NCBI GenBank assembly: GCA_030684395.1
Contig: JAUXTT010000011.1
Location: forward strand, 62,001-126,000
Reading direction: 5' to 3'
Origin: Bacteroidota bacterium
GTDB lineage: Bacteria > Bacteroidota > Bacteroidia > B-17B0 > Aurantibacillaceae
DNA length: 64,000 bases
The translations under genes and the position numbers were made by a program. Positions 1 through 64,000 of the stretch are shown one piece after another. Positions within the stretch are counted from its first letter, which is position 1, and each line of letters begins with the position of its first letter. The notes beneath the pieces were generated by a model. The model saw only the letters and a program-made list of their open reading frames with translations, was not told where the DNA came from and searched no databases.

Positions 1-246
1 TGCTACAACAATATTCTTTCTGAATATAAATTAAAAAACGAAGAGATACTATATATGGGCGATGACTTGCCCGACTGGAATACAATGAAACAAGCCGGAG
101 TTGCTGCTTGCCCGGCAGATGCAGCTCAGGAGATCAAAGATATTTGTATTTATGTATCGCAAAAAAAAGGCGGAGAGGGTTGCGTGAGAGATATTATAGA
201 GCAGGTAATGCGTGTACGCGGAGACTGGGAAATTGCTGATTGGTAG
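1..246 (+). CDS. kdsC: 3-deoxy-D-manno-octulosonate 8-phosphate phosphatase (KdsC), 3' part
   Basis: The gene enters from the left edge and only its last 81 codons are visible. The frame is open from base 1. The fragment carries the HAD-superfamily motif GDDLPD, then a conserved alanine/valine stretch, and ends with the KdsC-type tail (KKGGEGCVRDIIEQVM). KdsC removes the phosphate from Kdo-8-phosphate in the cytoplasm, giving Kdo for the lipopolysaccharide inner core. The two following genes (UbiA, maf) run in the same direction, and this order is common in Bacteroidota. The assignment rests on the C-terminal third only; another HAD phosphatase is possible but less likely because of the GGxGxVR tail. 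Confidence 0.85.
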   Translation, partial: CYNNILSEYKLKNEEILYMGDDLPDWNTMKQAGVAACPADAAQEIKDICIYVSQKKGGEGCVRDIIEQVMRVRGDWEIADW

Positions 247-304
247 TTTATAGCTGCATTTTTTTTAATCCATACGCAATTTATAGAAATCACTTAATTG
301 TATA

Positions 305-312
305 TATATTTG
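305..312 (+). promoter_or_regulatory. -7 box abutting UbiA start
   Basis: TATATTTG matches the Bacteroidota -7 consensus TAnnTTTG exactly. The GTG start codon of the UbiA gene lies only 7 bases after the box, so a transcript started here would have almost no 5' leader. No convincing TTG -33 element is seen at 17-23 bases upstream. Confidence 0.45.
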
Positions 313-319
313 TATCTGA

Positions 320-1330
320 GTGAATCAAACCAAAACTATACTGCAAAACCCTTTAATAGCGTTTTTAAAACTTATTCGTTTTGAGAACATACTGATTGTG
401 GTTATCACACAATACCTTATTCGTTATTGTGTGATAGATAGTTTGCTTTTTTATAAAACAGATACCTATTTCCAGAAACTATCTCTTCAACTTACCCCTT
501 TCACTTTTTTTTTATTAACTCTCAGCACTGCATTAATAGCCGCCGCCGGGTATATCATCAATGATTATTTTGATCTTAAAACCGACAAGATAAATCACCC
601 GGATACAGTAGTGCTGGACAAAACCATTAAGCGCAGATGGGCTCTCGTTATTCATGTTTTATTCAGTGCTTTGGGAATACTTATTGCTCTGTATGTAGCT
701 TATAAAGCAGGTAATGTTAAACTCGCATTGATACATGTATTAACTACGGGATTACTGTGGTATTACTCAACCAGTTTTAAAAAACAATTATTAATTGGCA
801 ATATAATAGTTTCACTGCTTAGTGCAATGGTACCTCTTACCGTTATGCTCTTTGAAATGCCTAAAGTGATTGAGATTTACAGAGTGATGATGCCGTACGC
901 TGAATTGGATTTCTCGGCTATCTATAAATTCATTTTAGCATTTAGTTTGTTCGCTTTCATATCTTCATTAATAAGAGAAATTATAAAAGACATGGAAGAT
1001 GTTGAAGGTGATCTGGAAACCGGCTGCAATACAGTTCCGATTGCCTGGGGCTTAAAAGCATCGAAAGCCATAGTAATTGGGCTTATTACAAACATGATAC
1101 TTATTCTGTTGTTTATAGTTTACAATCTTTATGGCCCAAAAGAAAAACTACCCTCATTCTATATTGTTTTTGGCCTCATTTTCCCATTGATATACTTAAT
1201 AACGAGAATTTATAAAGCTCAGGGTTCAAAAGATTTCCATTGGGCTAGTATTTTCATTAAATTTATCATGCTCATTGGAGTGTGCTTTTCATTCATCATT
1301 TATTACCTTGCAAAAGATGCATCATATTGA
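320..1330 (+). CDS. UbiA-family prenyltransferase
   Basis: A 336-residue polytopic membrane protein of the UbiA superfamily, which transfers prenyl groups from prenyl diphosphates to aromatic or glycerol-phosphate acceptors in the inner membrane. The two diagnostic Asp-rich Mg-diphosphate motifs are present: NDYFDLKTD at residues 81-89 and DMEDVEGD at 224-231, separated by hydrophobic helices. The first motif and the kdsC/maf context fit the geranylgeranylglycerol-phosphate-transferase-like subgroup found in Bacteroidota, but the acceptor cannot be read from sequence. The start is GTG at 320, since no ATG lies nearby in frame, and it sits just after a -7 box. The 3' end overlaps the maf start by 14 bases, which suggests cotranscription. 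Confidence 0.85.
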   Translation: MNQTKTILQNPLIAFLKLIRFENILIVVITQYLIRYCVIDSLLFYKTDTYFQKLSLQLTPFTFFLLTLSTALIAAAGYIINDYFDLKTDKINHPDTVVLDKTIKRRWALVIHVLFSALGILIALYVAYKAGNVKLALIHVLTTGLLWYYSTSFKKQLLIGNIIVSLLSAMVPLTVMLFEMPKVIEIYRVMMPYAELDFSAIYKFILAFSLFAFISSLIREIIKDMEDVEGDLETGCNTVPIAWGLKASKAIVIGLITNMILILLFIVYNLYGPKEKLPSFYIVFGLIFPLIYLITRIYKAQGSKDFHWASIFIKFIMLIGVCFSFIIYYLAKDASY

Positions 1331-1910
1331 AGAAACTATAAAGAATTTCCCTTATCAATTGATATTAGGATCTAATTCGCCGCGTCGTCAGGAGCTGCTA
1401 AAAAGCCTTGGGTTTACTTTTTTCATAAAGCCCATAAATGTGGACGAGTCATATCCTGCTGACCTTGTTGGAAGCGAGATCCCCGTTTACCTGGCAGAGA
1501 AAAAAGCAGACGAGTTTCCGGAAGAATTAAAAGAAACTGACATATTAATTACTGCCGATACCATTGTGTGGGTAGAAGGAAAAGTATTGAATAAGCCTGC
1601 TAAGTATGAAGAAGCTGTAAAAATGCTGGAAACCCTTTCCGGGAAAATGCATGAAGTATTTACCGGTGTATGCTTAAAGTCGGGAACCAAACATACTACC
1701 TTTTTCGACTCAACTAAAGTATATTTCAAAAAGCTGAAAAAGGAAGAGATCGAATACTATGTACACAACTTCAACGTGTATGATAAAGCGGGTGGATATG
1801 GCGTTCAGGACTGGATCGGTTATATCGGGATCGATAAGATTGAGGGGAGTTTTTACAATGTTATGGGATTACCGGTAAAAGAACTTTACGAGGAATTGGT
1901 GAAGTTTTAA
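1317..1910 (+). CDS. maf: Maf-like nucleotide pyrophosphatase
   Basis: A 198-residue Maf/YhdE-family protein that hydrolyses noncanonical or modified nucleoside triphosphates, acting in house-cleaning or division control. The N-terminal signature SNSPRRQELL, the central ADTIVWVEG...LNKP segment and the C-terminal DKAGGYGVQD block are all present. The ATG at 1317 is chosen over an upstream ATG at 1275, because the family begins about 15 residues before the LGSNSPRR motif and 1275 would lie deep inside the UbiA gene. It overlaps UbiA by 14 bases, so translation is probably coupled. Confidence 0.92.
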   Translation: MHHIEETIKNFPYQLILGSNSPRRQELLKSLGFTFFIKPINVDESYPADLVGSEIPVYLAEKKADEFPEELKETDILITADTIVWVEGKVLNKPAKYEEAVKMLETLSGKMHEVFTGVCLKSGTKHTTFFDSTKVYFKKLKKEEIEYYVHNFNVYDKAGGYGVQDWIGYIGIDKIEGSFYNVMGLPVKELYEELVKF

Positions 1911-1979
1911 CCTAAATTATACATTTGCATAATTTACCCTTCGGGTTGACGAAAGCGGAGCTTTGCCAAGGTTAAATCC

Positions 1980-2014
1980 TGACAAAAAATTGAATTCCTT
2001 CAATTTTTTCGTCA
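1980..2014. repeat. Long hairpin, 15-bp stem
   Basis: The arms TGAC+AAAAAATTGAA and TTCAATTTTTT+C+GTCA pair over 15 bp with one bulged base and a TTCC loop. It lies between maf and gldF and is followed three bases later by a second perfect hairpin. It may help end maf transcription, but there is no simple GC stem plus T-run. Confidence 0.7.
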
Positions 2015-2016
2015 TT

Positions 2017-2042
2017 TATGCATTAGAAAATTCTAATGCATA
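2017..2042. repeat. Perfect 12-bp inverted repeat
   Basis: TATGCATTAGAA and TTCTAATGCATA are perfect complements separated by only two bases (AA). It forms the second half of a tandem hairpin block in the 231-base maf-gldF gap. Because the spacer is so short it could act as a DNA cruciform, a protein-binding palindrome or an RNA hairpin. Confidence 0.75.
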
Positions 2043-2111
2043 ATCAAGGTTTAACACAACCACTTGTTAATTCAATCCTGCCATTTACCAATTTACGAAG
2101 CATAAAATTGT

Positions 2112-2119
2112 TATTTTTG
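2112..2119 (+). promoter_or_regulatory. -7 box of the gldFG operon
   Basis: TATTTTTG matches TAnnTTTG, 22 bases before the gldF ATG. This gives a plausible leader of about 18 bases. The -33 region shows no clear TTG. Confidence 0.5.
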
Positions 2120-2141
2120 TGCACCTTTACGGTATAGCTGT

Positions 2142-2882
2142 ATGTACACACTTTATATCAGAGAAATACGCAATTTTCTTACCTCACTTGTTGGGTATGT
2201 AGCTATTATTGTTTTCCTTTCTCTCATTGGTTTGTTTTTGTGGGTCATTAATACCGAAACCACAGGAATGAACATTCTGGAAAATGGTTTTGCTTCTATC
2301 GATCCTTTGTTTGCAATTGCTCCCTGGGTTTATCTTTTCCTGATTCCTGCAATCACTATGCGTAGTTTTTCGGAGGAAAAAAAATCAGGTACCATCGAAC
2401 TTTTATTTACTCGTCCACTTAGTGATCTTCAGATCATTTTAGCAAAATACTTTGCAGGTGTAACACTTGTTATCATAAGCCTCTTACCTACTCTACTTTA
2501 TTATTACACGGTGCATCAGCTAGGTTTCCCGAAAGGAAATATTGATACAGGCGGAATGTGGGGTTCTTATTTCGGTCTTGCTTTTTTGGGAGCAGGTTTT
2601 GTTTCTATCGGGATCTTCTGTTCCTCTGTTTCTGAAAATCAGGTTATTTCTTTCATTCTCTCTATGATGCTTTGTTATCTGGCTTATTTTGGCTTCGACT
2701 TTTTAGGGAATGCTGCCTTAATGGGAAGCTTCGATGCTGTTATCATTAAGATGGGAATAAATGAGCATTACATGTCGATGAGCCGTGGTGTTATTGATAC
2801 CCGCGACCTTATTTATTTTGTGAGCTTAATAGCGGTTTTTGTTTTATTGACCAAACTGGTTTTAGAAAAAAGAAAGTGGTAA
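2142..2882 (+). CDS. gldF: Gliding motility ABC transporter permease GldF
   Basis: A 246-residue inner-membrane protein with about six hydrophobic helices. It has the ABC-2 permease hallmark segment SFSEEKKSGTIELLFTRPLS after the second helix. GldF works with GldG and the ATPase GldA as an ABC transporter linked to gliding in Flavobacterium. No gldA is in this window; it normally lies elsewhere. The gene is followed one base later by gldG, so the two are cotranscribed. Length and domain layout match GldF closely. Confidence 0.9.
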   Translation: MYTLYIREIRNFLTSLVGYVAIIVFLSLIGLFLWVINTETTGMNILENGFASIDPLFAIAPWVYLFLIPAITMRSFSEEKKSGTIELLFTRPLSDLQIILAKYFAGVTLVIISLLPTLLYYYTVHQLGFPKGNIDTGGMWGSYFGLAFLGAGFVSIGIFCSSVSENQVISFILSMMLCYLAYFGFDFLGNAALMGSFDAVIIKMGINEHYMSMSRGVIDTRDLIYFVSLIAVFVLLTKLVLEKRKW

Positions 2883-2883
2883 T

Positions 2884-4575
2884 ATGGCTTCGAAACAAAA
2901 AAGAAAAGATATAGTCAATCTGGTTTTAACCATCGCTGCCATTGTAATGATCAATTTCATTGGGGCGTATTATTTCAAACGATTTGACCTTACTACCGAA
3001 AAACGATATACACTTAACGAACAAACCATTAATCTGCTAAAAAATTTAGATGATGATGTTTACATAAAAGTATACCTGGAAGGAGAATTTAATCCGGCAT
3101 TTACCCGTTTGCAAACCGAAACAAAAGAAATGCTGGATGAGTTCAGGGCATTATCTAAAAATGATTTTAACTATGAGTTTATTGATATTTATGCTGAAAA
3201 GAACAAGGGCGAAGTAGAAAAAGTGCAAAGAGAATTGTACGGAAAAGGCATCATTCCTGTTGAACTAAATATTAAAAGTGAAAGTGGAAATAAATCACAG
3301 GTAGTTTTTCCCGGAGCTATTGTAACCTATAAAGGAAAACAAACAGCATGGCAAATTTTCCGGCAGCAGGTTGGTATTCCTCCGGAAGTTTGTATTAATA
3401 ATTCCGTTTCTGCCCTGGAGTACGAACTTTCCAATTCCATAAAAAAACTTCAGCAAACAACTAAAAAACGAATCGCTTTTATTCAGGGTCACAATGAATT
3501 AGATACTTTACAAACCGCAGGTATTTATGATGCATTAAAAGAATATTATGAGATCGATTATGTATCAATCAATCATCATATAAAAGCACTTAAACCATAC
3601 TCAGCCATTATAGTTGCCCGGCCCGACAGTGCTATTGACGAGAAAGACAAATTCATTATCGACCAGTTCATTATGAAAGGTGGAAAGGCTTTATTTTGTA
3701 TTGATCAGGTTTACACAAATAATGATACGCTTCGTGCCAAAGGATACACTTTGGGTTTAAGCCTGAGCAAAAATCTGGATGACATGCTGTTCAGTTATGG
3801 AGTGCGTATTAATTACAACCTTTTAAATGATTATACCTGTACCAGTGTTCCTGTTAACAGAGGCTTTAAAGGCGCCCCTGATTTCCAAATGGCTCCATGG
3901 TATTACAACCCTTTGGTTTTACCCGGTAGCGAACATCTGATTGTAAAAAATCTTGATCTCATTCGCTTTGAATTTGTAAGTAATATTGATACTATAACCT
4001 CAAAGGGAGTTAAGAAAACTGTGTTATTAAGTACTTCCAAAAATACACGAATACAAAATACTCCGGCTCGTATCAGTTTGGCAATGACGATGATGAAACC
4101 TAAAGATGAACTGTTTAAAAAAGGTCCTCAACCTGTTGCAGTTTTATTGGAAGGGAATTTTAATTCTGTTTACGCCCATAGAATTCCCTTTGCTATTTCT
4201 CAGGACAGCGCTATTGGATTTGTTGAAAAAAGCTCGCCTACATCCGTTATTGTTATCAGTGATGGAGATGTAATAAGAAATGAGATCCAGTATTCAACAC
4301 TTCAGCCTTATCCTTTAGGTTACGATAAGTTTATGAAACAAACATTTGCCAATAAAACCTTTATACTTAATTGCATGAATTATTTATGTGATGGCCCTGA
4401 TTTCCTTAACCTGAGAGCGAGAGAGGTGAAATTGAGAATGCTTGATAAAAAGAAACTGAAAAACGAATCGGGTAAATGGAAAATGATCAATGTTTCTGTG
4501 CCCATTATCTCAATAATAGTAGTTGGTATTATATTAACAAGGCTGAGAAAAAGAAAATACACAAAAAAATACTAG
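2884..4575 (+). CDS. gldG: Gliding motility-associated ABC transporter protein GldG
   Basis: A 563-residue protein with an N-terminal membrane helix (about 13-30), a large periplasmic part with the GldG/ABC-type_uncharacterised domain, and a C-terminal helix (about 540-557) followed by a basic RLRKRK tail. The early stretch FDLTTEKRYTLNE is typical of GldG. It is probably the extracytoplasmic partner of GldF. The spacing to gldF is one base, and to the next gene 13 bases. The order gldF-gldG-(DUF4340)-dnaN resembles that in gliding Bacteroidota. Confidence 0.9.
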   Translation: MASKQKRKDIVNLVLTIAAIVMINFIGAYYFKRFDLTTEKRYTLNEQTINLLKNLDDDVYIKVYLEGEFNPAFTRLQTETKEMLDEFRALSKNDFNYEFIDIYAEKNKGEVEKVQRELYGKGIIPVELNIKSESGNKSQVVFPGAIVTYKGKQTAWQIFRQQVGIPPEVCINNSVSALEYELSNSIKKLQQTTKKRIAFIQGHNELDTLQTAGIYDALKEYYEIDYVSINHHIKALKPYSAIIVARPDSAIDEKDKFIIDQFIMKGGKALFCIDQVYTNNDTLRAKGYTLGLSLSKNLDDMLFSYGVRINYNLLNDYTCTSVPVNRGFKGAPDFQMAPWYYNPLVLPGSEHLIVKNLDLIRFEFVSNIDTITSKGVKKTVLLSTSKNTRIQNTPARISLAMTMMKPKDELFKKGPQPVAVLLEGNFNSVYAHRIPFAISQDSAIGFVEKSSPTSVIVISDGDVIRNEIQYSTLQPYPLGYDKFMKQTFANKTFILNCMNYLCDGPDFLNLRAREVKLRMLDKKKLKNESGKWKMINVSVPIISIIVVGIILTRLRKRKYTKKY

Positions 4576-4588
4576 CAAATTATTTACG

Positions 4589-5632
4589 ATGAAGAAGAAA
4601 ATTTTTATTTACACCATTGTTCTTGTACTGGCTGGTATAACTGCATTTATTCTTATTAAAAAGAATAATAAATCAACATTAAACTCCGAAAGTGCTCAAT
4701 TCGACTATCAGGATACAGCAAAAATCAGCAAAATAGTTATTCAGGAAAAAAACGGAACAGTTGCCATTCTGGAAAAAAATAAACAAGGTGTTTGGATGAT
4801 AAATGGGAAATATCCTGCTAAAAAAAAGAACGTTGAGTTATTATTGTATACGCTAAAACAAGTTCAGGTAAAATATCCTGCTTCTCAAAAAGCAATACCT
4901 ACTGTTATTGGGACGATTGCCACCATTGGAAAAAAAGTAGAATTTTACGATGGCCCTGAAAAAGTTAAGGTATGGTATCTTGGTGGAACAAGCCCCGATC
5001 AGCGTGGAACTTATATGGTTTTGGGAGATAATGAAAGTGATGAAAAAGAAGAACAACCCTATGCCACATATATTCCGGGTTTTGAAGGTTTTTTAGACAG
5101 CAGGTTTTTCACTGGTTATAATGACTGGAAATCGAACACCGTACTTAATACAACTCCACCTGAAATTTCAAATATTATTGTAGAACATGCAGGCATGCCC
5201 GATTCATCCTTTATTATCAATGTTCATAGCGTTAATAAATTTTCTCTAACTGATCTCAACAAAAAAAACATTACGAATCCGGATACATTCGCCATTAAGC
5301 AGTATTTAACTTATTGTTCTATACTTGATGTCGACTACTATTTAACTGGACAAAGCGACCGCGAGGTTGATTCTGTAAAAAAATCGATTCCTTTTACAAC
5401 AATAACGATAAACATGAAGAATGGGACCCAACAAAAAATGAAGCTTTTCTCAAAAAAACCAACTGTTGACCAAACCGATCCTGTTACCGGTATTAAATTG
5501 GTTAAAGATCCTAACCATGCATACATGCTTTTTAACAACGATCAGGAGTTTGCCTTGGTTCAATACCTCGTTTTCGGAAAACTTATCCAATCCAGACAGT
5601 ATTTTCTACGTCCTTCACTTGTTAAAAAATAG
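4589..5632 (+). CDS. DUF4340-type membrane-anchored protein
   Basis: A 347-residue protein with one N-terminal membrane helix (about 4-23) and a periplasmic domain. The repeated pattern of a lysine/glutamate-rich start, an IVIQEKNGTVAILEK strand pair and a VWYLGG...RGTYM block resembles DUF4340, a family often encoded beside GldG-like ABC components. No catalytic residues are apparent. It starts 13 bases after gldG and is probably the last gene of that operon. Its function is unknown; a structural or partner role for GldFG is inferred only from position. Confidence 0.75.
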   Translation: MKKKIFIYTIVLVLAGITAFILIKKNNKSTLNSESAQFDYQDTAKISKIVIQEKNGTVAILEKNKQGVWMINGKYPAKKKNVELLLYTLKQVQVKYPASQKAIPTVIGTIATIGKKVEFYDGPEKVKVWYLGGTSPDQRGTYMVLGDNESDEKEEQPYATYIPGFEGFLDSRFFTGYNDWKSNTVLNTTPPEISNIIVEHAGMPDSSFIINVHSVNKFSLTDLNKKNITNPDTFAIKQYLTYCSILDVDYYLTGQSDREVDSVKKSIPFTTITINMKNGTQQKMKLFSKKPTVDQTDPVTGIKLVKDPNHAYMLFNNDQEFALVQYLVFGKLIQSRQYFLRPSLVKK

Positions 5633-5677
5633 TTTAAAACTATATCTTCCACACACACCAAAGGAAGGCATAAAAAT

Positions 5678-5685
5678 TAACTTTG
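5678..5685 (+). promoter_or_regulatory. -7 box of dnaN
   Basis: TAACTTTG matches TAnnTTTG 22 bases before the dnaN ATG and lies in the gap after the DUF4340 gene, so dnaN may have its own promoter. No good TTG -33 is seen. Confidence 0.45.
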
Positions 5686-5707
5686 TTCAGATAAAACTGA
5701 CACTGTT

Positions 5708-6829
5708 ATGAACTTTATAGTATCCACAACTACCCTACTAAAACATTTAAAATCAATTAGTGGTGTTTTGAGTACCAACAATACACTTCCCATTTTGGAA
5801 AATTTCCTTTTCGAAATTGTTCCCGGACAAATAATTATCCATGCGTCTGACATGGAGACTACCATTACAACAACTGTAAAGGTAGAATCTAAAGATGCCG
5901 GAAGTATTGCCATTCCTGCTCGTCCGCTTATTGAAACATTGAGTAACTTTCCTGAGCAACCATTGACTTTTAGTATTGATACAAAAATTCATGGTATTAA
6001 GATAAGTACAGATAACGGCGAGTACAAACTTACAGGGCACAATGGCGACGAATTCCCTCGTGTTCCTAAATTAACTGATGCTTCATCAATTGTAATTAAA
6101 ACAGATATTATCGGAACAGCAATAAACAAAACTCTTTTTGCTACCGGTAATGATGATCTTAGGCCTGTAATGAGCGGGGTATTTTGCCAGTTCTCTGAAG
6201 AAGATACCTTGTTTGTAGCAACTGATGCTCATAAATTAGTAAAATACCGCAGAACAGATGCGAAAGCAGGATCAGCTTCTTCATTCATACTTCCAAAAAA
6301 ACCATTGAACTTACTAAAGAATTTAATGGCAGGAATTGATGATGCAGTGAATGTTGAATTCAACAAAACAAATGCTTCTTTCACTTTTGGAACAACTACT
6401 TTGGTTTGCCGCTTAATTGATGGTAAATATCCAAACTACGATGCGGTTATTCCTAAAGTAAATCCTAATAAACTTACGATTGATAGAACATCTTTGATTG
6501 GAGCTTTGAAACGTGTAAGTATTTATTCAAACAAAGCAACACATCAGGTACGTTTTAAAATTGCAGGAAGCCAATTAAACATTAGTGCTGAAGATATTGA
6601 TTTCGCTAACGAAGCCCACGAGCGTTTAACTTGTACTTATGTTGGAGAAGACATGGAAATTGGTTTTAACTCTAAGTTTTTGTTGGATATGCTAACAAAT
6701 ATTGAAAGCGACGAGATCAATATTGAAATGAGTGCTCCTAACCGTGCAGGAATTATTACTCCCGCTAAAAAGGAAACTCCTGCGGAAGATGTATTGATGC
6801 TGGTTATGCCGGTTATGCTAAATAACTAA
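5708..6829 (+). CDS. dnaN: DNA polymerase III sliding clamp, beta subunit
   Basis: A 373-residue protein close to the usual clamp length of about 370. It starts with the typical MNFIVSTTTLLKHLK and shows three clamp-fold repeats. These include LTGHNGDEFPRVP, FATDAHKLVKYR and a DGKYPNYDAVIP segment, and it ends with the MLVMPVML tail that forms part of the partner-binding pocket. It forms the ring that tethers DNA polymerase III to DNA. It is followed by a clear intrinsic terminator. The position next to gldG rather than dnaA is a Bacteroidota arrangement. Confidence 0.97.
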   Translation: MNFIVSTTTLLKHLKSISGVLSTNNTLPILENFLFEIVPGQIIIHASDMETTITTTVKVESKDAGSIAIPARPLIETLSNFPEQPLTFSIDTKIHGIKISTDNGEYKLTGHNGDEFPRVPKLTDASSIVIKTDIIGTAINKTLFATGNDDLRPVMSGVFCQFSEEDTLFVATDAHKLVKYRRTDAKAGSASSFILPKKPLNLLKNLMAGIDDAVNVEFNKTNASFTFGTTTLVCRLIDGKYPNYDAVIPKVNPNKLTIDRTSLIGALKRVSIYSNKATHQVRFKIAGSQLNISAEDIDFANEAHERLTCTYVGEDMEIGFNSKFLLDMLTNIESDEINIEMSAPNRAGIITPAKKETPAEDVLMLVMPVMLNN

Positions 6830-6850
6830 TCAAAAAATATAAAATGTAAG

Positions 6851-6881
6851 AATGCGGTTTAATAGCCGCATTTTTTTTACC
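6851..6881 (+). terminator. Intrinsic terminator of dnaN
   Basis: AATGCGG and CCGCATT form a 7-bp stem around a short loop, followed directly by eight T. It lies 21 bases after the dnaN stop and before the ATG used for the next gene. Confidence 0.85.
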
Positions 6882-6890
6882 CAAAAACTC

Positions 6891-7796
6891 ATGAAACTAA
6901 TTGCATTTTTCTTATTTATCTCCATCCTATTTTCTTCATGCAGTTTCAATAAAATGTTTTTGGTTCCATACAAAATTCCGGCAACAACCCAAAGATTAAA
7001 GCTTGTTGGCCGCGACACTACTTATATTGCCTATTCAGGCGACAATTTCCAGCCTACATTCTTAAAACACAAAACAGACACCATTCAAACCAACTTTACC
7101 ATTGAAAGCGTTGTATTCACCAGTGCAAACGGGCATAAACTGAATGGTTGGATGATGAAACCGAAAAACTCCAATCCTTCCGCAACTATATTACACTTAC
7201 ATGGTAACGCAGGGAATCTTTTGTATCAATACTCTGCAATGACTCCCTTGATCGATTATAACTTTCAGATTTTTATTTTTGATTATAGCGGTTTCGGTTT
7301 TTCGGAAGGAAAAGCAACCAAGAAAAATGTATTGACTGATGCGCTCTCAGCACTTGACTATGTAAAATCAAGAGAAGATGTAAAAAACACCAAACTGGTT
7401 GTTTATGGCCAATCGCTTGGCGGACATTGCTCTGCAATTGTTGCTGAAAAAAAACAAAGCGAAATTGATGCTTTAGTTATTGAAGGTGCATTTTCTTCCC
7501 ATAAAGATATTGCGGCATACACAATGAAGAAAGCATTGCACATGGCATTTTTAGGAAGATGGTTTACTAAGGATGGCTACAATGCCAAACGTTCGATCAA
7601 AGAATATAAAAAACCTTTATTGGTAATTCACAGTACAGAAGATGAGACCATTCCTTTTTATATGGGACAAAAAATTCACGCCGAAGCAAATAATCCAAAG
7701 GAATTTTACGAAATAAAAAAATGTCACATTTGCGGACCAAGTTATTATGCAGAAAGTATTGCAGAGAAAATCAAAAAAATGTTAGAGATAAAATAA
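6891..7796 (+). CDS. Alpha/beta-hydrolase lipoprotein
   Basis: A 301-residue alpha/beta-hydrolase of the serine aminopeptidase/YfhR-like type. The ATG at 6891 is chosen because an upstream ATG at 6852 lies inside the dnaN terminator and 6891 begins a lipoprotein signal (MKLIAFFLFISILFSSC, lipid cysteine 17). The oxyanion segment HLHGNAGN, the nucleophile elbow GQSLGG (Ser175), an acidic residue in STEDETIPF and a C-terminal histidine (KCHICG) form the expected catalytic set. It is probably a membrane-anchored esterase or peptidase of unknown substrate. Confidence 0.85.
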   Translation: MKLIAFFLFISILFSSCSFNKMFLVPYKIPATTQRLKLVGRDTTYIAYSGDNFQPTFLKHKTDTIQTNFTIESVVFTSANGHKLNGWMMKPKNSNPSATILHLHGNAGNLLYQYSAMTPLIDYNFQIFIFDYSGFGFSEGKATKKNVLTDALSALDYVKSREDVKNTKLVVYGQSLGGHCSAIVAEKKQSEIDALVIEGAFSSHKDIAAYTMKKALHMAFLGRWFTKDGYNAKRSIKEYKKPLLVIHSTEDETIPFYMGQKIHAEANNPKEFYEIKKCHICGPSYYAESIAEKIKKMLEIK

Positions 7797-7842
7797 AAAA
7801 CTAGTAATACAAGCAAAACAAAAAAATCAGTGCAAATCTCCG

Positions 7843-7865
7843 CCTGAACGAATTCATTCGGCAGG
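7843..7865. repeat. Imperfect palindrome, dispersed-repeat candidate
   Basis: The core CGAATTCATTCG is a CGAAT/ATTCG hairpin enclosed by CCTG and CAGG. The outer sequences CC(T/C)GAACGA and TCGG(G)CAGG are shared with the hairpin block at 55834-55863. It lies in the convergent gap between the hydrolase and rsmE. Confidence 0.55.
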
Positions 7866-7874
7866 AGTGTGCCA

Positions 7875-8582
7875 TTACACTTTCTCCAAAACCGAAAAAG
7901 CATTACAAGTATAAAGAGCTGCAGTTTCTGTTCTCAGCCGGTTTTCACCTAAACTTACTTCACTGTAACCTGCTTCTTTAGCTGTGTTTACCTCGTTTAC
8001 AGTAAAGTCTCCTTCAGGTCCAATTAAAATGAGATTTGATCCACTTGCTTTAAATTGTCTGGTAAACATAGGGAGTCCGGGAGTTTGACAATGTGCAATG
8101 TATTTTTGATCGCCCGCATTCGTTTGTTTAATGAAAAAAGAATAATCAACTGCGTCATTCACCTTAGGCAGATAGCGCTGCAAGGATTGTTTCACTGCGC
8201 TTTCAACGATCTTATGAATTCTGTCGATCTTAATTACTTTACGTTCCGAGTTTTTGCAGATGATAAAACTGAATTCATCAATCCCGATCTCAACTGCTTT
8301 TTCTACAAACCATTCGATACGCTCAATATTTTTTGTAGGTGCAATAGCAATGTGCAATTTGTATTTTCTCAAAGGTTCAGAAAACTCCTTGGATTCAATT
8401 CTTAACGAACACCTTTTTTGATTTGCTTCCGCTAAAGTAGTTTTATAAAAACCACCTTTCCCGTCTATCATAGCAATCGAATCACCAGCTTTATGACGTA
8501 GTACTTTTACGCAGTGCCACGATTCTTCTTCAGATAAAAAAGCTTCGGTTTCAGAAACAGGATGTCCGATAAATAATTGCAT
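7875..8582 (-). CDS. rsmE: 16S rRNA (uracil-1498-N3)-methyltransferase
   Basis: A 235-residue SPOUT-fold methyltransferase that methylates U1498 of 16S rRNA using S-adenosylmethionine. The N-terminal PUA-like part has HCVKVLRHKAGD. The C-terminal knot has LIGPEGDFTVNEV and LGENRLRTETAAL, both diagnostic of RsmE. Length matches the family (about 240). A perfect -7 box ends five bases before the ATG, so the transcript may be leaderless. It is convergent with the upstream hydrolase. Confidence 0.95.
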   Translation of the reverse strand: MQLFIGHPVSETEAFLSEEESWHCVKVLRHKAGDSIAMIDGKGGFYKTTLAEANQKRCSLRIESKEFSEPLRKYKLHIAIAPTKNIERIEWFVEKAVEIGIDEFSFIICKNSERKVIKIDRIHKIVESAVKQSLQRYLPKVNDAVDYSFFIKQTNAGDQKYIAHCQTPGLPMFTRQFKASGSNLILIGPEGDFTVNEVNTAKEAGYSEVSLGENRLRTETAALYTCNAFSVLEKV

Positions 8583-8587
8583 ACGGA

Positions 8588-8595
8588 CAAAGATA
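8588..8595 (-). promoter_or_regulatory. -7 box abutting rsmE start
   Basis: On the minus strand TATCTTTG matches TAnnTTTG and lies five bases before the rsmE ATG, predicting a transcript with essentially no leader. Confidence 0.5.
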
Positions 8596-8631
8596 ATTTA
8601 AAAATAGAATGAAAGAAAAGTAGTTGCAACC

Positions 8632-9219
8632 CTAATTCTTCTTCTCATCCTTCTTTTTTTCGTCATAATTTACATCAACATCACCCAACAAGTGTGGGGC
8701 AGGCTCCTTCGTTTTCTTGGGAGTAAGCGCAGTTGTTTTTGTTTTCGACTTTGTTTTTGTTTTCGGCTTCTTAGTTGTTTTTGGATCCGTGCAAACTTCT
8801 CCTTTCGTTTGTATTTCCGGGTTCTTAACCGTTTTGGTAGTATCTTGCTTAACAGGTGGATTCTCCACTTTTACGCCTACTTTACCTTTTACATGGTCAT
8901 CCTGCGCAGAAAGCTTAGAGCCTCCCATAAACCACGACATAAAAGTAACCGCAATTACAAAAGCCACTTTTCGTGTTAATTTGAACCCTGTAAATCTTTC
9001 AAAAAAAGAATCAAAATTTAAGGCGATCAATTGATCATTATTGAACTTACCACAAGTCGTTCCCTCTCTTGGTTGAGAAAAATAGGACTTTATTTCTTCC
9101 AGCGTTTTTTTACTGAAATCCACAACATCTTTTGTGCAAACCAAGCAAAAAACTCCCTTTTCATTCGGGGTCATTTTGTTCCAGTCTTCGTGACAGGGTT
9201 TTTTAATTGAGATATTCAT
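8632..9219 (-). CDS. Four-cysteine CHxDW/CxxC membrane-anchored protein, paralogue 1
   Basis: A 195-residue protein of unknown function. The start is set at the ATG of MNISIKKPCHEDW, because its tandem paralogue begins identically there and upstream codons are not conserved. The N-terminal domain (about 1-75) has conserved C9-H10, C25-x2-C28 and C56, which suggests a small metal-binding fold. One hydrophobic helix (about 84-104) follows, then a Lys/Thr/Pro-rich tail ending in a LLGDVDVNYD motif. The downstream paralogue keeps the same order. The topology is probably cytoplasmic Cys domain, membrane helix and periplasmic tail. Similar short proteins occur in Bacteroidota, but I know no assigned function. 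Confidence 0.7.
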   Translation of the reverse strand: MNISIKKPCHEDWNKMTPNEKGVFCLVCTKDVVDFSKKTLEEIKSYFSQPREGTTCGKFNNDQLIALNFDSFFERFTGFKLTRKVAFVIAVTFMSWFMGGSKLSAQDDHVKGKVGVKVENPPVKQDTTKTVKNPEIQTKGEVCTDPKTTKKPKTKTKSKTKTTALTPKKTKEPAPHLLGDVDVNYDEKKKDEKKN

Positions 9220-9282
9220 TCGAGAATTTATTAAACAGTGAATTAAATATAAGACAAAATAAGTACAGTCCAAAATTTGATA

Positions 9283-9807
9283 CTACCCGTTTGGAGTTCT
9301 TCTAACGCCTCCCATAATTTTAGGAGGTGTGATCTTATTCTTCGGCTCAACCCTTACATCACCCTTAAGATGTTTTTCGGGTTGATTTGTCCCTTTTATT
9401 GTATCAGTTTTTACTTCTTCGGTTTTAACAGGAGTAACAGTATTTGTTGTTGGAGCTTTGATCTTTCCCATTTTAATATGCTTATCGTCCTGCCCTTTTG
9501 AAGCATTCGGCAATCCCAAAAACAATACTAAAGTCATTGCAGTAATAGTTGCCAGTTTTCTTGAAAGCTTAAAACCAAAGAATTTTTCGATAAATGACTC
9601 CATATTTAATTCCACCAACTGATCTTCGGTAAACCGCCCGCATAATTTTCCCGGTTTAGGTCTCGAAAAATAGTCTTTGATCTCTTCCAGGCTCTTTACA
9701 CTGAAATCTATTACATTTTTAGTGCAAATACCACAAAAAGCGCCTTGTTCGTTTGGTGTCATTTTGCTCCAGTCTTCATGGCAGGGTTTGTTTATTGAGA
9801 TATTCAT
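9283..9807 (-). CDS. Four-cysteine CHxDW/CxxC membrane-anchored protein, paralogue 2
   Basis: A 174-residue paralogue of the adjacent minus-strand gene, 63 bases upstream of it. It keeps MNISINKPCHEDW, the CGIC motif (C25, C28), C56 in KLCGRF, the EEIKDYFS helix and one membrane helix (about 85-105). Its tail is shorter and ends with HLKGDVRVEP. The start is the ATG before NISINKP; an upstream ATG at 9873 is possible but adds non-conserved residues. The DNA around both starts is nearly identical over about 45 bases, so the pair arose by duplication. Function is unknown. Confidence 0.7.
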   Translation of the reverse strand: MNISINKPCHEDWSKMTPNEQGAFCGICTKNVIDFSVKSLEEIKDYFSRPKPGKLCGRFTEDQLVELNMESFIEKFFGFKLSRKLATITAMTLVLFLGLPNASKGQDDKHIKMGKIKAPTTNTVTPVKTEEVKTDTIKGTNQPEKHLKGDVRVEPKNKITPPKIMGGVRRTPNG

Positions 9808-9932
9808 GGCGGTTATTGGTTTTTTTATTGTTTTACTAATGGAATCAATGCTGCTTCGCGGTGATTTTGACATTTAGATGAGGGTATTTGAAAATTTCCA
9901 TAAATAGGGTTAAAAAAAGTCGTAAATCCGCT

Positions 9933-9944
9933 AATCACGTGATT
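9933..9944. promoter_or_regulatory. Palindrome inside promoter of the micro-ORF/tatA unit
   Basis: AATCACGTGATT is a perfect 12-base palindrome centred on CACGTG. It sits six bases upstream of the -7 box at 9950, where a repressor or activator dimer could bind. No regulator can be named. Confidence 0.4.
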
Positions 9945-9949
9945 TTTCG

Positions 9950-9957
9950 TACATTTG
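9950..9957 (+). promoter_or_regulatory. -7 box abutting the micro-ORF start
   Basis: TACATTTG matches TAnnTTTG and ends five bases before the ATG at 9962, again predicting a leaderless or near-leaderless mRNA. The -33 TTG is not evident. Confidence 0.5.
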
Positions 9958-9961
9958 TTGC

Positions 9962-10087
9962 ATGCAAAACGAAAACAATATGTATGAATTCGGAATGTCC
10001 GAAATTGTAGTTATTGCCATCGTCGCTATTGTGTTCATTATTGGTGTTTATACTTTGGTGAAGTTTCTCAAGAGTAAAGATTTTTAA
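9962..10087 (+). CDS. 41-residue single-helix membrane protein upstream of tatA
   Basis: This short ORF encodes a polar start, a FGMSEIVVIAIVAIVFI helix and a basic FLKSKDF end. It ends one base before the tatA ATG, and a promoter box stands just before it, so it looks like a real translated gene coupled to tatA. The helix and the following amphipathic basic tail recall a shortened TatA-like protein, but the FG-K-x-LP hinge of TatA is absent. It could be an auxiliary Tat component, an independent small membrane protein or only a leader peptide. No function is known. Confidence 0.6.
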   Translation: MQNENNMYEFGMSEIVVIAIVAIVFIIGVYTLVKFLKSKDF

Positions 10088-10088
10088 G

Positions 10089-10358
10089 ATGCAGAATGTG
10101 TTTTTGTTTTTAAACCTCGGTGGTGGGGAAGTTTTTTTAGTAGTAGTTGTTATTCTCCTACTATTTGGAGGAAAGGGTGTGCCCAATATTGCAAGAACCT
10201 TAGGAAAAAGTATTCGTGAATTTAAAGACGCAACCAACGGAATTCAACGCGATCTTCAATCTCATGCCCAGGACATCAAAAATGAAATGAATTCGCAAAC
10301 CCGCGAAATTCACGAGCAGGTTCAGGAAGTCAACAAGGAGATCAAAAAGGACCTTTAA
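10089..10358 (+). CDS. tatA: Sec-independent protein translocase TatA family protein
   Basis: An 89-residue TatA/TatB-family protein. It has a short hydrophobic N-terminal helix and the hinge FGGKGVPNIARTLGK, followed by an amphipathic SIREFKDA helix and a polar, charged tail rich in Gln, Glu and Asn. TatA oligomers form the pore-like part of the twin-arginine pathway exporting folded proteins. The tail (coiled-coil-like, about 45-89) is longer than in the shortest TatA forms. No tatC is in the window. A candidate Tat substrate, the LD-carboxypeptidase at 56 kb, is present. It follows a micro-ORF by one base. Confidence 0.85.
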   Translation: MQNVFLFLNLGGGEVFLVVVVILLLFGGKGVPNIARTLGKSIREFKDATNGIQRDLQSHAQDIKNEMNSQTREIHEQVQEVNKEIKKDL

Positions 10359-10431
10359 ACGTCTTCGCTTTTTAACAAATCATTCAACTAAACAGTTTTA
10401 GGCAAAAGATCTTGTCTAATTTGTTATTTAA

Positions 10432-10461
10432 TTGACCTTCGTTTTCATATATTTACTTTTG
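10432..10461 (+). promoter_or_regulatory. Promoter of the GH18/T9SS gene
   Basis: A TTG at 10432-10434, 19 bases of spacer and TACTTTTG at 10454-10461 match the Bacteroidota -33/-7 arrangement. The ATG follows 29 bases after the -7 box. Confidence 0.6.
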
Positions 10462-10490
10462 CGAAAAAAATCAAACAAATCGACATTAGT

Positions 10491-13400
10491 ATGAAGAAAA
10501 TCTATGTGCTGCTTTTTATTTTATCAGGTTTAATTTCATTAGCTCAAACCAAATCTATTCTTCAAGAGCAAGCCGAATTTTATTCAAAATATAATTACAC
10601 CGATGATGCTGATTGGGATGCATTACGTAAGAAAGAAACCGGAATTGCACCAAATTCAACAAACAAAATCAATGGTTCAAATGAAATTCAGGCCTGCACC
10701 CTCAACAAGCGTGTATTTGGCTGGCATCCATATTGGGTTGGAACAGCATACAACAATTATGAATGGAATTTATTAAGTGACCTGTGTTATTTCAGTTATG
10801 ATGCTAGTCCTACAACCGGTAACAACACCAATGGTTCTTTTAACTGGAGTGGCAGTACTGCGGTAACAACAGCTATCAATAATGGAACAGATGTTCATTT
10901 TTGTGTTACCTTATTTAGTAGTCACGCTACTTTTTTTGCAAGTTCAAGTGCTAAACAAACACTCATCACCAATATCATTAACTTACTAAACTCACGTGGT
11001 GGTAAAGGTGTAAATATTGATTTTGAAGGAATGGGCGCATCACACAAAGCTCCATTTACTGCGTTTATGCAAGACTTAAGTACACAATTACATGCCGCTA
11101 ATCCTAATTATGAATTAAGTTTTTGTTTGTATGCAGTTGACTGGAGCGCAGTGTTTGATATTGCTGCTTTAGATCCTTACGTTGATATGTATACTATCAT
11201 GGGTTACGATTATTATTACAGTGGAAGCAGCACAGCAGGTCCTGAATCACCATTATATAATTTCCAGACAGGTTACAACTATACTCTTACAAAATCAATT
11301 ACCTATTATTTAAATAAAGGCGCTACTCCATCCAAAGTTCTTTTAGGTTTACCATGGTATGGTCGTGAATGGGAAACAGCAGGAAGTACAGCTCCTTCTT
11401 CAACAACAGGTGGTTTCACTTCTTCAAGAACTTTATCTTATGTAAAAAACAATTCAGGAACCTATTCTGCCGCAAACAAACATTGGGATGCAAATGCATT
11501 TAATCCTTATTTTAGTTATCAAAGCGGTGGAAACTGGCGCCAGTGCTGGATCGACGACGCATACAGTATGCGCAAAAAATTTGATATGGTGAACCAACGC
11601 GGTATTGGTGGAATTGGAATTTGGGCATTGGGCTACGATGATGGTTATATGGACTATTGGAACGCTATTCAGGATAAATTTACAGATTGCGCTACTACAC
11701 CTTGTTCAGATACTATTTATGACATGGGAGGCCCTGGAAGGAATTATTACGATAATGAAAAATACACTTACACCATTCAACCTACAGGTTCTTCCAATGT
11801 GTCATTAACCTTTTCACAATTTGATATAGAATTAAATTACGATACACTTTGGCTGTATAACGGACTAACAACTGCTTCACCTTTAATTGGTGCTTACACA
11901 GGAACAAACAGCCCCGGAACAGTTACTTCTACCAACGGAGGAATTACTTTAAAATTTAAATCAGATAACGGAACCGTGAACCCGGGATTTACAGCCATAT
12001 ACAATTGCATTACTTCCAGCCCTGATATTGTTGCTCCTACAACTCAGGTAAACGTTCCTGCTACATGGCTTACACAAAATTTCAATGCTACTTTTACTGA
12101 TGCAGATGATGTAACAGGCAGTGGTATTGAAAAAAGTTTTTACCAGGTTTTAGAAAATACCGGCACAGAGTGGAGAGCCAATAATTCGAATGGATTTTTT
12201 AGCGATAATTTCGACAGCATCATTCACCCAGACTGGACTAACTTTGCAGGCACCTGGGCAATAAATAGCGGTTACTTAAAACAAAGTGATGAAGCCAATT
12301 CAAATACCAACATTTGGGCAGCATGCAATCAAACCTTAAGCAACCGATATTTATATAACTGGCAGGGAAAAATGGAAGGGGTAGGAACAAACAGAAGAGC
12401 AGGTTTCCATTTCTTTTGTGATAATGCAGCAATGACTAATCGTAACAACTCTTATTTTGTTTGGTTCAGATTAGATCAATCAAGCATAGAATTATACAAA
12501 GTAACGAATGATGTATTTTCGCTTGTAAATTCTTCTCCCTACACTTATACAGCAAACACTTTTTATGATTTTACTGTGAGCTTTGACCGCATTACCGGAA
12601 ATGTGCAGATCTGGATCAACAATGTACTTTCTTCTTCGTGGCAAGATACAGCGCCGCACACAGCAGGTAATCATATTTCTTTTAGAAGCGGAAATTGTAT
12701 TTACACTGTTAATAATTTAAAAATTTACAGAAGCCGCGTTTCGAATGCTGCAACAACTATTACTGTTGGCTCGGCTGCAACAAATGATATTCGTTACCAA
12801 AACGCTGATCCTTCCACTCCCTCGGGAAGAATAAAATCTATTAATAAAGATGTGGCAAATAATTTATCTGCAATTTCTTCGCAGGATGTAAATATTGACT
12901 GGACCCCACCTACTACACCGGTAACAGTTAATGACGGAACAACAGGAGATATTGACACCACTTACGTAGGAAATCAATTAAAAACAAATTATAGCAGTTC
13001 TACAGATCCAAACTCCGGAGTAACAGCTTATTTTTATGCAGCAGGTACAACACCCGGAGCACAGGATATAGTTCCATGGACCAATAACGGAACTAATCTT
13101 TCAATAACAGAAGCAGGTTTATCGCTCATTAATGGCCAGCATTATTATTTCACAGTAAAATCAATAAACGCTGCGGGCTTAATGAGCGACACTACTATCA
13201 GCGATGGAGTAATTTACCTGAACACCATTGGACTTTCGGATATTACATTTAACGAAGCAATCACCATTTATCCAAACCCTGCAAAAGATTTTATTCTATT
13301 AAGCATTATCTCTGATGAAAATACAGAAATGACTTATTCATTAATAGATGCTTTAGGGAAAACAATTATTGCAGGCACTTCGGTAAAGTTGAACAAAGGA

Positions 13401-13511
13401 ATCACGAATGTGAAGATCGATCTGAATGCTTCTATTAGTAAAGGTGTTTATTTTATTCAGATGCTGAGTGGTGGAAGCGTTGTTACCAAGAAAGTTGTTG
13501 TGGAGAATTAA
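10491..13511 (+). CDS. Secreted GH18-type glycosidase with CUB and T9SS sorting domains
   Basis: A 1006-residue secreted protein with a signal peptide (about 1-19). A GH18 barrel (about 72-400) has GVNIDFEG at 173-180. The acid/base Glu179 and Asp177 are present and an Asn replaces the middle Asp, as in the YaaH/SleL-like subgroup. A CUB-like domain (about 405-505), a lectin-like beta-sandwich (about 560-740) and a repeat domain follow. The end is a T9SS sorting domain with IYPNPAKD and a GVYFIQ...KKVVVEN finish. It is likely exported by Sec, then passed to the surface or medium by T9SS, where it attacks N-acetylglucosamine polymers such as chitin or peptidoglycan. An intrinsic terminator follows. 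Confidence 0.88.
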   Translation: MKKIYVLLFILSGLISLAQTKSILQEQAEFYSKYNYTDDADWDALRKKETGIAPNSTNKINGSNEIQACTLNKRVFGWHPYWVGTAYNNYEWNLLSDLCYFSYDASPTTGNNTNGSFNWSGSTAVTTAINNGTDVHFCVTLFSSHATFFASSSAKQTLITNIINLLNSRGGKGVNIDFEGMGASHKAPFTAFMQDLSTQLHAANPNYELSFCLYAVDWSAVFDIAALDPYVDMYTIMGYDYYYSGSSTAGPESPLYNFQTGYNYTLTKSITYYLNKGATPSKVLLGLPWYGREWETAGSTAPSSTTGGFTSSRTLSYVKNNSGTYSAANKHWDANAFNPYFSYQSGGNWRQCWIDDAYSMRKKFDMVNQRGIGGIGIWALGYDDGYMDYWNAIQDKFTDCATTPCSDTIYDMGGPGRNYYDNEKYTYTIQPTGSSNVSLTFSQFDIELNYDTLWLYNGLTTASPLIGAYTGTNSPGTVTSTNGGITLKFKSDNGTVNPGFTAIYNCITSSPDIVAPTTQVNVPATWLTQNFNATFTDADDVTGSGIEKSFYQVLENTGTEWRANNSNGFFSDNFDSIIHPDWTNFAGTWAINSGYLKQSDEANSNTNIWAACNQTLSNRYLYNWQGKMEGVGTNRRAGFHFFCDNAAMTNRNNSYFVWFRLDQSSIELYKVTNDVFSLVNSSPYTYTANTFYDFTVSFDRITGNVQIWINNVLSSSWQDTAPHTAGNHISFRSGNCIYTVNNLKIYRSRVSNAATTITVGSAATNDIRYQNADPSTPSGRIKSINKDVANNLSAISSQDVNIDWTPPTTPVTVNDGTTGDIDTTYVGNQLKTNYSSSTDPNSGVTAYFYAAGTTPGAQDIVPWTNNGTNLSITEAGLSLINGQHYYFTVKSINAAGLMSDTTISDGVIYLNTIGLSDITFNEAITIYPNPAKDFILLSIISDENTEMTYSLIDALGKTIIAGTSVKLNKGITNVKIDLNASISKGVYFIQMLSGGSVVTKKVVVEN

Positions 13512-13537
13512 CACTCTTTATAGTGTTGAATTTTTTT
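13510..13537 (+). terminator. Intrinsic terminator of the GH18 gene
   Basis: AACACT and AGTGTT form a 6-bp stem with a CTTTAT loop, then GAA and seven T. The stem begins within the stop codon. It lies in the 34-base convergent gap. Confidence 0.7.
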
Positions 13538-13545
13538 ACACGCTG

Positions 13546-14496
13546 TTATGCCCAGTTTCTGTTTTCTACTTTTAGTTTATGCGCCGAAACGAGGTTAGTC
13601 ATTTCTTTTGTAAATTTGTCAAGTGAATTTACGGACTCTTTCATATAGCCCGTGATTCTTTTCAGTTCTTTTTCGTCCATTAATTCATCGTCAAGAAGAT
13701 TGGAAATACCAAGGATATTAGCAACTGGTTGTCGAACTTTATGCGAAAGAGCAAATAGAATATCTTCAAGGTGATTAATATTTAATTGCCAATTTGTAAT
13801 ATCAGTTACAGAAGCAATCTTTTTGGACGGTTTTCCTGTTTTGCCACGAATTATAAATGCTCTTTCAGCAAAATAATGGACATTGTTGTTTCTTCCTAAA
13901 AACCTATATTCCGCTGACCAATAAGTCCCTTCCCCTTCTAGAAACTCTGTAATGCTTTTAAGTACCTTGTCGAGGTCTTCCGGGTGAATAAATTTTATCC
14001 AGCTATCAAATCCTAATAAATTGTTTTCATTTTCTGCGCCAATTAATTCATAATATATTTGGTTCCACCATACAGAATTATTATTAATATCCCATTCATA
14101 GATAATTTCCTTTGAAGCATTTGTGGCATAATTAAAACGGTCAATTGATTCTACTAAATCAGTAATGTTTTTTACGATTAGTCCTAAACCGCCATCCACC
14201 TTAAATGCTCTAATTCGAAAATGTAGATTTCCAATGCTGGGATGGGGTTGCATATCATTTATTATTATAGCATTCCCGGTTCGGATAACTTCCTTGTACA
14301 GTTCATATCTTCCATTTGCTTTCAAATCAGGAGAAATTTCACATAAATTTTTTCCAATTAAATCTTCCCGTTCGCAGCGGAATAATTTTAGAAACGCCTC
14401 ATTAACATCAATACAATTTAAATCTTTGTCGTAAATTGAAAGAAATAATTCAGCCTCTTGAAAGAAATGTGATCGTAATTTGTCTAAATGTTTCAT
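13546..14496 (-). CDS. PAS-PAS-H-box protein lacking a kinase ATPase domain
   Basis: A 316-residue cytoplasmic protein with two PAS domains (about 12-115 and 125-235). The second includes a FIHPEDLDKVLKSI block typical of PAS_3. A histidine-kinase-like dimerisation segment follows, with SHKVRQPVANILG (His252) and two predicted helices. It stops there: no N, G1 or G2 box of a HATPase domain follows. The usual H-box E/D after His is Lys here. It could be a sensor that pairs with another kinase, a dominant dimerisation partner, or a remnant of a full kinase. No response regulator is adjacent. Confidence 0.75.
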   Translation of the reverse strand: MKHLDKLRSHFFQEAELFLSIYDKDLNCIDVNEAFLKLFRCEREDLIGKNLCEISPDLKANGRYELYKEVIRTGNAIIINDMQPHPSIGNLHFRIRAFKVDGGLGLIVKNITDLVESIDRFNYATNASKEIIYEWDINNNSVWWNQIYYELIGAENENNLLGFDSWIKFIHPEDLDKVLKSITEFLEGEGTYWSAEYRFLGRNNNVHYFAERAFIIRGKTGKPSKKIASVTDITNWQLNINHLEDILFALSHKVRQPVANILGISNLLDDELMDEKELKRITGYMKESVNSLDKFTKEMTNLVSAHKLKVENRNWA

Positions 14497-14658
14497 AATT
14501 CTTGATCTGTATTAAAATTGGGTATTACATTTTCAGGCTTAGCGAAGGTGGCGATTACGATGCACAAAACTGTCTGCCACCAATGAACTTGATACAAAGT
14601 ACAAATGATCATTTAACCACTGAACCACCACTTTTGGTTGGGGACTGGCGTTCTTTCC

Positions 14659-14976
14659 TTATCTAGCAAATGCTTGAATTTCATCTATTCGTCCTTCTTT
14701 AAATGCTCGTTGTACAATATCGTAATCTAGCAGTCTATTAAAGAACAGGGAAGAATAGTTACGTTGTATAAGAGTGCCATTAAATAAATAGTGTTCTAAG
14801 CGCTTAATACCATTCGGGTTTTCTACAAGACTTAGAGCATAGTCAACATACCGTGTCATTGCCAAAGAAGAGTCATTCGTTAAATGACTCATAATGTAGT
14901 CCACATCTAATTCACTTCCATGTTCAGCTTTTTCAATCAATTCTCTTAATTTTCCCGTAAACTTGTAACTTGTCAT
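14659..14976 (-). CDS. Conserved-looking hypothetical protein
   Basis: A 105-residue soluble, helix-rich protein starting MTSYKFTGKLRELIEKA, with EHYLFNGTLIQRNYSSLFFNR and a VQRAFKEGRIDEIQAFAR end. The ATG at 14976 is preferred over a TTG at 15036 that would add 20 unconvincing residues. I do not recognise the family. It sits alone between a PAS protein and the DUF1573 operon, with gaps of 162 and about 190 bases. The flanks carry no obvious promoter box. It may be a transferred or decaying gene; the sequence is well formed but unplaced. Confidence 0.5.
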   Translation of the reverse strand: MTSYKFTGKLRELIEKAEHGSELDVDYIMSHLTNDSSLAMTRYVDYALSLVENPNGIKRLEHYLFNGTLIQRNYSSLFFNRLLDYDIVQRAFKEGRIDEIQAFAR

Positions 14977-15115
14977 TTTGTGATTTTCGGTTGTCCTTAC
15001 ACTTGCCCCTAACTCATCTCTAAGCAAAGGTTCCAATTATAAGCATTTGTTCGCCGCAACGAAGCAATTACAATTGATTTTCCACCCGCTCAGAACAAAT
15101 ATAAATCATTCCCAC

Positions 15116-15145
15116 AAAAAAACCGAACCCTCGCGGATTCGGTTT
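15116..15145 (-). terminator. Intrinsic terminator of the DUF1573 pair
   Basis: AAACCGAA and TTCGGTTT pair over 8 bp around a GC-rich loop. Read on the minus strand it ends in a seven-T run. It lies about 20 bases after the stop of the second DUF1573 gene. Confidence 0.85.
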
Positions 15146-15167
15146 CTTCAAAACCTGAAAACTGAAA

Positions 15168-15617
15168 TTATTTAGGAGATACAGTTGATGTTGGAGTTGT
15201 TGGAGCAACCGGAGCAGGTTTAACTTCACCTTTAATAGTTAACACAACTGAAGGGTTTTTAGCGTTCGACATTACAGTAATTTTCTTATCGAATTTACCT
15301 ACACGTTTGCTATCGTATTTTACTTTAAAGCTTGCTGTTTTACCCGGAGCGATAGGCTCTTTTGGCCAACCATCAACGTTTGTACAACCACACTGGGTTT
15401 GAACGTTTGATAAGATCAATGGAGATTTACCTGTGTTCTTGAATTTATATTCTCTTAAAGTATTTCCATCATATTCTAATACACCATAATCAATAACTTC
15501 GGCATCAAATTTAATATCCGGAGCGTTTGGGTCGATGTTTGGAGTTGCTACTTCTTGAGCGTTGCTTAACATTACGAAGCAAAATACTAATGATAGGGTT
15601 GCAATTACTTTTTTCAT
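15168..15617 (-). CDS. Secreted DUF1573 protein, copy 2
   Basis: A 149-residue protein with a signal peptide (about 1-20, ending SNAQ). A DUF1573 (HYDIN/ASPM-like immunoglobulin fold) domain contains DYGVLEYDG, TQCGCTNVDGWPKEPI and VKYDSKRVGKFDKKI. It ends in a Pro/Thr/Val-rich tail. DUF1573 proteins are abundant and mostly uncharacterised periplasmic or surface proteins of Bacteroidota. The gene follows its paralogue by 48 bases and a strong terminator comes after it, so the two form an operon. Confidence 0.85.
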   Translation of the reverse strand: MKKVIATLSLVFCFVMLSNAQEVATPNIDPNAPDIKFDAEVIDYGVLEYDGNTLREYKFKNTGKSPLILSNVQTQCGCTNVDGWPKEPIAPGKTASFKVKYDSKRVGKFDKKITVMSNAKNPSVVLTIKGEVKPAPVAPTTPTSTVSPK

Positions 15618-15665
15618 TTTCTAATAGTTTTAATTTTAATGTTTATTTATCAATTACTATGCCAA

Positions 15666-16151
15666 TTATTTTTCGAAAGGAGCACCTGTTGTTGTTTTTT
15701 GAGAAGGAAATGGTTCTTCAATCGGAGCAGCTTCTACATTACCTTTTATCTGAAGAGTTATAGTCCCAGATTTAGCGTTTGAGTTTACTGTTACACTTTT
15801 ACTGATAGCTCCAACACGCTTGGTATCGTAATGAACTTTAATTACACCTTTTTTACCAGGTAAAATTGGTTCTTTAGGACAAGACGGAACTGTACACCCG
15901 CAGCTTCCCTGACAATTACTGATGATTAGAGGTTCTTTTCCGGTATTGGTATATAAAAATTCACAATCACCATTTCCGCCCTGCTTGATAGTACCGTAAT
16001 CGTGGATCAGTTTTTCAAATTTAATATCGGCGTTACTTACCGGAGTTGCGTTGTTTGTTGGTGGAGTTACTGTTGTTACAGGTTTTTTATCCTGTGCATT
16101 AGCAGAAAACAGTGCTAAAGCTATTCCTAATGTTAATACTAGTTTCTTCAT
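15666..16151 (-). CDS. Secreted DUF1573 protein, copy 1
   Basis: A 161-residue paralogue of the downstream DUF1573 gene. It has a signal peptide (MKKLVLTLGIALALFSANAQ) and a domain containing HDYGTIKQGGNGD, SCGCTVPSCPKEPI and VHYDTKRVGAISK. It has more cysteines than its partner (CQGSCGC and PSC), which could form disulphides in the periplasm. It is first in the two-gene operon. An imperfect -7 box (TATTTTTA) precedes it on the minus strand. Its role is unknown. Confidence 0.85.
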   Translation of the reverse strand: MKKLVLTLGIALALFSANAQDKKPVTTVTPPTNNATPVSNADIKFEKLIHDYGTIKQGGNGDCEFLYTNTGKEPLIISNCQGSCGCTVPSCPKEPILPGKKGVIKVHYDTKRVGAISKSVTVNSNAKSGTITLQIKGNVEAAPIEEPFPSQKTTTGAPFEK

Positions 16152-16241
16152 TTTTATTCAATTTTTTGTTTAAAAATACTACTAAAATCGTGCCACTCTA
16201 CCTTATTTCGGCTTTTTTTGTTCCTATCCTGAAAATTTAAC

Positions 16242-16733
16242 TTAAATGGTCTGAATTCCATGCATTTTTGCCAGTAAAGCCAGGTGACCAATATGAGTTC
16301 CCTCATGGCGCAAATGGTGATGAATGGCTAATCTTTGAGAGTTCCCATTCTTAAATTTAAGGTTAATATGATTGGGTTCATCAAACTGCTCTTCTTTCAT
16401 GCTTCTTACCTGATGCATTGCCAGGGTGTGAATGTTTTCAAAGGCCGACAATATATCTTCCCTGTTTGGGTATAAATTTATGGGAGCGGGCTCACTTCCT
16501 ATTTTAAAAAGCTCTAACCATTTAATATTTACACTATTATTTCCGGTTGAAACCAAAACTAAAAAATTCTCTGCCCAAGCCATGTGTGCAAGGTTCCACG
16601 CCACCGAATTAATGCGTGCACCGTTCACGTCAAATTGCTTAAACCAATCTGCTTCACTCAGCTTATCAAGATAAAAATAAGCCAATACTCTGGTATTATT
16701 GAGTAATCCGGTAAGGTATTCTGCTTCATTCAT
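16242..16733 (-). CDS. DinB-family metal-binding protein
   Basis: A 163-residue four-helix DinB/YfiT-like protein. The putative metal ligands are a histidine in WNLAHMAWAENF and two in the HHHLRHEGTHIGHL segment near the C-terminus. The ATG at 16733 is used; an upstream TTG at 16739 would add two residues. Family members include thiol-dependent S-transferases, but most have no known substrate. It is a single gene between the DUF1573 operon and a DCC-family gene. Confidence 0.8.
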   Translation of the reverse strand: MNEAEYLTGLLNNTRVLAYFYLDKLSEADWFKQFDVNGARINSVAWNLAHMAWAENFLVLVSTGNNSVNIKWLELFKIGSEPAPINLYPNREDILSAFENIHTLAMHQVRSMKEEQFDEPNHINLKFKNGNSQRLAIHHHLRHEGTHIGHLALLAKMHGIQTI

Positions 16734-16765
16734 GATCAATAAGTTTGGCCAAATATCGAAATAAA

Positions 16766-17182
16766 TTACAGATCCACAAATCTTGCCCTTATTTCGGGAG
16801 TTGGGATCATGCAGGAATCTTTTTTACCGTACCACTTATAACGGTTTCGGGCTATCCAATCATAAACCGCATTTCTTATAAACGGGGGAACAATAATAAA
16901 TCCAAACAACAATGGATACAATCCTTTTAGGCGTTTAACCAAATGTAAAGCTGCAGTAGATTTAATATATACCTTCTCTCCTGAAACAAAAACCACGCTA
17001 TCTATTTCAACCGGATTAAGATTAAATTTCTTTAACAGATTTTGTCCGGTTGGAGATTGAAGGGAGGCGAATTTAAGGGTTGGCTTTCGTTCTTTCCGGA
17101 TAACAAACTGAACCGAGGAATCGCAAAAATTGCAGACACCATCAAAAAGCACTAATTCGTTTATTTCGCTTTGCTTATTCAT
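16766..17182 (-). CDS. DCC-family (DUF393) thiol-disulphide oxidoreductase-like protein
   Basis: A 138-residue protein with the family signature at its N-terminus, VLFDGVCNFCDSSVQFV (C17, C20). An FASLQSPTGQ block and a YKWYGKKDSC end follow. The family has a thioredoxin-like fold and is called DCC for its DxxCxxC motif. The ATG at 17182 is preferred over a TTG at 17197, because the family motif begins about ten residues after this Met. It starts close to the ligase gene upstream on the same strand but is likely independent. Confidence 0.85.
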   Translation of the reverse strand: MNKQSEINELVLFDGVCNFCDSSVQFVIRKERKPTLKFASLQSPTGQNLLKKFNLNPVEIDSVVFVSGEKVYIKSTAALHLVKRLKGLYPLLFGFIIVPPFIRNAVYDWIARNRYKWYGKKDSCMIPTPEIRARFVDL

Positions 17183-17217
17183 TGAGAACAGCCACAAAAA
17201 TAAGAATTGTTTCTGCC

Positions 17218-18453
17218 TTACGATTTTAAATAACGCTTATTAACGTTTTGATAATTTACCAGAAGTAAGGGAGCGAAAAACACAAAAAATAAGGTGCCCG
17301 CCTGCGTTTGAAGCATTGATTCGACTAAAAAATTCAGAATAATTATCAAACCGAATAATATCATCACCATCTCTTTTCTGATGAACCCGGTGATTAAAAT
17401 TCCAAAAGTCAGCAAAAAGAGAAGTAATGTCCCAACCAAACCGGTTCCAATAGCTGTTTGCAAAAACTGATTGTGTGCATTCAGGTGTTTTTCGAGTGCC
17501 CCCGTCATTCCTTCTTTTTCATATGCTTTATAAAGTTCATCGTTCGCATCGCCCGGTGTAACTCCCAACAATAAATGTTGTTTGATTAATGTGCTTGCTT
17601 CTGACCAGATCAAAACCCTTACTGCGTTACTCTCTCCTGTAGTCTTATCAATTATCTCAGATGAGGAAGCAAAATTAAACGCGTTTTTTAAACGTTGAAC
17701 CGGAGCAAATTCCGAACGCAAAACAAAAAACAATCCAGAAGCGATTGTAAAGAGTATTGCGCCAAGTAAAAGAAATTTTTTCTGTTTAACCAATACATAA
17801 AACAATATTACCGGAAGTGAAACAAATAAGCTCAGCATTCCCATTTTTGAAGAACTCATAAATATGCAAACTCCAAGAAGTATGGATGCCACCACCACTA
17901 TTGCAACATTGAAAGCACTCTTCTTAAAATAATTAAATCCGAACAAACTCAAAATAACGATAGAGAAAACGGCATACATTGCGTAATAGCTTGGATGCAT
18001 AAAAAAGGAAAATTCAGAATAAAAGAAATACTTAATTTCATTTTCGGTTATAAAATAAAACACCCCACGCACTATATTGAATAAGCTACACACTATGGTT
18101 CCAATTGCAAATGACCTTAACACTTTTCTGATATCAATCCTACTATATTGTTGCGTAAAGATCAATAACGGAAATGCTATGAAGCCCAATTTAATTTCAA
18201 TTGCCGTTCCTGCTTCAGCTTTATTATGACTAAAAAAATAACAGATAGCATGAATCAGGAAAAAAGCTAAAAACAAATAGGCCCATTTATTATGGATGAA
18301 ATTGGCAAGTCCGGTTTTTAGTTTTCCAAGAAAAAAAAACACAGTCAAAGATAAAACCAATACAATTGCGACTCCAAAATTAAAAGGCAACAAAAAGGCT
18401 ATCAGCATAAGCGGATAGTAACTGATCGTAGTATAGTAGTTCTTTAAGCTCAA
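17218..18453 (-). CDS. O-antigen ligase/polymerase-like membrane protein
   Basis: A 411-residue polytopic protein with about ten hydrophobic helices and a large loop in the last third (about 255-335). The loop contains GVTPGDANDELYKAYEK and the N-A-H-N-QFLQ motif typical of the WaaL/Wzy O-antigen ligase fold. In an ABC-export locus this would join the polysaccharide to lipid A-core; a polymerase role is the alternative. The start is TTG at 18453, since no better start is near. It lies one base from the upstream glycosyltransferase, so the two are cotranscribed. Confidence 0.8.
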   Translation of the reverse strand: MSLKNYYTTISYYPLMLIAFLLPFNFGVAIVLVLSLTVFFFLGKLKTGLANFIHNKWAYLFLAFFLIHAICYFFSHNKAEAGTAIEIKLGFIAFPLLIFTQQYSRIDIRKVLRSFAIGTIVCSLFNIVRGVFYFITENEIKYFFYSEFSFFMHPSYYAMYAVFSIVILSLFGFNYFKKSAFNVAIVVVASILLGVCIFMSSSKMGMLSLFVSLPVILFYVLVKQKKFLLLGAILFTIASGLFFVLRSEFAPVQRLKNAFNFASSSEIIDKTTGESNAVRVLIWSEASTLIKQHLLLGVTPGDANDELYKAYEKEGMTGALEKHLNAHNQFLQTAIGTGLVGTLLLFLLTFGILITGFIRKEMVMILFGLIIILNFLVESMLQTQAGTLFFVFFAPLLLVNYQNVNKRYLKS

Positions 18454-18454
18454 T

Positions 18455-19471
18455 TTATCTGGTGATCTCTTCTTCCTTTTTTATATTCTTACCTACTACT
18501 AAAAAATCTACAATGCCTCTTAAATATCCGAGCCCATAAGAAAAATGCAAAGTTACAAATACCTGCAATATTGAAAACAATTGTCCGGATGTTCTTAAAA
18601 CTTTAGACGCAAAATAAACTGCAGCTAATTTGTACACAAGCAAACCTGCAACATAAAGTATCCAGAATTTGGGGATCGCTAAGGACATAACGGCCCCGAA
18701 GAAAAGGTACAAAACAAATAAGAGCGGGATCAGTTGGCGAATGGTTGTAATTGATTTATGTTTTTTTCCAACATAAACCTTCCAATACCCGTACTGCATA
18801 TACTGCTTAAATAATTTCTTAAAGGATGCCCTGACAAAATACTTACACCTTATTTGTTTGGAAAGAAAAATTTTACCACCTGATTTCAGCAACCTGAAAT
18901 TAAACTCATCATCCTGATTCCTCACCAACTCTTCATCAAAAAACCCAATCTGCCCGAATACTTCTTTTTTATATGCTCCAAAAGCCACTGTGTCAACATA
19001 TCCATCCCTTGCACCTGTTCTGAAATGTGCATTTCCAACACCAAAGGGCGATGACATTGCAAGTCCAATCGTTTCTGAAATATTATTCTCGTATTCGTTT
19101 TCCAAGACACCTCCTACACAACTTACATCCTGTTTTTCCATGATCAGCCTAACACACTTTTCCACATAGTCAGAATAAAGCTCAGCGTGTGCACCTAAAA
19201 TAATCACCAAATCGCATCCTTCTTTCAATGCTTTTTTGATTCCAAGATTTAACGCAAAAGGAGTAGTGCGGTTCTCGTTTATAATTAGTGTAATTGAAGG
19301 GTGCTTTTCAGAATATTTTTTTACAATTTCCTCCGTATGGTCATCACTCTTTCCATCGCATACATAAACAAGGATTTCATTTCCAACTGCTGTTTGTTTC
19401 ACTATCGAATCCAAACATTTCCCAATGTATTTTTCTTCGTTTCTGCAGGGTATAACAATTCCTACTTTCAT
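18455..19471 (-). CDS. Glycosyltransferase family 2, membrane-anchored
   Basis: A 338-residue GT2 enzyme. The N-terminal GT-A fold has VGIVIPCRNEEKYIGKCLDS, VCDGKSDD, an LNLGIKKA block and an NQDDEF segment. Two hydrophobic helices near 245-310 place it on the inner face of the membrane, as for EpsO/ExoA-like enzymes. It overlaps the upstream GT4 gene by four bases. Donor and acceptor sugars cannot be read from the sequence. Confidence 0.85.
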   Translation of the reverse strand: MKVGIVIPCRNEEKYIGKCLDSIVKQTAVGNEILVYVCDGKSDDHTEEIVKKYSEKHPSITLIINENRTTPFALNLGIKKALKEGCDLVIILGAHAELYSDYVEKCVRLIMEKQDVSCVGGVLENEYENNISETIGLAMSSPFGVGNAHFRTGARDGYVDTVAFGAYKKEVFGQIGFFDEELVRNQDDEFNFRLLKSGGKIFLSKQIRCKYFVRASFKKLFKQYMQYGYWKVYVGKKHKSITTIRQLIPLLFVLYLFFGAVMSLAIPKFWILYVAGLLVYKLAAVYFASKVLRTSGQLFSILQVFVTLHFSYGLGYLRGIVDFLVVGKNIKKEEEITR

Positions 19472-20568
19472 TTACTCACACTTTTATAAACGGAAAGCAT
19501 TTGTTCGACATTATTTTTCCACTCGTATTTTTCTTTGGCTCTGGACCTTGCTGAATTACCTTTGATTATTGCGATTTCCGGATGTTCTATATATTCAACA
19601 ATTGCATCTGCTGCCTTTTCTGATGAAAATTTCGGGACAATAAACCCATTTTTCTCATCGCCCAAAACCTCCACAAATCCTTCAGCATCACTTGCAACAA
19701 TAGGTTTTCCGGCCGACATAGCTTCAACCAATGACACTCCAAAGCTTTCACTATCGAGAATAGACAAGCTAACAAAAATATCGATGGCAGAAAGGTAGGT
19801 GATAATTTCATCATGAGGGACCTTTCCTGTAAAAGTAACTCTATCTTTAATTTTAAGATTATCCACCAGAGCTTCGTATTCCTTTCGTTTTGATCCTCCT
19901 CCAACAATCAACAGTTTCAAGTCCTTTTCGTTTATTCGATTTACTACGTTTGAAAATGCGGTGATGAGCACATCAATTCCATACTTTTTTTCAAGCGACT
20001 TGATAATTCCAATTGTTATCTCTTTCTTATCAAGAAGCGGTACATTCAATTTTTCAAATTTACTGGTTTCCACTCCAAAAGGAATAACCGTAATTTCCTT
20101 TGAAGTAAATTGCTTTGTTACTTCTTTCATGCAATTGCTTGTTGAACAGATCCTGTCAGCACTATTGATGATTGTTTTCAGAAGTAATTTATTTGCAAGT
20201 GATTTTTTTGGAAAATCATACACATCGGCACCCCAAACTGAAATAATAAACGGTTTAAACTTAGATAACATTCCCAACATTCCATAACTGGTTGCATAAT
20301 GCGCATGAACAATGTTGGGTTGAAATGCTTTAATCGCCTTTTTTAATTTTCCTACATTCGTTATATAAGAAAGTTTAATGGCTAATTTTTTATTATTTAT
20401 AGAGTTATCAGGTTCATAAATAATTGTGATCAATGAAAAATCTTTATACCAATCTTTTGAAGAGGGGTTTAAACTAAATATTCCTACTTCTATTCCGTGG
20501 TTTGCTAATGCAATTGCCCACCTTTGAGTATGCTCCGAAGCGCTATTGGAGAGTAAAAGAATTTTCAC
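19468..20568 (-). CDS. Glycosyltransferase family 4
   Basis: A 366-residue GT-B enzyme. The N-terminal half starts with KILLLSNSASEHTQRWA; the C-terminal half has the GT4 nucleotide-sugar motif ESFGVSLVEAMSAGKPIVAS and a GFIVPK block. The GTG at 20568 (VKILLLS) is chosen because GT4 proteins usually begin at this first strand; a TTG at 20604 would add 12 residues. It heads the three-gene minus-strand unit with a GT2 and the ligase. Confidence 0.85.
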   Translation of the reverse strand: MKILLLSNSASEHTQRWAIALANHGIEVGIFSLNPSSKDWYKDFSLITIIYEPDNSINNKKLAIKLSYITNVGKLKKAIKAFQPNIVHAHYATSYGMLGMLSKFKPFIISVWGADVYDFPKKSLANKLLLKTIINSADRICSTSNCMKEVTKQFTSKEITVIPFGVETSKFEKLNVPLLDKKEITIGIIKSLEKKYGIDVLITAFSNVVNRINEKDLKLLIVGGGSKRKEYEALVDNLKIKDRVTFTGKVPHDEIITYLSAIDIFVSLSILDSESFGVSLVEAMSAGKPIVASDAEGFVEVLGDEKNGFIVPKFSSEKAADAIVEYIEHPEIAIIKGNSARSRAKEKYEWKNNVEQMLSVYKSVSK

Positions 20569-20634
20569 AGTGCTGTTCCCAATAAAAAAAGTAAATATAT
20601 GCAAAAAGAAGACCTGTTTGAATAAATTAAATGG

Positions 20635-20642
20635 TACTTTTG
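20635..20642 (+). promoter_or_regulatory. -7 box at the head of the plus-strand glycosyltransferase
   Basis: TACTTTTG matches TAnnTTTG and lies inside the first codons of the longer reading frame. It supports starting translation at the TTG at 20652 rather than the ATG at 20631. A TTTG 14 bases upstream is closer than the usual spacing. Confidence 0.45.
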
Positions 20643-20651
20643 ACAGCAGTT

Positions 20652-21794
20652 TTGTACAAAATAGCCTTTATAACAGAACAGTCGCCTGCCAATAAACATA
20701 GCTGGTCGGGTACTAATCACTATGTCTTTGAAATTTTGAAAAAAAAGGGACATGATGTAACTGCATTAGGACCTTTAACACCAAGATTTTTACAAATAGT
20801 TTTTGGTATTCTTAATCAAATTTCCTTACGTTTATTTAAAACCCGGTTTGACTACAGGCATTCAACAGTATATTCAAAAGCTTTTGGCAGGCTTTTTACA
20901 AAAAAACTTAAATCAATAGATCACGACATTGTTGTGGTTTGCGGCGGAAGTGAATATGCTGCGTACATAAAAACATCGAAGCCTTTATTTTTGATAGTTG
21001 ATAGGGTGATTGCGGGAACAATTAACTACCATAGTATTTTATCAGGCTTATGGAAGTTTTCAGAAGAGCAAAGCATTCATACCGACAAAACCGCTATGCA
21101 TAAGGCCCGAGCTGTTTTCTTTTCTTCTCCCTGGGCAGCAGAGCATGCAAAAAAATATTATAATCTAAAAAGCGGGCAATCGGTAATTCTTCCATTTGGA
21201 GCAAATTTAGACAGCATAGTTTCGAGAGACCTTGCTTTGAAACAGAAAGACTTTGATGAATGTAAATTATTACTGGTAGGTACCTACTGGAAGAATAAAG
21301 GCGCTGACATTGCGTTTAATGCGTTAAAAATATTACTGCAAAAAGGCGTGAATGTTTCTTTAACTATTGTTGGATGCATTCCTCCCGAACCAATTCAGCA
21401 TGAGAAGTTAACGATACTACCTTTTATTGATAAGAACACTTCGACCGGACAGGATGAGCTGGCTAAATTGTTTCTAAGCCACCATTTATTTATTCTTCCA
21501 ACCCGCTTTGATTGTACACCAATTGTTTTTTGTGAATCCAGCTCGTTTGGGGTACCAATTTTAACGAGCGATACCGGTGGGGTACGAGGCCATATTAAAG
21601 AAGGAATTAACGGATTTACTATCCCTTACGAAGACAAAGGTGATTTGTTTGCCGAAAAAATCGAATCTATCATAAAATCGCCCGACGACTACACTAAATT
21701 ATGTATTAGTGCGCGAAACCTATACGAGCAGGAACTTAACTGGGAACATTGGGAAAAGGAATTTACTTCAAATGTAAAAAGGTTAATTGAATAA
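20652..21794 (+). CDS. Glycosyltransferase family 4, lone plus-strand member of the glycan locus
   Basis: A 380-residue GT-B glycosyltransferase. The start at TTG 20652 gives the canonical YKIAFITEQSPANKHSWSGT N-terminus and leaves the -7 box at 20635 outside the gene. The alternative ATG at 20631 would add seven residues. The C-terminal half has LLVGTYWKNKGADIA, a TRFDCTPIVFCESSSFG motif, an SDTGG donor loop and a GFTIPY block. Its neighbours on both sides run the opposite way. It ends three bases from the convergent GT2 stop. Confidence 0.8.
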   Translation: MYKIAFITEQSPANKHSWSGTNHYVFEILKKKGHDVTALGPLTPRFLQIVFGILNQISLRLFKTRFDYRHSTVYSKAFGRLFTKKLKSIDHDIVVVCGGSEYAAYIKTSKPLFLIVDRVIAGTINYHSILSGLWKFSEEQSIHTDKTAMHKARAVFFSSPWAAEHAKKYYNLKSGQSVILPFGANLDSIVSRDLALKQKDFDECKLLLVGTYWKNKGADIAFNALKILLQKGVNVSLTIVGCIPPEPIQHEKLTILPFIDKNTSTGQDELAKLFLSHHLFILPTRFDCTPIVFCESSSFGVPILTSDTGGVRGHIKEGINGFTIPYEDKGDLFAEKIESIIKSPDDYTKLCISARNLYEQELNWEHWEKEFTSNVKRLIE

Positions 21795-21797
21795 ATT

Positions 21798-22814
21798 TTA
21801 TCCTACCCATTTTCTCACTATACATTTCGCCAATAACTTTAACCTGCTATTAGAATTAAACCTTTTCAAATCGGATTTTAAATAGGTAAAAAATGCTCTA
21901 AGGCCCAATGTTGAAATGCCGCAGGCATCATACCATTGTTTCCCAATTACCCTGACAAAAACATCCGGGGAAATTATTTTTAAGGCTTCATTCTGTTTTA
22001 TTAAGTTTCTTAACCAGGATTCCAGAAGTCTCAATTCATCCGATGATCTAATCCTTTGAGAGCTTCCTAACAAACAATGAACGCGGAGTTCTTCTTCTGA
22101 AAATACAAAACCCGATTGCTTCAATAGATTCCTGCGAACCTTATCCGCCGAATCAGTTTGTATGGTCTTGTGCTTTTTTGTTACTTGTCCTTCATGCAAT
22201 CTATACCTGAAAAGCAATTCGTTTACATTCGAAAATTTACAATTAAAAATTAACCTACTCCATAATTCATAATCTTCCGCATGAGGAAATTTATTATCAA
22301 ATACAACATCAAGGTCTTTTAATAAACTCATTCTTATCATTAATGAGGGATGAACGACTGAAGAGTTGAAAAGCATCTTTGCATAAATCTCATTATGATC
22401 GGAGCTCAATGTTACGAATCGTTCTGCACTCTTACTAAATTCAATATAATTACACCCACAAATTCCAATTTCCGGCTTATCTTTCAAAAAAGCTACCTGC
22501 CTTTCCATTCGTAACGGCAAACAAATATCATCCGCATCCATACGCATCACTAATTCGCCCTTAACCAATGTAAGCCCTTTGTTTAATGTAGCAATCAGTC
22601 CGATATTTTTTTCATTTACTATGTGCTTAATCCGCTTATCCGAAAAGGAATCAATGATCTTTCCGGTTGAATCCGTGGAGCCATCGTCAACAATTATTAA
22701 TTCAAAATTGACATAGGTTTGCGACAAAACGCTTTGTATAGCTTCTGCAATGTATTTCTCTGCATTGTATGCAGGAAGTAAAACTGATACTAATATGCTT
22801 TCACTGTTGTCCAT
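21798..22814 (-). CDS. Glycosyltransferase family 2
   Basis: A 338-residue GT-A enzyme with VLLPAYNAEKYIAEAIQS, IVDDGSTDSTGKI, the MRMDADD metal/nucleotide motif and HAEDYELWSRL, which is typical of family 2 enzymes that make polysaccharide repeats. It is the last gene of the long minus-strand unit, one base after the upstream branching-type enzyme. Its sugar specificity is unknown. Confidence 0.88.
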   Translation of the reverse strand: MDNSESILVSVLLPAYNAEKYIAEAIQSVLSQTYVNFELIIVDDGSTDSTGKIIDSFSDKRIKHIVNEKNIGLIATLNKGLTLVKGELVMRMDADDICLPLRMERQVAFLKDKPEIGICGCNYIEFSKSAERFVTLSSDHNEIYAKMLFNSSVVHPSLMIRMSLLKDLDVVFDNKFPHAEDYELWSRLIFNCKFSNVNELLFRYRLHEGQVTKKHKTIQTDSADKVRRNLLKQSGFVFSEEELRVHCLLGSSQRIRSSDELRLLESWLRNLIKQNEALKIISPDVFVRVIGKQWYDACGISTLGLRAFFTYLKSDLKRFNSNSRLKLLAKCIVRKWVG

Positions 22815-22815
22815 A

Positions 22816-23712
22816 TCAAACCGTTTCCCTTTTTGTTACGAAGGTAATAAGTTCATCGATTACTTTTTGATCAACACTATAATCAAATTTTCTTGCAAAA
22901 TACACTCTATTACTTCCGGTTAGTGTATTAAAGTCTTCCATTCGCATTATTTTCGGATATTCAGGTCCGCTTGCCCAATCTATATATCTCAGGCTTTCAT
23001 TTACCATATTCTCTTTTAGTGGTGAATTCATCAATATGGTTTGAATAAATATCTCGTCGGCACAGCCTGTATAACGATACCGCTTCAAATAAGCTTTATT
23101 TTTATCCAGAAAATTAACAATATACGATACTGCTTCTTTGGAAAGTGTAAACCAATTAAATCCGCCATAAAACTCATATTTAAGTTTTCTTTTATACCTT
23201 AATGCACCTTGAAGCTTATGAATAAATTTGTTTAATTTCCTGAATGAATAACTGTAGCGTTGTATTTTTATATCTACCCAAAAAAGCTGTAATCTATCCA
23301 ATCCTCCACATTCTCCCCAATTTCCGGAATCAGGTAATTTAAAATGGATCATAAATTCCTTTCCACAATTTTGACTTAAAAATTCCTTAAACTCGGCCAA
23401 AGGTTTCACCGGCATATCCTGACCACTGATAAGTGAATAGTAATCGAATTTTCCAAATTGAACCGCGGTTTTTATTAACAACACCGTAGCACGTATTTGA
23501 TTATAGCTACCCCAGTATACTTTGTAACGGAATGGTGTAAAAACGACACCCGGATTGTTTCGAAATTCATTTTTCAACACCTCAAAAACTCCGTTCGCTT
23601 TGGCATCTACATGAATAAAAATGGTAACATCTTTTTCATATATGAGTGAATTAACCAGTTTAATTACCTGTTCGGGGGACCTATGAGCTAGTATGAGAAA
23701 GGCAAGTTTCAC
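22816..23712 (-). CDS. Core-2/I-branching (GT14-like) glycosyltransferase
   Basis: A 298-residue protein of the Branch family (beta-1,6-N-acetylglucosaminyltransferase-like). It begins VKLAFLILAHRSPEQV, followed by TIFIHVDAKANG, VYWGSYNQIRAT and SLISGQDMPVK. These match the Core-2/I-branching signature, and the CADEIFIQTIL segment fits the catalytic region. The GTG at 23712 gives the canonical start; a TTG at 23724 adds four residues. Bacterial members often add GlcNAc or xylose branches to glycans. It is followed one base later by a GT2 gene. Confidence 0.82.
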   Translation of the reverse strand: MKLAFLILAHRSPEQVIKLVNSLIYEKDVTIFIHVDAKANGVFEVLKNEFRNNPGVVFTPFRYKVYWGSYNQIRATVLLIKTAVQFGKFDYYSLISGQDMPVKPLAEFKEFLSQNCGKEFMIHFKLPDSGNWGECGGLDRLQLFWVDIKIQRYSYSFRKLNKFIHKLQGALRYKRKLKYEFYGGFNWFTLSKEAVSYIVNFLDKNKAYLKRYRYTGCADEIFIQTILMNSPLKENMVNESLRYIDWASGPEYPKIMRMEDFNTLTGSNRVYFARKFDYSVDQKVIDELITFVTKRETV

Positions 23713-23746
23713 TAATGAAATCAAAGTATTATGTTAAGCGGAACAA

Positions 23747-24676
23747 TTAGGGCACTTGTTTACCAATGTTCTCTTTTATGTGATTGTATGTTTGCAGAAT
23801 GCCATCATCGATAGAAGTGAATTTAAATCCCGGATTGCTCTTCAGAATCTTAGTATTGTTCAGCATGATAGTAGGATTATCACTTTTTCTTCCCTCACTA
23901 TATTTCACCTCAAAATCATGCGGAATATACTTTCTTAATAATTCTATCAGCTCCTTAACGCTATGCGCATCATCCGAGGCAAGATTAAATATCTCAGATT
24001 CGTTCAGATCAGACTTAATTGAATGTGCAAGCAGCTTTACTACATCGTGAATGTATATGTAATCACGAATATTATTTCCATCGCCATAAACCTGAACCTG
24101 TTGTTTGGTAAGTATGTTCTCAATGAAAGTATTTATGATACCTAATCCATTTGAGGTCTTCTGTCCTTCTCCATAAACATTGGAAACGCGGTAAATATCA
24201 AAATTAATCCCGTACTTTAACTTGTAGTAATTAAGAAAATGTTCGATGGTAAGTTTGATGATCCCATAAGGTGAAAAGGGTTGCTTATCATAGTGTTCTT
24301 TCTTCTTTTCGGAGCTTGGCCCGTAAATGGTTCCTGCACTCGAAACAAAAACGATTTTTTTCACGGAGAGCTTGGATATTCTTTCGGTGAAGTTAAGAAA
24401 TGGAAGCAAATTCCCTTCTATCTCCTTCAAAGGGTTTTCCCAACTGTTAGCAGGAATCGTAGCAGAAGCAAGGTAATAGACGAGATCAATTTTTGAGAAG
24501 AGGGATTCGAACTGATCCTGCTGCAAATTTTCTACGCGATAGTAGGGGAAGTCTTTATTAAAAATACTGTCTTCATTCTTTCCAAACAGGAATAATTTAT
24601 GATCCTTATTTTGTGAAATATAATTCGTGAGGTGAGATCCTATAAAACCATTTGAGCCGACGATCGCAATATTCAT
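23747..24676 (-). CDS. NAD-dependent sugar-nucleotide epimerase/dehydratase
   Basis: A 309-residue short-chain dehydrogenase/reductase of the extended type. It has the Rossmann motif GSNGFIGSHL, a Ser in FVSSAGTIYG and the catalytic YGIIK (Tyr-xxx-Lys), followed by RVSNVYGEGQ and DYIYIHDVV. Such enzymes make UDP- or dTDP-sugars by 4-epimerisation, dehydration or reduction. The exact substrate is unclear. It lies 34 bases from the branching enzyme and 224 bases after the fucosyltransferase gene. Confidence 0.85.
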   Translation of the reverse strand: MNIAIVGSNGFIGSHLTNYISQNKDHKLFLFGKNEDSIFNKDFPYYRVENLQQDQFESLFSKIDLVYYLASATIPANSWENPLKEIEGNLLPFLNFTERISKLSVKKIVFVSSAGTIYGPSSEKKKEHYDKQPFSPYGIIKLTIEHFLNYYKLKYGINFDIYRVSNVYGEGQKTSNGLGIINTFIENILTKQQVQVYGDGNNIRDYIYIHDVVKLLAHSIKSDLNESEIFNLASDDAHSVKELIELLRKYIPHDFEVKYSEGRKSDNPTIMLNNTKILKSNPGFKFTSIDDGILQTYNHIKENIGKQVP

Positions 24677-24900
24677 ATGTAGATTTTATCGTTTTTTAGT
24701 TGTCATATGGTATACACCATGCAGTCTTCATTTGCTCCCGATAGCTATCGGGATGTGCGCATTGGCGCATGGCTATTTCATGTGTTATCTTTTAAAACAG
24801 AACCACTGGGGTTTTATTCTATTTCCAACAAAAATACGTATTCCGTTGAGTTTATGAAAGGAATATTCCATAATACGGAAAATAAAGGCTGTACAAAAGA
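24677..24900. other. Intergenic gap with hairpins
   Basis: The 224-base gap separates the fucosyltransferase from the epimerase inside an otherwise gapless minus-strand run. It holds a perfect 18-base palindrome, an adjacent GCGC hairpin, and ATGGT/ACCAT arms with a 4-base loop at 24707-24720. No gene is supported, although an open frame of 94 codons crosses it. Confidence 0.6.
24736..24753. repeat. Dispersed palindrome, copy 1
   Basis: TCCCGATAGCTATCGGGA is a perfect 18-base palindrome. The same sequence recurs at 50570-50587 within a coding gene, and a near-copy (TCCCGATATCTATCGAGA) lies at 36256-36273. Confidence 0.8.
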
Positions 24901-25776
24901 CTACATTTTAATCCATCCTTTAGGGATCAAATCCTGTGTATTAACCGAGGCATCCGCGATCCATTGTGAGGGCGCAACAACCATTTTTTGAGAATTATCA
25001 TTTAGCCAGGCTCCCCACCAGCTAAAACTACTATTAGCTATAATATTATGTTTACACAAGGACATTAGGTACATATCGCTATGCGCATCATTGGTTTCTA
25101 CAAAATGGATCGGGAAATCATACTTCAGGTTCTCTTTACACCAATCGATATCGTCAGAAAAAACAAACAACTCTATTTCGTTTTGTTTGGACGAGATAAA
25201 TGATACGGCCTTATTATAATAATCCAAAGAACATAAACCGTGAAATTGGTTTGTATTTGCATTTGTAACGTAATCGCCCCTACGAATATGAACTGAGACG
25301 CTATTTGTTCCTGAAATTTCGGAGGCAAGTTTTTTATTTCGTTCAACAAGTGTTGCCCCAAATATAAAGTCCTTTTTTATTTCTTTCGCAACATCTTTAA
25401 AATACAATTCGCTTTGCCAAAAACCACTCATGTATGTATTTTCAGGATATTTTAAAAACTCAGGATGATAAGGTGTTCCACTTTCTACAGCCATTAAATG
25501 GGTAAATAAAAAAGGGAACCTACGTTGCAGTTCGCGTTTAAATTTACTGTTTCCTAAACCTGAAAATGCAGCAAGTTCTTCTTTGCTAGCGATTTTAATG
25601 TCTGCCTCAAAAATCCCCAATTCAAAATAACGTTTTGTAAATTTACCCTGTGGATCAATTTCCAATTCGGTTACATCCACTTTTACACTTGTTTTATGCC
25701 TAAGGGCTAAAGCTTTTGCTGCCGCATATTGAAACATTTGATTTCCCAAACCTCCAATCAACTTTACAATAATCAT
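24901..25776 (-). CDS. Alpha-1,2-fucosyltransferase (GT11)
   Basis: A 291-residue GT11 enzyme. It begins with IVKLIGGLGNQMFQYAAAKA and has the donor-binding HIRRGDY motif near residue 170, then FVFSDDIDWCKENL and an ANSSFSWWGAWL block. These are all hallmarks of bacterial alpha-1,2-fucosyltransferases that transfer fucose from GDP-fucose to a galactose-type acceptor. It overlaps the upstream GT4 gene by four bases. It implies that GDP-fucose is made elsewhere in the genome, since no synthesis genes are in the window. Confidence 0.92.
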   Translation of the reverse strand: MIIVKLIGGLGNQMFQYAAAKALALRHKTSVKVDVTELEIDPQGKFTKRYFELGIFEADIKIASKEELAAFSGLGNSKFKRELQRRFPFLFTHLMAVESGTPYHPEFLKYPENTYMSGFWQSELYFKDVAKEIKKDFIFGATLVERNKKLASEISGTNSVSVHIRRGDYVTNANTNQFHGLCSLDYYNKAVSFISSKQNEIELFVFSDDIDWCKENLKYDFPIHFVETNDAHSDMYLMSLCKHNIIANSSFSWWGAWLNDNSQKMVVAPSQWIADASVNTQDLIPKGWIKM

Positions 25777-26945
25777 GATTTCACCAAATTTGAATAGAGT
25801 TTTTCATATTCTCCGGTTATAACTTCCCAACTGTATTTTTGTTTCCAGATTTCAAACGACTCACTTCCCATCTTTTCGCGTTTACCTTTGTTATCATACA
25901 AAGCATTTAATTTGGCAACACCATCAGGCACTACCACGTGACTAAAACCACCTTCGTCTTTGGTTGTAGCCATTATCTCTCCACCCTTAGTCCATTCCGC
26001 GATTTCAATGGAATTTCCTACATCAGTTGATAAAAAAGGTAATTTAGACGCTGCACATTCAAATAACACTATCGGAGAGCATTCTACATTGGATGGAAAC
26101 AAAAATAAATCCGCTTCTTTGTAGGCGGCTACTGTGTACTCTCTGGAAAAATAATTAAAAATAATTTTTTTACGGCCAAATAGTTTATTAATAAAACTTA
26201 GCCATGCTAATTTTGGATGCTTAAGATACTGCCTTCTGAAATATTGATAATTATTTCCAATCATCAGCAGTGTGCCCCGTTTAATTTTTGATTTCAAAAA
26301 CAATTCAACCGCTTCCTTATGCCCTTTCCATCCTGTATAGGAACCTACCAACAAAATCAAAAAATCTTCTTTATTAATTCCCAGTTCTTTTCTGATATCA
26401 ATTTTAGTTTCAGGTAAAAACTCATCGGCAGCCGCACCATTAGGAATCAATGTAATATTCTTAACCTTATTTTCGCGAGCGTAATTAATATCACGGTAAT
26501 CATTGCTCAAATATACATTCATGTCGTAGCCATGAATCCATGTTTTCATATCTTCAAAATAGTCTTTAAACTCGGGCCAGTATAAACCAGAGTAGCCTGT
26601 AGGGACAGAAACTTTTTTAGCTTTAATTTGTTTTAAAATTGGCAAAGCTAAATTGGTAGCCCATTGTTGGGCAGCAAAAAAAGTAACAACATCACAGGTA
26701 TTCGTCAAGAGAAAATCAACGTACTCCTGATCATTCTCATTTTCTACCTTACGTGGGTTTCCTGTTATGTTGAAAGTTTTAATTTTCACTCCATTGAGTT
26801 CAGAAAATTTTCTATCAGGATGAAAACGGGTTAAAACAGTTACCTCATGTCCTAATTTGGCCAGTCTTTCAGAAAGTTGCTTTACAACCTCCTGCATCCC
26901 ACCAATTGCGGGGTAATATGATTCAACAGCATGGAAAATTTTCAT
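25773..26945 (-). CDS. Glycosyltransferase family 4
   Basis: A 390-residue GT-B enzyme. The N-terminal half has YYPAIGGMQEVVKQLSERLA, the classical G-G-xx glycine-rich loop. The C-terminal half has LLVGSYTGWKGHKEAVELF, an LFPSNVECSPIVLFECAASK acceptor segment and an STDVGNS donor loop. It is cotranscribed with the fucosyltransferase (four-base overlap) and lies three bases from the preceding gene. Confidence 0.85.
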   Translation of the reverse strand: MKIFHAVESYYPAIGGMQEVVKQLSERLAKLGHEVTVLTRFHPDRKFSELNGVKIKTFNITGNPRKVENENDQEYVDFLLTNTCDVVTFFAAQQWATNLALPILKQIKAKKVSVPTGYSGLYWPEFKDYFEDMKTWIHGYDMNVYLSNDYRDINYARENKVKNITLIPNGAAADEFLPETKIDIRKELGINKEDFLILLVGSYTGWKGHKEAVELFLKSKIKRGTLLMIGNNYQYFRRQYLKHPKLAWLSFINKLFGRKKIIFNYFSREYTVAAYKEADLFLFPSNVECSPIVLFECAASKLPFLSTDVGNSIEIAEWTKGGEIMATTKDEGGFSHVVVPDGVAKLNALYDNKGKREKMGSESFEIWKQKYSWEVITGEYEKLYSNLVKS

Positions 26946-26948
26946 AAA

Positions 26949-27755
26949 TCAGTAAAGTTTCTTCAGGTACTCATTCAACTCATTCTCTTTAGGTTTAACA
27001 TCCATCCAATACGATCCGTTAAAAGTATGCAACCAGTCTCCAATGACTTCCATTTTATCGGATTGGGTTATTTCGCCTTCCCGCAAATTTACATAATGCG
27101 AAGCGGGAAATTCTATTTTTTCTTTATCAAGTGTAGAAAACAGAACCTCCCAATTCGCTCCTCCGGTATCCGCTTGTTTGGTTCCAATAGTTGTTGGCAT
27201 AAAATCCAACTCGGTATTTTTAACCAAGTCCCGGCTAAAGAAACAAAGTCCCGCCCATAAATACCAGAACTCTTTATTACCTTGCCAGGTTCCGTAAACC
27301 CCTTGTTTATTAAGCAAATCTATTAATGAGTGTTTTTTTACCGGAAAAATATCATGGTCAATAAATCCAAAATATGCAGGCTTTATTTGAGAAATGTAAT
27401 TCTTATATATCCAGTTAATGCAAATGCCATGCGAACGGCTGCTCATTTTATACGGATTTTTTGGCAGTCCAACATAAGCGATGTTATTTTCCTCACAAAT
27501 TTTACGGATTGCTATACGTTTATTTTCCAAGGGAGAATTGTCTGCAACAATAAATACAAAACTATCCGAGACATTTTTTTGTAACAGCTTTAACTGATGT
27601 ACCAATAATGTTTCATTATTATAAGCTACCGTAATAATATGAATTTGGTTAGCCTCTGCCTTAACAGGGATATTAATATGCTCAAGCTGACTAAACCCGG
27701 TTTTCAGAAAAGCTTTATCTTTTATATTTTGTATGAAATTGCTTACAAAAAACAT
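26949..27755 (-). CDS. Glycosyltransferase-like protein (GT-A fold)
   Basis: A 268-residue protein with a GT2-like beginning, HIITVAYNNETLLVHQLKLL, followed by VFIVADNSPLENKR and a SRSHGICINWIYK segment. A DxD-type motif (GFIDHDIFPVK) follows; the central residues FIDHD can bind the metal-sugar nucleotide. It is shorter than the neighbouring GT2 enzymes. Its sugar is unknown. It shares its start with the upstream GT2 stop (one-base overlap) in the same operon. Confidence 0.7.
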   Translation of the reverse strand: MFFVSNFIQNIKDKAFLKTGFSQLEHINIPVKAEANQIHIITVAYNNETLLVHQLKLLQKNVSDSFVFIVADNSPLENKRIAIRKICEENNIAYVGLPKNPYKMSSRSHGICINWIYKNYISQIKPAYFGFIDHDIFPVKKHSLIDLLNKQGVYGTWQGNKEFWYLWAGLCFFSRDLVKNTELDFMPTTIGTKQADTGGANWEVLFSTLDKEKIEFPASHYVNLREGEITQSDKMEVIGDWLHTFNGSYWMDVKPKENELNEYLKKLY

Positions 27756-28768
27756 TACTCATTTATCAGGTTTGGATGGTATTCATGGAGCTTCATGTCT
27801 AACTTCAGGAAAAACATTTTTAAACGATTTTTTTCTGCCAACTTCCGCTTATAAATATTAAAGCAGTATCCCATTATATTCTTATACTGTTTTAACCTCT
27901 GGCTTACCAAGTTTTCGGAACCTTTATGTTGTGATATTATTTTCTCAGCCATTTTCTGAAGGTATTGATATATTTCCGCTTTTTCGGTACCTCTATACAA
28001 AGTGTAATCTTTATGCATAAGGGCCAGCATATCATTTACAACAACACTTTTTTCGCCCATCAGGGTTTCTATATTTAACGTGCATTGGTTGTATAAAGCG
28101 TTTTTTGAGAAGTAGGCCGCGTCTTTCGACATACCCTTTTCGTGATGTCTATATTCAACCAAAACATCCTTTAAATTAACCAGCTTACCATGCCAGGCCA
28201 TTTTACTCCACAAATTATAATCTTCGAAAAAATTTCTATCAACCGTATAATTTCCTGTTTTTTCCAAAACACTTTTTTTGAACATTACAGAGCTATGCAC
28301 GAATGGGTTATTGAACATCAAATCAAATTTAAGCACAGCACTATCCGTAGCATGATCGTGATACTTAATTACTTTGCCCCCATCAATAAACACACTGGCT
28401 CTTGTACCAACCATTACAACATCAGGATTAGTAACTAAAAAATTCAATTGTTTTTCAAAACGCTGTGGCAGTGAGATATCATCCTGATCCTGACGGGCAA
28501 TAAAGTCGCCCTTGCTTAATTCAATTCCTCTATTAAGAGTTCCCGCAAGGCCGCAATTAGGATGTTTGTAGTATTTTATCCGGGGATCGCCGTACGACAA
28601 AATAATTTCCTCTGATTTATCTTTTGAACCGTCGTTTAAAATTAAAAACTCAAAATTTGAATATGTTTGATTTAAAATACTCTCAATGGACTCTCGTATA
28701 TAAGCCTCACTGTTATACACAGGTAAAATTACTGATATAAGGGGCAATATTTCTTTTTGATTATCCAT
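27755..28768 (-). CDS. Glycosyltransferase family 2
   Basis: A 337-residue GT2 enzyme with VILPVYNSEAYIRESIESIL, LNDGSKDKSEEI, the ARQDQDDIS motif and an FFEDYNLWSKM segment. The C-terminal half is basic and helix-rich. It resembles the GT2 gene at 21798 and may be an old paralogue. It is flanked closely by a GT-A protein and a methyltransferase, so the operon is continuous. Confidence 0.88.
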   Translation of the reverse strand: MDNQKEILPLISVILPVYNSEAYIRESIESILNQTYSNFEFLILNDGSKDKSEEIILSYGDPRIKYYKHPNCGLAGTLNRGIELSKGDFIARQDQDDISLPQRFEKQLNFLVTNPDVVMVGTRASVFIDGGKVIKYHDHATDSAVLKFDLMFNNPFVHSSVMFKKSVLEKTGNYTVDRNFFEDYNLWSKMAWHGKLVNLKDVLVEYRHHEKGMSKDAAYFSKNALYNQCTLNIETLMGEKSVVVNDMLALMHKDYTLYRGTEKAEIYQYLQKMAEKIISQHKGSENLVSQRLKQYKNIMGYCFNIYKRKLAEKNRLKMFFLKLDMKLHEYHPNLINE

Positions 28769-28782
28769 TAATTTCTACCTGG

Positions 28783-29481
28783 TTATTTTTTATAAACTAA
28801 CGACATTCCGGGTAAACCCATGTTGATGGAAAGCACGGTATACTTCTCACCATGTTTAGCCATTACTTCTTTTACAGCTTTGTGTGGGCCTACATTATAC
28901 TTCGCTTCTTCTGATTGATAAAATGTATCATGAAGCAACACAACAGCATCAGGAACATGTTCTAATATTGTTTCTAATTCTTTTTTCACTGATTCATAAC
29001 TATGATCTCCATCAACAAAAAACAACACTTTCCCTTTGGGTGCTTTTTGTTTTATTAGTCCAAGTGAGCATTCCAATCCATCAGCCTGATGCAACTGTAC
29101 TTCTTTAATACCTTTCACCATTCTACCTCTGTCATTTTTTGGATGCTCGTTATGAAAAACATCATCGGGCAAGTCAATAGAATGCACTTCGGTTTTAATA
29201 TCAAATGTTTTGCTAATTTCATAAAAAATACGTGCCGACTTCCCTATGTTGGTTCCCCATTCGAAAATCAATTCAGGCTTAAAGCGGCAAACCGTTGCTG
29301 TCATTAACATTAATTCGGTTAAAGGAAAAGGATGAAATCCTACAACCGGAACTAATTTATTTACAACAAAATCCGACACAATCCAATTGTTTACTTCAAA
29401 CTCTGAGCAATTAAGGTTTTTAGCAGGGTCTTCGAATTTCCCGGATCTCAGCTTTTGTGATTTAAATAATTTGTTCAACAT
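28783..29481 (-). CDS. SAM-dependent methyltransferase (Methyltransf_24-like)
   Basis: A 232-residue Rossmann-fold protein with FEWGTNIGKSARIFYEI as the cofactor motif, HSIDLPDD and FVDGDHSYESVKKEL. The latter resembles the O-methyltransferase/cephalosporin hydroxylase-like group. The ATG at 29481 is preferred over a TTG at 29535 that would overlap the previous methyltransferase gene. It probably methylates a sugar or the growing glycan end. It lies 14 bases before the GT2 gene. Confidence 0.78.
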   Translation of the reverse strand: MLNKLFKSQKLRSGKFEDPAKNLNCSEFEVNNWIVSDFVVNKLVPVVGFHPFPLTELMLMTATVCRFKPELIFEWGTNIGKSARIFYEISKTFDIKTEVHSIDLPDDVFHNEHPKNDRGRMVKGIKEVQLHQADGLECSLGLIKQKAPKGKVLFFVDGDHSYESVKKELETILEHVPDAVVLLHDTFYQSEEAKYNVGPHKAVKEVMAKHGEKYTVLSINMGLPGMSLVYKK

Positions 29482-29504
29482 TTTAGGTATTTTAGTTATT
29501 TCAT

Positions 29505-30263
29505 TTACTTTTTCTTTCTGGCAATAATTCCACAATAGGGTGCGTAAGCCGGTTTACCGGGCTTCATTGATTTCAGTTTTTCGTAATTTGTAATTAAGCG
29601 ATTAAACACTTTTGTCCTTACATAAGTGGTTGGCAATTTATCAACCCAAAACTGAAACTCTCCTATATGTCCTTTAAAAATTATTTCGAATCCGTGTTTT
29701 TCACACAACTTTGCCCACTTATCCGGATTCATGGATGGAATATAGTGGCGCTTATAATTTTCATTATCTAAAAACCAATGAATAAATCGCTGGAACCATC
29801 CTCTGAAATTAGGAGTTTCAATAACGAGATAACCGTTGTCGTTAACTAATTCTATATGTTTTAAAAAAACTTCCTGCCAATTGGTAAAATGTTCAATAAA
29901 CCCGAACGAGCAAACCATGTCGTACTTTTCCTGCGGATTAAATTTTAAAAAATCTTCCTGCGAAAAAGATCCAACATCGTACCCTTCCTTTTTTAACCAG
30001 GCCGGGAATTCATTCTTAACTCTGGGAGTAAGGTCAATACCACTAAGTTTATAGCCCAAATCTCCCATAACAGTTAAATACCTTCCGGGAAAACAACCGA
30101 TTTCCATACAGGATGCCCCGTTAACTTTTGGAATGTATTTCAGTAGCCATTTTTTTACGATATCATCGTCGGCCACTTTATCCTGCAGGCTGTAACCCGC
30201 ATAAGCTTCGTCCCAATAAGATTGGGATGCAAGATTTGTATTTATATTTTTATCGCTTTGCAT
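29505..30263 (-). CDS. SAM-dependent class I methyltransferase
   Basis: A 252-residue methyltransferase with motif I CMEIGCFPGRYLTVMGDLGY, GIDLTP (ribose-binding acid) and CSFGFIEHFTNWQEV (motif IV). It belongs to the Methyltransf_23/UbiG-like clan. In O-antigen loci with a Wzm/Wzt exporter, methyltransferases can add a terminal cap that stops chain growth and is read by the Wzt C-terminal domain. That role is inferred from position: the gene overlaps wzt by 22 bases. Confidence 0.82.
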   Translation of the reverse strand: MQSDKNINTNLASQSYWDEAYAGYSLQDKVADDDIVKKWLLKYIPKVNGASCMEIGCFPGRYLTVMGDLGYKLSGIDLTPRVKNEFPAWLKKEGYDVGSFSQEDFLKFNPQEKYDMVCSFGFIEHFTNWQEVFLKHIELVNDNGYLVIETPNFRGWFQRFIHWFLDNENYKRHYIPSMNPDKWAKLCEKHGFEIIFKGHIGEFQFWVDKLPTTYVRTKVFNRLITNYEKLKSMKPGKPAYAPYCGIIARKKK

Positions 30264-31435
30264 GTGGCTTTAGGTACAATAATTACATCCTGGCGTTTAT
30301 ATAAGGGCAGGCTTTTTTGTGAAGGTGACACGGTGGCGCAATTCTCAACTACTATTTCGTAAGGTGTATCAATATCTTTACGTATTCCAACATCCATACG
30401 AAGGTCAGAAGATGCGAAACCAACATTCTGTATAATAAACTCAGCAGCGTTATATTCTCCATAGGAAGAAAATTCAGAAAACATCTGACTTTGCAAGGCT
30501 AGGATTTTAACACCATCGAAGGTATAAAAAGCCAGGTCGCAATGCCAACCCGGTGCAAAACGTCCTCTTTCCCAACTCACTTCAACACTCAGGTCTGTTC
30601 CAACGTCCCACTCACCTGTTGAACTTAATGGCTTTACATTAACATTAATATTTTGAGCAACGGTTTCCTTAACAAATCGCTGATACTTTGTAATAACTGT
30701 ATCAATAGGGCCAACATCCATTAACTTCCCTGAATCAAAATACAATCCTTTATTACAAATGGAACGAATGGAACTAAAACTATGACTCACAAATAAGATA
30801 GTACGTCCGCTGGATGAACTTAAATCGTTTATTTTATCAATACATTTTTTTTGAAAGGCAGCATCGCCAACTGCCAGTACTTCATCTAAAATTAAAATAT
30901 CAGGGTCCATGTGTGCTGCAATTGCAAAAGCAAGCTTAACATACATACCGCTACTGTATCGTTTAACCGGCGTATCTATAAAGGCTTCCACTTCCGAAAA
31001 ATCTACAATGGCATCAAACTTAGCGTCAATTTCCGCTTTGGTCATTCCTAAAATTGAGCCATTCAGATAAATATTTTCTCTCCCCGAAAGATCTCCATGA
31101 AAGCCTGTGCCTACTTCCAATAACGATGCAACATTACCCGTAATTTCAATACGGCCTTTTGTAGGTGGTGTGATACGTGATAATATTTTTAGCAAAGTAG
31201 ATTTTCCGGCGCCGTTTCTTCCTATAATTCCAACTCTATCGCCTTTTTCTATTTCAAAACTAACATCTTTTAATGCCCAAAAATCCTGTTTCTCTCTTTT
31301 TTTTGTAATGTTTTTTATATTCTTCACTCCATCAATAAAATTGCCATACAAGGTGTCGCTCTTTTGTTTAGCGCTCTTATTAAGTAAATAATGTTTACTT
31401 AATCCTTCTACTTTTATGACAACATTATTGCTCAT
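30242..31435 (-). CDS. wzt: Polysaccharide ABC exporter ATPase (Wzt-like)
   Basis: A 397-residue ABC ATPase with Walker A GRNGAGKST at 72-80, signature YSSGMYVKLAFA and Walker B DILILDEVLAVGD, followed by a VSHS switch. Residues about 265-397 form a beta-sandwich extension typical of Wzt-type exporters that recognise the glycan end. It pairs with the adjacent permease to export undecaprenyl-linked glycan across the inner membrane. It overlaps the permease by one base and the methyltransferase by 22 bases, consistent with an export-capping unit. Confidence 0.9.
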   Translation of the reverse strand: MSNNVVIKVEGLSKHYLLNKSAKQKSDTLYGNFIDGVKNIKNITKKREKQDFWALKDVSFEIEKGDRVGIIGRNGAGKSTLLKILSRITPPTKGRIEITGNVASLLEVGTGFHGDLSGRENIYLNGSILGMTKAEIDAKFDAIVDFSEVEAFIDTPVKRYSSGMYVKLAFAIAAHMDPDILILDEVLAVGDAAFQKKCIDKINDLSSSSGRTILFVSHSFSSIRSICNKGLYFDSGKLMDVGPIDTVITKYQRFVKETVAQNINVNVKPLSSTGEWDVGTDLSVEVSWERGRFAPGWHCDLAFYTFDGVKILALQSQMFSEFSSYGEYNAAEFIIQNVGFASSDLRMDVGIRKDIDTPYEIVVENCATVSPSQKSLPLYKRQDVIIVPKATCKAIKI

Positions 31436-32268
31436 TAAATATAATCTACAAAACTACGTTCAAACTTATAAAAATACCTGGAGCCAATAAATAAAAACAA
31501 AAAGGTAACACAAATAGAAACAATAAAATAATTAACATTATAAATTGCTTCTCCACCAAATAAAGCGTACTTAAACCCATCAATTGCCCCAACCATTGGA
31601 TTTAAACAAAACAACCAATGCAACCACTCCGGCATCCTTTCTAAATAATAGCGTGTACTAAAAATAACCGGAGTTACATACATTCCAAACTGCAGTATTA
31701 CAGGAACAATAAACTTAACATCTCTGTACTTAACATTAATTGTAGCAAAATATAAACCCATACCCAATCCGTTAACCATTGTAAGAATAATAAACAACGG
31801 TGCTAAAATGATATGCCAATGAATCGTTTGTCCGGCAATGACAAACAATGCAATTAAAATCGTCAGTGAAATTAAAAAATCGGTCAGACAAACTAAGAGT
31901 GTGCTGATCGGAATAATGATTTTTGGAAAATAAACCTTGGAAAATAAATTGGCATTATTAATAATGGAGTTACTTACATCATTAAACACGTTTGAAAACA
32001 ATTGCCATAATAACATAGCGGATGCTACATTTACAAAATTAAGAGCTGTGTTTCCCGTGTTATTTATTTTAGAAGAAATGTATCCAAAAACCAAGATACT
32101 CAACATTGGTTTAATAAGTGCCCACATAACACCTGCAAAAGCTTGTTTATAGCGCACCAAAAAGTCGCGTTTTGCCAAATTAATAAGCAAACTCTTGTAT
32201 TTAAGAACTTCCTTTAGAGAAAAGAAGGAACTTAAATTCGAGTCTATAATTATTTTATTTTGGTTCAA
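31435..32268 (-). CDS. wzm: Polysaccharide ABC exporter permease (Wzm-like)
   Basis: A 277-residue ABC-2 permease with about six helices. The N-terminal cytoplasmic segment ends in RDFLVRYKQAFAGVMWALIKP, a hallmark of O-antigen and teichoic-acid export permeases. It forms the channel paired with the Wzt-like ATPase. The start is TTG at 32268, as no ATG is close in frame. A perfect -7 box lies 54 bases upstream on the minus strand, so this may be the first gene of the long operon. Confidence 0.88.
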   Translation of the reverse strand: MNQNKIIIDSNLSSFFSLKEVLKYKSLLINLAKRDFLVRYKQAFAGVMWALIKPMLSILVFGYISSKINNTGNTALNFVNVASAMLLWQLFSNVFNDVSNSIINNANLFSKVYFPKIIIPISTLLVCLTDFLISLTILIALFVIAGQTIHWHIILAPLFIILTMVNGLGMGLYFATINVKYRDVKFIVPVILQFGMYVTPVIFSTRYYLERMPEWLHWLFCLNPMVGAIDGFKYALFGGEAIYNVNYFIVSICVTFLFLFIGSRYFYKFERSFVDYI

Positions 32269-32322
32269 TTGCCGGTTGGGTAAAAGTAAAAACAGCCATT
32301 TTCTTAAACAGCTTTAAAAGCC

Positions 32323-32330
32323 CAAAGATA
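32323..32330 (-). promoter_or_regulatory. -7 box of the polysaccharide operon
   Basis: On the minus strand TATCTTTG matches TAnnTTTG. It stands 54 bases upstream of the wzm TTG, in the only sizeable gap before the run of glycan genes. No TTG -33 is evident. Confidence 0.45.
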
Positions 32331-32376
32331 TTGACTTTTTTGCTTTCTTTAAAAATTATATTTTAAGCCGGCAAAA

Positions 32377-32958
32377 CTAGTTTTTTGGAAACAATTCCAT
32401 TTCGGCGATCTCACATAATGTATGTCCCAAAATCATGTGACATTCCTGTATACGCGGGGTATCTTTACTCGGAATATTGATAAGATAATCAGAAACCTCT
32501 TTCATTTTTCCACCTGTTTCACCCGTTAAACCTACCGTTATAACACCCAGTTCGCGGCATGCTTCAAATGCTTTTATAACATTTCCGGAATTACCACTGG
32601 TTGAAAGCCCAATCAAAATATCTCCTTTTTTGCACATCGCTCTTACAAGGCGCGCATAAATTTCTTCATAGCTATAATCATTAGCCACTGCAGTAATGTA
32701 ACTGGTATTTACATGTAATGCTTCGGAAAACAAGGGAGCACGATCATAGTAAAAACGTCCGCTTAGCTCCGCTGCCAAATGCTGTGAATCAGCAGCGCTT
32801 CCACCATTTCCGCACCACAGAACTTTGTTTCCATTTTGATAACACTCAACTACTTTTTTCGCGACCTTCTCTGTTGTTTCCATTAAAACAGCATCGTTCA
32901 TTACACGGGTTTTAAGATCAATTGAAGTTTGAAGCTTGGATTTTATGAAGTTTTGCAT
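32377..32958 (-). CDS. gmhA: Sedoheptulose-7-phosphate isomerase
   Basis: A 193-residue SIS-domain protein with CGNGGSAADSQHLAAELSGR, SGNSGNVIKAFEA, GLTGETGGKMKE and an ECHMILGHTLCEIAE end, all matching GmhA. It converts sedoheptulose-7-phosphate to D-glycero-D-manno-heptose-7-phosphate in the cytoplasm, the first step to heptose nucleotides. With the kinase hddA, 574 bases upstream, it points to the GDP-heptose branch. A toxin-antitoxin pair lies between the two, on the same strand and 17 bases before this gene. Confidence 0.93.
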   Translation of the reverse strand: MQNFIKSKLQTSIDLKTRVMNDAVLMETTEKVAKKVVECYQNGNKVLWCGNGGSAADSQHLAAELSGRFYYDRAPLFSEALHVNTSYITAVANDYSYEEIYARLVRAMCKKGDILIGLSTSGNSGNVIKAFEACRELGVITVGLTGETGGKMKEVSDYLINIPSKDTPRIQECHMILGHTLCEIAEMELFPKN

Positions 32959-32975
32959 AATGATTTTATCAGTAT

Positions 32976-33269
32976 TTATTTTGGGTATTTATCTGAATCT
33001 TGAGCCAAATGAACCAGTGCATAGCAAGTCACCATCTTTTCACTCTCATCTACTTCATAATAAATGGAGTAAGGAAAATTATTTAGTTTTAATGATCTAT
33101 ATGATTTATACCTAATTTGAAAAAAAGGGTTTGATTTAATAATATCCAAAGCAGAATTAAATTCTTTATAAAATTTTTCTGCTACTCCCAAACTACTTAT
33201 AGAATAATATAAATAAGCATTCTCAACATCAAAATATACTTTTGGTTGAATCCTTATTTTATATCCCAT
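32976..33269 (-). CDS. ParE/RelE-family toxin
   Basis: A 97-residue basic protein with the RelE/ParE fold: IQPKVYFDVENAYLYYSISS, then SNPFFQIRYKSYRSLKLNNFPYSIYYEV, the typical R-x-L-x-x-FPYxIxYE segment. It overlaps the antitoxin gene by 11 bases, the normal tight coupling. Targets of such toxins are ribosome-bound mRNA (RelE) or DNA gyrase (ParE); which applies is not decidable here. It lies inside the heptose gene pair. Confidence 0.85.
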   Translation of the reverse strand: MGYKIRIQPKVYFDVENAYLYYSISSLGVAEKFYKEFNSALDIIKSNPFFQIRYKSYRSLKLNNFPYSIYYEVDESEKMVTCYALVHLAQDSDKYPK

Positions 33270-33471
33270 ACTTCCCCTTGAATTTCTTCTTGAATTGACT
33301 TAGAGTAAGAAAATCGCCATCTTTTGACTCTGCTTTACGTTTATCCAAAAGTCTTTTAACTTCTGTAGGTAGTTCCTCGTTTGTTTCTTTATAAGTGAAT
33401 TTAAATCTCTTTACTAATTGTAAAAACAAATCAAAATCTTTTTCGGGTATATCTAAAACAAGTTGTTTCAT
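33259..33471 (-). CDS. Antitoxin of the ParE/RelE-type pair
   Basis: A 70-residue acidic-to-basic protein with a KQLVLDIPEKDFDLFLQLVKRF start and a charged C-terminus ending FKKKFKGKYGI. It is the first gene of the pair and overlaps the toxin by 11 bases. Family membership is read mainly from the partner and layout; no classic RHH or Phd motif is obvious. A good promoter precedes it. Confidence 0.75.
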   Translation of the reverse strand: MKQLVLDIPEKDFDLFLQLVKRFKFTYKETNEELPTEVKRLLDKRKAESKDGDFLTLSQFKKKFKGKYGI

Positions 33472-33489
33472 ATTGTACTAAATGATAGC

Positions 33490-33520
33490 CAAATGTACAA
33501 AAAACCAACAAAATTTCCAA
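33490..33520 (-). promoter_or_regulatory. Promoter of the toxin-antitoxin operon
   Basis: On the minus strand, TTG (33518-33520), a 20-base spacer and TACATTTG (33490-33497) match the Bacteroidota promoter. The antitoxin ATG follows after 18 bases. Confidence 0.6.
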
Positions 33521-33531
33521 TTCGAACCATT

Positions 33532-34554
33532 TTAAATGGTCCAGGTAGTTAAACCGTGAGAAGTAAACTTAAACGACTGCACTCTTCCTCCAAATTGTTC
33601 AAGGGAACGAGCCACTTTTATTTTGGTAACTGCGGGGCAATAAAAGAACATAAATCCACCGCCACCGGCACCCGAGATCTTACCTCCGGTTGCACCTGTT
33701 TTCAAAGCTGTTTCATATATATCGTCAATTAATGTATTGGAAATAGATTTGGCCATTTGCTTTTTATTCTGCCAGCCAAAGTGTAGTACTTCTCCTATCT
33801 TATTCAGATCGCCACGCAGCAAATGCTCTTTCATCATAACTGATTGCTCCTTCAAATGATGCATCGCTTCTATTGCCTGTTCGTTTTTACTATTTACATT
33901 CTTCACCTGATCGTCGATAATTTGCGCTGAAAGCCTTTGTGTTGCCGTAAAATATAAAAGTAAATTAAATTCTAATTCAAATACTATTTTAGGTTTCAGC
34001 ATCAATGGATTTACAATTACCCTATCATTTGATAAAAACTCCATAAAATTAAATCCACCGAATGTAGCCGCATACTGATCCTGCTTTCCACCGGACATAT
34101 TCAGATCGACCCGTTCGATCTCATAAGCAAGGTGAGCTATATCGTAGTTTCCTAAAGGCAAACTTAACCATTCAACAAAAGCTCCCAAAAGCGATACTAC
34201 AATGGTTGAAGAAGTTCCTAATCCAGAACCTTGAGGCGCTTCAACATAGGATGTAAGTCGAAAAGAAAGTGGCTCTAATTTGAATTGTTTGATGATGCGA
34301 TTGTATATCCCTATAAATAATTCAAAGCCTTCTACCGGTTCCAATTCTTTTGCACTTCGAACGGAAAGGCACTTATCAGTTCCATCAATACAGAATTCTA
34401 TTTTACCATTATCCAATGGTTCAAGCGAGGCGTAAGCATACAAATCAATAGTTGCATTTAAAATAGCTCCGCCATAAAGATCAGAATAAGGGGAAACATC
34501 TGTTCCTCCTCCGGCTAAACCAATACGCAAAGGCGCTTTACTTCTTACGATCAT
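33532..34554 (-). CDS. hddA: D-glycero-alpha-D-manno-heptose 7-phosphate kinase (GHMP)
   Basis: A 340-residue GHMP kinase. It begins IVRSKAPLRIGLAGGGTDV and carries the ATP-binding motif EAPQGSGLGTSSTI and the C-terminal KISGAGGGGFMFF. The beginning and the ADP/GDP-heptose neighbour gmhA identify it as HddA, which phosphorylates heptose-7-phosphate to the 1,7-bisphosphate for GDP-D-glycero-D-manno-heptose. The later enzymes (gmhB, hddC) are not in the window. A TAACTTCG box, a TTCG variant of the -7 element, lies 20 bases before its ATG. Confidence 0.9.
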   Translation of the reverse strand: MIVRSKAPLRIGLAGGGTDVSPYSDLYGGAILNATIDLYAYASLEPLDNGKIEFCIDGTDKCLSVRSAKELEPVEGFELFIGIYNRIIKQFKLEPLSFRLTSYVEAPQGSGLGTSSTIVVSLLGAFVEWLSLPLGNYDIAHLAYEIERVDLNMSGGKQDQYAATFGGFNFMEFLSNDRVIVNPLMLKPKIVFELEFNLLLYFTATQRLSAQIIDDQVKNVNSKNEQAIEAMHHLKEQSVMMKEHLLRGDLNKIGEVLHFGWQNKKQMAKSISNTLIDDIYETALKTGATGGKISGAGGGGFMFFYCPAVTKIKVARSLEQFGGRVQSFKFTSHGLTTWTI

Positions 34555-34573
34555 AATTGATTATTACAAGGCT

Positions 34574-34581
34574 CGAAGTTA
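34574..34581 (-). promoter_or_regulatory. Degenerate -7 box of hddA
   Basis: On the minus strand TAACTTCG differs from TAnnTTTG only at position 7. The same TTCG variant occurs before the GH3 gene (41397) and before the lipoprotein gene at 55738. Confidence 0.35.
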
Positions 34582-34590
34582 CGGAATTTT

Positions 34591-34678
34591 AACACAGAGA
34601 GCACAGAGAAAATAGAGTTACACAGAGTTTTTTAATCCATTCTCTGTGCAACTCTTAAAGCTTCGTGTCCTCTGTGTT
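34591..34678. repeat. CACAGAG-type inverted repeat
   Basis: Two 37-base arms are imperfect inverted copies: both carry AACACAGAG at the outside and AGAGTT(A/G)CACAGAG at the inside, with a 14-base middle that differs. It lies in the gap between hddA and the pirin gene. A shorter relative with TTACACAGAG lies at 40603-40627. Confidence 0.75.
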
Positions 34679-34682
34679 GAAA

Positions 34683-35558
34683 TCAATCAAGTTTCCCGAA
34701 TTTACCCGCATTAAAATCATCAATGGCTTCCATTAATTCTTGTTGGGTATTCATTACAAACGGGCCATATTGAGCAATAGGCTCATCAATTGGTTCGCCG
34801 CTCAACACTAACACCACTGCATCTATATCCGTACTAATCTCAATTTTTTCAGCATCATCTCTGAACAAAACAAAATCATGCGTTTGTGCTTCACTTCCAT
34901 TTACTTTAATGTTGCCCTCAATTACCAACAATGAAGTGTTGTGCGTTTTTGGAATATCGAATGAGAAATTTGCACCTGCTTTTAATTTAATATCAAACAT
35001 ATTCAAAGGTGTAAAAGTACTTGCCGCACCTTTGATTCCGTTAAAATTCCCGGCAATTACACTTACTTCTCCTTTATCATCAGGTAATTTAACTTTGGGA
35101 ACACCGGCACTTGTAATTTCCTGATATTTTGGAGCTGTCATTTTATGTGCTTTAGGTAAGTTTACCCAGATCTGCGCCATTTCAAAATCGCCACCTTGCT
35201 TGGAGAAATTTTCTTCATGATACTCTTTGTGCAAAACTCCTGAACCGGCGGTCATCCATTGAACATCACCCGGGCGAATAATTCCACTATTACCCGCGCT
35301 ATCGTGATGAGCTACTGCTCCTTTATATGCAATAGTTACTGTTTCAAATCCTCTGTGCGGGTGTACATCCACTCCACGAGGCCTATCACTTGGCGGGAAA
35401 TAATGTGAAGCACCAAAGTCCAGCATCAAAAAAGGGCTTACTTCTTTTCTAATGTTATTTCCGCTGGGGAAATAATTAAATACTCTAAAACCGTCTCCCA
35501 CCATTCCCGGTCTGTCAGGACGACTGAGAATTATTTTTACACTTTTCAAATTTTTCAT
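34683..35558 (-). CDS. Pirin family protein
   Basis: A 291-residue cupin protein with the metal-binding N-terminal HPHRGFETVTI motif and the Pirin_C domain ending. The first strand (KIILSRPDRPGMVGDGFRV), the GVLHKEYHEEN segment and VHPHRGFE all fit pirin. Bacterial pirins include quercetinase-like and redox-regulatory forms; no substrate can be given. It is followed two bases later by the YceI gene, so it is its operon partner. Confidence 0.88.
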   Translation of the reverse strand: MKNLKSVKIILSRPDRPGMVGDGFRVFNYFPSGNNIRKEVSPFLMLDFGASHYFPPSDRPRGVDVHPHRGFETVTIAYKGAVAHHDSAGNSGIIRPGDVQWMTAGSGVLHKEYHEENFSKQGGDFEMAQIWVNLPKAHKMTAPKYQEITSAGVPKVKLPDDKGEVSVIAGNFNGIKGAASTFTPLNMFDIKLKAGANFSFDIPKTHNTSLLVIEGNIKVNGSEAQTHDFVLFRDDAEKIEISTDIDAVVLVLSGEPIDEPIAQYGPFVMNTQQELMEAIDDFNAGKFGKLD

Positions 35559-35560
35559 GA

Positions 35561-36085
35561 TTATTCTTTTTTAAACTGTGCGTTCACTAATATTTTCACT
35601 TCTTCCGAAACCACTACTCCACCTGCTTCTGTAACAGCGTTCCACTCTAAACCAAAATCTTTACGGTTTATCTTTCCTTCGATCTCGAATCCGTGCTTTT
35701 CATTTCCATAAGGATCAACCATTTTTCCGGCGTACTCTACGTCTAATTTAATTGATTTACTTACACCCCGCAAACTTAAATTTCCTTCCAGGATATAACT
35801 GCTGCCATTCTTATGAGTAAAAGTAGTTGATTCAAATTTCATTTTTGGGTGGTTCGTAGCATCAAAAAAATCGGGACTTTTTAAATGTCCGTCTCTTTGT
35901 TCATTATTAGTAGATATACTATTGATATCAGCTTCAAATCCAATTTTAGCGTCGCTGAAATCTTCTTTTTGAGATTCGATCGTAGCGTCAAACTGATTAA
36001 AGTTTCCGGATACGGTACTAATCATTAAGTGCTTTACTTTGAAAGATACTTCTGAATGGCTTGGGTCAATTTTGTAAGTTGTCAT
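35561..36085 (-). CDS. YceI-family protein
   Basis: A 174-residue YceI/lipocalin-like protein. It begins TYKIDPSHSEVSFKVKHLM, then has SGNFNQFDATIE, RDGHLKSPDFFDA and an ESTTFTHKNG block, the family signature. The ATG at 36085 is used because the -7 box at 36122 overlaps the upstream alternative at 36124. It lacks a signal peptide, so it is probably cytoplasmic. Such proteins bind isoprenoids. It is paired with pirin in a two-gene operon. Confidence 0.87.
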   Translation of the reverse strand: MTTYKIDPSHSEVSFKVKHLMISTVSGNFNQFDATIESQKEDFSDAKIGFEADINSISTNNEQRDGHLKSPDFFDATNHPKMKFESTTFTHKNGSSYILEGNLSLRGVSKSIKLDVEYAGKMVDPYGNEKHGFEIEGKINRKDFGLEWNAVTEAGGVVVSEEVKILVNAQFKKE

Positions 36086-36121
36086 AATTTTATGTTTTAA
36101 TGAGTTATTAATTTTATAGTA

Positions 36122-36129
36122 CAAAATTA
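36122..36129 (-). promoter_or_regulatory. -7 box of the YceI-pirin operon
   Basis: On the minus strand TAATTTTG matches TAnnTTTG and lies 36 bases before the YceI ATG. It overlaps the upstream in-frame start, which decides against that start. Confidence 0.5.
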
Positions 36130-36255
36130 CGTTGACTCTAGTCGCAGGAAAATGAACTACGTTAAGAAATACGCTTAATATAGATTAAGACACAAAATAC
36201 GGACGTGGATTTCACTGATGACACAGATTTCTTTACTTTTTAATATTATCAACAA

Positions 36256-36273
36256 TCCCGATATCTATCGAGA
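36256..36273. repeat. Degenerate copy of the dispersed palindrome
   Basis: TCCCGATATCTATCGAGA differs from TCCCGATAGCTATCGGGA at two positions and, like the copy at 50570, is followed by CCG. The surrounding 36180-36300 gap carries further CACAGATTT- and ATCTGCGTC-like strings. Confidence 0.55.
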
Positions 36274-36320
36274 CCGTGCAATCTGCGTCTGACTTAGTAA
36301 ACAAGGTTTCTAATTACTTT

Positions 36321-36905
36321 TCATGGTTTTTGATACATCATCTGATGCCTGATCTTACTAAGGAATTCAGGTGTAATGCCCAAATACGAAGCTATTTGAG
36401 TTTGCGGTAATCGTTGTATAAAAGCAGGATAACGCTTTGCAAAATTCTTATAACGATCCATGGCAGGCAAGCTTATATTTTCTAAAATACGTGTCTGGTG
36501 TGCTATCAATGAGTTTTCCATGATGATGCGAAAGTATCTTTCAAACTTGGAGCATTTATCGAAAAGTTCTTGTTGAGTTTCTTTCGTTAGCATTAATACC
36601 TCTGTATCTTCCAGCGCATCAATGTTCTGTGTACTGGGAGTTCCATTTTTAAAACTCATGATATCTCCTACCCACCATCCTTCTATAGCAAATTGCAGAA
36701 TGTGTTCAAAGCCATTATTATCTACAATGTATGAGCGCAAACAACCTTTGCTTACAAAAGCAGTATGTTTACATACTTCACCTTCCTGCAAAAAATATTG
36801 TTTCTTTCTTACTTTTTTTGATTGAAGCAAAGAAAGAAATTGATCCTTTTCCTGTTCTGTAAGACTAATGTGTTTCTCAATACTTGAGATCAATAATTCG
36901 CTCAT
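36321..36905 (-). CDS. Crp/Fnr-family transcriptional regulator
   Basis: A 194-residue regulator with a cyclic-nucleotide-binding-like domain (about 15-130: QYFLQEGEVCKHTAFVSKG, then ALEDTEVLMLTKE). A helix-turn-helix near the C-terminus contains QTQIASYLGITPEFLSKIR. No cysteine cluster of the Fnr type is visible, and the canonical cAMP-contact arginine/serine pair is not evident. Bacteroidota have many such regulators without known ligands. It is a single gene in its own unit, pointing away from the YceI/pirin operon. Confidence 0.87.
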   Translation of the reverse strand: MSELLISSIEKHISLTEQEKDQFLSLLQSKKVRKKQYFLQEGEVCKHTAFVSKGCLRSYIVDNNGFEHILQFAIEGWWVGDIMSFKNGTPSTQNIDALEDTEVLMLTKETQQELFDKCSKFERYFRIIMENSLIAHQTRILENISLPAMDRYKNFAKRYPAFIQRLPQTQIASYLGITPEFLSKIRHQMMYQKP

Positions 36906-36956
36906 AATATGCTGTTATTTGCAAATAGAAATATCCTAATAATTGACTAGAAAAAC

Positions 36957-36987
36957 AAATGGCATCCACTTTTGATGGATGCCATTT
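36957..36987 (-). terminator. Strong hairpin terminator
   Basis: AAATGGCATCCA and TGGATGCCATTT pair over 12 bp around a 7-base loop. Read on the minus strand it is followed by GTTTTTC. It ends the T9SS gene at 37010 and separates it from the Crp gene. Confidence 0.8.
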
Positions 36988-37009
36988 GAAACATGCTTAT
37001 GTATTAAAA

Positions 37010-39175
37010 TTATTCGACAATCAAGCGTTCAACCGTTTTTGATCCGTCATTTTCAATTTGAATAAAATATACACCTTTATTGATGTTGTTTAAATCCAAT
37101 TCAAGCATATTTGCATTTCTAATTTCGGCTGTTAAAACGGTTTGACCTAATGTATTAAGTATGCTGATTTTACCTGATTTTAATTCAGTCGCAAATTCAA
37201 CAGTTACCTTATCCTTTGCAGGGTTAGGGTAAACAGAAACAGCTATACCTGAAACGTGTTGTTCTTTTATACCTATACAATACGAAAAGAATAAACTATC
37301 GGTTGCCACATTCGAACACCCGTTAACATCTGTAAACCAGTAGTCAAAATAATACATACCCTGTCCAAAGTTATCTACCAAAAACTGCGCATAAACTGTA
37401 TCTGCGCTCATTCCAAAATACATACCACCTGTTGGTAAACCTCCGTTCAGGAAAACTGTATCCTCTGCCTCAACACAAATAGAACTCACTGCCCCTCCCA
37501 TATAATCAAACGTAACTGTAGGAAGAGGTGCAACGCTAAGGTCTAATTCAATAACACTATCACAACCTGCCATATTTGTTAGGGTGTGGTAATATAATCC
37601 GGCAGCAAACACACCAGTACCATAAAAATCCATTGTATCGCCCGCACAAATAGTTTGAACATCAGTTATACTATCGGGTAAGTTAACATCAACAGTAGTT
37701 GTAATAACACTATCACAACTTGTTGCAACCGTTGTAAAATTACTTACGTGAACTACAGTTGAAGTAATGTTAGTTTCAACAAAACCATCAGGAAATGTAT
37801 AATCAGACCCGCTACAAACAACGTCAGAAGCACTGATAGAATATGTTGGGTTAACAGTTAATAAGGCTGAAGCACAAGTATCTCCGCCTCCACCATTTGT
37901 AAATACAGCACGGTAATAATCTCCACTATCAGCCGAAGTTGCAATAAACTGAAAAAGCGGCTGGGTGGCACCTACCACATCATTCCAATTAGTTCCACCA
38001 TCTGTACTCACCTGCCATTGCACAGTAGGTGCCGGGTCTCCGGTGGCAGTAGACGAGAAGCTAGCCATAGAGCCATTACAAACCGTTTGCGGCTGAGGGT
38101 CAGAAGTAACCAGGGGTGCTATAAAATCTTCATTTACAATTATTCCCAAACCTTGCCCGTCGGCTATACTGGCTCCTGCCGCATTTATTACGTTCACATA
38201 AAAAGTATCATTCATTTCAGGGCTAAGATCACCATTTACCATCACAGAAAAAGTGTAAGAGGTCATACCTGCAGGTATTGTTTGCCCGGTTAATGAATTC
38301 GAAATAAAGTCTATTGGTGAAGTTGCAGAGCCGTCCGTTGTACTGATATCAAAGGTTACTCCTCCTATATCGGCAGGAGAAGAAAGGCTCACGGTAAAAT
38401 CAAAACTGGTTAGACCTGCATTTCCTTCTGCCAACACCACATCACTTACTGAAATGTTATTAGTGAACATTGGTACCAGGGTAAGATCGTCAACAGCTAA
38501 ACCATCATCTGATCCTGTTATGTTAGGATCTGTCCATCTGATCCAAAAGGTAGAACCATTTGGAATATTCAGCCCATTAATAGCTGATAGTATTGAAGTG
38601 CGATTTGCTCCTGCATCTCCATCAAGCGCACCTGTGGGGCCTGCGGTAAATGGCGATTTAAAATTTAATGCAGGTACACTTACCCAAGTTCCTGTTGTTA
38701 AACTGGTAGCATCTAAACTATATTGAAATAGGAGAGAATCCTGACGACCAATAACAGCCAGCCTCCATTGTTCCCCTGTATATCCTATAACCAAATCGGT
38801 GACTAAACTTCCGGTATTATTGGCAAACGAGGAACCGAAACTGGAAATCAATGTTCCACTTGCAAGACTACCTAATGCTCTTTCAGTAGTAGCAGCAGTT
38901 CCATAGCTATAGGTATCTCCTGTGTTACTCCCTCCGGTATCGCCCGCATATAATTCATTATCACGCGCGCCACCACCTGTTTCATCTATTACCCAACCTG
39001 ATATTGCAAGCACATTTGCAGTTCCGGTATTCGCAAGTGCATCAAAATCCTGCGAATAGGGAGCGCCTAATGTAGTAAGGGGAAATTGTGCCTCGGCATT
39101 ATATGAAGTTAAGAAAAAGGCACCACTCAATGCTAAGGAATTGAGAATTGATTTAGTAGTAAATGTTTTTATCAT
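37010..39175 (-). CDS. Secreted T9SS surface protein with Calx-beta and Ig-like domains
   Basis: A 721-residue protein with a signal peptide (about 1-29). An N-terminal domain rich in Gly/Thr/Ser includes a WTDPNITGSDDGLAVDDLTL block (concanavalin/Ig-type). A Calx-beta-like repeat (about 240-350) follows, then Ig-like domains with cysteines. The end is a T9SS sorting domain (SVYPNPAKDKVTVEFA, GVYFIQ, ERLIVE). It is likely carried to the cell surface, as an adhesin or structural protein. No enzyme motif is visible. Confidence 0.85.
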   Translation of the reverse strand: MIKTFTTKSILNSLALSGAFFLTSYNAEAQFPLTTLGAPYSQDFDALANTGTANVLAISGWVIDETGGGARDNELYAGDTGGSNTGDTYSYGTAATTERALGSLASGTLISSFGSSFANNTGSLVTDLVIGYTGEQWRLAVIGRQDSLLFQYSLDATSLTTGTWVSVPALNFKSPFTAGPTGALDGDAGANRTSILSAINGLNIPNGSTFWIRWTDPNITGSDDGLAVDDLTLVPMFTNNISVSDVVLAEGNAGLTSFDFTVSLSSPADIGGVTFDISTTDGSATSPIDFISNSLTGQTIPAGMTSYTFSVMVNGDLSPEMNDTFYVNVINAAGASIADGQGLGIIVNEDFIAPLVTSDPQPQTVCNGSMASFSSTATGDPAPTVQWQVSTDGGTNWNDVVGATQPLFQFIATSADSGDYYRAVFTNGGGGDTCASALLTVNPTYSISASDVVCSGSDYTFPDGFVETNITSTVVHVSNFTTVATSCDSVITTTVDVNLPDSITDVQTICAGDTMDFYGTGVFAAGLYYHTLTNMAGCDSVIELDLSVAPLPTVTFDYMGGAVSSICVEAEDTVFLNGGLPTGGMYFGMSADTVYAQFLVDNFGQGMYYFDYWFTDVNGCSNVATDSLFFSYCIGIKEQHVSGIAVSVYPNPAKDKVTVEFATELKSGKISILNTLGQTVLTAEIRNANMLELDLNNINKGVYFIQIENDGSKTVERLIVE

Positions 39176-39261
39176 GAATTAAGTTTTTGTATTTCCTTAA
39201 AATTAATAAGAAAACCAATAACTTCGACATTAAATCTCAAAAAATCTTATCGTAATTCTTT

Positions 39262-40299
39262 TTATTTTAAGCCTTTCCACCATGCTGTATGCGGATAGTT
39301 CCCTCCTAAAACAACCGGCTCACCAATCATTGGGCTTGTTATTTTAACATTTAATTCCTGTGCTTTTTTCACTACACGTTCAATTGGTTCATTCCAGGGA
39401 TGAAATGCCAAAGCAAACTTTCCCCAATGAACAGGAAATAAAACTTTTGCATTCAGATCAATACTTGCCTGCACAGTTTCTTCGGGTCTCATGTGAATTT
39501 GTGGCCACCAGTCGTTGTATTGCCCCGCCTCCAGCATCACTATATCAAAAGGACCATGTTTTTCCCCAATCTGTTTAAAATGTTCACCATAACCACTATC
39601 TGCGCCAATATATAATTTATGCCCCGCTACATTTAAAACATAAGATGCCCACATTGTTTTTGCACGCGTGAACCCTCTTCCGGAAAAATGCCTCGCAGTT
39701 TCTGCTGTTAACTCTATGCCATCATCAAAAGTCAAATGTTGTTCCCATTCAAATTCAGTAATATTCTCCTCATCAAATCCCCAATGCATCAGGTGTGAGC
39801 CAACACCCAACGATGTACAAATGTGTTTTGTTTTGCTTTTTAATTTTAAAACCGTTTGGTAATCCAGATGGTCGTAATGATCGTGAGTTAGCAAAAGAAT
39901 ATCTATGTCAGGAAATTCATCAACATGATAAACATTGCTGCCTTTAAATGCCCTTACAGAAAAAGAAAAAGGTGAAGCAAAACCACTAAACACCGGATCA
40001 ACTAATATATTTTTACCTCCAGCTTGTATCAAATAGGAGGAGTGCCCAAACCAAATGATACGAGGTTCCAGGCCTGAATAATCTCTAAGATCTGTTTTAA
40101 CAGATGGGATCATCGAAACAGGGGAAACATTTTTAGGTTTATTAAAAAACGACATGGAAACCTTGAACATGGAAACATCTTCCCGCATCATTTGCGTTGG
40201 AAACCTGTTTTCAAAGGCACCAAATTTATAAAAAGGAGAGGCCTTAATTTTGTCCAAATGATCGCCAAATGGTTTCTTGCCGAAATTTCTGAATAACAT
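39262..40299 (-). CDS. Metallo-beta-lactamase-fold hydrolase (NAPE-PLD/UlaG-like)
   Basis: A 345-residue protein with the metal motif LLTHDHYDHLD and downstream His and Asp residues (TARHFSGRGFTRAKTMWASY, GADSGYGEHFK, FPVHWGKFALAFHPW). This matches the NAPE-PLD/UlaG group of metallohydrolases that cleave phosphodiesters or lactones. It is soluble. A TTG/20/TACCTTTG promoter stands on the minus strand 27 bases before the ATG. The substrate is unknown. Confidence 0.85.
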   Translation of the reverse strand: MLFRNFGKKPFGDHLDKIKASPFYKFGAFENRFPTQMMREDVSMFKVSMSFFNKPKNVSPVSMIPSVKTDLRDYSGLEPRIIWFGHSSYLIQAGGKNILVDPVFSGFASPFSFSVRAFKGSNVYHVDEFPDIDILLLTHDHYDHLDYQTVLKLKSKTKHICTSLGVGSHLMHWGFDEENITEFEWEQHLTFDDGIELTAETARHFSGRGFTRAKTMWASYVLNVAGHKLYIGADSGYGEHFKQIGEKHGPFDIVMLEAGQYNDWWPQIHMRPEETVQASIDLNAKVLFPVHWGKFALAFHPWNEPIERVVKKAQELNVKITSPMIGEPVVLGGNYPHTAWWKGLK

Positions 40300-40325
40300 A
40301 GAATGCTTTTGTAATTATAACATAA

Positions 40326-40356
40326 CAAAGGTAAGTTCAACCAGAATCTCACACAA
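40326..40356 (-). promoter_or_regulatory. Promoter of the metallohydrolase gene
   Basis: On the minus strand TTG (40354-40356), a 20-base spacer and TACCTTTG (40326-40333) fit the phylum consensus, leaving a leader of about 20 bases. Confidence 0.6.
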
Positions 40357-40470
40357 CAATGAAGCGGTTGATGCAATCACAAAAAAGGCAAAAAGATAAT
40401 TTGGCAAGGTGAATGGTTTATTTCAACATTTGCCAGTTACGTTCAAACTTAGGAGAACTCGTAATAAAAA

Positions 40471-40598
40471 GAGTTCCACCGGACCTTTTGTACATAATGC
40501 TAAAACCATATAAGGCATATAAGTTCGTATAAGAGTAGCTCCCTTAAATGTCCTTACATACCTTATATGGTTCAAAAATGATTCTCTATATGGAACTC
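40471..40598. repeat. Nested inverted repeat
   Basis: Outer arms GAGTTCCA (40471-40478) and TGGAACTC (40591-40598) enclose perfect inner arms AACCATATAAGG (40504-40515) and CCTTATATGGTT (40561-40572). Further half-repeats of ATATAAG/CTTACAT lie between them. It lies in the gap between the metallohydrolase and miaE. Confidence 0.75.
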
Positions 40599-40639
40599 AA
40601 AACCCTCTGTGAAATCTCTGTGTAAAAAACTCCGATCGC

Positions 40640-41224
40640 CTAACCGTGCATTGTTTCCTTCTTGCTGTAGTTTTTCATGATATTTGCTTCGTAGTCCAGC
40701 CACTGCTGCCATCTGGCATTTATATCTTCGTATTGCTCGCCATATTTACGTGCGAACTTTAAAAACATAGTATAATGTGTTGCCTCGCTAATCATTAATT
40801 CGTGGTAGAACTTTTTTAAATCGTCATCCTTTATTTTTTCCGATAACATTCTGAAGCGTTCACAACTCCTTGCCTCTATCATTGCGCCAAAAAGGAGGCG
40901 ATCGATCAATGCAATCTCTCTTTTGTGGCCTTTACGCATAAAGGTGTATAATTCTCTCACATAATCATCTTTTCTTTCTCTGCCTAATGTAAAACCGCGT
41001 TCCTTTATTTTCTGATGCACCATTTCAAAGTGCGTTAACTCTTCTTTTGCCAGGCTCAGCATTTCATCTACCATATCTGTATGTTCCGGGTAATTTACAA
41101 CCAACCAAATAGCATTACTTGCCGCTTTTTGTTCACAGAACGCATGATCCGTTAAAATTTCGGAAATATTCTCTTCTACCAATTTTACCCAACGAGGATC
41201 TGTTTCTAATTTTAAGCCTAACAT
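40640..41224 (-). CDS. miaE: tRNA-(ms2io6A37) hydroxylase
   Basis: A 194-residue di-iron protein of the MiaE family. It has four-helix ligand motifs: a Glu in FCEQKAASNAIWL, EELTHFEMVH, EARSCERF and EATHYTMF. It hydroxylates ms2i6A at position 37 of tRNAs that read UNN codons, using O2. Length matches the family (about 200). It lies alone on the minus strand, next to the repeat-rich gap. Confidence 0.9.
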   Translation of the reverse strand: MLGLKLETDPRWVKLVEENISEILTDHAFCEQKAASNAIWLVVNYPEHTDMVDEMLSLAKEELTHFEMVHQKIKERGFTLGRERKDDYVRELYTFMRKGHKREIALIDRLLFGAMIEARSCERFRMLSEKIKDDDLKKFYHELMISEATHYTMFLKFARKYGEQYEDINARWQQWLDYEANIMKNYSKKETMHG

Positions 41225-41396
41225 GATTTACAGTTTATTTTGGCGAAATTACAAAAGTCTTTTGTTTCAGGCATATTTAATCGCCTAATTAGCTGCAGAA
41301 ACAGATGATTGGTTAAAAAAACCTAAACAACTCTTCATTAACGTATTGCTGTTAAAAACAAATAATCTGGCACGAAAATTAGCTGCCATTATCAGG

Positions 41397-41404
41397 TAAA
41401 TTCG
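41397..41404 (+). promoter_or_regulatory. -7-like box abutting the GH3 start
   Basis: TAAATTCG, one base off TAnnTTTG, ends six bases before the ATG, so a transcript would have almost no leader. The same sequence occurs on the minus strand at 55738. Confidence 0.35.
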
Positions 41405-41410
41405 TAGTGT

Positions 41411-44365
41411 ATGCGCAAAATTGTTTATTTTTTAGGTTTATCAATCCTCTTACTAATTACCATGTCGTTTGTGTTGTTGAAAAAAACAGCAGACGATAAG
41501 CCTCCTTTTTGGGCAGTAGAGTCAAAATGGGTTGATTCGGTTTTTAATTCCCTTAGTTCAGATGAACGAATTGCTCAATTGTTTATGGTGGCAGCATATT
41601 CAAACAAGGACAACAAACATGTCCGTGAGATTCGCGAACTAATAGAAAAATACAATATCGGTGGACTGATCTTTATGCAAGGTGGTCCGGTAAGGGAAGC
41701 TAAACTGAATAACTTTTATCAAACCAAAGCAAAAACACCTTTACTGATTAGTATTGACGGGGAATGGGGGTTAGCGATGCGTTTGGATAGCACGCCACAG
41801 TATCCCCGACAAATGACTTTGGGGGCCATTCAAAATGATTCCTTAATCTACCAAATGGGTCAACAAATTGCAGAAGAATGTAAGCTGATGGGTATTCATG
41901 TAAACTTTGCGCCTGTTGCGGATGTAAATAATAATCCTGAAAACCCGGTGATATCGGTACGTTCATTTGGTGAAGACAAATATGCGGTTGCGCGAAAAGC
42001 ATACATGTACATGGTAGGCATGCAGAACAATGGTGTGATGGCTTCAGGTAAACACTTTCCAGGGCACGGTGATACAGATGCCGATTCTCACAAAACACTT
42101 CCAACAATCCCACACAGTTTTGAACGTTTAGATTCGCTGGAACTTTATCCCTTCAAATATTTGTTTGAAAAAGATTTGGGAAGTGTTATGGTTGCCCACT
42201 TAAATATTCCGGCATTAGATACAAGCCAAAACAGGGCGAGCACTTTATCAAAAAATGTGGTGACTGATCTTTTGAAAAACAAACTGCAATACAAAGGTTT
42301 AATATTTACAGATGCCTTAAACATGAAAGGGGCCAGCAAATATGTAACTCCCGGTGTTGTGGATGCGAAAGCGTTGGTTGCGGGAAACGACATTTTGTTA
42401 TTTTCAGAAAACGTTCCGCTCGCTATTGAAGAAATAAAAAAAGCAGTAAAGAATGGAGAAATATCGCAGGAAGAAATTGACTCACGCTGCAAGAAAATAT
42501 TAAAGGCAAAATTCTGGTGTGGTCTCAACAAAAAACAATATGTAAAAAATAAAACTATTTTTAAAGACCTCAACACGCCTGCATCGATAACATTACGTAC
42601 AAAATTAGCAGAGGCTTCTATAACCCTGTTACAAAATAAAAACGACTTTATTCCATTAAACCGTAGCGATACACTAAAAATTGCAATGGTATCATTAGGC
42701 AACGACGAAAAAGATGTTTTTTATAATACCGTTTCGGGTTATGCCAAAACCAACCACTTTTATTTGAATCACAAATTCAAAGCAAAACAAAGGGATACTT
42801 TATTGGCACGTTTAAGAAATTACAATCTGGTACTATTAACCATTAATAAAACCAACAACAAACCTGCAGAAAACTTTGGTATCACTTCGGAAGGCCAGGC
42901 TTTTCTCGATACACTTTATGCAAGAAAAAAAACAATTACCGTTTTATTTTCCAATCCATATTTGCTTGGGAAAATAAACCATCTAGAAAAAAATTTAGCG
43001 GTAATTGAAGCATATGAATACAATGCATTTTCGCAAAAAGCAGCCGCGGATGCCTTGTTTGGCGCTATAAAAGTAAATGGCAAACTACCGGTAACAAGCG
43101 GAAACTACAAGCTTTATACAGGCATTGAATTAAAAGAAATTACCAGAACAAAACAGGTAAGCCCTGCTCAAATTGGGATCAGCAAAAAAAAACTTCAAAG
43201 TATCGACAGCATCGCCCTGCAAGGAATAAAAGATGAATGTTATCCGGGATGCCAAATCGTTGCTATGAAGAACGGACAGATCTTTTACAAAAAATCATTT
43301 GGAAAATACACTTATGAAGGAGATGAAAGGGTAACGGACTCTTCCATTTATGACCTTGCATCACTAACAAAAATTTTAGCATCTTCATTAGTGTTAATGA
43401 AATTGGTTGAGGAGAAACAAATTTGTTTGGATTCCACTTTATCCCTTTATTTACCGGAATTAAAAAGCACTAACAAACAACATATTACCATCAGGCAGAT
43501 GATCACTCATCAGGCGGGTTTGCAGGCATGGATTCCATTTTTTCTTAAAACACAGACCAAAACCAATGAATTCCGACCCGGCTATTACAGCAACAAAATA
43601 TCCAATGACTTTCCAACAAGAGTGGCAAAAGACCTCTACATTAAAAAAGATTATACCGATACTATTTACCATAGAATAAACGATAGTAAACTTGAGAAAG
43701 AAGGCGAGTACGTTTACAGTGATCTTGGCTATTATTACATAAAAAAAGTTGCCGAGCGTTTAACCGAAAAGCCATATCAATATTATGTGTACGAGAATTT
43801 TTACAATCCATTGTGCGTTAATTTAACTTATAAGCCACGTGAAGCCTTTCCTTTAAAACAAATTGTCCCGACTGAAAACGATTTGAAATTCAGAAAACAA
43901 CTATTGCGAGGCGATGTACACGATCAGGGTGCTGCTATGATGGGTGGAATTGCAGGGCACGCCGGATTATTCGGAAATGCTACAGACGTTGCCATGATTA
44001 TGCAAATGCTTTTGAATGAAGGTTTTTATAATGGACAACAAATTCTTGATTCGGCAATTGTGCGGGAATTTACGAGAGCCTGCAGTTATTGTCCTGTTAA
44101 CCGAAGAGGCTTGTGTTTCGACAAACCTGAAACGGATGAGAAAAAAGACAGCCCGGTTACAAAAGAATGCTCGCCTCAAAGTTTTGGTCACAGTGGCTTT
44201 ACCGGTACGTTTGCATGGGCTGATCCTGCAAATGGTTTAGTGTATGTATTTTTGTCTAATCGTGTTTATCCTGATTCTGAAAAAAATAAATTAGCCAAGA
44301 GTGGGATCAGGGGGCAAATTCACCGGCTGTTTTACGAAGCTCTGAAAGGTGAGAACATGAAGTAA
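41411..44365 (+). CDS. Secreted GH3 glycosidase fused to a beta-lactamase-type serine hydrolase
   Basis: A 984-residue secreted protein with an N-terminal membrane or signal helix (about 7-24). GH3 domain 1 (about 45-365) has the NagZ-like motif KHFPGHG (214-220) and DSH (225-227), and the nucleophile is Asp301. GH3 domain 2 spans about 395-570. A beta-lactamase/transpeptidase fold (about 585-980) has SLTK (651-654) and YSD (769-771). Bacteroidota have such fusions, which may cut the N-acetylglucosaminyl bond of peptidoglycan and then a peptide or ester bond. The stop abuts the convergent glycosyltransferase stop without a gap. Confidence 0.92.
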   Translation: MRKIVYFLGLSILLLITMSFVLLKKTADDKPPFWAVESKWVDSVFNSLSSDERIAQLFMVAAYSNKDNKHVREIRELIEKYNIGGLIFMQGGPVREAKLNNFYQTKAKTPLLISIDGEWGLAMRLDSTPQYPRQMTLGAIQNDSLIYQMGQQIAEECKLMGIHVNFAPVADVNNNPENPVISVRSFGEDKYAVARKAYMYMVGMQNNGVMASGKHFPGHGDTDADSHKTLPTIPHSFERLDSLELYPFKYLFEKDLGSVMVAHLNIPALDTSQNRASTLSKNVVTDLLKNKLQYKGLIFTDALNMKGASKYVTPGVVDAKALVAGNDILLFSENVPLAIEEIKKAVKNGEISQEEIDSRCKKILKAKFWCGLNKKQYVKNKTIFKDLNTPASITLRTKLAEASITLLQNKNDFIPLNRSDTLKIAMVSLGNDEKDVFYNTVSGYAKTNHFYLNHKFKAKQRDTLLARLRNYNLVLLTINKTNNKPAENFGITSEGQAFLDTLYARKKTITVLFSNPYLLGKINHLEKNLAVIEAYEYNAFSQKAAADALFGAIKVNGKLPVTSGNYKLYTGIELKEITRTKQVSPAQIGISKKKLQSIDSIALQGIKDECYPGCQIVAMKNGQIFYKKSFGKYTYEGDERVTDSSIYDLASLTKILASSLVLMKLVEEKQICLDSTLSLYLPELKSTNKQHITIRQMITHQAGLQAWIPFFLKTQTKTNEFRPGYYSNKISNDFPTRVAKDLYIKKDYTDTIYHRINDSKLEKEGEYVYSDLGYYYIKKVAERLTEKPYQYYVYENFYNPLCVNLTYKPREAFPLKQIVPTENDLKFRKQLLRGDVHDQGAAMMGGIAGHAGLFGNATDVAMIMQMLLNEGFYNGQQILDSAIVREFTRACSYCPVNRRGLCFDKPETDEKKDSPVTKECSPQSFGHSGFTGTFAWADPANGLVYVFLSNRVYPDSEKNKLAKSGIRGQIHRLFYEALKGENMK

Positions 44366-45238
44366 TTAAACTACTCTATAATTCTTATACTCCCCAACTC
44401 TATAACCTGTTCCTCTTTCAATCCCCAACAATACTTTATCTTTTAAAGAGAGTTTTATTTTTTTTGAATCGAATTCGAATTTCCAGTTGTAACGTTTTAA
44501 GCGTTCTTCCAATACTTTAGGATGCGTGCCTTTAAACGGGGCTAATACATCAATGATCGAATAATCAAATTCTGCTGTGTCGGCAATATTCTCTTTCATC
44601 CAGTTATCATCGTGCCACATTTTATGAAAATTCTTTTGTTTTTCCTGTTGTGCCGCAGGTGGCTTTACCCAACCGTAATGATAAATATGAGCATCAATAG
44701 GTTTCACTCTTAACTTTGAGTTGTCTGCTTTTCTAAACCCCTGCGCGTCTTTGTATGACCGAATAGACTTATCGTTTTTTACAATACGTATTTCTTTTCT
44801 GTACCACTTTCTGGAATCTCCTACATAATTGTAATTGCCATAGAAATGAGTGTAGTTAAAAAGCAAGCCCTCTACATGTTTATCATCCTTCCATTTCTGC
44901 ATTTCTGCACGAATGGTATCCAAATATTTTTCGTGCACTACCTCATCGCTCTGAATATAAAATGCCCAATCGCTATCCGGAGAAATTTGATCAAATGCCT
45001 TATTGGTTTCATCAGCAAGCACCTTACCTCCCACTCTCAGTGTATCATCCCACACAGAATGGACTATCTTAATTTTAGGTGAATTGATACTTTGAATTAG
45101 TGCCAGTGTTTCGTCTTCGGAATCACCAACGCTTACTATAAACTCATCACAAATTGGAAGTATAGAAGTAATAGCTTCTACAACCGGATAATCATATTTT
45201 AATGCATTACGAATAATGGTGAAACCCGAAACCTTCAT
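44366..45238 (-). CDS. Glycosyltransferase family 2-like protein
   Basis: A 290-residue GT-A-like enzyme. It begins KVSGFTIIRNALKYDYPVVE, then has VSVGDSEDETL (nucleotide-sugar binding), an FYIQSDEVVHEK motif in place of a DxD and a KGTHPKVLEERLKRY tail. The ATG at 45238 is used; a GTG three bases upstream is possible. It is three bases after the histidine kinase stop, so it may be in the same transcript. The function is a transferase of unknown sugar. Confidence 0.75.
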   Translation of the reverse strand: MKVSGFTIIRNALKYDYPVVEAITSILPICDEFIVSVGDSEDETLALIQSINSPKIKIVHSVWDDTLRVGGKVLADETNKAFDQISPDSDWAFYIQSDEVVHEKYLDTIRAEMQKWKDDKHVEGLLFNYTHFYGNYNYVGDSRKWYRKEIRIVKNDKSIRSYKDAQGFRKADNSKLRVKPIDAHIYHYGWVKPPAAQQEKQKNFHKMWHDDNWMKENIADTAEFDYSIIDVLAPFKGTHPKVLEERLKRYNWKFEFDSKKIKLSLKDKVLLGIERGTGYRVGEYKNYRVV

Positions 45239-45241
45239 CAC

Positions 45242-48200
45242 TTATGGAGCTTTATTAATATCTTTATCTATGTTATAAAAAATGATCTCATACATGGTTC
45301 CCTGCACAGGAAGTTTTGTTATTGTGCCATTTAGCTGATCAACCAGGATCCTTATTAATTCTAAACCAAAAGAAATATATTCGGTGTCCTGCTTTTCTTC
45401 AAAACCTTTTCCATTATCACCTACAGTCATTTTGTATCTCTTTTCGTCCAGTTGTTCTATTCGCACAACAATTTTTTGATCCTTCCTCGAATGATCGAAA
45501 GCGTATTTAAATGAATTGGAAACAATTTCATTGATAAGTAATCCAATAGGAATGGTAGTATCTAACCCAATTTCCGATACTCTTATATCCAATTCCGTTT
45601 TTACCTCCAGATCATTTTTATAAACATAGTCGAGGTACTCAACTATCCTTGCAATGTATGGCTCAATCCTATTATTGGTAAGGTTTTTGGCCGAGTATAA
45701 TTTTTCGTGCAACACAGCCATGGTATAAACCCGGTTTTGGCACTCCTTAAAAACGGCCAAGGTTTTTTCATCATCTATATAAGATGATTGCAAATTAATA
45801 ATACTGTTTATTACCTGCAGATTATTTTTAACCCGATGGTGCACTTCTTTATACAAAGTTTCAATTTCCAGTTTTTGCTTGGTTATTTCTCTTGTGCGAA
45901 GTTCAATAAGGCTTTCCAATCTTTCATTCGCAAGCTGTACCCTTCTGGTTCTGTATTTCAAAAAGAAATAAGCTCCAACAACTCCCATGCTTACCACAAA
46001 TATACTAAACCACCATGTTTTCCAAAATGCCTGCCTGATCACAAAACTAAACTGTGCTTTGGAAGCTTTTGTTATATCATTGGTATAAGCCATCACATTA
46101 AAGGTATACTTGCCTGATGGAAGATTAGTATAGGTTGCTGTTTTAATATCATTTTCGATCCAATCCTTATCCCAGCCTTCCAAAAAAACTTTATATCTTA
46201 CTTTTTCGGGATGAAATAAATTGATGCCAATAAAATTAAACGAGATGCTATTTTTACTTCCGGGCAATTTGAGGTCTTTAGGCAATTTAAACCACATACT
46301 AAGTTCGCTGCAGTAGTCCAACCAATTGGTGCTTTCATAAGGAAAAAGTTTTACATCACTTATGTGAATGGAGGTTTTGTGGTCTTCATCCAGATCGTTT
46401 CCGGGATGATATTTTATTACACCTTTAATGGTGCCGAAAAACAAATTTCCTAATGAATCTATAGCAACACTTCTGGAATTACATTCGAGGCCTTTGAATC
46501 CTTCGGAGATTCCAAAATTTTTACTTTCCAAAATATCTCCATTGGGCTTCACGGTAAGTTTATCAATTCCTTTATTGGTTCCTACATAAACTTTTCCCTT
46601 GCTATCTGCAGATAATAAATAAATGGTGTTAGAAGTTAAAACATCATTAATATTAAACGAATTAAATTCCTGTCCATTGTACCGTATTAAACAACGATCG
46701 GTACCAAACCAAACATTACCATATGAATCCTGAGTTATGCTTCCAATGTATTTATTGCAAAGTTTTGTTCCCAGTTCAAAATTCTCAACTATTCCGTTTT
46801 TTATTCTGTTTATGCCATTTCCTGTTCCTACCCAAACATCGCCTCGTTTATCCTGCAGCAAACTATGAATATATCCGTGATTCAAGCCTGTTTTTGAAGT
46901 ATAATGCGTGAAGTTTTTTCCATCATATTTTAGAAGTCCATCGCCATACAAACCAATCCACATATTCCCCGACTTGTCGAACAACAGACTGCGTACGTAT
47001 TTATTCTTTACCGGCAAATCAAAACTCTTTACTTTCCCTCCTGCCTGGCCGGTAGGCTGGTTCTCAATAAAATTCAATCCGTTTTTCGTTCCCAGCCATA
47101 CTGTTCCATTTTTATCTTCCACCATCACCCTTACCGACTTAGACAAAAGCCCGCTTGATTCATCGTACTTTGTAAGCTGGCTATTATGCAATCTGTAAAC
47201 TCCGGAGCTTTGACTTGCCACCCATACTCCTCCCTGGCGATCGCATAAAATAGAAAATACATCGGGGTTTTTGAATCCATCAATATTATCGAAGTAGGAA
47301 AAGGGGCACGGAAAGTATTTTACCAAACCGCTGCCGTTGGTGCCAAACCATATATTTCCGTAATGATCCTCACAAAAAGCAAGAATATTATTATTCGGAA
47401 AACCATTAGCCTGATTAATGAAGGTTACAGTTTTATAATCGTATTTAATAATTCCAAAATCATCTGAGCCAATCCATAAATTATTTTCTTTATCAATTAG
47501 TATAGATTGAATCTGTATTCTGCTTAATTGCTCATCTTTATTGTAAGGTATCAGAAAGTACTTATCACCTGACGATTTTCCAAGTATAAAAATCCCATTT
47601 CCCATTGTACCTAACCAGATATTGCCGTTTTTATCCTGGGCTATTGCAGAGAAAACGAAATCGATCTTGAACACATGCCCAAGGTCAACCAAACTATAGC
47701 CATTGTATATAAATAAAGTTTTATCTGTAAGGATCCACACATTTCCCGATTTATCCCTAAAAAGTTTAGAGATCTTATGGTTTGCAAAAATATCATTGTG
47801 AAAAGCCGAAATAGCTTTGCCTTCAATGATATTAATTCCGGTTTTGAAAGCCACAATCATTTGATTGTTTTTGCCCCTGCAAATAGAAATAACGCCCCCA
47901 CTTTCGAGCAAGCCATTTTCCTCATTATAAACTTTAAAAATTTTTCCGTCGAAAATGGACAACCCGCCCCAGGTAGATCCTACCCATATATTTCCATTAT
48001 GATCTTCCTCAATTGCGTTAACAATGTTTCCGGCTAAACCGTCCTTTTCTTCATAAACTTTAAATTTATTTCCATCATATTGGTTAATTCCGCCGCCAGC
48101 CGTTCCTATCCACAAAAAACCACGGGAATCTTCCATAATACAATTTACCTGCGACTGAGAAAGGCCGGCTTCAACTGAGATTGCAGTAAAATTATAGGTT

Positions 48201-48280
48201 TGAGATTGCATTGAAACAGCGACCAAATACAAGCACACCGCAAAAATAATACGGTGAAATGTAAATTGCTGCTTTGTCAT
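45242..48280 (-). CDS. Reg_prop/Y_Y_Y sensor histidine kinase (HisKA_2 type)
   Basis: A 1012-residue sensor. It has a signal/anchor helix (about 10-25) and a periplasmic propeller of Reg_prop repeats (about 30-640), each with a GNIW(L/V)G(T/S)-like strand. A Y_Y_Y domain (about 690-750) and a membrane helix (about 768-788) follow. The cytoplasmic HisKA_2 dimerisation segment has EVHHRVKNNLQV (phosphorylated His814/815), and the ATPase domain has INEIVSNSFKYAF (N-box) and DNGKGF (G1). No response regulator follows, unlike the classical one-protein hybrid systems. An extra PTGQAGG insertion lies between two blades. Confidence 0.93.
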   Translation of the reverse strand: MTKQQFTFHRIIFAVCLYLVAVSMQSQTYNFTAISVEAGLSQSQVNCIMEDSRGFLWIGTAGGGINQYDGNKFKVYEEKDGLAGNIVNAIEEDHNGNIWVGSTWGGLSIFDGKIFKVYNEENGLLESGGVISICRGKNNQMIVAFKTGINIIEGKAISAFHNDIFANHKISKLFRDKSGNVWILTDKTLFIYNGYSLVDLGHVFKIDFVFSAIAQDKNGNIWLGTMGNGIFILGKSSGDKYFLIPYNKDEQLSRIQIQSILIDKENNLWIGSDDFGIIKYDYKTVTFINQANGFPNNNILAFCEDHYGNIWFGTNGSGLVKYFPCPFSYFDNIDGFKNPDVFSILCDRQGGVWVASQSSGVYRLHNSQLTKYDESSGLLSKSVRVMVEDKNGTVWLGTKNGLNFIENQPTGQAGGKVKSFDLPVKNKYVRSLLFDKSGNMWIGLYGDGLLKYDGKNFTHYTSKTGLNHGYIHSLLQDKRGDVWVGTGNGINRIKNGIVENFELGTKLCNKYIGSITQDSYGNVWFGTDRCLIRYNGQEFNSFNINDVLTSNTIYLLSADSKGKVYVGTNKGIDKLTVKPNGDILESKNFGISEGFKGLECNSRSVAIDSLGNLFFGTIKGVIKYHPGNDLDEDHKTSIHISDVKLFPYESTNWLDYCSELSMWFKLPKDLKLPGSKNSISFNFIGINLFHPEKVRYKVFLEGWDKDWIENDIKTATYTNLPSGKYTFNVMAYTNDITKASKAQFSFVIRQAFWKTWWFSIFVVSMGVVGAYFFLKYRTRRVQLANERLESLIELRTREITKQKLEIETLYKEVHHRVKNNLQVINSIINLQSSYIDDEKTLAVFKECQNRVYTMAVLHEKLYSAKNLTNNRIEPYIARIVEYLDYVYKNDLEVKTELDIRVSEIGLDTTIPIGLLINEIVSNSFKYAFDHSRKDQKIVVRIEQLDEKRYKMTVGDNGKGFEEKQDTEYISFGLELIRILVDQLNGTITKLPVQGTMYEIIFYNIDKDINKAP
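47038..47060. repeat. Imperfect palindrome inserted in the kinase propeller
   Basis: CTGCCTGGCCGGTAGGCTGG forms GCCT/AGGC arms and encodes the extra PTGQAGG run (minus strand) between blades that otherwise join by a short N-G turn. This suggests that a mobile-type repeat entered the gene in frame. Confidence 0.6.
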
Positions 48281-48325
48281 AACACAAAAAATTGTTGTAA
48301 GAGTTGAAGGTACGGAAATAAATTG

Positions 48326-48351
48326 AAAAAGCCCCTAAAGAGGGGCTTTTT
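48326..48351 (-). terminator. Intrinsic terminator of the gene at 48373
   Basis: AAAAAGCCCCT and AGGGGCTTTTT pair over 11 bp around a 4-base AAAG loop. It can act in both directions, but on the minus strand it ends the gene at 48373 and protects the kinase gene. Confidence 0.85.
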
Positions 48352-48372
48352 GTAATTGAAAATAAATGGGTT

Positions 48373-48729
48373 TTATTCTGATACTTTTAAAACTTCGAAG
48401 CTCTTTACTTCTGAAATCGTTCCTAAGAATTCACTTTCCAACGTTACCAAACCAATTTTTTTTGCTTGCTCTTTGTTAAGAGGCTTAACAGGATACCAAC
48501 GATTATCATCACCAACAGCCAACTCCACTTCCTTATTATTCAACACCTGGTTTAATTGTTTTTGCGTTAAAAACACAATTCCTCTGTCTTCGTCCTCTTC
48601 GTTCTCATCAGCAACAAAAATATTACCAATAACTTTTAACTTCGGTACTTCCGGTTTATATTTAAAATCAATTCCTTCTGTAGTGTTGTATTCTACGTAC
48701 TCTATTCCTGTTAGGTGAATTTCCTTCAT
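48373..48729 (-). CDS. Hypothetical protein, 118 residues
   Basis: A 118-residue soluble protein without signal peptide, helix or known motif. It has a run of acidic residues (DENEEDED) in the middle and alternating strands. The gene stands alone with a perfect -7 box (48756-48763) and a strong terminator, which suggests regulated expression. It is AT-balanced like its neighbours. I do not recognise the family. Confidence 0.65.
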   Translation of the reverse strand: MKEIHLTGIEYVEYNTTEGIDFKYKPEVPKLKVIGNIFVADENEEDEDRGIVFLTQKQLNQVLNNKEVELAVGDDNRWYPVKPLNKEQAKKIGLVTLESEFLGTISEVKSFEVLKVSE

Positions 48730-48755
48730 AGCCTTTGTGGTTCAATAATTTCCGG

Positions 48756-48763
48756 CAAATATA
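48756..48763 (-). promoter_or_regulatory. -7 box of the gene at 48373
   Basis: On the minus strand TATATTTG matches TAnnTTTG and lies 26 bases before the ATG. No TTG -33 is found at the expected distance. Confidence 0.5.
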
Positions 48764-49012
48764 CCATTTTGAATTGTTTAAATACTCGTTTGTGAGTTAT
48801 TTTTTAACAAATAACAGGCATTTTTTGCACAGTTACCTCAAAAACCGGGCACTTTTAACCATCAGGGAAGCACATTGGTTTTTGCCTTTAGAATTTCAGA
48901 ATTGTTAAGCAACACGCAAACCAAAGTGTTATCCTTCAACGCAAAACTATATTTCCCGAATGCCTGCGGCTAATTTTTCGATTTTGCAATTCTCATTGAA
49001 TTACAGCCCCAA

Positions 49013-50182
49013 TTACTTACTTCCCATTTTGGATTTCGCGAATGCAGTAAGCAATTTTTTCAATTCTTCATACTTTGTTAAAGGCAATGTGGCTGCTATG
49101 TCATACACATCGTGATAAGCCTTAATTCCGCCCATTGTATAAATAAAAAAAGCTGGAACGCCTTTTTCGGTGAACCAGTAATGGTCGCTATTTGCGGCTT
49201 TTCCTCTTGGTTTTACGAGCGGAAGCAGTTTTTGCTCTTCATTTATTTTTTTAAGGTTTTCAAAATCCTGTTTAAATTCAGTTGCATTAACAACGGTAAT
49301 TCCCTCATCTCCGGTTCCCATAAGGTCCATGTTTACAAGGAATTTTATCTTGCTTAATGGAAACAAAGGATGATCTACATAATATTTAGAGCCCAGCAAA
49401 CCTGCTTCTTCACCGGCGAAGGCAATAAATGCAACAGAATAATCAGGGCGATTCATATTATAGTACCCCATCAAATTTATCAACATCGATACGCCACTCG
49501 CATTATCATTAGCACCCGGAAACATTGCTTCTTTTCCCATCATACCCAAATGATCGTAATGTGCAGTAAAAACAATAAAAGAATCAGGTTTCACTTTTCC
49601 TTTTATGTAGCCGCATACATTCTGCAATTTGTATTTAGGAACAAAAATATTCTCAATCTGAACATCCATGTATTTTATTTCACCCGGAAAGGAATCTTTT
49701 AGTAATTCAATAACTGTGTATTCTGTTTGTTCGGTAGCAACGCTCCAGGTAAGTTTCTTTTGCTTTTTTACTATCAATGGAACTTCCCGTTTCAGGTCAG
49801 TTGCTCTGTAGGTAACGCTATCCTGTTGAAAAAGCATAAATCCTCCTGAAATTCCTTTACTCTCGGCAGCAACTATGTAATGTACTCCGGGTATCAAAGT
49901 CTTCCCATCAACAATAACAATCATCTTTCCCGGAAATGTGTTTACCGGTGTTGTGAAATATTGGGAAAAAGAATGTTTGTTAAGTGGTTTAAGTGAATGA
50001 TCCTTGTAGGTATTGTTCAAATAAGTTGCTGCTTTATCAATTCCTTTTTTCACATAACCTCTTCCGGCAAATTCATTCGAACATAATTTTTCAATTACTT
50101 GCTTTGCTTCAGCAGCTTCCTTTTGCGCATAAGCACCTGAGTAAAAAAATAAAAGACCGCAAATAAAAAAAAGTATTTTCAT
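49013..50182 (-). CDS. Secreted M28-family peptidase
   Basis: A 389-residue exported zinc peptidase with a signal peptide (about 1-19) and a PA-like inserted region (about 90-185). The M28 metal motifs are HYDHLG, ANDNASG, FAGEEAGLLGSKY and NMDLMG, with the late His in KAYHDVYD. It resembles aminopeptidases that act on peptides or on Gln-cyclase-like substrates in the periplasm. It starts one base after the unknown gene at 50184, so the two are cotranscribed. Confidence 0.9.
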   Translation of the reverse strand: MKILFFICGLLFFYSGAYAQKEAAEAKQVIEKLCSNEFAGRGYVKKGIDKAATYLNNTYKDHSLKPLNKHSFSQYFTTPVNTFPGKMIVIVDGKTLIPGVHYIVAAESKGISGGFMLFQQDSVTYRATDLKREVPLIVKKQKKLTWSVATEQTEYTVIELLKDSFPGEIKYMDVQIENIFVPKYKLQNVCGYIKGKVKPDSFIVFTAHYDHLGMMGKEAMFPGANDNASGVSMLINLMGYYNMNRPDYSVAFIAFAGEEAGLLGSKYYVDHPLFPLSKIKFLVNMDLMGTGDEGITVVNATEFKQDFENLKKINEEQKLLPLVKPRGKAANSDHYWFTEKGVPAFFIYTMGGIKAYHDVYDIAATLPLTKYEELKKLLTAFAKSKMGSK

Positions 50183-50183
50183 T

Positions 50184-50837
50184 TTATTGAAATCTTTTTT
50201 GAGTGATGGTATACAGCATTTTCACCAGTGGTAGCTCACTTTTCCAGCTATATACACTTTTCAGGCTATCAAGGTAATTTTCTGCATCTTCCCATGAATG
50301 GGTCATGTTTAATTGATTGATAGCGGTTGTATATTCAGCGTTGTTATGATCAAACAATTCGTTAATGATCCTGTATTTATCATTTAATCCGAACTCTATT
50401 TTTTTTAGATTTGAATTATCAATTGAGTCATCTGAAATATCTTCTTTTAAAGTTGTTTCAACAAGCTTTTCAGGTACACTATTACTTACTTCTTCAACTT
50501 TTTCTACCGGTTTTACTGGTACTTCCACAAATTTAATAATTGGTTCCGGTTGCTTAATGGTTTCTTTTATCCCGATAGCTATCGGGACCGCTTTAGCTTC
50601 TTCCTGTTTATTTACAGCATCCATTATCTTCATGTGGACATTAATGTCTGTCGAAATTTCCTTGTGCTCCGTTAAAAAACGATAAGCCGACAAAATTCTG
50701 GATAATTGTTCCGTTTCCTTTAAAATTTGCTCTATTTCCACAACAGAATGGTTATCTTCTGACGAGAATTCAGTTAATAAATGCTTCAACCGATTAGATT
50801 GATCTTTCATTTTTTCAACAATTACCCTTTTTTGCAT
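50184..50837 (-). CDS. Hypothetical coiled-coil protein upstream of the M28 gene
   Basis: A 217-residue protein without signal peptide. The N-terminal half is helical with many Glu/Lys residues, the middle is a low-complexity Pro/Val/Glu linker and the end is a helical domain (LNDKYRIINELFDHN...WEDAENYLDSLKS...). This end resembles a conserved Bacteroidota tail of unknown role. A dispersed palindrome lies in its coding region and encodes PIAIGI in the linker. It is cotranscribed with the M28 peptidase. Confidence 0.65.
   Translation of the reverse strand: MQKRVIVEKMKDQSNRLKHLLTEFSSEDNHSVVEIEQILKETEQLSRILSAYRFLTEHKEISTDINVHMKIMDAVNKQEEAKAVPIAIGIKETIKQPEPIIKFVEVPVKPVEKVEEVSNSVPEKLVETTLKEDISDDSIDNSNLKKIEFGLNDKYRIINELFDHNNAEYTTAINQLNMTHSWEDAENYLDSLKSVYSWKSELPLVKMLYTITQKRFQ
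50570..50587. repeat. Dispersed palindrome, in-gene copy
   Basis: TCCCGATAGCTATCGGGA, identical to the intergenic copy at 24736, lies inside the linker of the gene at 50184 and is translated in frame. Confidence 0.8.
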
Positions 50838-50916
50838 GTACTTTTTCTTTAACCTGGAACCTATTTATAATTTATCTACTAATTTGTTTACGCTTCTTTT
50901 TGGCTGCAACTTCGTT

Positions 50917-50955
50917 AAATTTCTCACCATAATTACCAATTATGCCTGCAAAATT
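50917..50955. repeat. Structured leader hairpin
   Basis: CATAATT (50928-50934) and AATTATG (50938-50944) are perfect arms with a 3-base loop, flanked by two AAATTT boxes that can extend the stem with internal loops. It lies in the leader of the gene at 50184, downstream of its minus-strand -7 box. Confidence 0.55.
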
Positions 50956-50969
50956 TGCCTTGTTTCGCT

Positions 50970-50977
50970 CAAAAATA
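50970..50977 (-). promoter_or_regulatory. -7 box of the gene at 50184
   Basis: On the minus strand TATTTTTG matches TAnnTTTG, 132 bases upstream of the ATG. The long leader contains the hairpin at 50917-50955. Confidence 0.45.
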
Positions 50978-51030
50978 AGTCATAAACAATTTTACTATAT
51001 AAATTTTAAACAGGTTCTTAAAAATACATC

Positions 51031-51038
51031 TATTTTTG
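51031..51038 (+). promoter_or_regulatory. -7 box of tdk
   Basis: TATTTTTG matches TAnnTTTG and lies 46 bases before the tdk ATG. No clear TTG -33 is seen. Confidence 0.5.
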
Positions 51039-51084
51039 TCTCTCACAGAAATATGATTTCCTGTTTTATAAACAATTAACAAAG

Positions 51085-51657
51085 ATGTTCTTAGAAAACA
51101 TAAAAAATGGTCCGCACAAAAAAGGATGGATAGAAGTTATTTGCGGGAGCATGTTTTCCGGGAAAACAGAGGAATTGATCAGAAGACTTAAGCGTGCCGA
51201 ATTTGCAAAACAAAAAGTAGAAATTTTTAAACCTTCTATTGATACACGTTACCACGAAGAAGAAGTAGTAAGTCACAATGCCAACAGTATAAGAAGCACG
51301 CCTGTTCCATCCAGTTCCAACATTATGCTATTGGCCAATGATGTTGATGTAATTGGAATTGACGAAGCGCAATTTTTCGATTCTGAATTAGTGAATGTAT
51401 GCAATAAGCTGGCTGAAAATGGGATTCGTGTTATAGTGGCAGGTTTAGACATGGATTATACAGGTAAACCATTTGGGCCGGTTCCGGATCTTCTGGCTTG
51501 TGCTGAATATGTTACCAAAGTTCACGCAATTTGTATGCATTGTGGAAACCCTGCACAATTCTCCTATCGTAAATCCAATGAAACCTCTTTGGTATTGTTA
51601 GGCGAAACAGACAGTTACGAACCTCTATGCAGGGATTGTTTTAACCAACAAAAATAA
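51085..51657 (+). CDS. tdk: Thymidine kinase
   Basis: A 190-residue type II thymidine kinase. It has the P-loop GSMFSGKT (21-28), DEAQFFD (93-99, catalytic Glu94), the lasso region [12 protein letters not shown] and a structural zinc formed by C150/C153 and C182/C185. It phosphorylates thymidine for the salvage pathway. A run of secreted unknowns follows on the same strand after 11 bases. Confidence 0.96.
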
Positions 51658-51668
51658 CTCTTTTTATT

Positions 51669-52298
51669 TTGAAATCATCAACCCGTTTATCCTTCTCAAA
51701 GTTATTAAGTGGTTGTATTATACTAATTGTTTTTGTTGTTTTTGCTTCCTGCAGCGATTTTAAACAATTAGGGAAGAACGAAAAAAAATGGGTGTACAAA
51801 CATCCTTTCGCAGCACTTAAAATTAAGAAGGTAAAAAAAGGATGTGATGCATTTTATGCAGGCATGAAGAATAATCCTGATCTTGACACATATGAAAATG
51901 GAGGCAAACTGGATGCATACAGACACATGTTCTATACTTTAATGTTTACAACAAAAGTAAAAGAACGAAAGGTGATTTCACTTGGCATTGCACATGAAAA
52001 AGACAATTACCTTATGTTTTTGAAAAATCAAAAAGAAGAAAAAGAACTTGCAGACAGTATTAGTTGTGAAATGGATCTGCTTAATAATATGGAAGCATTG
52101 AACGTAATTCAAAAAATGCAGCGTGAAATTAGTTTTGAGAAAGCATCGCAGGCATGCGTTAATCATATAAAGACAGGTTATGCATACTTTATTAAACGCA
52201 ATGAAAAAGGGAATTATGTAAGATGCGATGGAAGTATTATCAATATGAAAGAATATGCCGGTAAATGGGATATACCCAAGTGTTTGATCCAAAAATAA
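51669..52298 (+). CDS. Lipoprotein with DUF6973-like domain
   Basis: A 209-residue protein starting at TTG 51669 (11 bases after tdk). It has a basic-hydrophobic signal and a lipobox ending at FASC (about residue 28). The GGKLDAYRHMFYTLM...GIAHE block resembles DUF6973-like proteins with conserved Asp-x-x-Arg-His and His residues. It probably sits on the outer membrane or periplasmic face. The substrate or partner is unknown. Confidence 0.7.
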   Translation: MKSSTRLSFSKLLSGCIILIVFVVFASCSDFKQLGKNEKKWVYKHPFAALKIKKVKKGCDAFYAGMKNNPDLDTYENGGKLDAYRHMFYTLMFTTKVKERKVISLGIAHEKDNYLMFLKNQKEEKELADSISCEMDLLNNMEALNVIQKMQREISFEKASQACVNHIKTGYAYFIKRNEKGNYVRCDGSIINMKEYAGKWDIPKCLIQK

Positions 52299-52334
52299 AA
52301 ATTATCTTTACTAACAGTTTACCGTCATTACAAG

Positions 52335-52925
52335 ATGCTGAAAAAAGTTTTTCTACTTATACTCTTGCTAAACGTTTTCATAACTAATGCGCAGGAATCC
52401 GTTTCAATAGGTTTGGTTGGTGAGTACTCGGAGAATTTTTCCATCAGCAATTACAGCGGTGGTTTTCAAGTGGAAGTTCCTGTAGGAGATAAATTTACAT
52501 TAAATTATAAAGGATTGATAGGTGGTTCTGATGACAGAACACTGTATGCTCACGCGCCCGTTGGAGCTGCTTTTGGAACAATTTTGCTCCGTTATTTAGG
52601 AAGTTCAAACTCCAATGCAATAAATGCTTTTGGTGTGATTCTGATGGCAATACCTGAAGGGCTTACTTTTTATCCAAATCCGGATGCTAAAATCAGGGCA
52701 GGCATTTACATTGCGCCCTTAGGTTGCGATTATTGGTACAAAAGAAACAACTACGAGTACTTTCGCTTTTCGGGTGAATTTGGCGGAAAAATAAAAATAC
52801 ACGTGGGCGGTGGTGATAAAGTCGATATTCTCCTTCAGGGTGGCCTGAAGTATTTGTACCGTAATAAGTACATAGAACCCGTTTTTGTTCATGCAAGTGC
52901 CGGAATTTCTTTTAACCTCAATTAA
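52335..52925 (+). CDS. Secreted outer-membrane-barrel-like protein
   Basis: A 196-residue protein with a signal peptide (MLKKVFLLILLLNVFITNAQ). It is followed by alternating beta strands rich in Gly and Tyr that end in an aromatic-poor GISFNLN, the kind of C-terminus typical for small outer-membrane beta-barrels. No conserved enzyme residues are visible. It follows the DUF6973-like gene by 36 bases and may be cotranscribed. Confidence 0.65.
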   Translation: MLKKVFLLILLLNVFITNAQESVSIGLVGEYSENFSISNYSGGFQVEVPVGDKFTLNYKGLIGGSDDRTLYAHAPVGAAFGTILLRYLGSSNSNAINAFGVILMAIPEGLTFYPNPDAKIRAGIYIAPLGCDYWYKRNNYEYFRFSGEFGGKIKIHVGGGDKVDILLQGGLKYLYRNKYIEPVFVHASAGISFNLN

Positions 52926-52988
52926 TGGCAATTAATTATTTTGTTTCCATAGGGAATTTACGACATTTGTCCCCGCAAAAACAATCAC

Positions 52989-54224
52989 ATGAACAAAGTT
53001 TTTAAATTTCTGCCTTTTTTATCACTGATTATTCTTATAGAATGTTCAAATAATTCAGGTAAAGAAATAAGGGAAGATAAAGGGGCTAATGCAAAAAAAG
53101 ATTCATCCGTTACTGCTGTTGATACTACCTCAAAAACAGAAGTTGAAAGCAATGTATTCATTCCTTGTGTTAGTGATTCTTTAAAGGAATTAGCTATGCT
53201 TATTTCCGGAAAAAAGCCCGTGGGAGAAACTAAATACCTGGGCAAATATTTCACAAGTAAACAATACAAAAACTTTGCTGATAATTTTGAAAAGAAATGG
53301 CACTCCTATGACACATCTCGGATTAAACAATTGATAGAATTCAGAAAAACAGAATTAACCACAAATGTAGGGCTAACAAAAAAATTATTCTACCCGTTTT
53401 CAGGACCCGACATCTTATATGGCTACACTTTTTTTCCAGATGCTGATGAGTATATTATGATGGGACTTGAACCAATCGGAACAATGCCAATCTATGACAA
53501 TAAAAATCAAACTCCTGACTCGATGGATGTGTATTACAAAAAAATAAATACTTCTTTGCATGCGATTTTGAAATACAGTTTTTTCAGAACCGCTGCAATG
53601 AAAACAGATTTAAAAAATCAGGAGCTGGACGGAACTCTTCACTTGTTGTTTTTGTTTTTAACCCGAACAGGCAATACCATTTGCTCAGCAAAACCAATAA
53701 CCATAGATAGTACCGGAACTATCAAATACATGGATTCATTCCCAAAATTAGCAAAGAGAAGTCCGTTGAATAAAGGAATTGAAATTGTCTTTAATACTTC
53801 TGATAACAAAACAAAAAAATTGTATTACTACTCCCTTAACCTTGCTGATGGTGGTCTAAAAGCCAATAAAGGAATGATGAAATACCTTGGTAATATGGGT
53901 GAGGTAAATACCTACTTAAAAGGAGCATCCTACTTAATGCACGAAACTTATTTTAGCATGATCAGAAATGTGATCCTTAATCAGAGTAAACATGTTATTC
54001 AGGATGACTCCGGTATCGCGTTTAAGTATTTTACACAAAACGGAAAATGGAAATATACTTTTTATGGCACCTATGTAAAACCCATTTCTTTGTTTTCTTA
54101 TGCTTACCAAAAAGATCTGGACTCTACTTATAAACTTCAAGGCTCTAAACCTTTGGGTTTTGGAATTGGGTACAACTTCAAGGATAAGAATTCTAATTTC
54201 ATGATCGCTACTAAACAAAATTAA
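52989..54224 (+). CDS. Hypothetical lipoprotein, 411 residues
   Basis: A protein with a lipoprotein signal ending in LIEC (about residue 19). A charged linker follows, then a mixed alpha/beta domain without recognisable motif. A near-consensus promoter (TTG, 18-base spacer, GACATTTG) precedes it. It may form a small secreted cluster with the two preceding genes. Unrecognised. Confidence 0.65.
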   Translation: MNKVFKFLPFLSLIILIECSNNSGKEIREDKGANAKKDSSVTAVDTTSKTEVESNVFIPCVSDSLKELAMLISGKKPVGETKYLGKYFTSKQYKNFADNFEKKWHSYDTSRIKQLIEFRKTELTTNVGLTKKLFYPFSGPDILYGYTFFPDADEYIMMGLEPIGTMPIYDNKNQTPDSMDVYYKKINTSLHAILKYSFFRTAAMKTDLKNQELDGTLHLLFLFLTRTGNTICSAKPITIDSTGTIKYMDSFPKLAKRSPLNKGIEIVFNTSDNKTKKLYYYSLNLADGGLKANKGMMKYLGNMGEVNTYLKGASYLMHETYFSMIRNVILNQSKHVIQDDSGIAFKYFTQNGKWKYTFYGTYVKPISLFSYAYQKDLDSTYKLQGSKPLGFGIGYNFKDKNSNFMIATKQN

Positions 54225-54417
54225 TTAAGAGTTCTCCTGTTTTAATTACTCCTGTATCTTTTCATTTTTTTTTGTACCTTTATTCTCTATGCAGAAAACA
54301 TGGTTGTTAAAAGCATGCCTTTACAAAAAGAAATGCTTGAAAGTTTTTTCCTTCAATGGAGAGGAGAGAATGATCAACTTGATGATTTATTAGTGATCGG
54401 GATAAGAGTATAAACTC

Positions 54418-55716
54418 CTATTTCCCAAAAATATCCTTCACCAAATTCGTTGCTTTACTCGAAAGGCTATCTGCGTTCATGCTTGTTCCCAACGAATTTA
54501 CTAATTCAGATTTATCATCGATCGCTTTCTGAATCCCGAAGAATTTATCTCCTTCTTTACTTTTCTTAAATTCCTGAATCTGTTTTGTTTCTGCCAGTCG
54601 CCCTTTCAATAAATTGTAGCTGATGCTCATCAAAGCAAACTTATCTTTGAATTTAGTAAGTGCTTTTTCACTATCTCTGTCTTCCATGTATTTTTTAATG
54701 TCAGTTACCGCTTGTTTTTCCGGGGCACCGATCTTATCACTCTTTTCCAGTTTATTCAAATACACTAAAGCTTTATCTTTATCTTCTTTCTTAATGTTGT
54801 TATAGGCACCAACCATCCAGATCAGTTCATTATCGCCTCCACCTTTCTCTGCTTCTTCAACAAATTTTATCATGTCTTCATCTGCTTCATCCTGCATATC
54901 CATTTCAACTTCTGCAAGCGAACGCATGATGTACCCAAGGCAATGCAATTGATAATACTGATGTTCAGGAGTAATATTTGCAGCTTCCGGAAAAATGGTC
55001 ATGAAAGGATTCTTTATAAAATAAACTTTATTTGCTTCAACGCTTTCCAGGTACTGATCTGATTTCTCTTTCGAATGATAGTAGTATTCATTATTTAAAA
55101 ATATAAGTGCTTTGGCAATTTTTACAACCACCATCATTTCCTTATCACTTATTTTATCTTCATCCGTTTTATAAAATTCATACAAAGCAAATTCCTTGGG
55201 AGCCACATGAGATGCTGTCCAAGTTGCTCCTAAAATAGCGTGTTCATAGTTGGCATTATAGTTTTTAAAATATCCAAACGATTTAAGTTCACTGCTTTTT
55301 AAGCCCGACATAACATATACTACATTCTCTACAATAGTTGGCAGTGAATCTTCATCCGTTTTAAGTAAAACATCCTTTGCCGAATAAAAAGTTTTAGCCA
55401 TGGTAAAAATATCCATCACATCCATTTTGGAGGAATCGGTTATAACCTGTCCGTCAGTACCCACCTGATATTGAAACAAACCTGTTGCTAAACTTATCAT
55501 AGCTTTCCTTGCCTTAGCAAACTCGGGGTCACTTGGCATTGCCGCTGTTGAGCGCACTGTAACTTTCACTGACTTATAAAAATCAACTTTTATGCTAGCC
55601 AATTGTTCCTGCATTTTTTTTATCTCTTTTTCTTTTAAACTTTCTTCATCAGAGCACGACGAAAAAATAAAAGCAAGAATAAAAACAAGGGGCACTATTT
55701 TTGAAGAAAGATTCAT
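54418..55716 (-). CDS. Hypothetical lipoprotein, helical repeat type
   Basis: A 432-residue protein with a lipobox ending in FSSC (about residue 21) and a largely helical, Lys/Asp/Glu-rich body. TPR-like helix pairs (for example DKALVYLNKLEKSDKIGAPE) suggest a TPR or SusD-unrelated scaffold. No enzyme motif is seen. It may help assemble an envelope complex, by inference only. The TTCG-type -7 box lies 21 bases upstream. Confidence 0.65.
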   Translation of the reverse strand: MNLSSKIVPLVFILAFIFSSCSDEESLKEKEIKKMQEQLASIKVDFYKSVKVTVRSTAAMPSDPEFAKARKAMISLATGLFQYQVGTDGQVITDSSKMDVMDIFTMAKTFYSAKDVLLKTDEDSLPTIVENVVYVMSGLKSSELKSFGYFKNYNANYEHAILGATWTASHVAPKEFALYEFYKTDEDKISDKEMMVVVKIAKALIFLNNEYYYHSKEKSDQYLESVEANKVYFIKNPFMTIFPEAANITPEHQYYQLHCLGYIMRSLAEVEMDMQDEADEDMIKFVEEAEKGGGDNELIWMVGAYNNIKKEDKDKALVYLNKLEKSDKIGAPEKQAVTDIKKYMEDRDSEKALTKFKDKFALMSISYNLLKGRLAETKQIQEFKKSKEGDKFFGIQKAIDDKSELVNSLGTSMNADSLSSKATNLVKDIFGK

Positions 55717-55737
55717 TTGGTTTTAAATTTATTTTAT

Positions 55738-55745
55738 CGAATTTA
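55738..55745 (-). promoter_or_regulatory. -7-like box of the lipoprotein gene
   Basis: On the minus strand TAAATTCG differs by one base from TAnnTTTG and lies 21 bases before the ATG of the gene at 54418. Confidence 0.3.
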
Positions 55746-55833
55746 ACCGCAGATCCTCACGGATTTTACAGATTTAACAATAATATGTTTTAACTATTTA
55801 ATTTCCTACTAAAATAATCTTCGTGAATCCCCA

Positions 55834-55863
55834 CCCGAACGACTGATCGTTCAGTCGGGCAGG
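55834..55863. repeat. Switchable double hairpin
   Basis: Two perfect but mutually exclusive hairpins overlap: GAACGA-CTGA-TCGTTC (55837-55852) and CGACTGA-TCGT-TCAGTCG (55840-55857), inside CCCG/CGGG borders. A relative lies at 7843-7865. Confidence 0.65.
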
Positions 55864-55905
55864 TGCACAAAAAAATATTTATCAGAGACCATCATAACCA
55901 TCAGC

Positions 55906-55922
55906 GTCATCTGCGTGCCATT
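55906..55922. repeat. 17-base direct repeat, copy 1
   Basis: GTCATCTGCGTGCCATT recurs exactly at 57096-57112. Both copies lie just upstream of a gene start, 35 and 4 bases before the ATG. Confidence 0.8.
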
Positions 55923-55957
55923 TTTTGAAATCAAATGTAAAACTTATCTTTACACAA

Positions 55958-56986
55958 ATGAACTCTCGCAGAAAATTTATTAAACAGGCAGGTATCGCAT
56001 CAGCAGGTGCTTTATTTCTACAGAGTTTTATTCCCGATAAAAAATCTTTACCCGAAAAATCCGTACTAAAACCACAACGTTTAAAAAGTGGAGACACCGT
56101 TGCCATTAGTTCACCGGCAGGAGCTGTGTGGGATGATAAACAAATAAACACCTTTGCCGGTATTCTAAAAGGTTTCGGCTTTAATGTGATCTTCGGAGAA
56201 ACGCTTAAACAGAAATTCGGTTACTTCTCAGGCAGTGATGAATTCAGGGCAAATGAACTGAACGAATTATTTGCCAACAAAAAAGTAAAAGGGATTTTCT
56301 CTATGAAAGGTGGTTGGGGATGTGCACGTATATTGGATAAATTGAATTATGAACTAATAGAAAAAAATCCAAAGGTATTAATTGGATTTAGTGATATTAC
56401 CACACTGCTAAACGTTATCTATGCAAAAACAGGATTGATCACTTTTCATGGTCCGGTAGGAAATTCGGGCTGGAATGATTTCACATCTACATCTTTCAAA
56501 AAGGTAATTATGAAAGGCGAAGCTTGTGAATTTCCATTGAGCCCGAAAATGGAAGATGCATTTTGTGTACTAAATAAAGGTAAAGCTAGCGGAGAATTAC
56601 TTGGAGGGAATCTAAGTGTATTGACCGGCCTATTAGGAAGTAATTATTTACCCGATTGGAAAGGAAAAATTCTTTTTCTGGAAGAAGTAAAAGAAGAACC
56701 TTATCGGATTGATAAAATGTTGACCCAATTAAAACTGAACGGGGTATTGAATGAGCTTGCCGGAATAATATTTGGAAAATTTTCTAAATGTGAAGCCGAA
56801 GAACCTCAAAAGGCATTCACCTTTATGGAGGTATTAGAACAACATATAAAACCTCTGGGCATTCCTTCCTTTTACGGAGCAGCAATTGGGCATACCGAAA
56901 ATAAGATCACTGTACCTGTTGGGATAAAAGCAGAAATGGATGCGGAGAAAGGAATGATGAAATTAATGGAAAGTGCGGTGTTGTGA
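55958..56986 (+). CDS. LD-carboxypeptidase (S66 family) with Tat signal
   Basis: A 342-residue peptidase whose N-terminus reads NSRRKFIKQAGIASAGAL, a twin-arginine signal. The ATG at 55958 is chosen over an upstream ATG at 55925 because the Tat motif begins there. The S66 catalytic set is visible: Ser in GFSDIT, Glu in FLEEVKEEPYRIDKM and His in IGHTENK. It trims the terminal D-alanine from murein tetrapeptides in cell-wall recycling; here it is probably exported by Tat. A short TATCTTTA box precedes it. Confidence 0.9.
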   Translation: MNSRRKFIKQAGIASAGALFLQSFIPDKKSLPEKSVLKPQRLKSGDTVAISSPAGAVWDDKQINTFAGILKGFGFNVIFGETLKQKFGYFSGSDEFRANELNELFANKKVKGIFSMKGGWGCARILDKLNYELIEKNPKVLIGFSDITTLLNVIYAKTGLITFHGPVGNSGWNDFTSTSFKKVIMKGEACEFPLSPKMEDAFCVLNKGKASGELLGGNLSVLTGLLGSNYLPDWKGKILFLEEVKEEPYRIDKMLTQLKLNGVLNELAGIIFGKFSKCEAEEPQKAFTFMEVLEQHIKPLGIPSFYGAAIGHTENKITVPVGIKAEMDAEKGMMKLMESAVL

Positions 56987-57095
56987 TAGCACGCTAATAA
57001 CGCTGATCAGGCAGATGCATTATGATTTTTTTATCTTATCTAGTCAAATCATTGTATTAAATAAATTAATCGTTTTTAAATCATAAACAACCTGT

Positions 57096-57112
57096 GTCAT
57101 CTGCGTGCCATT
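57096..57112. repeat. 17-base direct repeat, copy 2
   Basis: Exact second copy of GTCATCTGCGTGCCATT, four bases before the TIGR02757 ATG. It could belong to a dispersed family of ATCTGCGTG-type strings seen in the gap at 36.2 kb. Confidence 0.8.
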
Positions 57113-57116
57113 CACT

Positions 57117-57896
57117 ATGAGAACCGAAAAGCAAAATACCATCAAAGAATTTCTCGATGAAAAAGCCTTCCTGTACAACAACAAAAATTTTATAGAAACT
57201 GATCCCATTCAGATTCCACATCTCTTCACAAAAAAAGAAGATATTGAGATTGCCGGTTTTTTAGCAGCTACTATTGCCTGGGGCCAGCGTAAATCAATAA
57301 TCAATAATGCAAAACAATTAGTTACCTGGATGGACATGTCGCCACATGAGTTTATTGTTGGGGCAAAAGCAAAAGATTTTGCTCTTTTCAAAAAATTTGT
57401 TCACCGTACTTTTAATGGAGAAGATTGTGTTTTTTTTCTCCAATCTCTTCAAAACTTATATAAAAAGTTTACCGATTTAGAAAATGCCTTTTCATACGGT
57501 CTAACTGCAAAAGATGTTGATTCTTTTACCGCCATAACTAATTTCAGAAATAATTTTTTCTCAATTAAGCATCCCTCCCGAACAGAAAAACATGTTTCTA
57601 ATCCAACCAATGGCTCCTCGGCAAAACGATTGTGTATGTACCTGAGATGGATGGTTAGGAAAGACCAAACAGGTGTTGATTTTGGGATTTGGGATTCTAT
57701 TTCACCATCCAATTTATATTTGCCATTAGATGTACATACAGGCAATATCAGCCGCAAACTCGGACTTTTACAAAGAAAACAAAACGACTGGAAAGCGGTA
57801 GATGAAATAACTCAAATGTTAAAAAAGTTCGATCCAAAAGACCCAATCAGATACGACTTTGCTCTTTTTGGGCTGGGTGCTTTCGAGAAATTTTGA
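57117..57896 (+). CDS. TIGR02757-family protein
   Basis: A 259-residue protein matching the TIGR02757 family of unknown function (conserved DFFLxxxF-like start and GFLAATIAWGQRKSI, then WMVRKDQTGVDFGIWDSI and LDVHTGNISRKLGLL). The family appears related to helix-hairpin-helix DNA glycosylases, with an LDVHT helix that may replace the usual active-site region. The ATG at 57117 is used; a GTG at 57105 adds four residues and begins inside the repeat. Confidence 0.82.
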   Translation: MRTEKQNTIKEFLDEKAFLYNNKNFIETDPIQIPHLFTKKEDIEIAGFLAATIAWGQRKSIINNAKQLVTWMDMSPHEFIVGAKAKDFALFKKFVHRTFNGEDCVFFLQSLQNLYKKFTDLENAFSYGLTAKDVDSFTAITNFRNNFFSIKHPSRTEKHVSNPTNGSSAKRLCMYLRWMVRKDQTGVDFGIWDSISPSNLYLPLDVHTGNISRKLGLLQRKQNDWKAVDEITQMLKKFDPKDPIRYDFALFGLGAFEKF

Positions 57897-57922
57897 TTTT
57901 AACATTATGAGACCTATATTTG
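57893..57922 (+). promoter_or_regulatory. Promoter of the T9SS gene at 57942
   Basis: TTG (57893-57895), a 19-base spacer and TATATTTG (57915-57922) fit the phylum consensus closely. The ATG follows after 19 bases. Confidence 0.7.
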
Positions 57923-57941
57923 TTAGATTAATAAAAAAATC

Positions 57942-58889
57942 ATGAAAAAACAACTACTAAGTATATTTTCAATCTTAACTATTGGATGTGCATTTGCTCA
58001 AATTCCAAACAATGGGTTTGAATCTTGGGGCACGTCAATGGGCGAACCTGTACAACCACTGGGTTATGTTTCGGAGAACGTAATTGTAATTTCCTTTTTC
58101 CCGGGAAACACAGCGTCGGTAACTCAGGCTACCGGAGTTGATGCGTTTGCAGGAACTTACGCAGCAAAAATTACAACAGTAAAAGTTAATAATAATCCGG
58201 CACCCACTACAATACCCGATACAATAGGCCTTTTAATGTTAGGGCAGGTTAATATGTCGCCGGTTGGGTTAAAATCAGGGGTGGGTTGGACAACCCGTCT
58301 TCAATCAATTAACTTCAATTATAAATACGCTCCTGTAAATGGAGATAATGGTGTAGTTATGGCATACCTTACCAAGCACGTTAGTAATAATATAAGAGAT
58401 ACATTAGCTACTGCTGCGTTCGGAATGACATCTACTGTAAGTGCTTATACAGCAGCATCGGCTCCGTTTGTATATGACGGGGCATTTCCGGCAAGCACGC
58501 TACCAGATTCATTGCATTTGTATTATTTATCCAGTGCACGTCCTTGGCTTAATACTACTTTGCTTCCTTCAAATCCACAGATTGGTAGTGTACTTTGGGT
58601 AGATGAGGCCACTGCTGTTGTAGGAATAAATGAAAAGATTAGTTTAATGCCTAAAACAAAAGTATATCCAAATCCTGCAACCAACTACATCAACATATCT
58701 TCAATCAATGAAGAAGCTATTAGTGCTGAATTATTTGATGTTACAGGTAATAAGGTTTCAACAGGTTTGTTTTACGACAATAAAGTAAGAATAGAAACAT
58801 CGGATTTAGCAGAAGGACTTTATATTTATTCAGTAAAAAATAAAGACAAAAAGGTAATTGCTACCGGTAAAGTAAATGTTACAAAATAA
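57942..58889 (+). CDS. Secreted T9SS cargo protein
   Basis: A 315-residue secreted protein with a signal peptide (about 1-20). The domain starting QIPNNGFESWGTSMGEP is typical of small Bacteroidota T9SS cargo with a PCMD-like beta-sandwich. The T9SS sorting domain follows (VYPNPATNYINIS, GLYIYSVKN, GKVNVTK). No enzyme motif is evident; it is probably a surface adhesion or binding protein. A strong terminator follows. Confidence 0.8.
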   Translation: MKKQLLSIFSILTIGCAFAQIPNNGFESWGTSMGEPVQPLGYVSENVIVISFFPGNTASVTQATGVDAFAGTYAAKITTVKVNNNPAPTTIPDTIGLLMLGQVNMSPVGLKSGVGWTTRLQSINFNYKYAPVNGDNGVVMAYLTKHVSNNIRDTLATAAFGMTSTVSAYTAASAPFVYDGAFPASTLPDSLHLYYLSSARPWLNTTLLPSNPQIGSVLWVDEATAVVGINEKISLMPKTKVYPNPATNYINISSINEEAISAELFDVTGNKVSTGLFYDNKVRIETSDLAEGLYIYSVKNKDKKVIATGKVNVTK

Positions 58890-58911
58890 TTATCATTAAA
58901 AATGATTTAAG

Positions 58912-58938
58912 AGCCGCGGAAAATTCTGCGGCTTTTTT
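58912..58938 (+). terminator. Intrinsic terminator of the T9SS gene
   Basis: AGCCGC and GCGGCT form a stem extended by a G-T wobble and GAA/TTC, with an AA loop and six T following. Confidence 0.85.
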
Positions 58939-58997
58939 GTTGGGTAAAATCATATGTATATAATGGTTTTTGTAGATTTTTTGTGCCAAACTATTAC

Positions 58998-59027
58998 TTG
59001 GATTATCCAAATTATCCCTTATTTTTG
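58998..59027 (+). promoter_or_regulatory. Promoter of the E2 gene
   Basis: TTG (58998-59000), a 19-base spacer and TATTTTTG (59020-59027) match the consensus. The leader is about 35 bases. Confidence 0.7.
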
Positions 59028-59066
59028 CAGGGTTTCCAAAAACAATTTAATTTTTTCAGATAAGAA

Positions 59067-60383
59067 ATGGCACAATTTGATCTTTTAATGCCTAAAATGG
59101 GCGAAAGTGTGGCAGAAGCTACAATTATTAAGTGGGTAAAAAACGTTGGTGATGCTGTTAAATCAGACGAAACGATTTTAGAAATTGCCACCGATAAAGT
59201 AGATTCTGAGATTCCCTCCCCGTTTGAAGGGACTTTGGTTAAACAACTCTTCAAAGAAGGTGATGTTGTGCAAGTGGGCACTGTAATTGCGGTTATTTCC
59301 TCTGATGCAAATGCAGCAGTAGAAGCACCTAAAACCAGCACTCCGGCCCCTCAAAAAGTTGAAACGGTTGTTACAACCACAGCTTCAGTTGTTGCCACCA
59401 ATAGTACCGCTGTTAATGATTATTCACAATCCAATAAATTCTTTTCACCTTTAGTCAAGAACATTGCAAAACAGGAAGGAATAGCAATTGCAGAACTGGA
59501 AAACATTTCAGGTTCGGGAAAAGACGGAAGGGTAACTAAATCAGACATTTTAGCATATATCCCAAATAAAGGGAAACAAACTATTACAATTGTAGAGCCT
59601 GTAAAAGAAACGGTAGCTCCTCAACAAACAGCAACAGCCGCTCCTGTCCATAAATCAACTGTAAAAAGTATGGCCGGTGACGAAATCATTGAAATGGATC
59701 GTATGCGTAAGCTCATTGCTGACCATATGGTTATGAGTAAACATGTATCTCCGCATGTTACGTCTTTTGTAGAAGCAGATGTTACCAATATGGTACTTTG
59801 GAGAGATAAGATCAAAACCCAATTTGAAAAACGTGAAGGTGAAAAGATTACATTTACCCCACTATTCATAGAAGCGGTAGCAAAAGCAATTAAGGATTAT
59901 CCAATGATCAATATTTGCATTGATGGGAATAATATCATTAAACGTAAATCCATCAATATTGGTATGGCTGCTGCTTTGCCTAGCGGAAATTTAATTGTAC
60001 CCGTAATTAAAAATGCTGACGAGAAGAATTTAATAGGCTTAACTAAAAACGTTAACGATCTTGCAAGAAGAGCCCGTGCCAACAAACTTAGCCCGGATGA
60101 AATTCAGGACGGGACTTTTACACTTACCAACGTTGGTGGTTTTGGGAACGTAATGGGAACACCGATTATTAATCAACCTCAAGTAGCAATTATGGCTACA
60201 GGCAGCATTAAAAAGAAACCTGCAGTTATTGAAACCCCCTATGGAGATACTATTGGCATCCGTCATATGATGTTTCTATCCCTTTCTTATGACCACAGAG
60301 TTGTTGATGGTTCATTAGGCGGCAGTTTTTTAAGAAAAGTGGCAGATTATCTTGAGGATTTCGATATTAATAGAACATTTTAA
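59067..60383 (+). CDS. Dihydrolipoamide acyltransferase (E2) of a 2-oxoacid dehydrogenase
   Basis: A 438-residue E2 subunit. It has a lipoyl domain (about 1-77, lipoyl-lysine in TDKVDSE at Lys44), an Ala/Pro/Thr-rich linker and a peripheral subunit-binding domain (about 128-165, SGSGKDGRVTKSDIL). The catalytic domain (about 205-438) has HRVVDG (His410, Asp414). It could belong to the pyruvate, 2-oxoglutarate or branched-chain complex; the sequence does not decide. No E1 or E3 gene lies near. It has its own promoter. Confidence 0.92.
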   Translation: MAQFDLLMPKMGESVAEATIIKWVKNVGDAVKSDETILEIATDKVDSEIPSPFEGTLVKQLFKEGDVVQVGTVIAVISSDANAAVEAPKTSTPAPQKVETVVTTTASVVATNSTAVNDYSQSNKFFSPLVKNIAKQEGIAIAELENISGSGKDGRVTKSDILAYIPNKGKQTITIVEPVKETVAPQQTATAAPVHKSTVKSMAGDEIIEMDRMRKLIADHMVMSKHVSPHVTSFVEADVTNMVLWRDKIKTQFEKREGEKITFTPLFIEAVAKAIKDYPMINICIDGNNIIKRKSINIGMAAALPSGNLIVPVIKNADEKNLIGLTKNVNDLARRARANKLSPDEIQDGTFTLTNVGGFGNVMGTPIINQPQVAIMATGSIKKKPAVIETPYGDTIGIRHMMFLSLSYDHRVVDGSLGGSFLRKVADYLEDFDINRTF

Positions 60384-60403
60384 CTATTCTGTCGTAGTTT
60401 GCA

Positions 60404-60420
60404 TATTTTTGCTATTTTTG
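60404..60420 (+). promoter_or_regulatory. Tandem -7 boxes of the PorE-like gene
   Basis: TATTTTTG occurs twice, at 60404-60411 and 60413-60420, before a leader of about 60 bases. No good TTG spacing is seen for either. Confidence 0.4.
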
Positions 60421-60485
60421 TTTTCGTTAAATTATAGGGGATTTACTCATTTGGGTAGGTGTCCCTTTTAATCTTTTAAGATATT

Positions 60486-63110
60486 ATGAAGTATAGATTT
60501 TTAGTTGCATTACTCTCCCTTTTAATTATTTCAAGTGCACTTGCACAAAATACAGTTGTAGATAAAGGTTCTTACAAAAGTAACTTCATAGAGGGTAGCT
60601 TGCTTTTGGAAGAAAACAACCGATTAACAGCTCTTGAAAACTTTAAATACGCATACAAATACGATTCAACAAACGCAAACATTAATTATTTGATAGGTTT
60701 TTGTTATTTAACACATCCCAACAAAAAACACGAGGCCGAAAAATTTCTTGAAAAAGCTATATTAAACACAAGTACTAAATATGCGCCTTTCGAACCGGGC
60801 GAAAAAAAATCTCCTGTTATCTCTTATCTTTATCTGGCACAAGCATATCATTTAGATTATAAGTTTACTGATGCTGAACGCATGTTAAGCACTTATGAAT
60901 CTTTCCTTAAATCAAAGGATAAAAAAGGGAAAGAAGATGTAGCCTACCTGAAAGAACGCATAAGGTATGCGAAAATGTACAAGGCCGCACCTCTTGAAGT
61001 AAAAATCAAAAACATGGGCGATAGTATTAATGATGCAATGCCCGACTTCGCTCCTGTTATAAGTGCCGATGAGCGTGTAATGATTTTTACACACCGTGGA
61101 ACCAATAATGTTGGTGGTGAAATTGCTCCTGACGGTTTTGCTTTTGAAGATGTGATGATTACTTACAGAAAAGATAACGGAGACTGGACAACGCCAAAAT
61201 CAATTAGCCCTTATATTAATACAAGTGGAAACGATGGATCAGTTGGTTTAACTCCGGATGGTCAGACGCTACTTATATACAAAGATGATAATGGTGACGG
61301 TAATTTGTATTATTCTCAATACGATGGCAAAGAATGGGGAATTCCTATGAAATTCGGATCCAATATTAATACTACTTATTGGGAGCCGTCTGCTTGTTTA
61401 TCTAACAATGGCAACACCCTATACTTTGTTAGTGATCGCCCGGGTGGACTTGGTGGTCGTGATATATACCGTTGTGTTAAACTGCCTAATGGACAATGGA
61501 GTTTAGCTACTAACCTGGGGCCAACTGTTAACACGCCTTACGATGAGGAGTCACCTTTTTTATCGGCTGACGGAATTACTTTTTATTTCAGTTCAAAAGG
61601 TCATCATTCAATGGGTGGTTTTGATATAATGTATTCTATCATTGGGGAAGACGGACAGTTTAGTAATCCTATGAATATGGAATTCCCGATTAACTCAACA
61701 GATGATGATTTATATTTGGTAGCTTCTCCTGATAACAGAAGATTGTATTATGCCTCTTCTCATGAAGATGCAAACGCACAGGGTGAAAAAGATATTTACC
61801 AAATAACTTACGATGCAGGTAAAGCAAATCCTTTAGCATTGTTTAAAGGACAAATTAAACCGGGGCCTTGCGATAGTTTACCTCAGGACCTTTCGGTTTT
61901 AGTAACCAATAAAACAAATGGTGAGGTTGTAGGTACTTACCGCCCTCAGCATATCACAGGAACCTTTGCTGTGATTTTAGCCCCCGGTTCAGTTTATACA
62001 TTCTCCTACCAGCAAAACGGAGAGGAAATCTTTAATGAAGATGTAGACGTTTCAACGGACATTGCTTACGATGAAATTCAAAAAGACCTCAAACTTAAAC
62101 CTCATAACTTATGCCAGGGAATTTTGATGGATTACGACAGTACAAAAGTGAATGATTTGATTTTGAGGTTAGCTATTCTTGATAATTACAAAGATAAAAA
62201 AGGAAGTTCAAAAACAGCGTTTAAGATCTTAACGAAAGATGGTGTTTATTACGAAGGAATAACTGAGGAAGACGGAACGTATAAAGATATCTTACTTGAA
62301 AAAAATCATGATTATGATATTGTTTTAGCAAACAGTCCAAAAATCAAATCTCATTTTACCACTAAAGGTGTAACCGGCGGTAACCTTGATAAGGTTCTTT
62401 ATCTGGATGGAAAAGAAGCTCCAAAAGAATCAAACATTGTATTAAATGTATTGGTGTTAAACAGCAAAAAGAATAAAAAACCTGTTGCTAATGCCGGAGT
62501 TTCTTTAGTCGGTACAAATGGAAGTAAATATTCAGGAGCTACAGACAACAAGGGAAAACTTACCGACATTCACCTTGACCCCGAAACCAATTATGAATTG
62601 ACTGCTGAAAGCGATGGCATTGTTTCAGCAAAATCCTTAGTTTCAACCACAGGAGTTAAGAAGAATAAAACTTTTAATCAAACTATTTATCTTGAAAAAT
62701 CCGGGGACAATACTCAAATTCCGGATAACAGCGAGGTTGCAGGCACAAACTTTAAATTCTACTTCAAATACAATATGAATGAAGTAGATGAACAAGCTCC
62801 TGAATATATTGAGTTTATTACGAATTTAGTGAAAATGAAAGAAAAATCAGGCAAAGTAAAACTAAAAATACTTTCAAGTGCTTCTAATGTTCCTACAAAA
62901 ACATTTGATTCTAATATAAGTCTTTCGGAAAAACGTGCTAAATCTACTTCTGATAAGATTGTGAACTCATTAAAAGCTAAAGGAATTAGCGCTTCTGATA
63001 TTGATGTTACTATCGAAAAAACTATTGTTTCCGGTCCCGCTTATTCGGGCGATGCAAGTAATACCGAAAAATATGGTAAGTATCAATATGTGAAAGTGCA
63101 GGCATTCTAA
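60486..63110 (+). CDS. PorE-like envelope protein: TPR, propeller, CRD-like and OmpA-like
   Basis: An 874-residue protein with a signal peptide (about 1-20) and a TPR-like helical region (about 30-165). A WD40/PD40-type propeller (about 175-440) has YFVSDRPGGLGGRDIY and FYFSSKGHHSMGGFDI. Carboxypeptidase-regulatory-like domains (about 575-730) follow, then a C-terminal OmpA-like peptidoglycan-binding region (SLSEKRAKSTSDKIVNSLKA). This architecture matches PorE, a T9SS component anchoring the secretion machinery to the wall. No other T9SS core gene is beside it. The annotation as PorE-like is an inference from domain order. Confidence 0.8.
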   Translation: MKYRFLVALLSLLIISSALAQNTVVDKGSYKSNFIEGSLLLEENNRLTALENFKYAYKYDSTNANINYLIGFCYLTHPNKKHEAEKFLEKAILNTSTKYAPFEPGEKKSPVISYLYLAQAYHLDYKFTDAERMLSTYESFLKSKDKKGKEDVAYLKERIRYAKMYKAAPLEVKIKNMGDSINDAMPDFAPVISADERVMIFTHRGTNNVGGEIAPDGFAFEDVMITYRKDNGDWTTPKSISPYINTSGNDGSVGLTPDGQTLLIYKDDNGDGNLYYSQYDGKEWGIPMKFGSNINTTYWEPSACLSNNGNTLYFVSDRPGGLGGRDIYRCVKLPNGQWSLATNLGPTVNTPYDEESPFLSADGITFYFSSKGHHSMGGFDIMYSIIGEDGQFSNPMNMEFPINSTDDDLYLVASPDNRRLYYASSHEDANAQGEKDIYQITYDAGKANPLALFKGQIKPGPCDSLPQDLSVLVTNKTNGEVVGTYRPQHITGTFAVILAPGSVYTFSYQQNGEEIFNEDVDVSTDIAYDEIQKDLKLKPHNLCQGILMDYDSTKVNDLILRLAILDNYKDKKGSSKTAFKILTKDGVYYEGITEEDGTYKDILLEKNHDYDIVLANSPKIKSHFTTKGVTGGNLDKVLYLDGKEAPKESNIVLNVLVLNSKKNKKPVANAGVSLVGTNGSKYSGATDNKGKLTDIHLDPETNYELTAESDGIVSAKSLVSTTGVKKNKTFNQTIYLEKSGDNTQIPDNSEVAGTNFKFYFKYNMNEVDEQAPEYIEFITNLVKMKEKSGKVKLKILSSASNVPTKTFDSNISLSEKRAKSTSDKIVNSLKAKGISASDIDVTIEKTIVSGPAYSGDASNTEKYGKYQYVKVQAF

Positions 63111-63131
63111 ATAAAACAGTCAAAAAATTAC

Positions 63132-63139
63132 TACCTTTG
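63132..63139 (+). promoter_or_regulatory. -7-like box before the terminator hairpin
   Basis: TACCTTTG matches TAnnTTTG. If used, the transcript of the methyltransferase would begin inside the hairpin that ends the preceding gene. No -33 TTG is at the expected distance. Confidence 0.35.
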
Positions 63140-63141
63140 AG

Positions 63142-63172
63142 AACCGATTTTAACTAAAGTCGGTTTTCTTTT
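63142..63172 (+). terminator. Intrinsic terminator of the PorE-like gene
   Basis: AACCGATTTT and AAAGTCGGTT form a 10-bp stem with one G-T wobble, an AACT loop and a CTTTTTT run. It lies 31 bases after the stop, and a -7-like TACCTTTG lies just before it. Confidence 0.85.
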
Positions 63173-63176
63173 TTAT

Positions 63177-63917
63177 ATGACAGCCGAAAAAAATAAATGG
63201 TTCGAAACCTGGTTTGATACTCCTTACTATCATACCCTTTATTTTAAACGCGATACTAAAGAGGCTGAAGGCTTTATTTCTACTTTGGTAAAACACCTAA
63301 AGCCGGTTCCGGATAGCAAATGCTGGGATCTTGCTTGCGGAAAAGGAAGGCATTCGATAATACTTAATAAACAAGGTTTATTTGTAATTGGAACCGACCT
63401 ATCCGAACAGAATATTCTTTATGCAGGGCAATTTGAAAAAGAGGGACTCGAATTTTACCGATTAGATATGCGCTCGCCATTTCGAACCAATTATTTTGAC
63501 TACGTTGTTAACTTATTTACCAGTTTCGGTTATTTCGAAAAAAAATCAGACGACCTTAAAGTCTTTAAATCCGTATATGATTCACTAAAGCAAGGCGGTT
63601 CTTTCATCTTTGATTACCTTAATGGTTCAATGATCCTTAATTGCCTGGTAAAAAATGAAACAAAAGAAATAGATGGAGTTCAGTTCACTATTTCAAAGGA
63701 ATTTGTAAAAGGCCGAATACAAAAGTACATCAATATAAAAGATGGTAACAAGGAACTTAATTTTCAGGAATCACTAACAATATACAACAAAGAGGAGATT
63801 TTGGCTTATGCTACTTCTGTTGGGCTAACTTGCAAAGAAGTATTCGGAAATTACAATATGGAAGCGTTTAACGCGGAACAATCTGACCGCATGATATTTA
63901 TATTTATAAAAAACTAA
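63177..63917 (+). CDS. Class I SAM-dependent methyltransferase
   Basis: A 246-residue Rossmann methyltransferase with motif I WDLACGKGRHSIILNKQG, GTDLSEQNI and motif IV VVNLFTSFGYFEKKSDD. The DLACGKGRHS variant is common in small Bacteroidota Methyltransf_25-like enzymes. The substrate is unknown. It overlaps the next gene by one base (TAATG), so the two are probably cotranscribed. Confidence 0.85.
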   Translation: MTAEKNKWFETWFDTPYYHTLYFKRDTKEAEGFISTLVKHLKPVPDSKCWDLACGKGRHSIILNKQGLFVIGTDLSEQNILYAGQFEKEGLEFYRLDMRSPFRTNYFDYVVNLFTSFGYFEKKSDDLKVFKSVYDSLKQGGSFIFDYLNGSMILNCLVKNETKEIDGVQFTISKEFVKGRIQKYINIKDGNKELNFQESLTIYNKEEILAYATSVGLTCKEVFGNYNMEAFNAEQSDRMIFIFIKN

Positions 63918-64000
63918 TGCCTGACTTAATAAGCACACTACTCTTACTTTTTCTGCCTGTATTGGCATGCGGGCTATTGGTATTTAAATTTAAAATATCA
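63917..64000 (+). CDS. Membrane protein, 5' part
   Basis: The first 28 codons of a gene that runs off the right edge. They encode a hydrophobic helix (LISTLLLLFLPVLACGLLVF) followed by a basic turn. This looks like the start of a polytopic transporter, possibly ZIP-family, but the fragment is too short to prove it. The ATG overlaps the methyltransferase stop by one base. Confidence 0.5.
   Translation, partial: MPDLISTLLLLFLPVLACGLLVFKFKIS

Follow-up and report, generated by a model that had tools for sequence, protein, structure and literature searches.

Two adjacent genes in the window, that is, in the whole 64,000-nucleotide stretch of DNA analyzed here, encode proteins with an N-terminal four-cysteine domain, a single hydrophobic segment, and a tail, and they raise the question of what that segment does with the two parts that it joins. 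An earlier note, made from the sequence alone, had placed tandem paralogues at this locus, and both open reading frames are indeed present, each with C9-H10, C25-x2-C28, and C56. They are arranged head to tail on the minus strand, and the start codon of gene 1 was picked by alignment with relatives. The features are as follows.

8632..9219, minus strand: gene 1, 195 aa (ATG at 9219, stop at 8632-8634), with a four-cysteine domain, a predicted internal signal peptide, and a Lys/Thr-rich tail
9013..9219, minus strand: gene 1 four-cysteine domain, residues 1-69, with C9, C25, C28, and C56; M16, G22, and D34 are invariant in alignment A4
8920..8967, minus strand: hydrophobic core of the predicted gene 1 internal signal peptide, residues 85-100, VAFVIAVTFMSWFMGG, preceded by basic residues
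8902..8913, minus strand: putative gene 1 signal peptidase I site LSAQ, residues 103-106, A105/Q106
8635..8904, minus strand: predicted mature exported tail of gene 1, residues 106-195, with motifs VKGKVGV, TKGEV, and LLGDVDV
9283..9807, minus strand: gene 2, 174 aa (ATG at 9807, stop at 9283-9285), the tandem paralogue upstream of gene 1
9601..9807, minus strand: gene 2 four-cysteine domain, residues 1-69, 68% identical to the gene 1 domain
9511..9555, minus strand: hydrophobic core of the predicted gene 2 internal signal peptide, residues 85-99, LATITAMTLVLFLGL
9490..9501, minus strand: putative gene 2 signal peptidase I site SKGQ, residues 103-106, G105/Q106
9286..9492, minus strand: predicted mature exported tail of gene 2, residues 106-174, with motifs HIKMGKI, LKGDVRV, and IMGGV

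The two domains are identical at 47 of 69 residues and at 71% of DNA positions, which bears out the duplication proposed in the note. Identity drops to 14 of 39 residues in the linker and helix and to 24 of 100 columns in the tails, which are nearly unalignable. The genome from which the window comes holds six clear family copies and a seventh that is distant and standalone.

Conservation and candidate metal site of the four-cysteine domain

Family loci came from two sources, whole genomes of the phylum and a genome collection. Among 144 full-length relatives, C9, M16, C25, C28, D34, and C56 are invariant, so the variation of cysteines among homologues that the earlier note had named as evidence against its reading was not seen, and the spacing C-x15-C-x2-C-x25-28-C is kept in 156 of 161 members. 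The residue that follows the first cysteine is histidine in 124 of the 161 members (77%) and is P, N, or S in the window genome's own paralogues, indicating that H10 is not a required ligand. Thus, of the Cys/His pattern that had been proposed, the four cysteines stand and the histidine does not, leaving a four-cysteine rather than a Cys/His site. Four invariant cysteines that include a CxxC knuckle are the pattern expected of a zinc-binding four-cysteine domain, and a candidate metal site on these residues is plausible from sequence. In an evenly drawn sample of the phylum, the domain is present in 53 of 395 genomes and 25 of 171 genera, mostly within the window's class.

Searches for a known family left the domain unassigned, as the note had held: Pfam and NCBIfam contain no model for it (a loose cut-off returned scattered chance families only), and no relative was found in the PDB by sequence or profile. 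The best PDB profile match, an HMG box, was dismissed as a chance hit, since no more than 19 residues are aligned (C-x-E-x-W-x-x-M-x(4)-KGKF). With the zinc-ribbon consensus CPxxWxxL as a query, a single plasmid match was obtained (E 0.6), along with a weak match to Zn_ribbon_8. Two AlphaFold2 models of the domain, with moderate mean pLDDT values of 74 and 71, show two short strands with a helix between them and a helix after; pLDDT is lowest in the first 30 residues, where C9, C25, and C28 sit, and a fold search with these two models returned no match. The domain was not found in viral contigs. Literature searches by topic found no paper on the family, and searches with sequence strings matched, among the entries listed, only by chance (author names and other words). 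Two of three plasmid-borne matches are publicly named by their tails ('energy transducer TonB' and 'carboxypeptidase-like regulatory domain') and the third has no annotated feature, such that tail-based or absent annotation leaves the N-domain and its internal signal peptide nameless. The annotated gene start of a copy on Aureibacter tunicatorum plasmid pAT2 (L172, NZ_AP025307.1) falls inside the four-cysteine domain, indicating that public annotation can truncate family proteins.

A distant standalone relative of the domain occurs in the window genome and one other, in open frames of 101-121 codons. Compared with the family by hhalign, these relatives (alignment A5, three sequences only) score a probability of 94.7 and an E value of 5.8e-8 and represent a weak relative, the existence of which suggests that the domain may work without a signal peptide. 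Standalone copies at L163:1501-1776 (G000:C30:4367-4642), L169, and L171 are soluble-looking and follow the pattern MKFNPITK...CPxxxSW...C..C...DT...TCLKI. Each adjoins a conserved partner open reading frame of approximately 130-160 aa of the KTARDIESINEAAKEGFRPLV type, and close to the L171 copy are CRISPR-like direct repeats, which translate as repeated VRAPHPLKQGLR. Two further loci, L119:4482-5012 and L120:4603-5412, carry in-frame stops between the four-cysteine domain and the signal peptide, reflecting decay or gene splitting; in the L119 copy the fourth cysteine is also replaced by serine, so at least this copy looks decayed.

The helix and the exported tails

The earlier note had placed the domain on the cytoplasmic side of the membrane and the tail beyond it, and the charge distribution agrees with that orientation, with a mean net charge of +1.9 before the helix and -0.15 after it (positive-inside). 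What found no support is a permanent one-helix anchor coupling a metal site to a periplasmic tail. At the end of the helix, 100 of the 161 members carry a lipobox and 52 an xAQ signal peptidase I site, together 152, and there are domain-less paralogues with an ordinary signal peptide; the two halves are therefore probably cut apart. The motifs were scored by hand-written regular expressions devised after the sequences were seen. As a control, the same motif test was applied to internal hydrophobic segments of neighboring proteins, 18 of 140 of which were positive (Fisher p 2e-52 for family versus control, a value that ignores relatedness and overstates the significance because the relatives are not independent). 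By hydropathy and motif, the family has the basic region, hydrophobic core, and cleavage site of a Sec pre-protein, located off the N-terminus. The sites of the window pair, LSA/Q and SKG/Q, are acceptable and short of ideal.

Site type has also changed repeatedly within the family. Parsimony on a tree built from the domain and linker together gives 19 changes between lipobox and signal peptidase I types, and starred branches force at least three for each type. One close pair differs by a Cys-to-Tyr change, SLFGCAQ (L040:3934-4449) versus SLFGYAQ (L044:4476-4991). In several arrays of family genes, one paralogue lacks the domain and has an N-terminal signal peptide that aligns with the internal helix of the others. 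The clearest domain-less paralogue, L105:5819-6421, starts with MERKHKIFLLTLFVVIGTTLFSC, and its residues 6-200 match residues 88-284 of L104:4983-5834 (61% identity, E 3e-83); since the alignment runs from the helix onward, the L105 protein begins at the signal peptide. Further domain-less paralogues of lipoprotein type occur at L115, L059, and L063, and L102 and L071 contain signal peptidase I-type neighbors whose C-terminal part is common with family members. On these sequence features, we regard the helix as very probably a cleavable signal peptide. A 566-aa reading frame at L065:3283-4980, in which the signal-peptide segment FLLALFIAMGTTLFSC is repeated, is apparently two fused family members.

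The tails of relatives are envelope modules. Pfam assigns TonB_C to 37 of the 144, CarbopepD_reg (CarboxypepD_reg) to 25, the type 9 secretion (T9SS) sorting domain Por_Secre_tail to 25, and Plug to 3, indicating that the tails are probably exported, while those of the window pair match no known domain or family in Pfam or NCBIfam. The (L/H)LxGDVxV-like motifs described in the note are present (HLLGDVDV and HLKGDVRV) and lie close to the C-terminus, not at the very end as it had stated. Over the family's tails, h-x-G-[DEK]-[VI]-x-[VI] motifs number 209, versus 44 +/- 6.5 in shuffled tails, an approximately five-fold excess in which paralogues are not independent; the motif may serve in beta-strand docking or resemble a TonB box. 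In an approximate classification of tails by regular expression, every one of the 36 TonB_C-like members is of lipobox type, and nearly all CarbopepD-type members carry signal peptidase I sites. About eight members, also by regular expression, pair a lipobox with a T9SS-like tail, a combination that is difficult to fit with the model proposed below. One of the window genome's own copies, L004 (G000:C22:87302-87505), has such a lipobox and T9SS-type C-terminal tail, two supposedly exclusive exits.

A proposed export model and its competitors

The explanation that we propose builds on what was observed by computation, namely the conservation, the order of the parts, the cleavage-type motifs, the exported tail domains of relatives, and natural domain-less versions. 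The pre-protein would consist of an N-domain, an internal Sec signal peptide, and a tail. Residues 1-75 would fold in the cytoplasm, probably with one metal ion, most likely zinc, on C9, C25, C28, and C56. The signal peptide, approximately residues 78-105, would insert with its N-side in the cytoplasm, the Lys/Thr-rich tails (90 and 69 residues) would reach the periplasm, and signal peptidase I would cut after A105 in the gene 1 product and G105 in the gene 2 product. Relatives would use the same layout to export lipoproteins (by way of a lipobox and signal peptidase II) or larger envelope proteins. The four-cysteine domain would extend a cleavable signal peptide N-terminally by a very long, folded stretch and, after cleavage, would remain on the cytoplasmic side with the spent signal peptide. 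Its most likely role would be to control or report export of the tail through metal-dependent retention of the pre-protein at the inner membrane; alternatively, within the same view, the tethered domain might act on a cytoplasmic partner.

Of these steps, the metal, the actual cleavage, the retention, and the regulatory role are what we infer, and for the explanation as a whole our confidence is slightly better than even. It is probable that the family proteins are exported while their Cys4 domain stays behind in the cytoplasm; what that domain specifically does is proposed with low confidence. The conservation of the cysteines hints at a metal or redox element, which may modulate the export step or signal from the membrane. 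A broader version, which we offer tentatively and consider somewhat improbable, is that Bacteroidota possess a family of signal peptides into which a folded cytoplasmic sensor of metal or redox state is built, serving as an export gate or as a tethered post-cleavage reporter and linking that cytoplasmic state to TonB/SusC, lipoprotein, and T9SS traffic. If the explanation is true, secretome and lipoprotein predictions that assume an N-terminal signal may overlook family members, and export could be controlled through a conserved cytoplasmic module joined to cleavable signal peptides.

The family could instead consist of uncleaved single-pass transmembrane regulators, in which the Cys4 domain binds a partner such as an ECF sigma factor and a permanent helix leads to an envelope-sensing tail, as in an anti-sigma factor. 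Such a layout resembles the zf-HC2/ZAS anti-sigma factors, which also have a cytoplasmic Cys domain, one helix, and a periplasmic part, and a closely related ECF sigma gene does occur at seven Chitinophagaceae-type loci, six of them head-to-head at approximately 0-130 bp and L177 approximately 2 kb away. (The label derives from Lacibacter, Niastella, and a Chitinophagaceae MAG; the seven loci also include L119, L177, and L178.) In the six readable loci, the gene beside the sigma gene encodes a protein that itself has an anti-sigma-like layout, with a short N-terminal region, a helix, and a TonB_C-like end; the Pfam TonB_C model was applied to one of these proteins, that of L119, which passes the cut-off. 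This neighbor cuts both ways: as a regulator that is likely uncleaved, it shows tails of a similar kind in use close by, and it also provides the sigma genes with a probable anti-sigma factor within their own operon. Most family loci lack an adjacent sigma gene, as do the window neighbors that were read; no zf-HC2 profile match was obtained at E 0.001 among the 144 members, and H-x3-C-x2-C is absent from both window proteins. Since the family's helix looks cleavable in 152 of 161 members, T9SS sorting tails need a free periplasmic protein, and domain-less versions have ordinary signal peptides, we consider an uncleaved regulator unlikely.

The likeness of the proposed layout to the ESPR (PF13018) of type 5 autotransporters bears on a different reading, in which the N-domain is a passive extension that only paces export and senses no ligand. 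The ESPR is a conserved N-terminal extension ahead of a cleavable Sec signal peptide that is ordinary in other respects; in such extended signal peptides, export usually needs no more than the C-terminal part and can be slowed by the extension (PMC8151025). The family shares with this precedent a conserved extension placed before a cleavable-type Sec signal peptide, but the ESPR is approximately 25 residues long, whereas the family's conserved region spans 69 residues, includes four invariant cysteines, and occurs in Bacteroidota ahead of many unrelated tails. We know of no Cys site in the ESPR, and the eight Pfam families that the 144 members match at E 0.001 do not include PF13018. Because a conserved domain with four invariant cysteines hints at a role involving a ligand or redox chemistry, a purely passive extension appears quite unlikely. 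Least probable, and very unlikely in our judgment, is the view that the domain works in the cytoplasm as an enzyme or by binding nucleic acid, that its fusion to a signal peptide tethers it at the membrane, and that the tail is incidental cargo. The soluble-looking standalone relative and the interchangeability of the tails would fit this view, yet the tails are recurrent envelope modules that persist after loss of the domain, which argues that they carry a selected function.

The preferred reading, a cleaved signal peptide with an exported tail, also brings the family close to two groups of envelope proteins. Like TonB energy transducers (PF03544, TIGR01352), many relatives end in TonB_C, and some are publicly annotated accordingly; TonB_C was not found in the window pair, and the uniform lipobox of the TonB_C-like members gives them the appearance of lipoproteins, not of TonB coupled to ExbBD. 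T9SS cargo proteins normally begin with a signal peptide. Relatives that end in a sorting domain (PF18962/TIGR04183) resemble such cargo, and this domain was not found in the window pair.

Gene neighborhoods

At the nearest fetched relative, L039, the pair occupies the equivalent position, flanked by the tatA region and, on the opposite side, by rsmE. A functional link to tatA was considered; among the fetched loci, tatA was recognized only beside L039, as was rsmE downstream, and the adjacency was thus treated as local synteny. In Flavobacteriaceae, arrays of family genes lie mostly between divergent tadA and dxs, a link that is positional, not functional.
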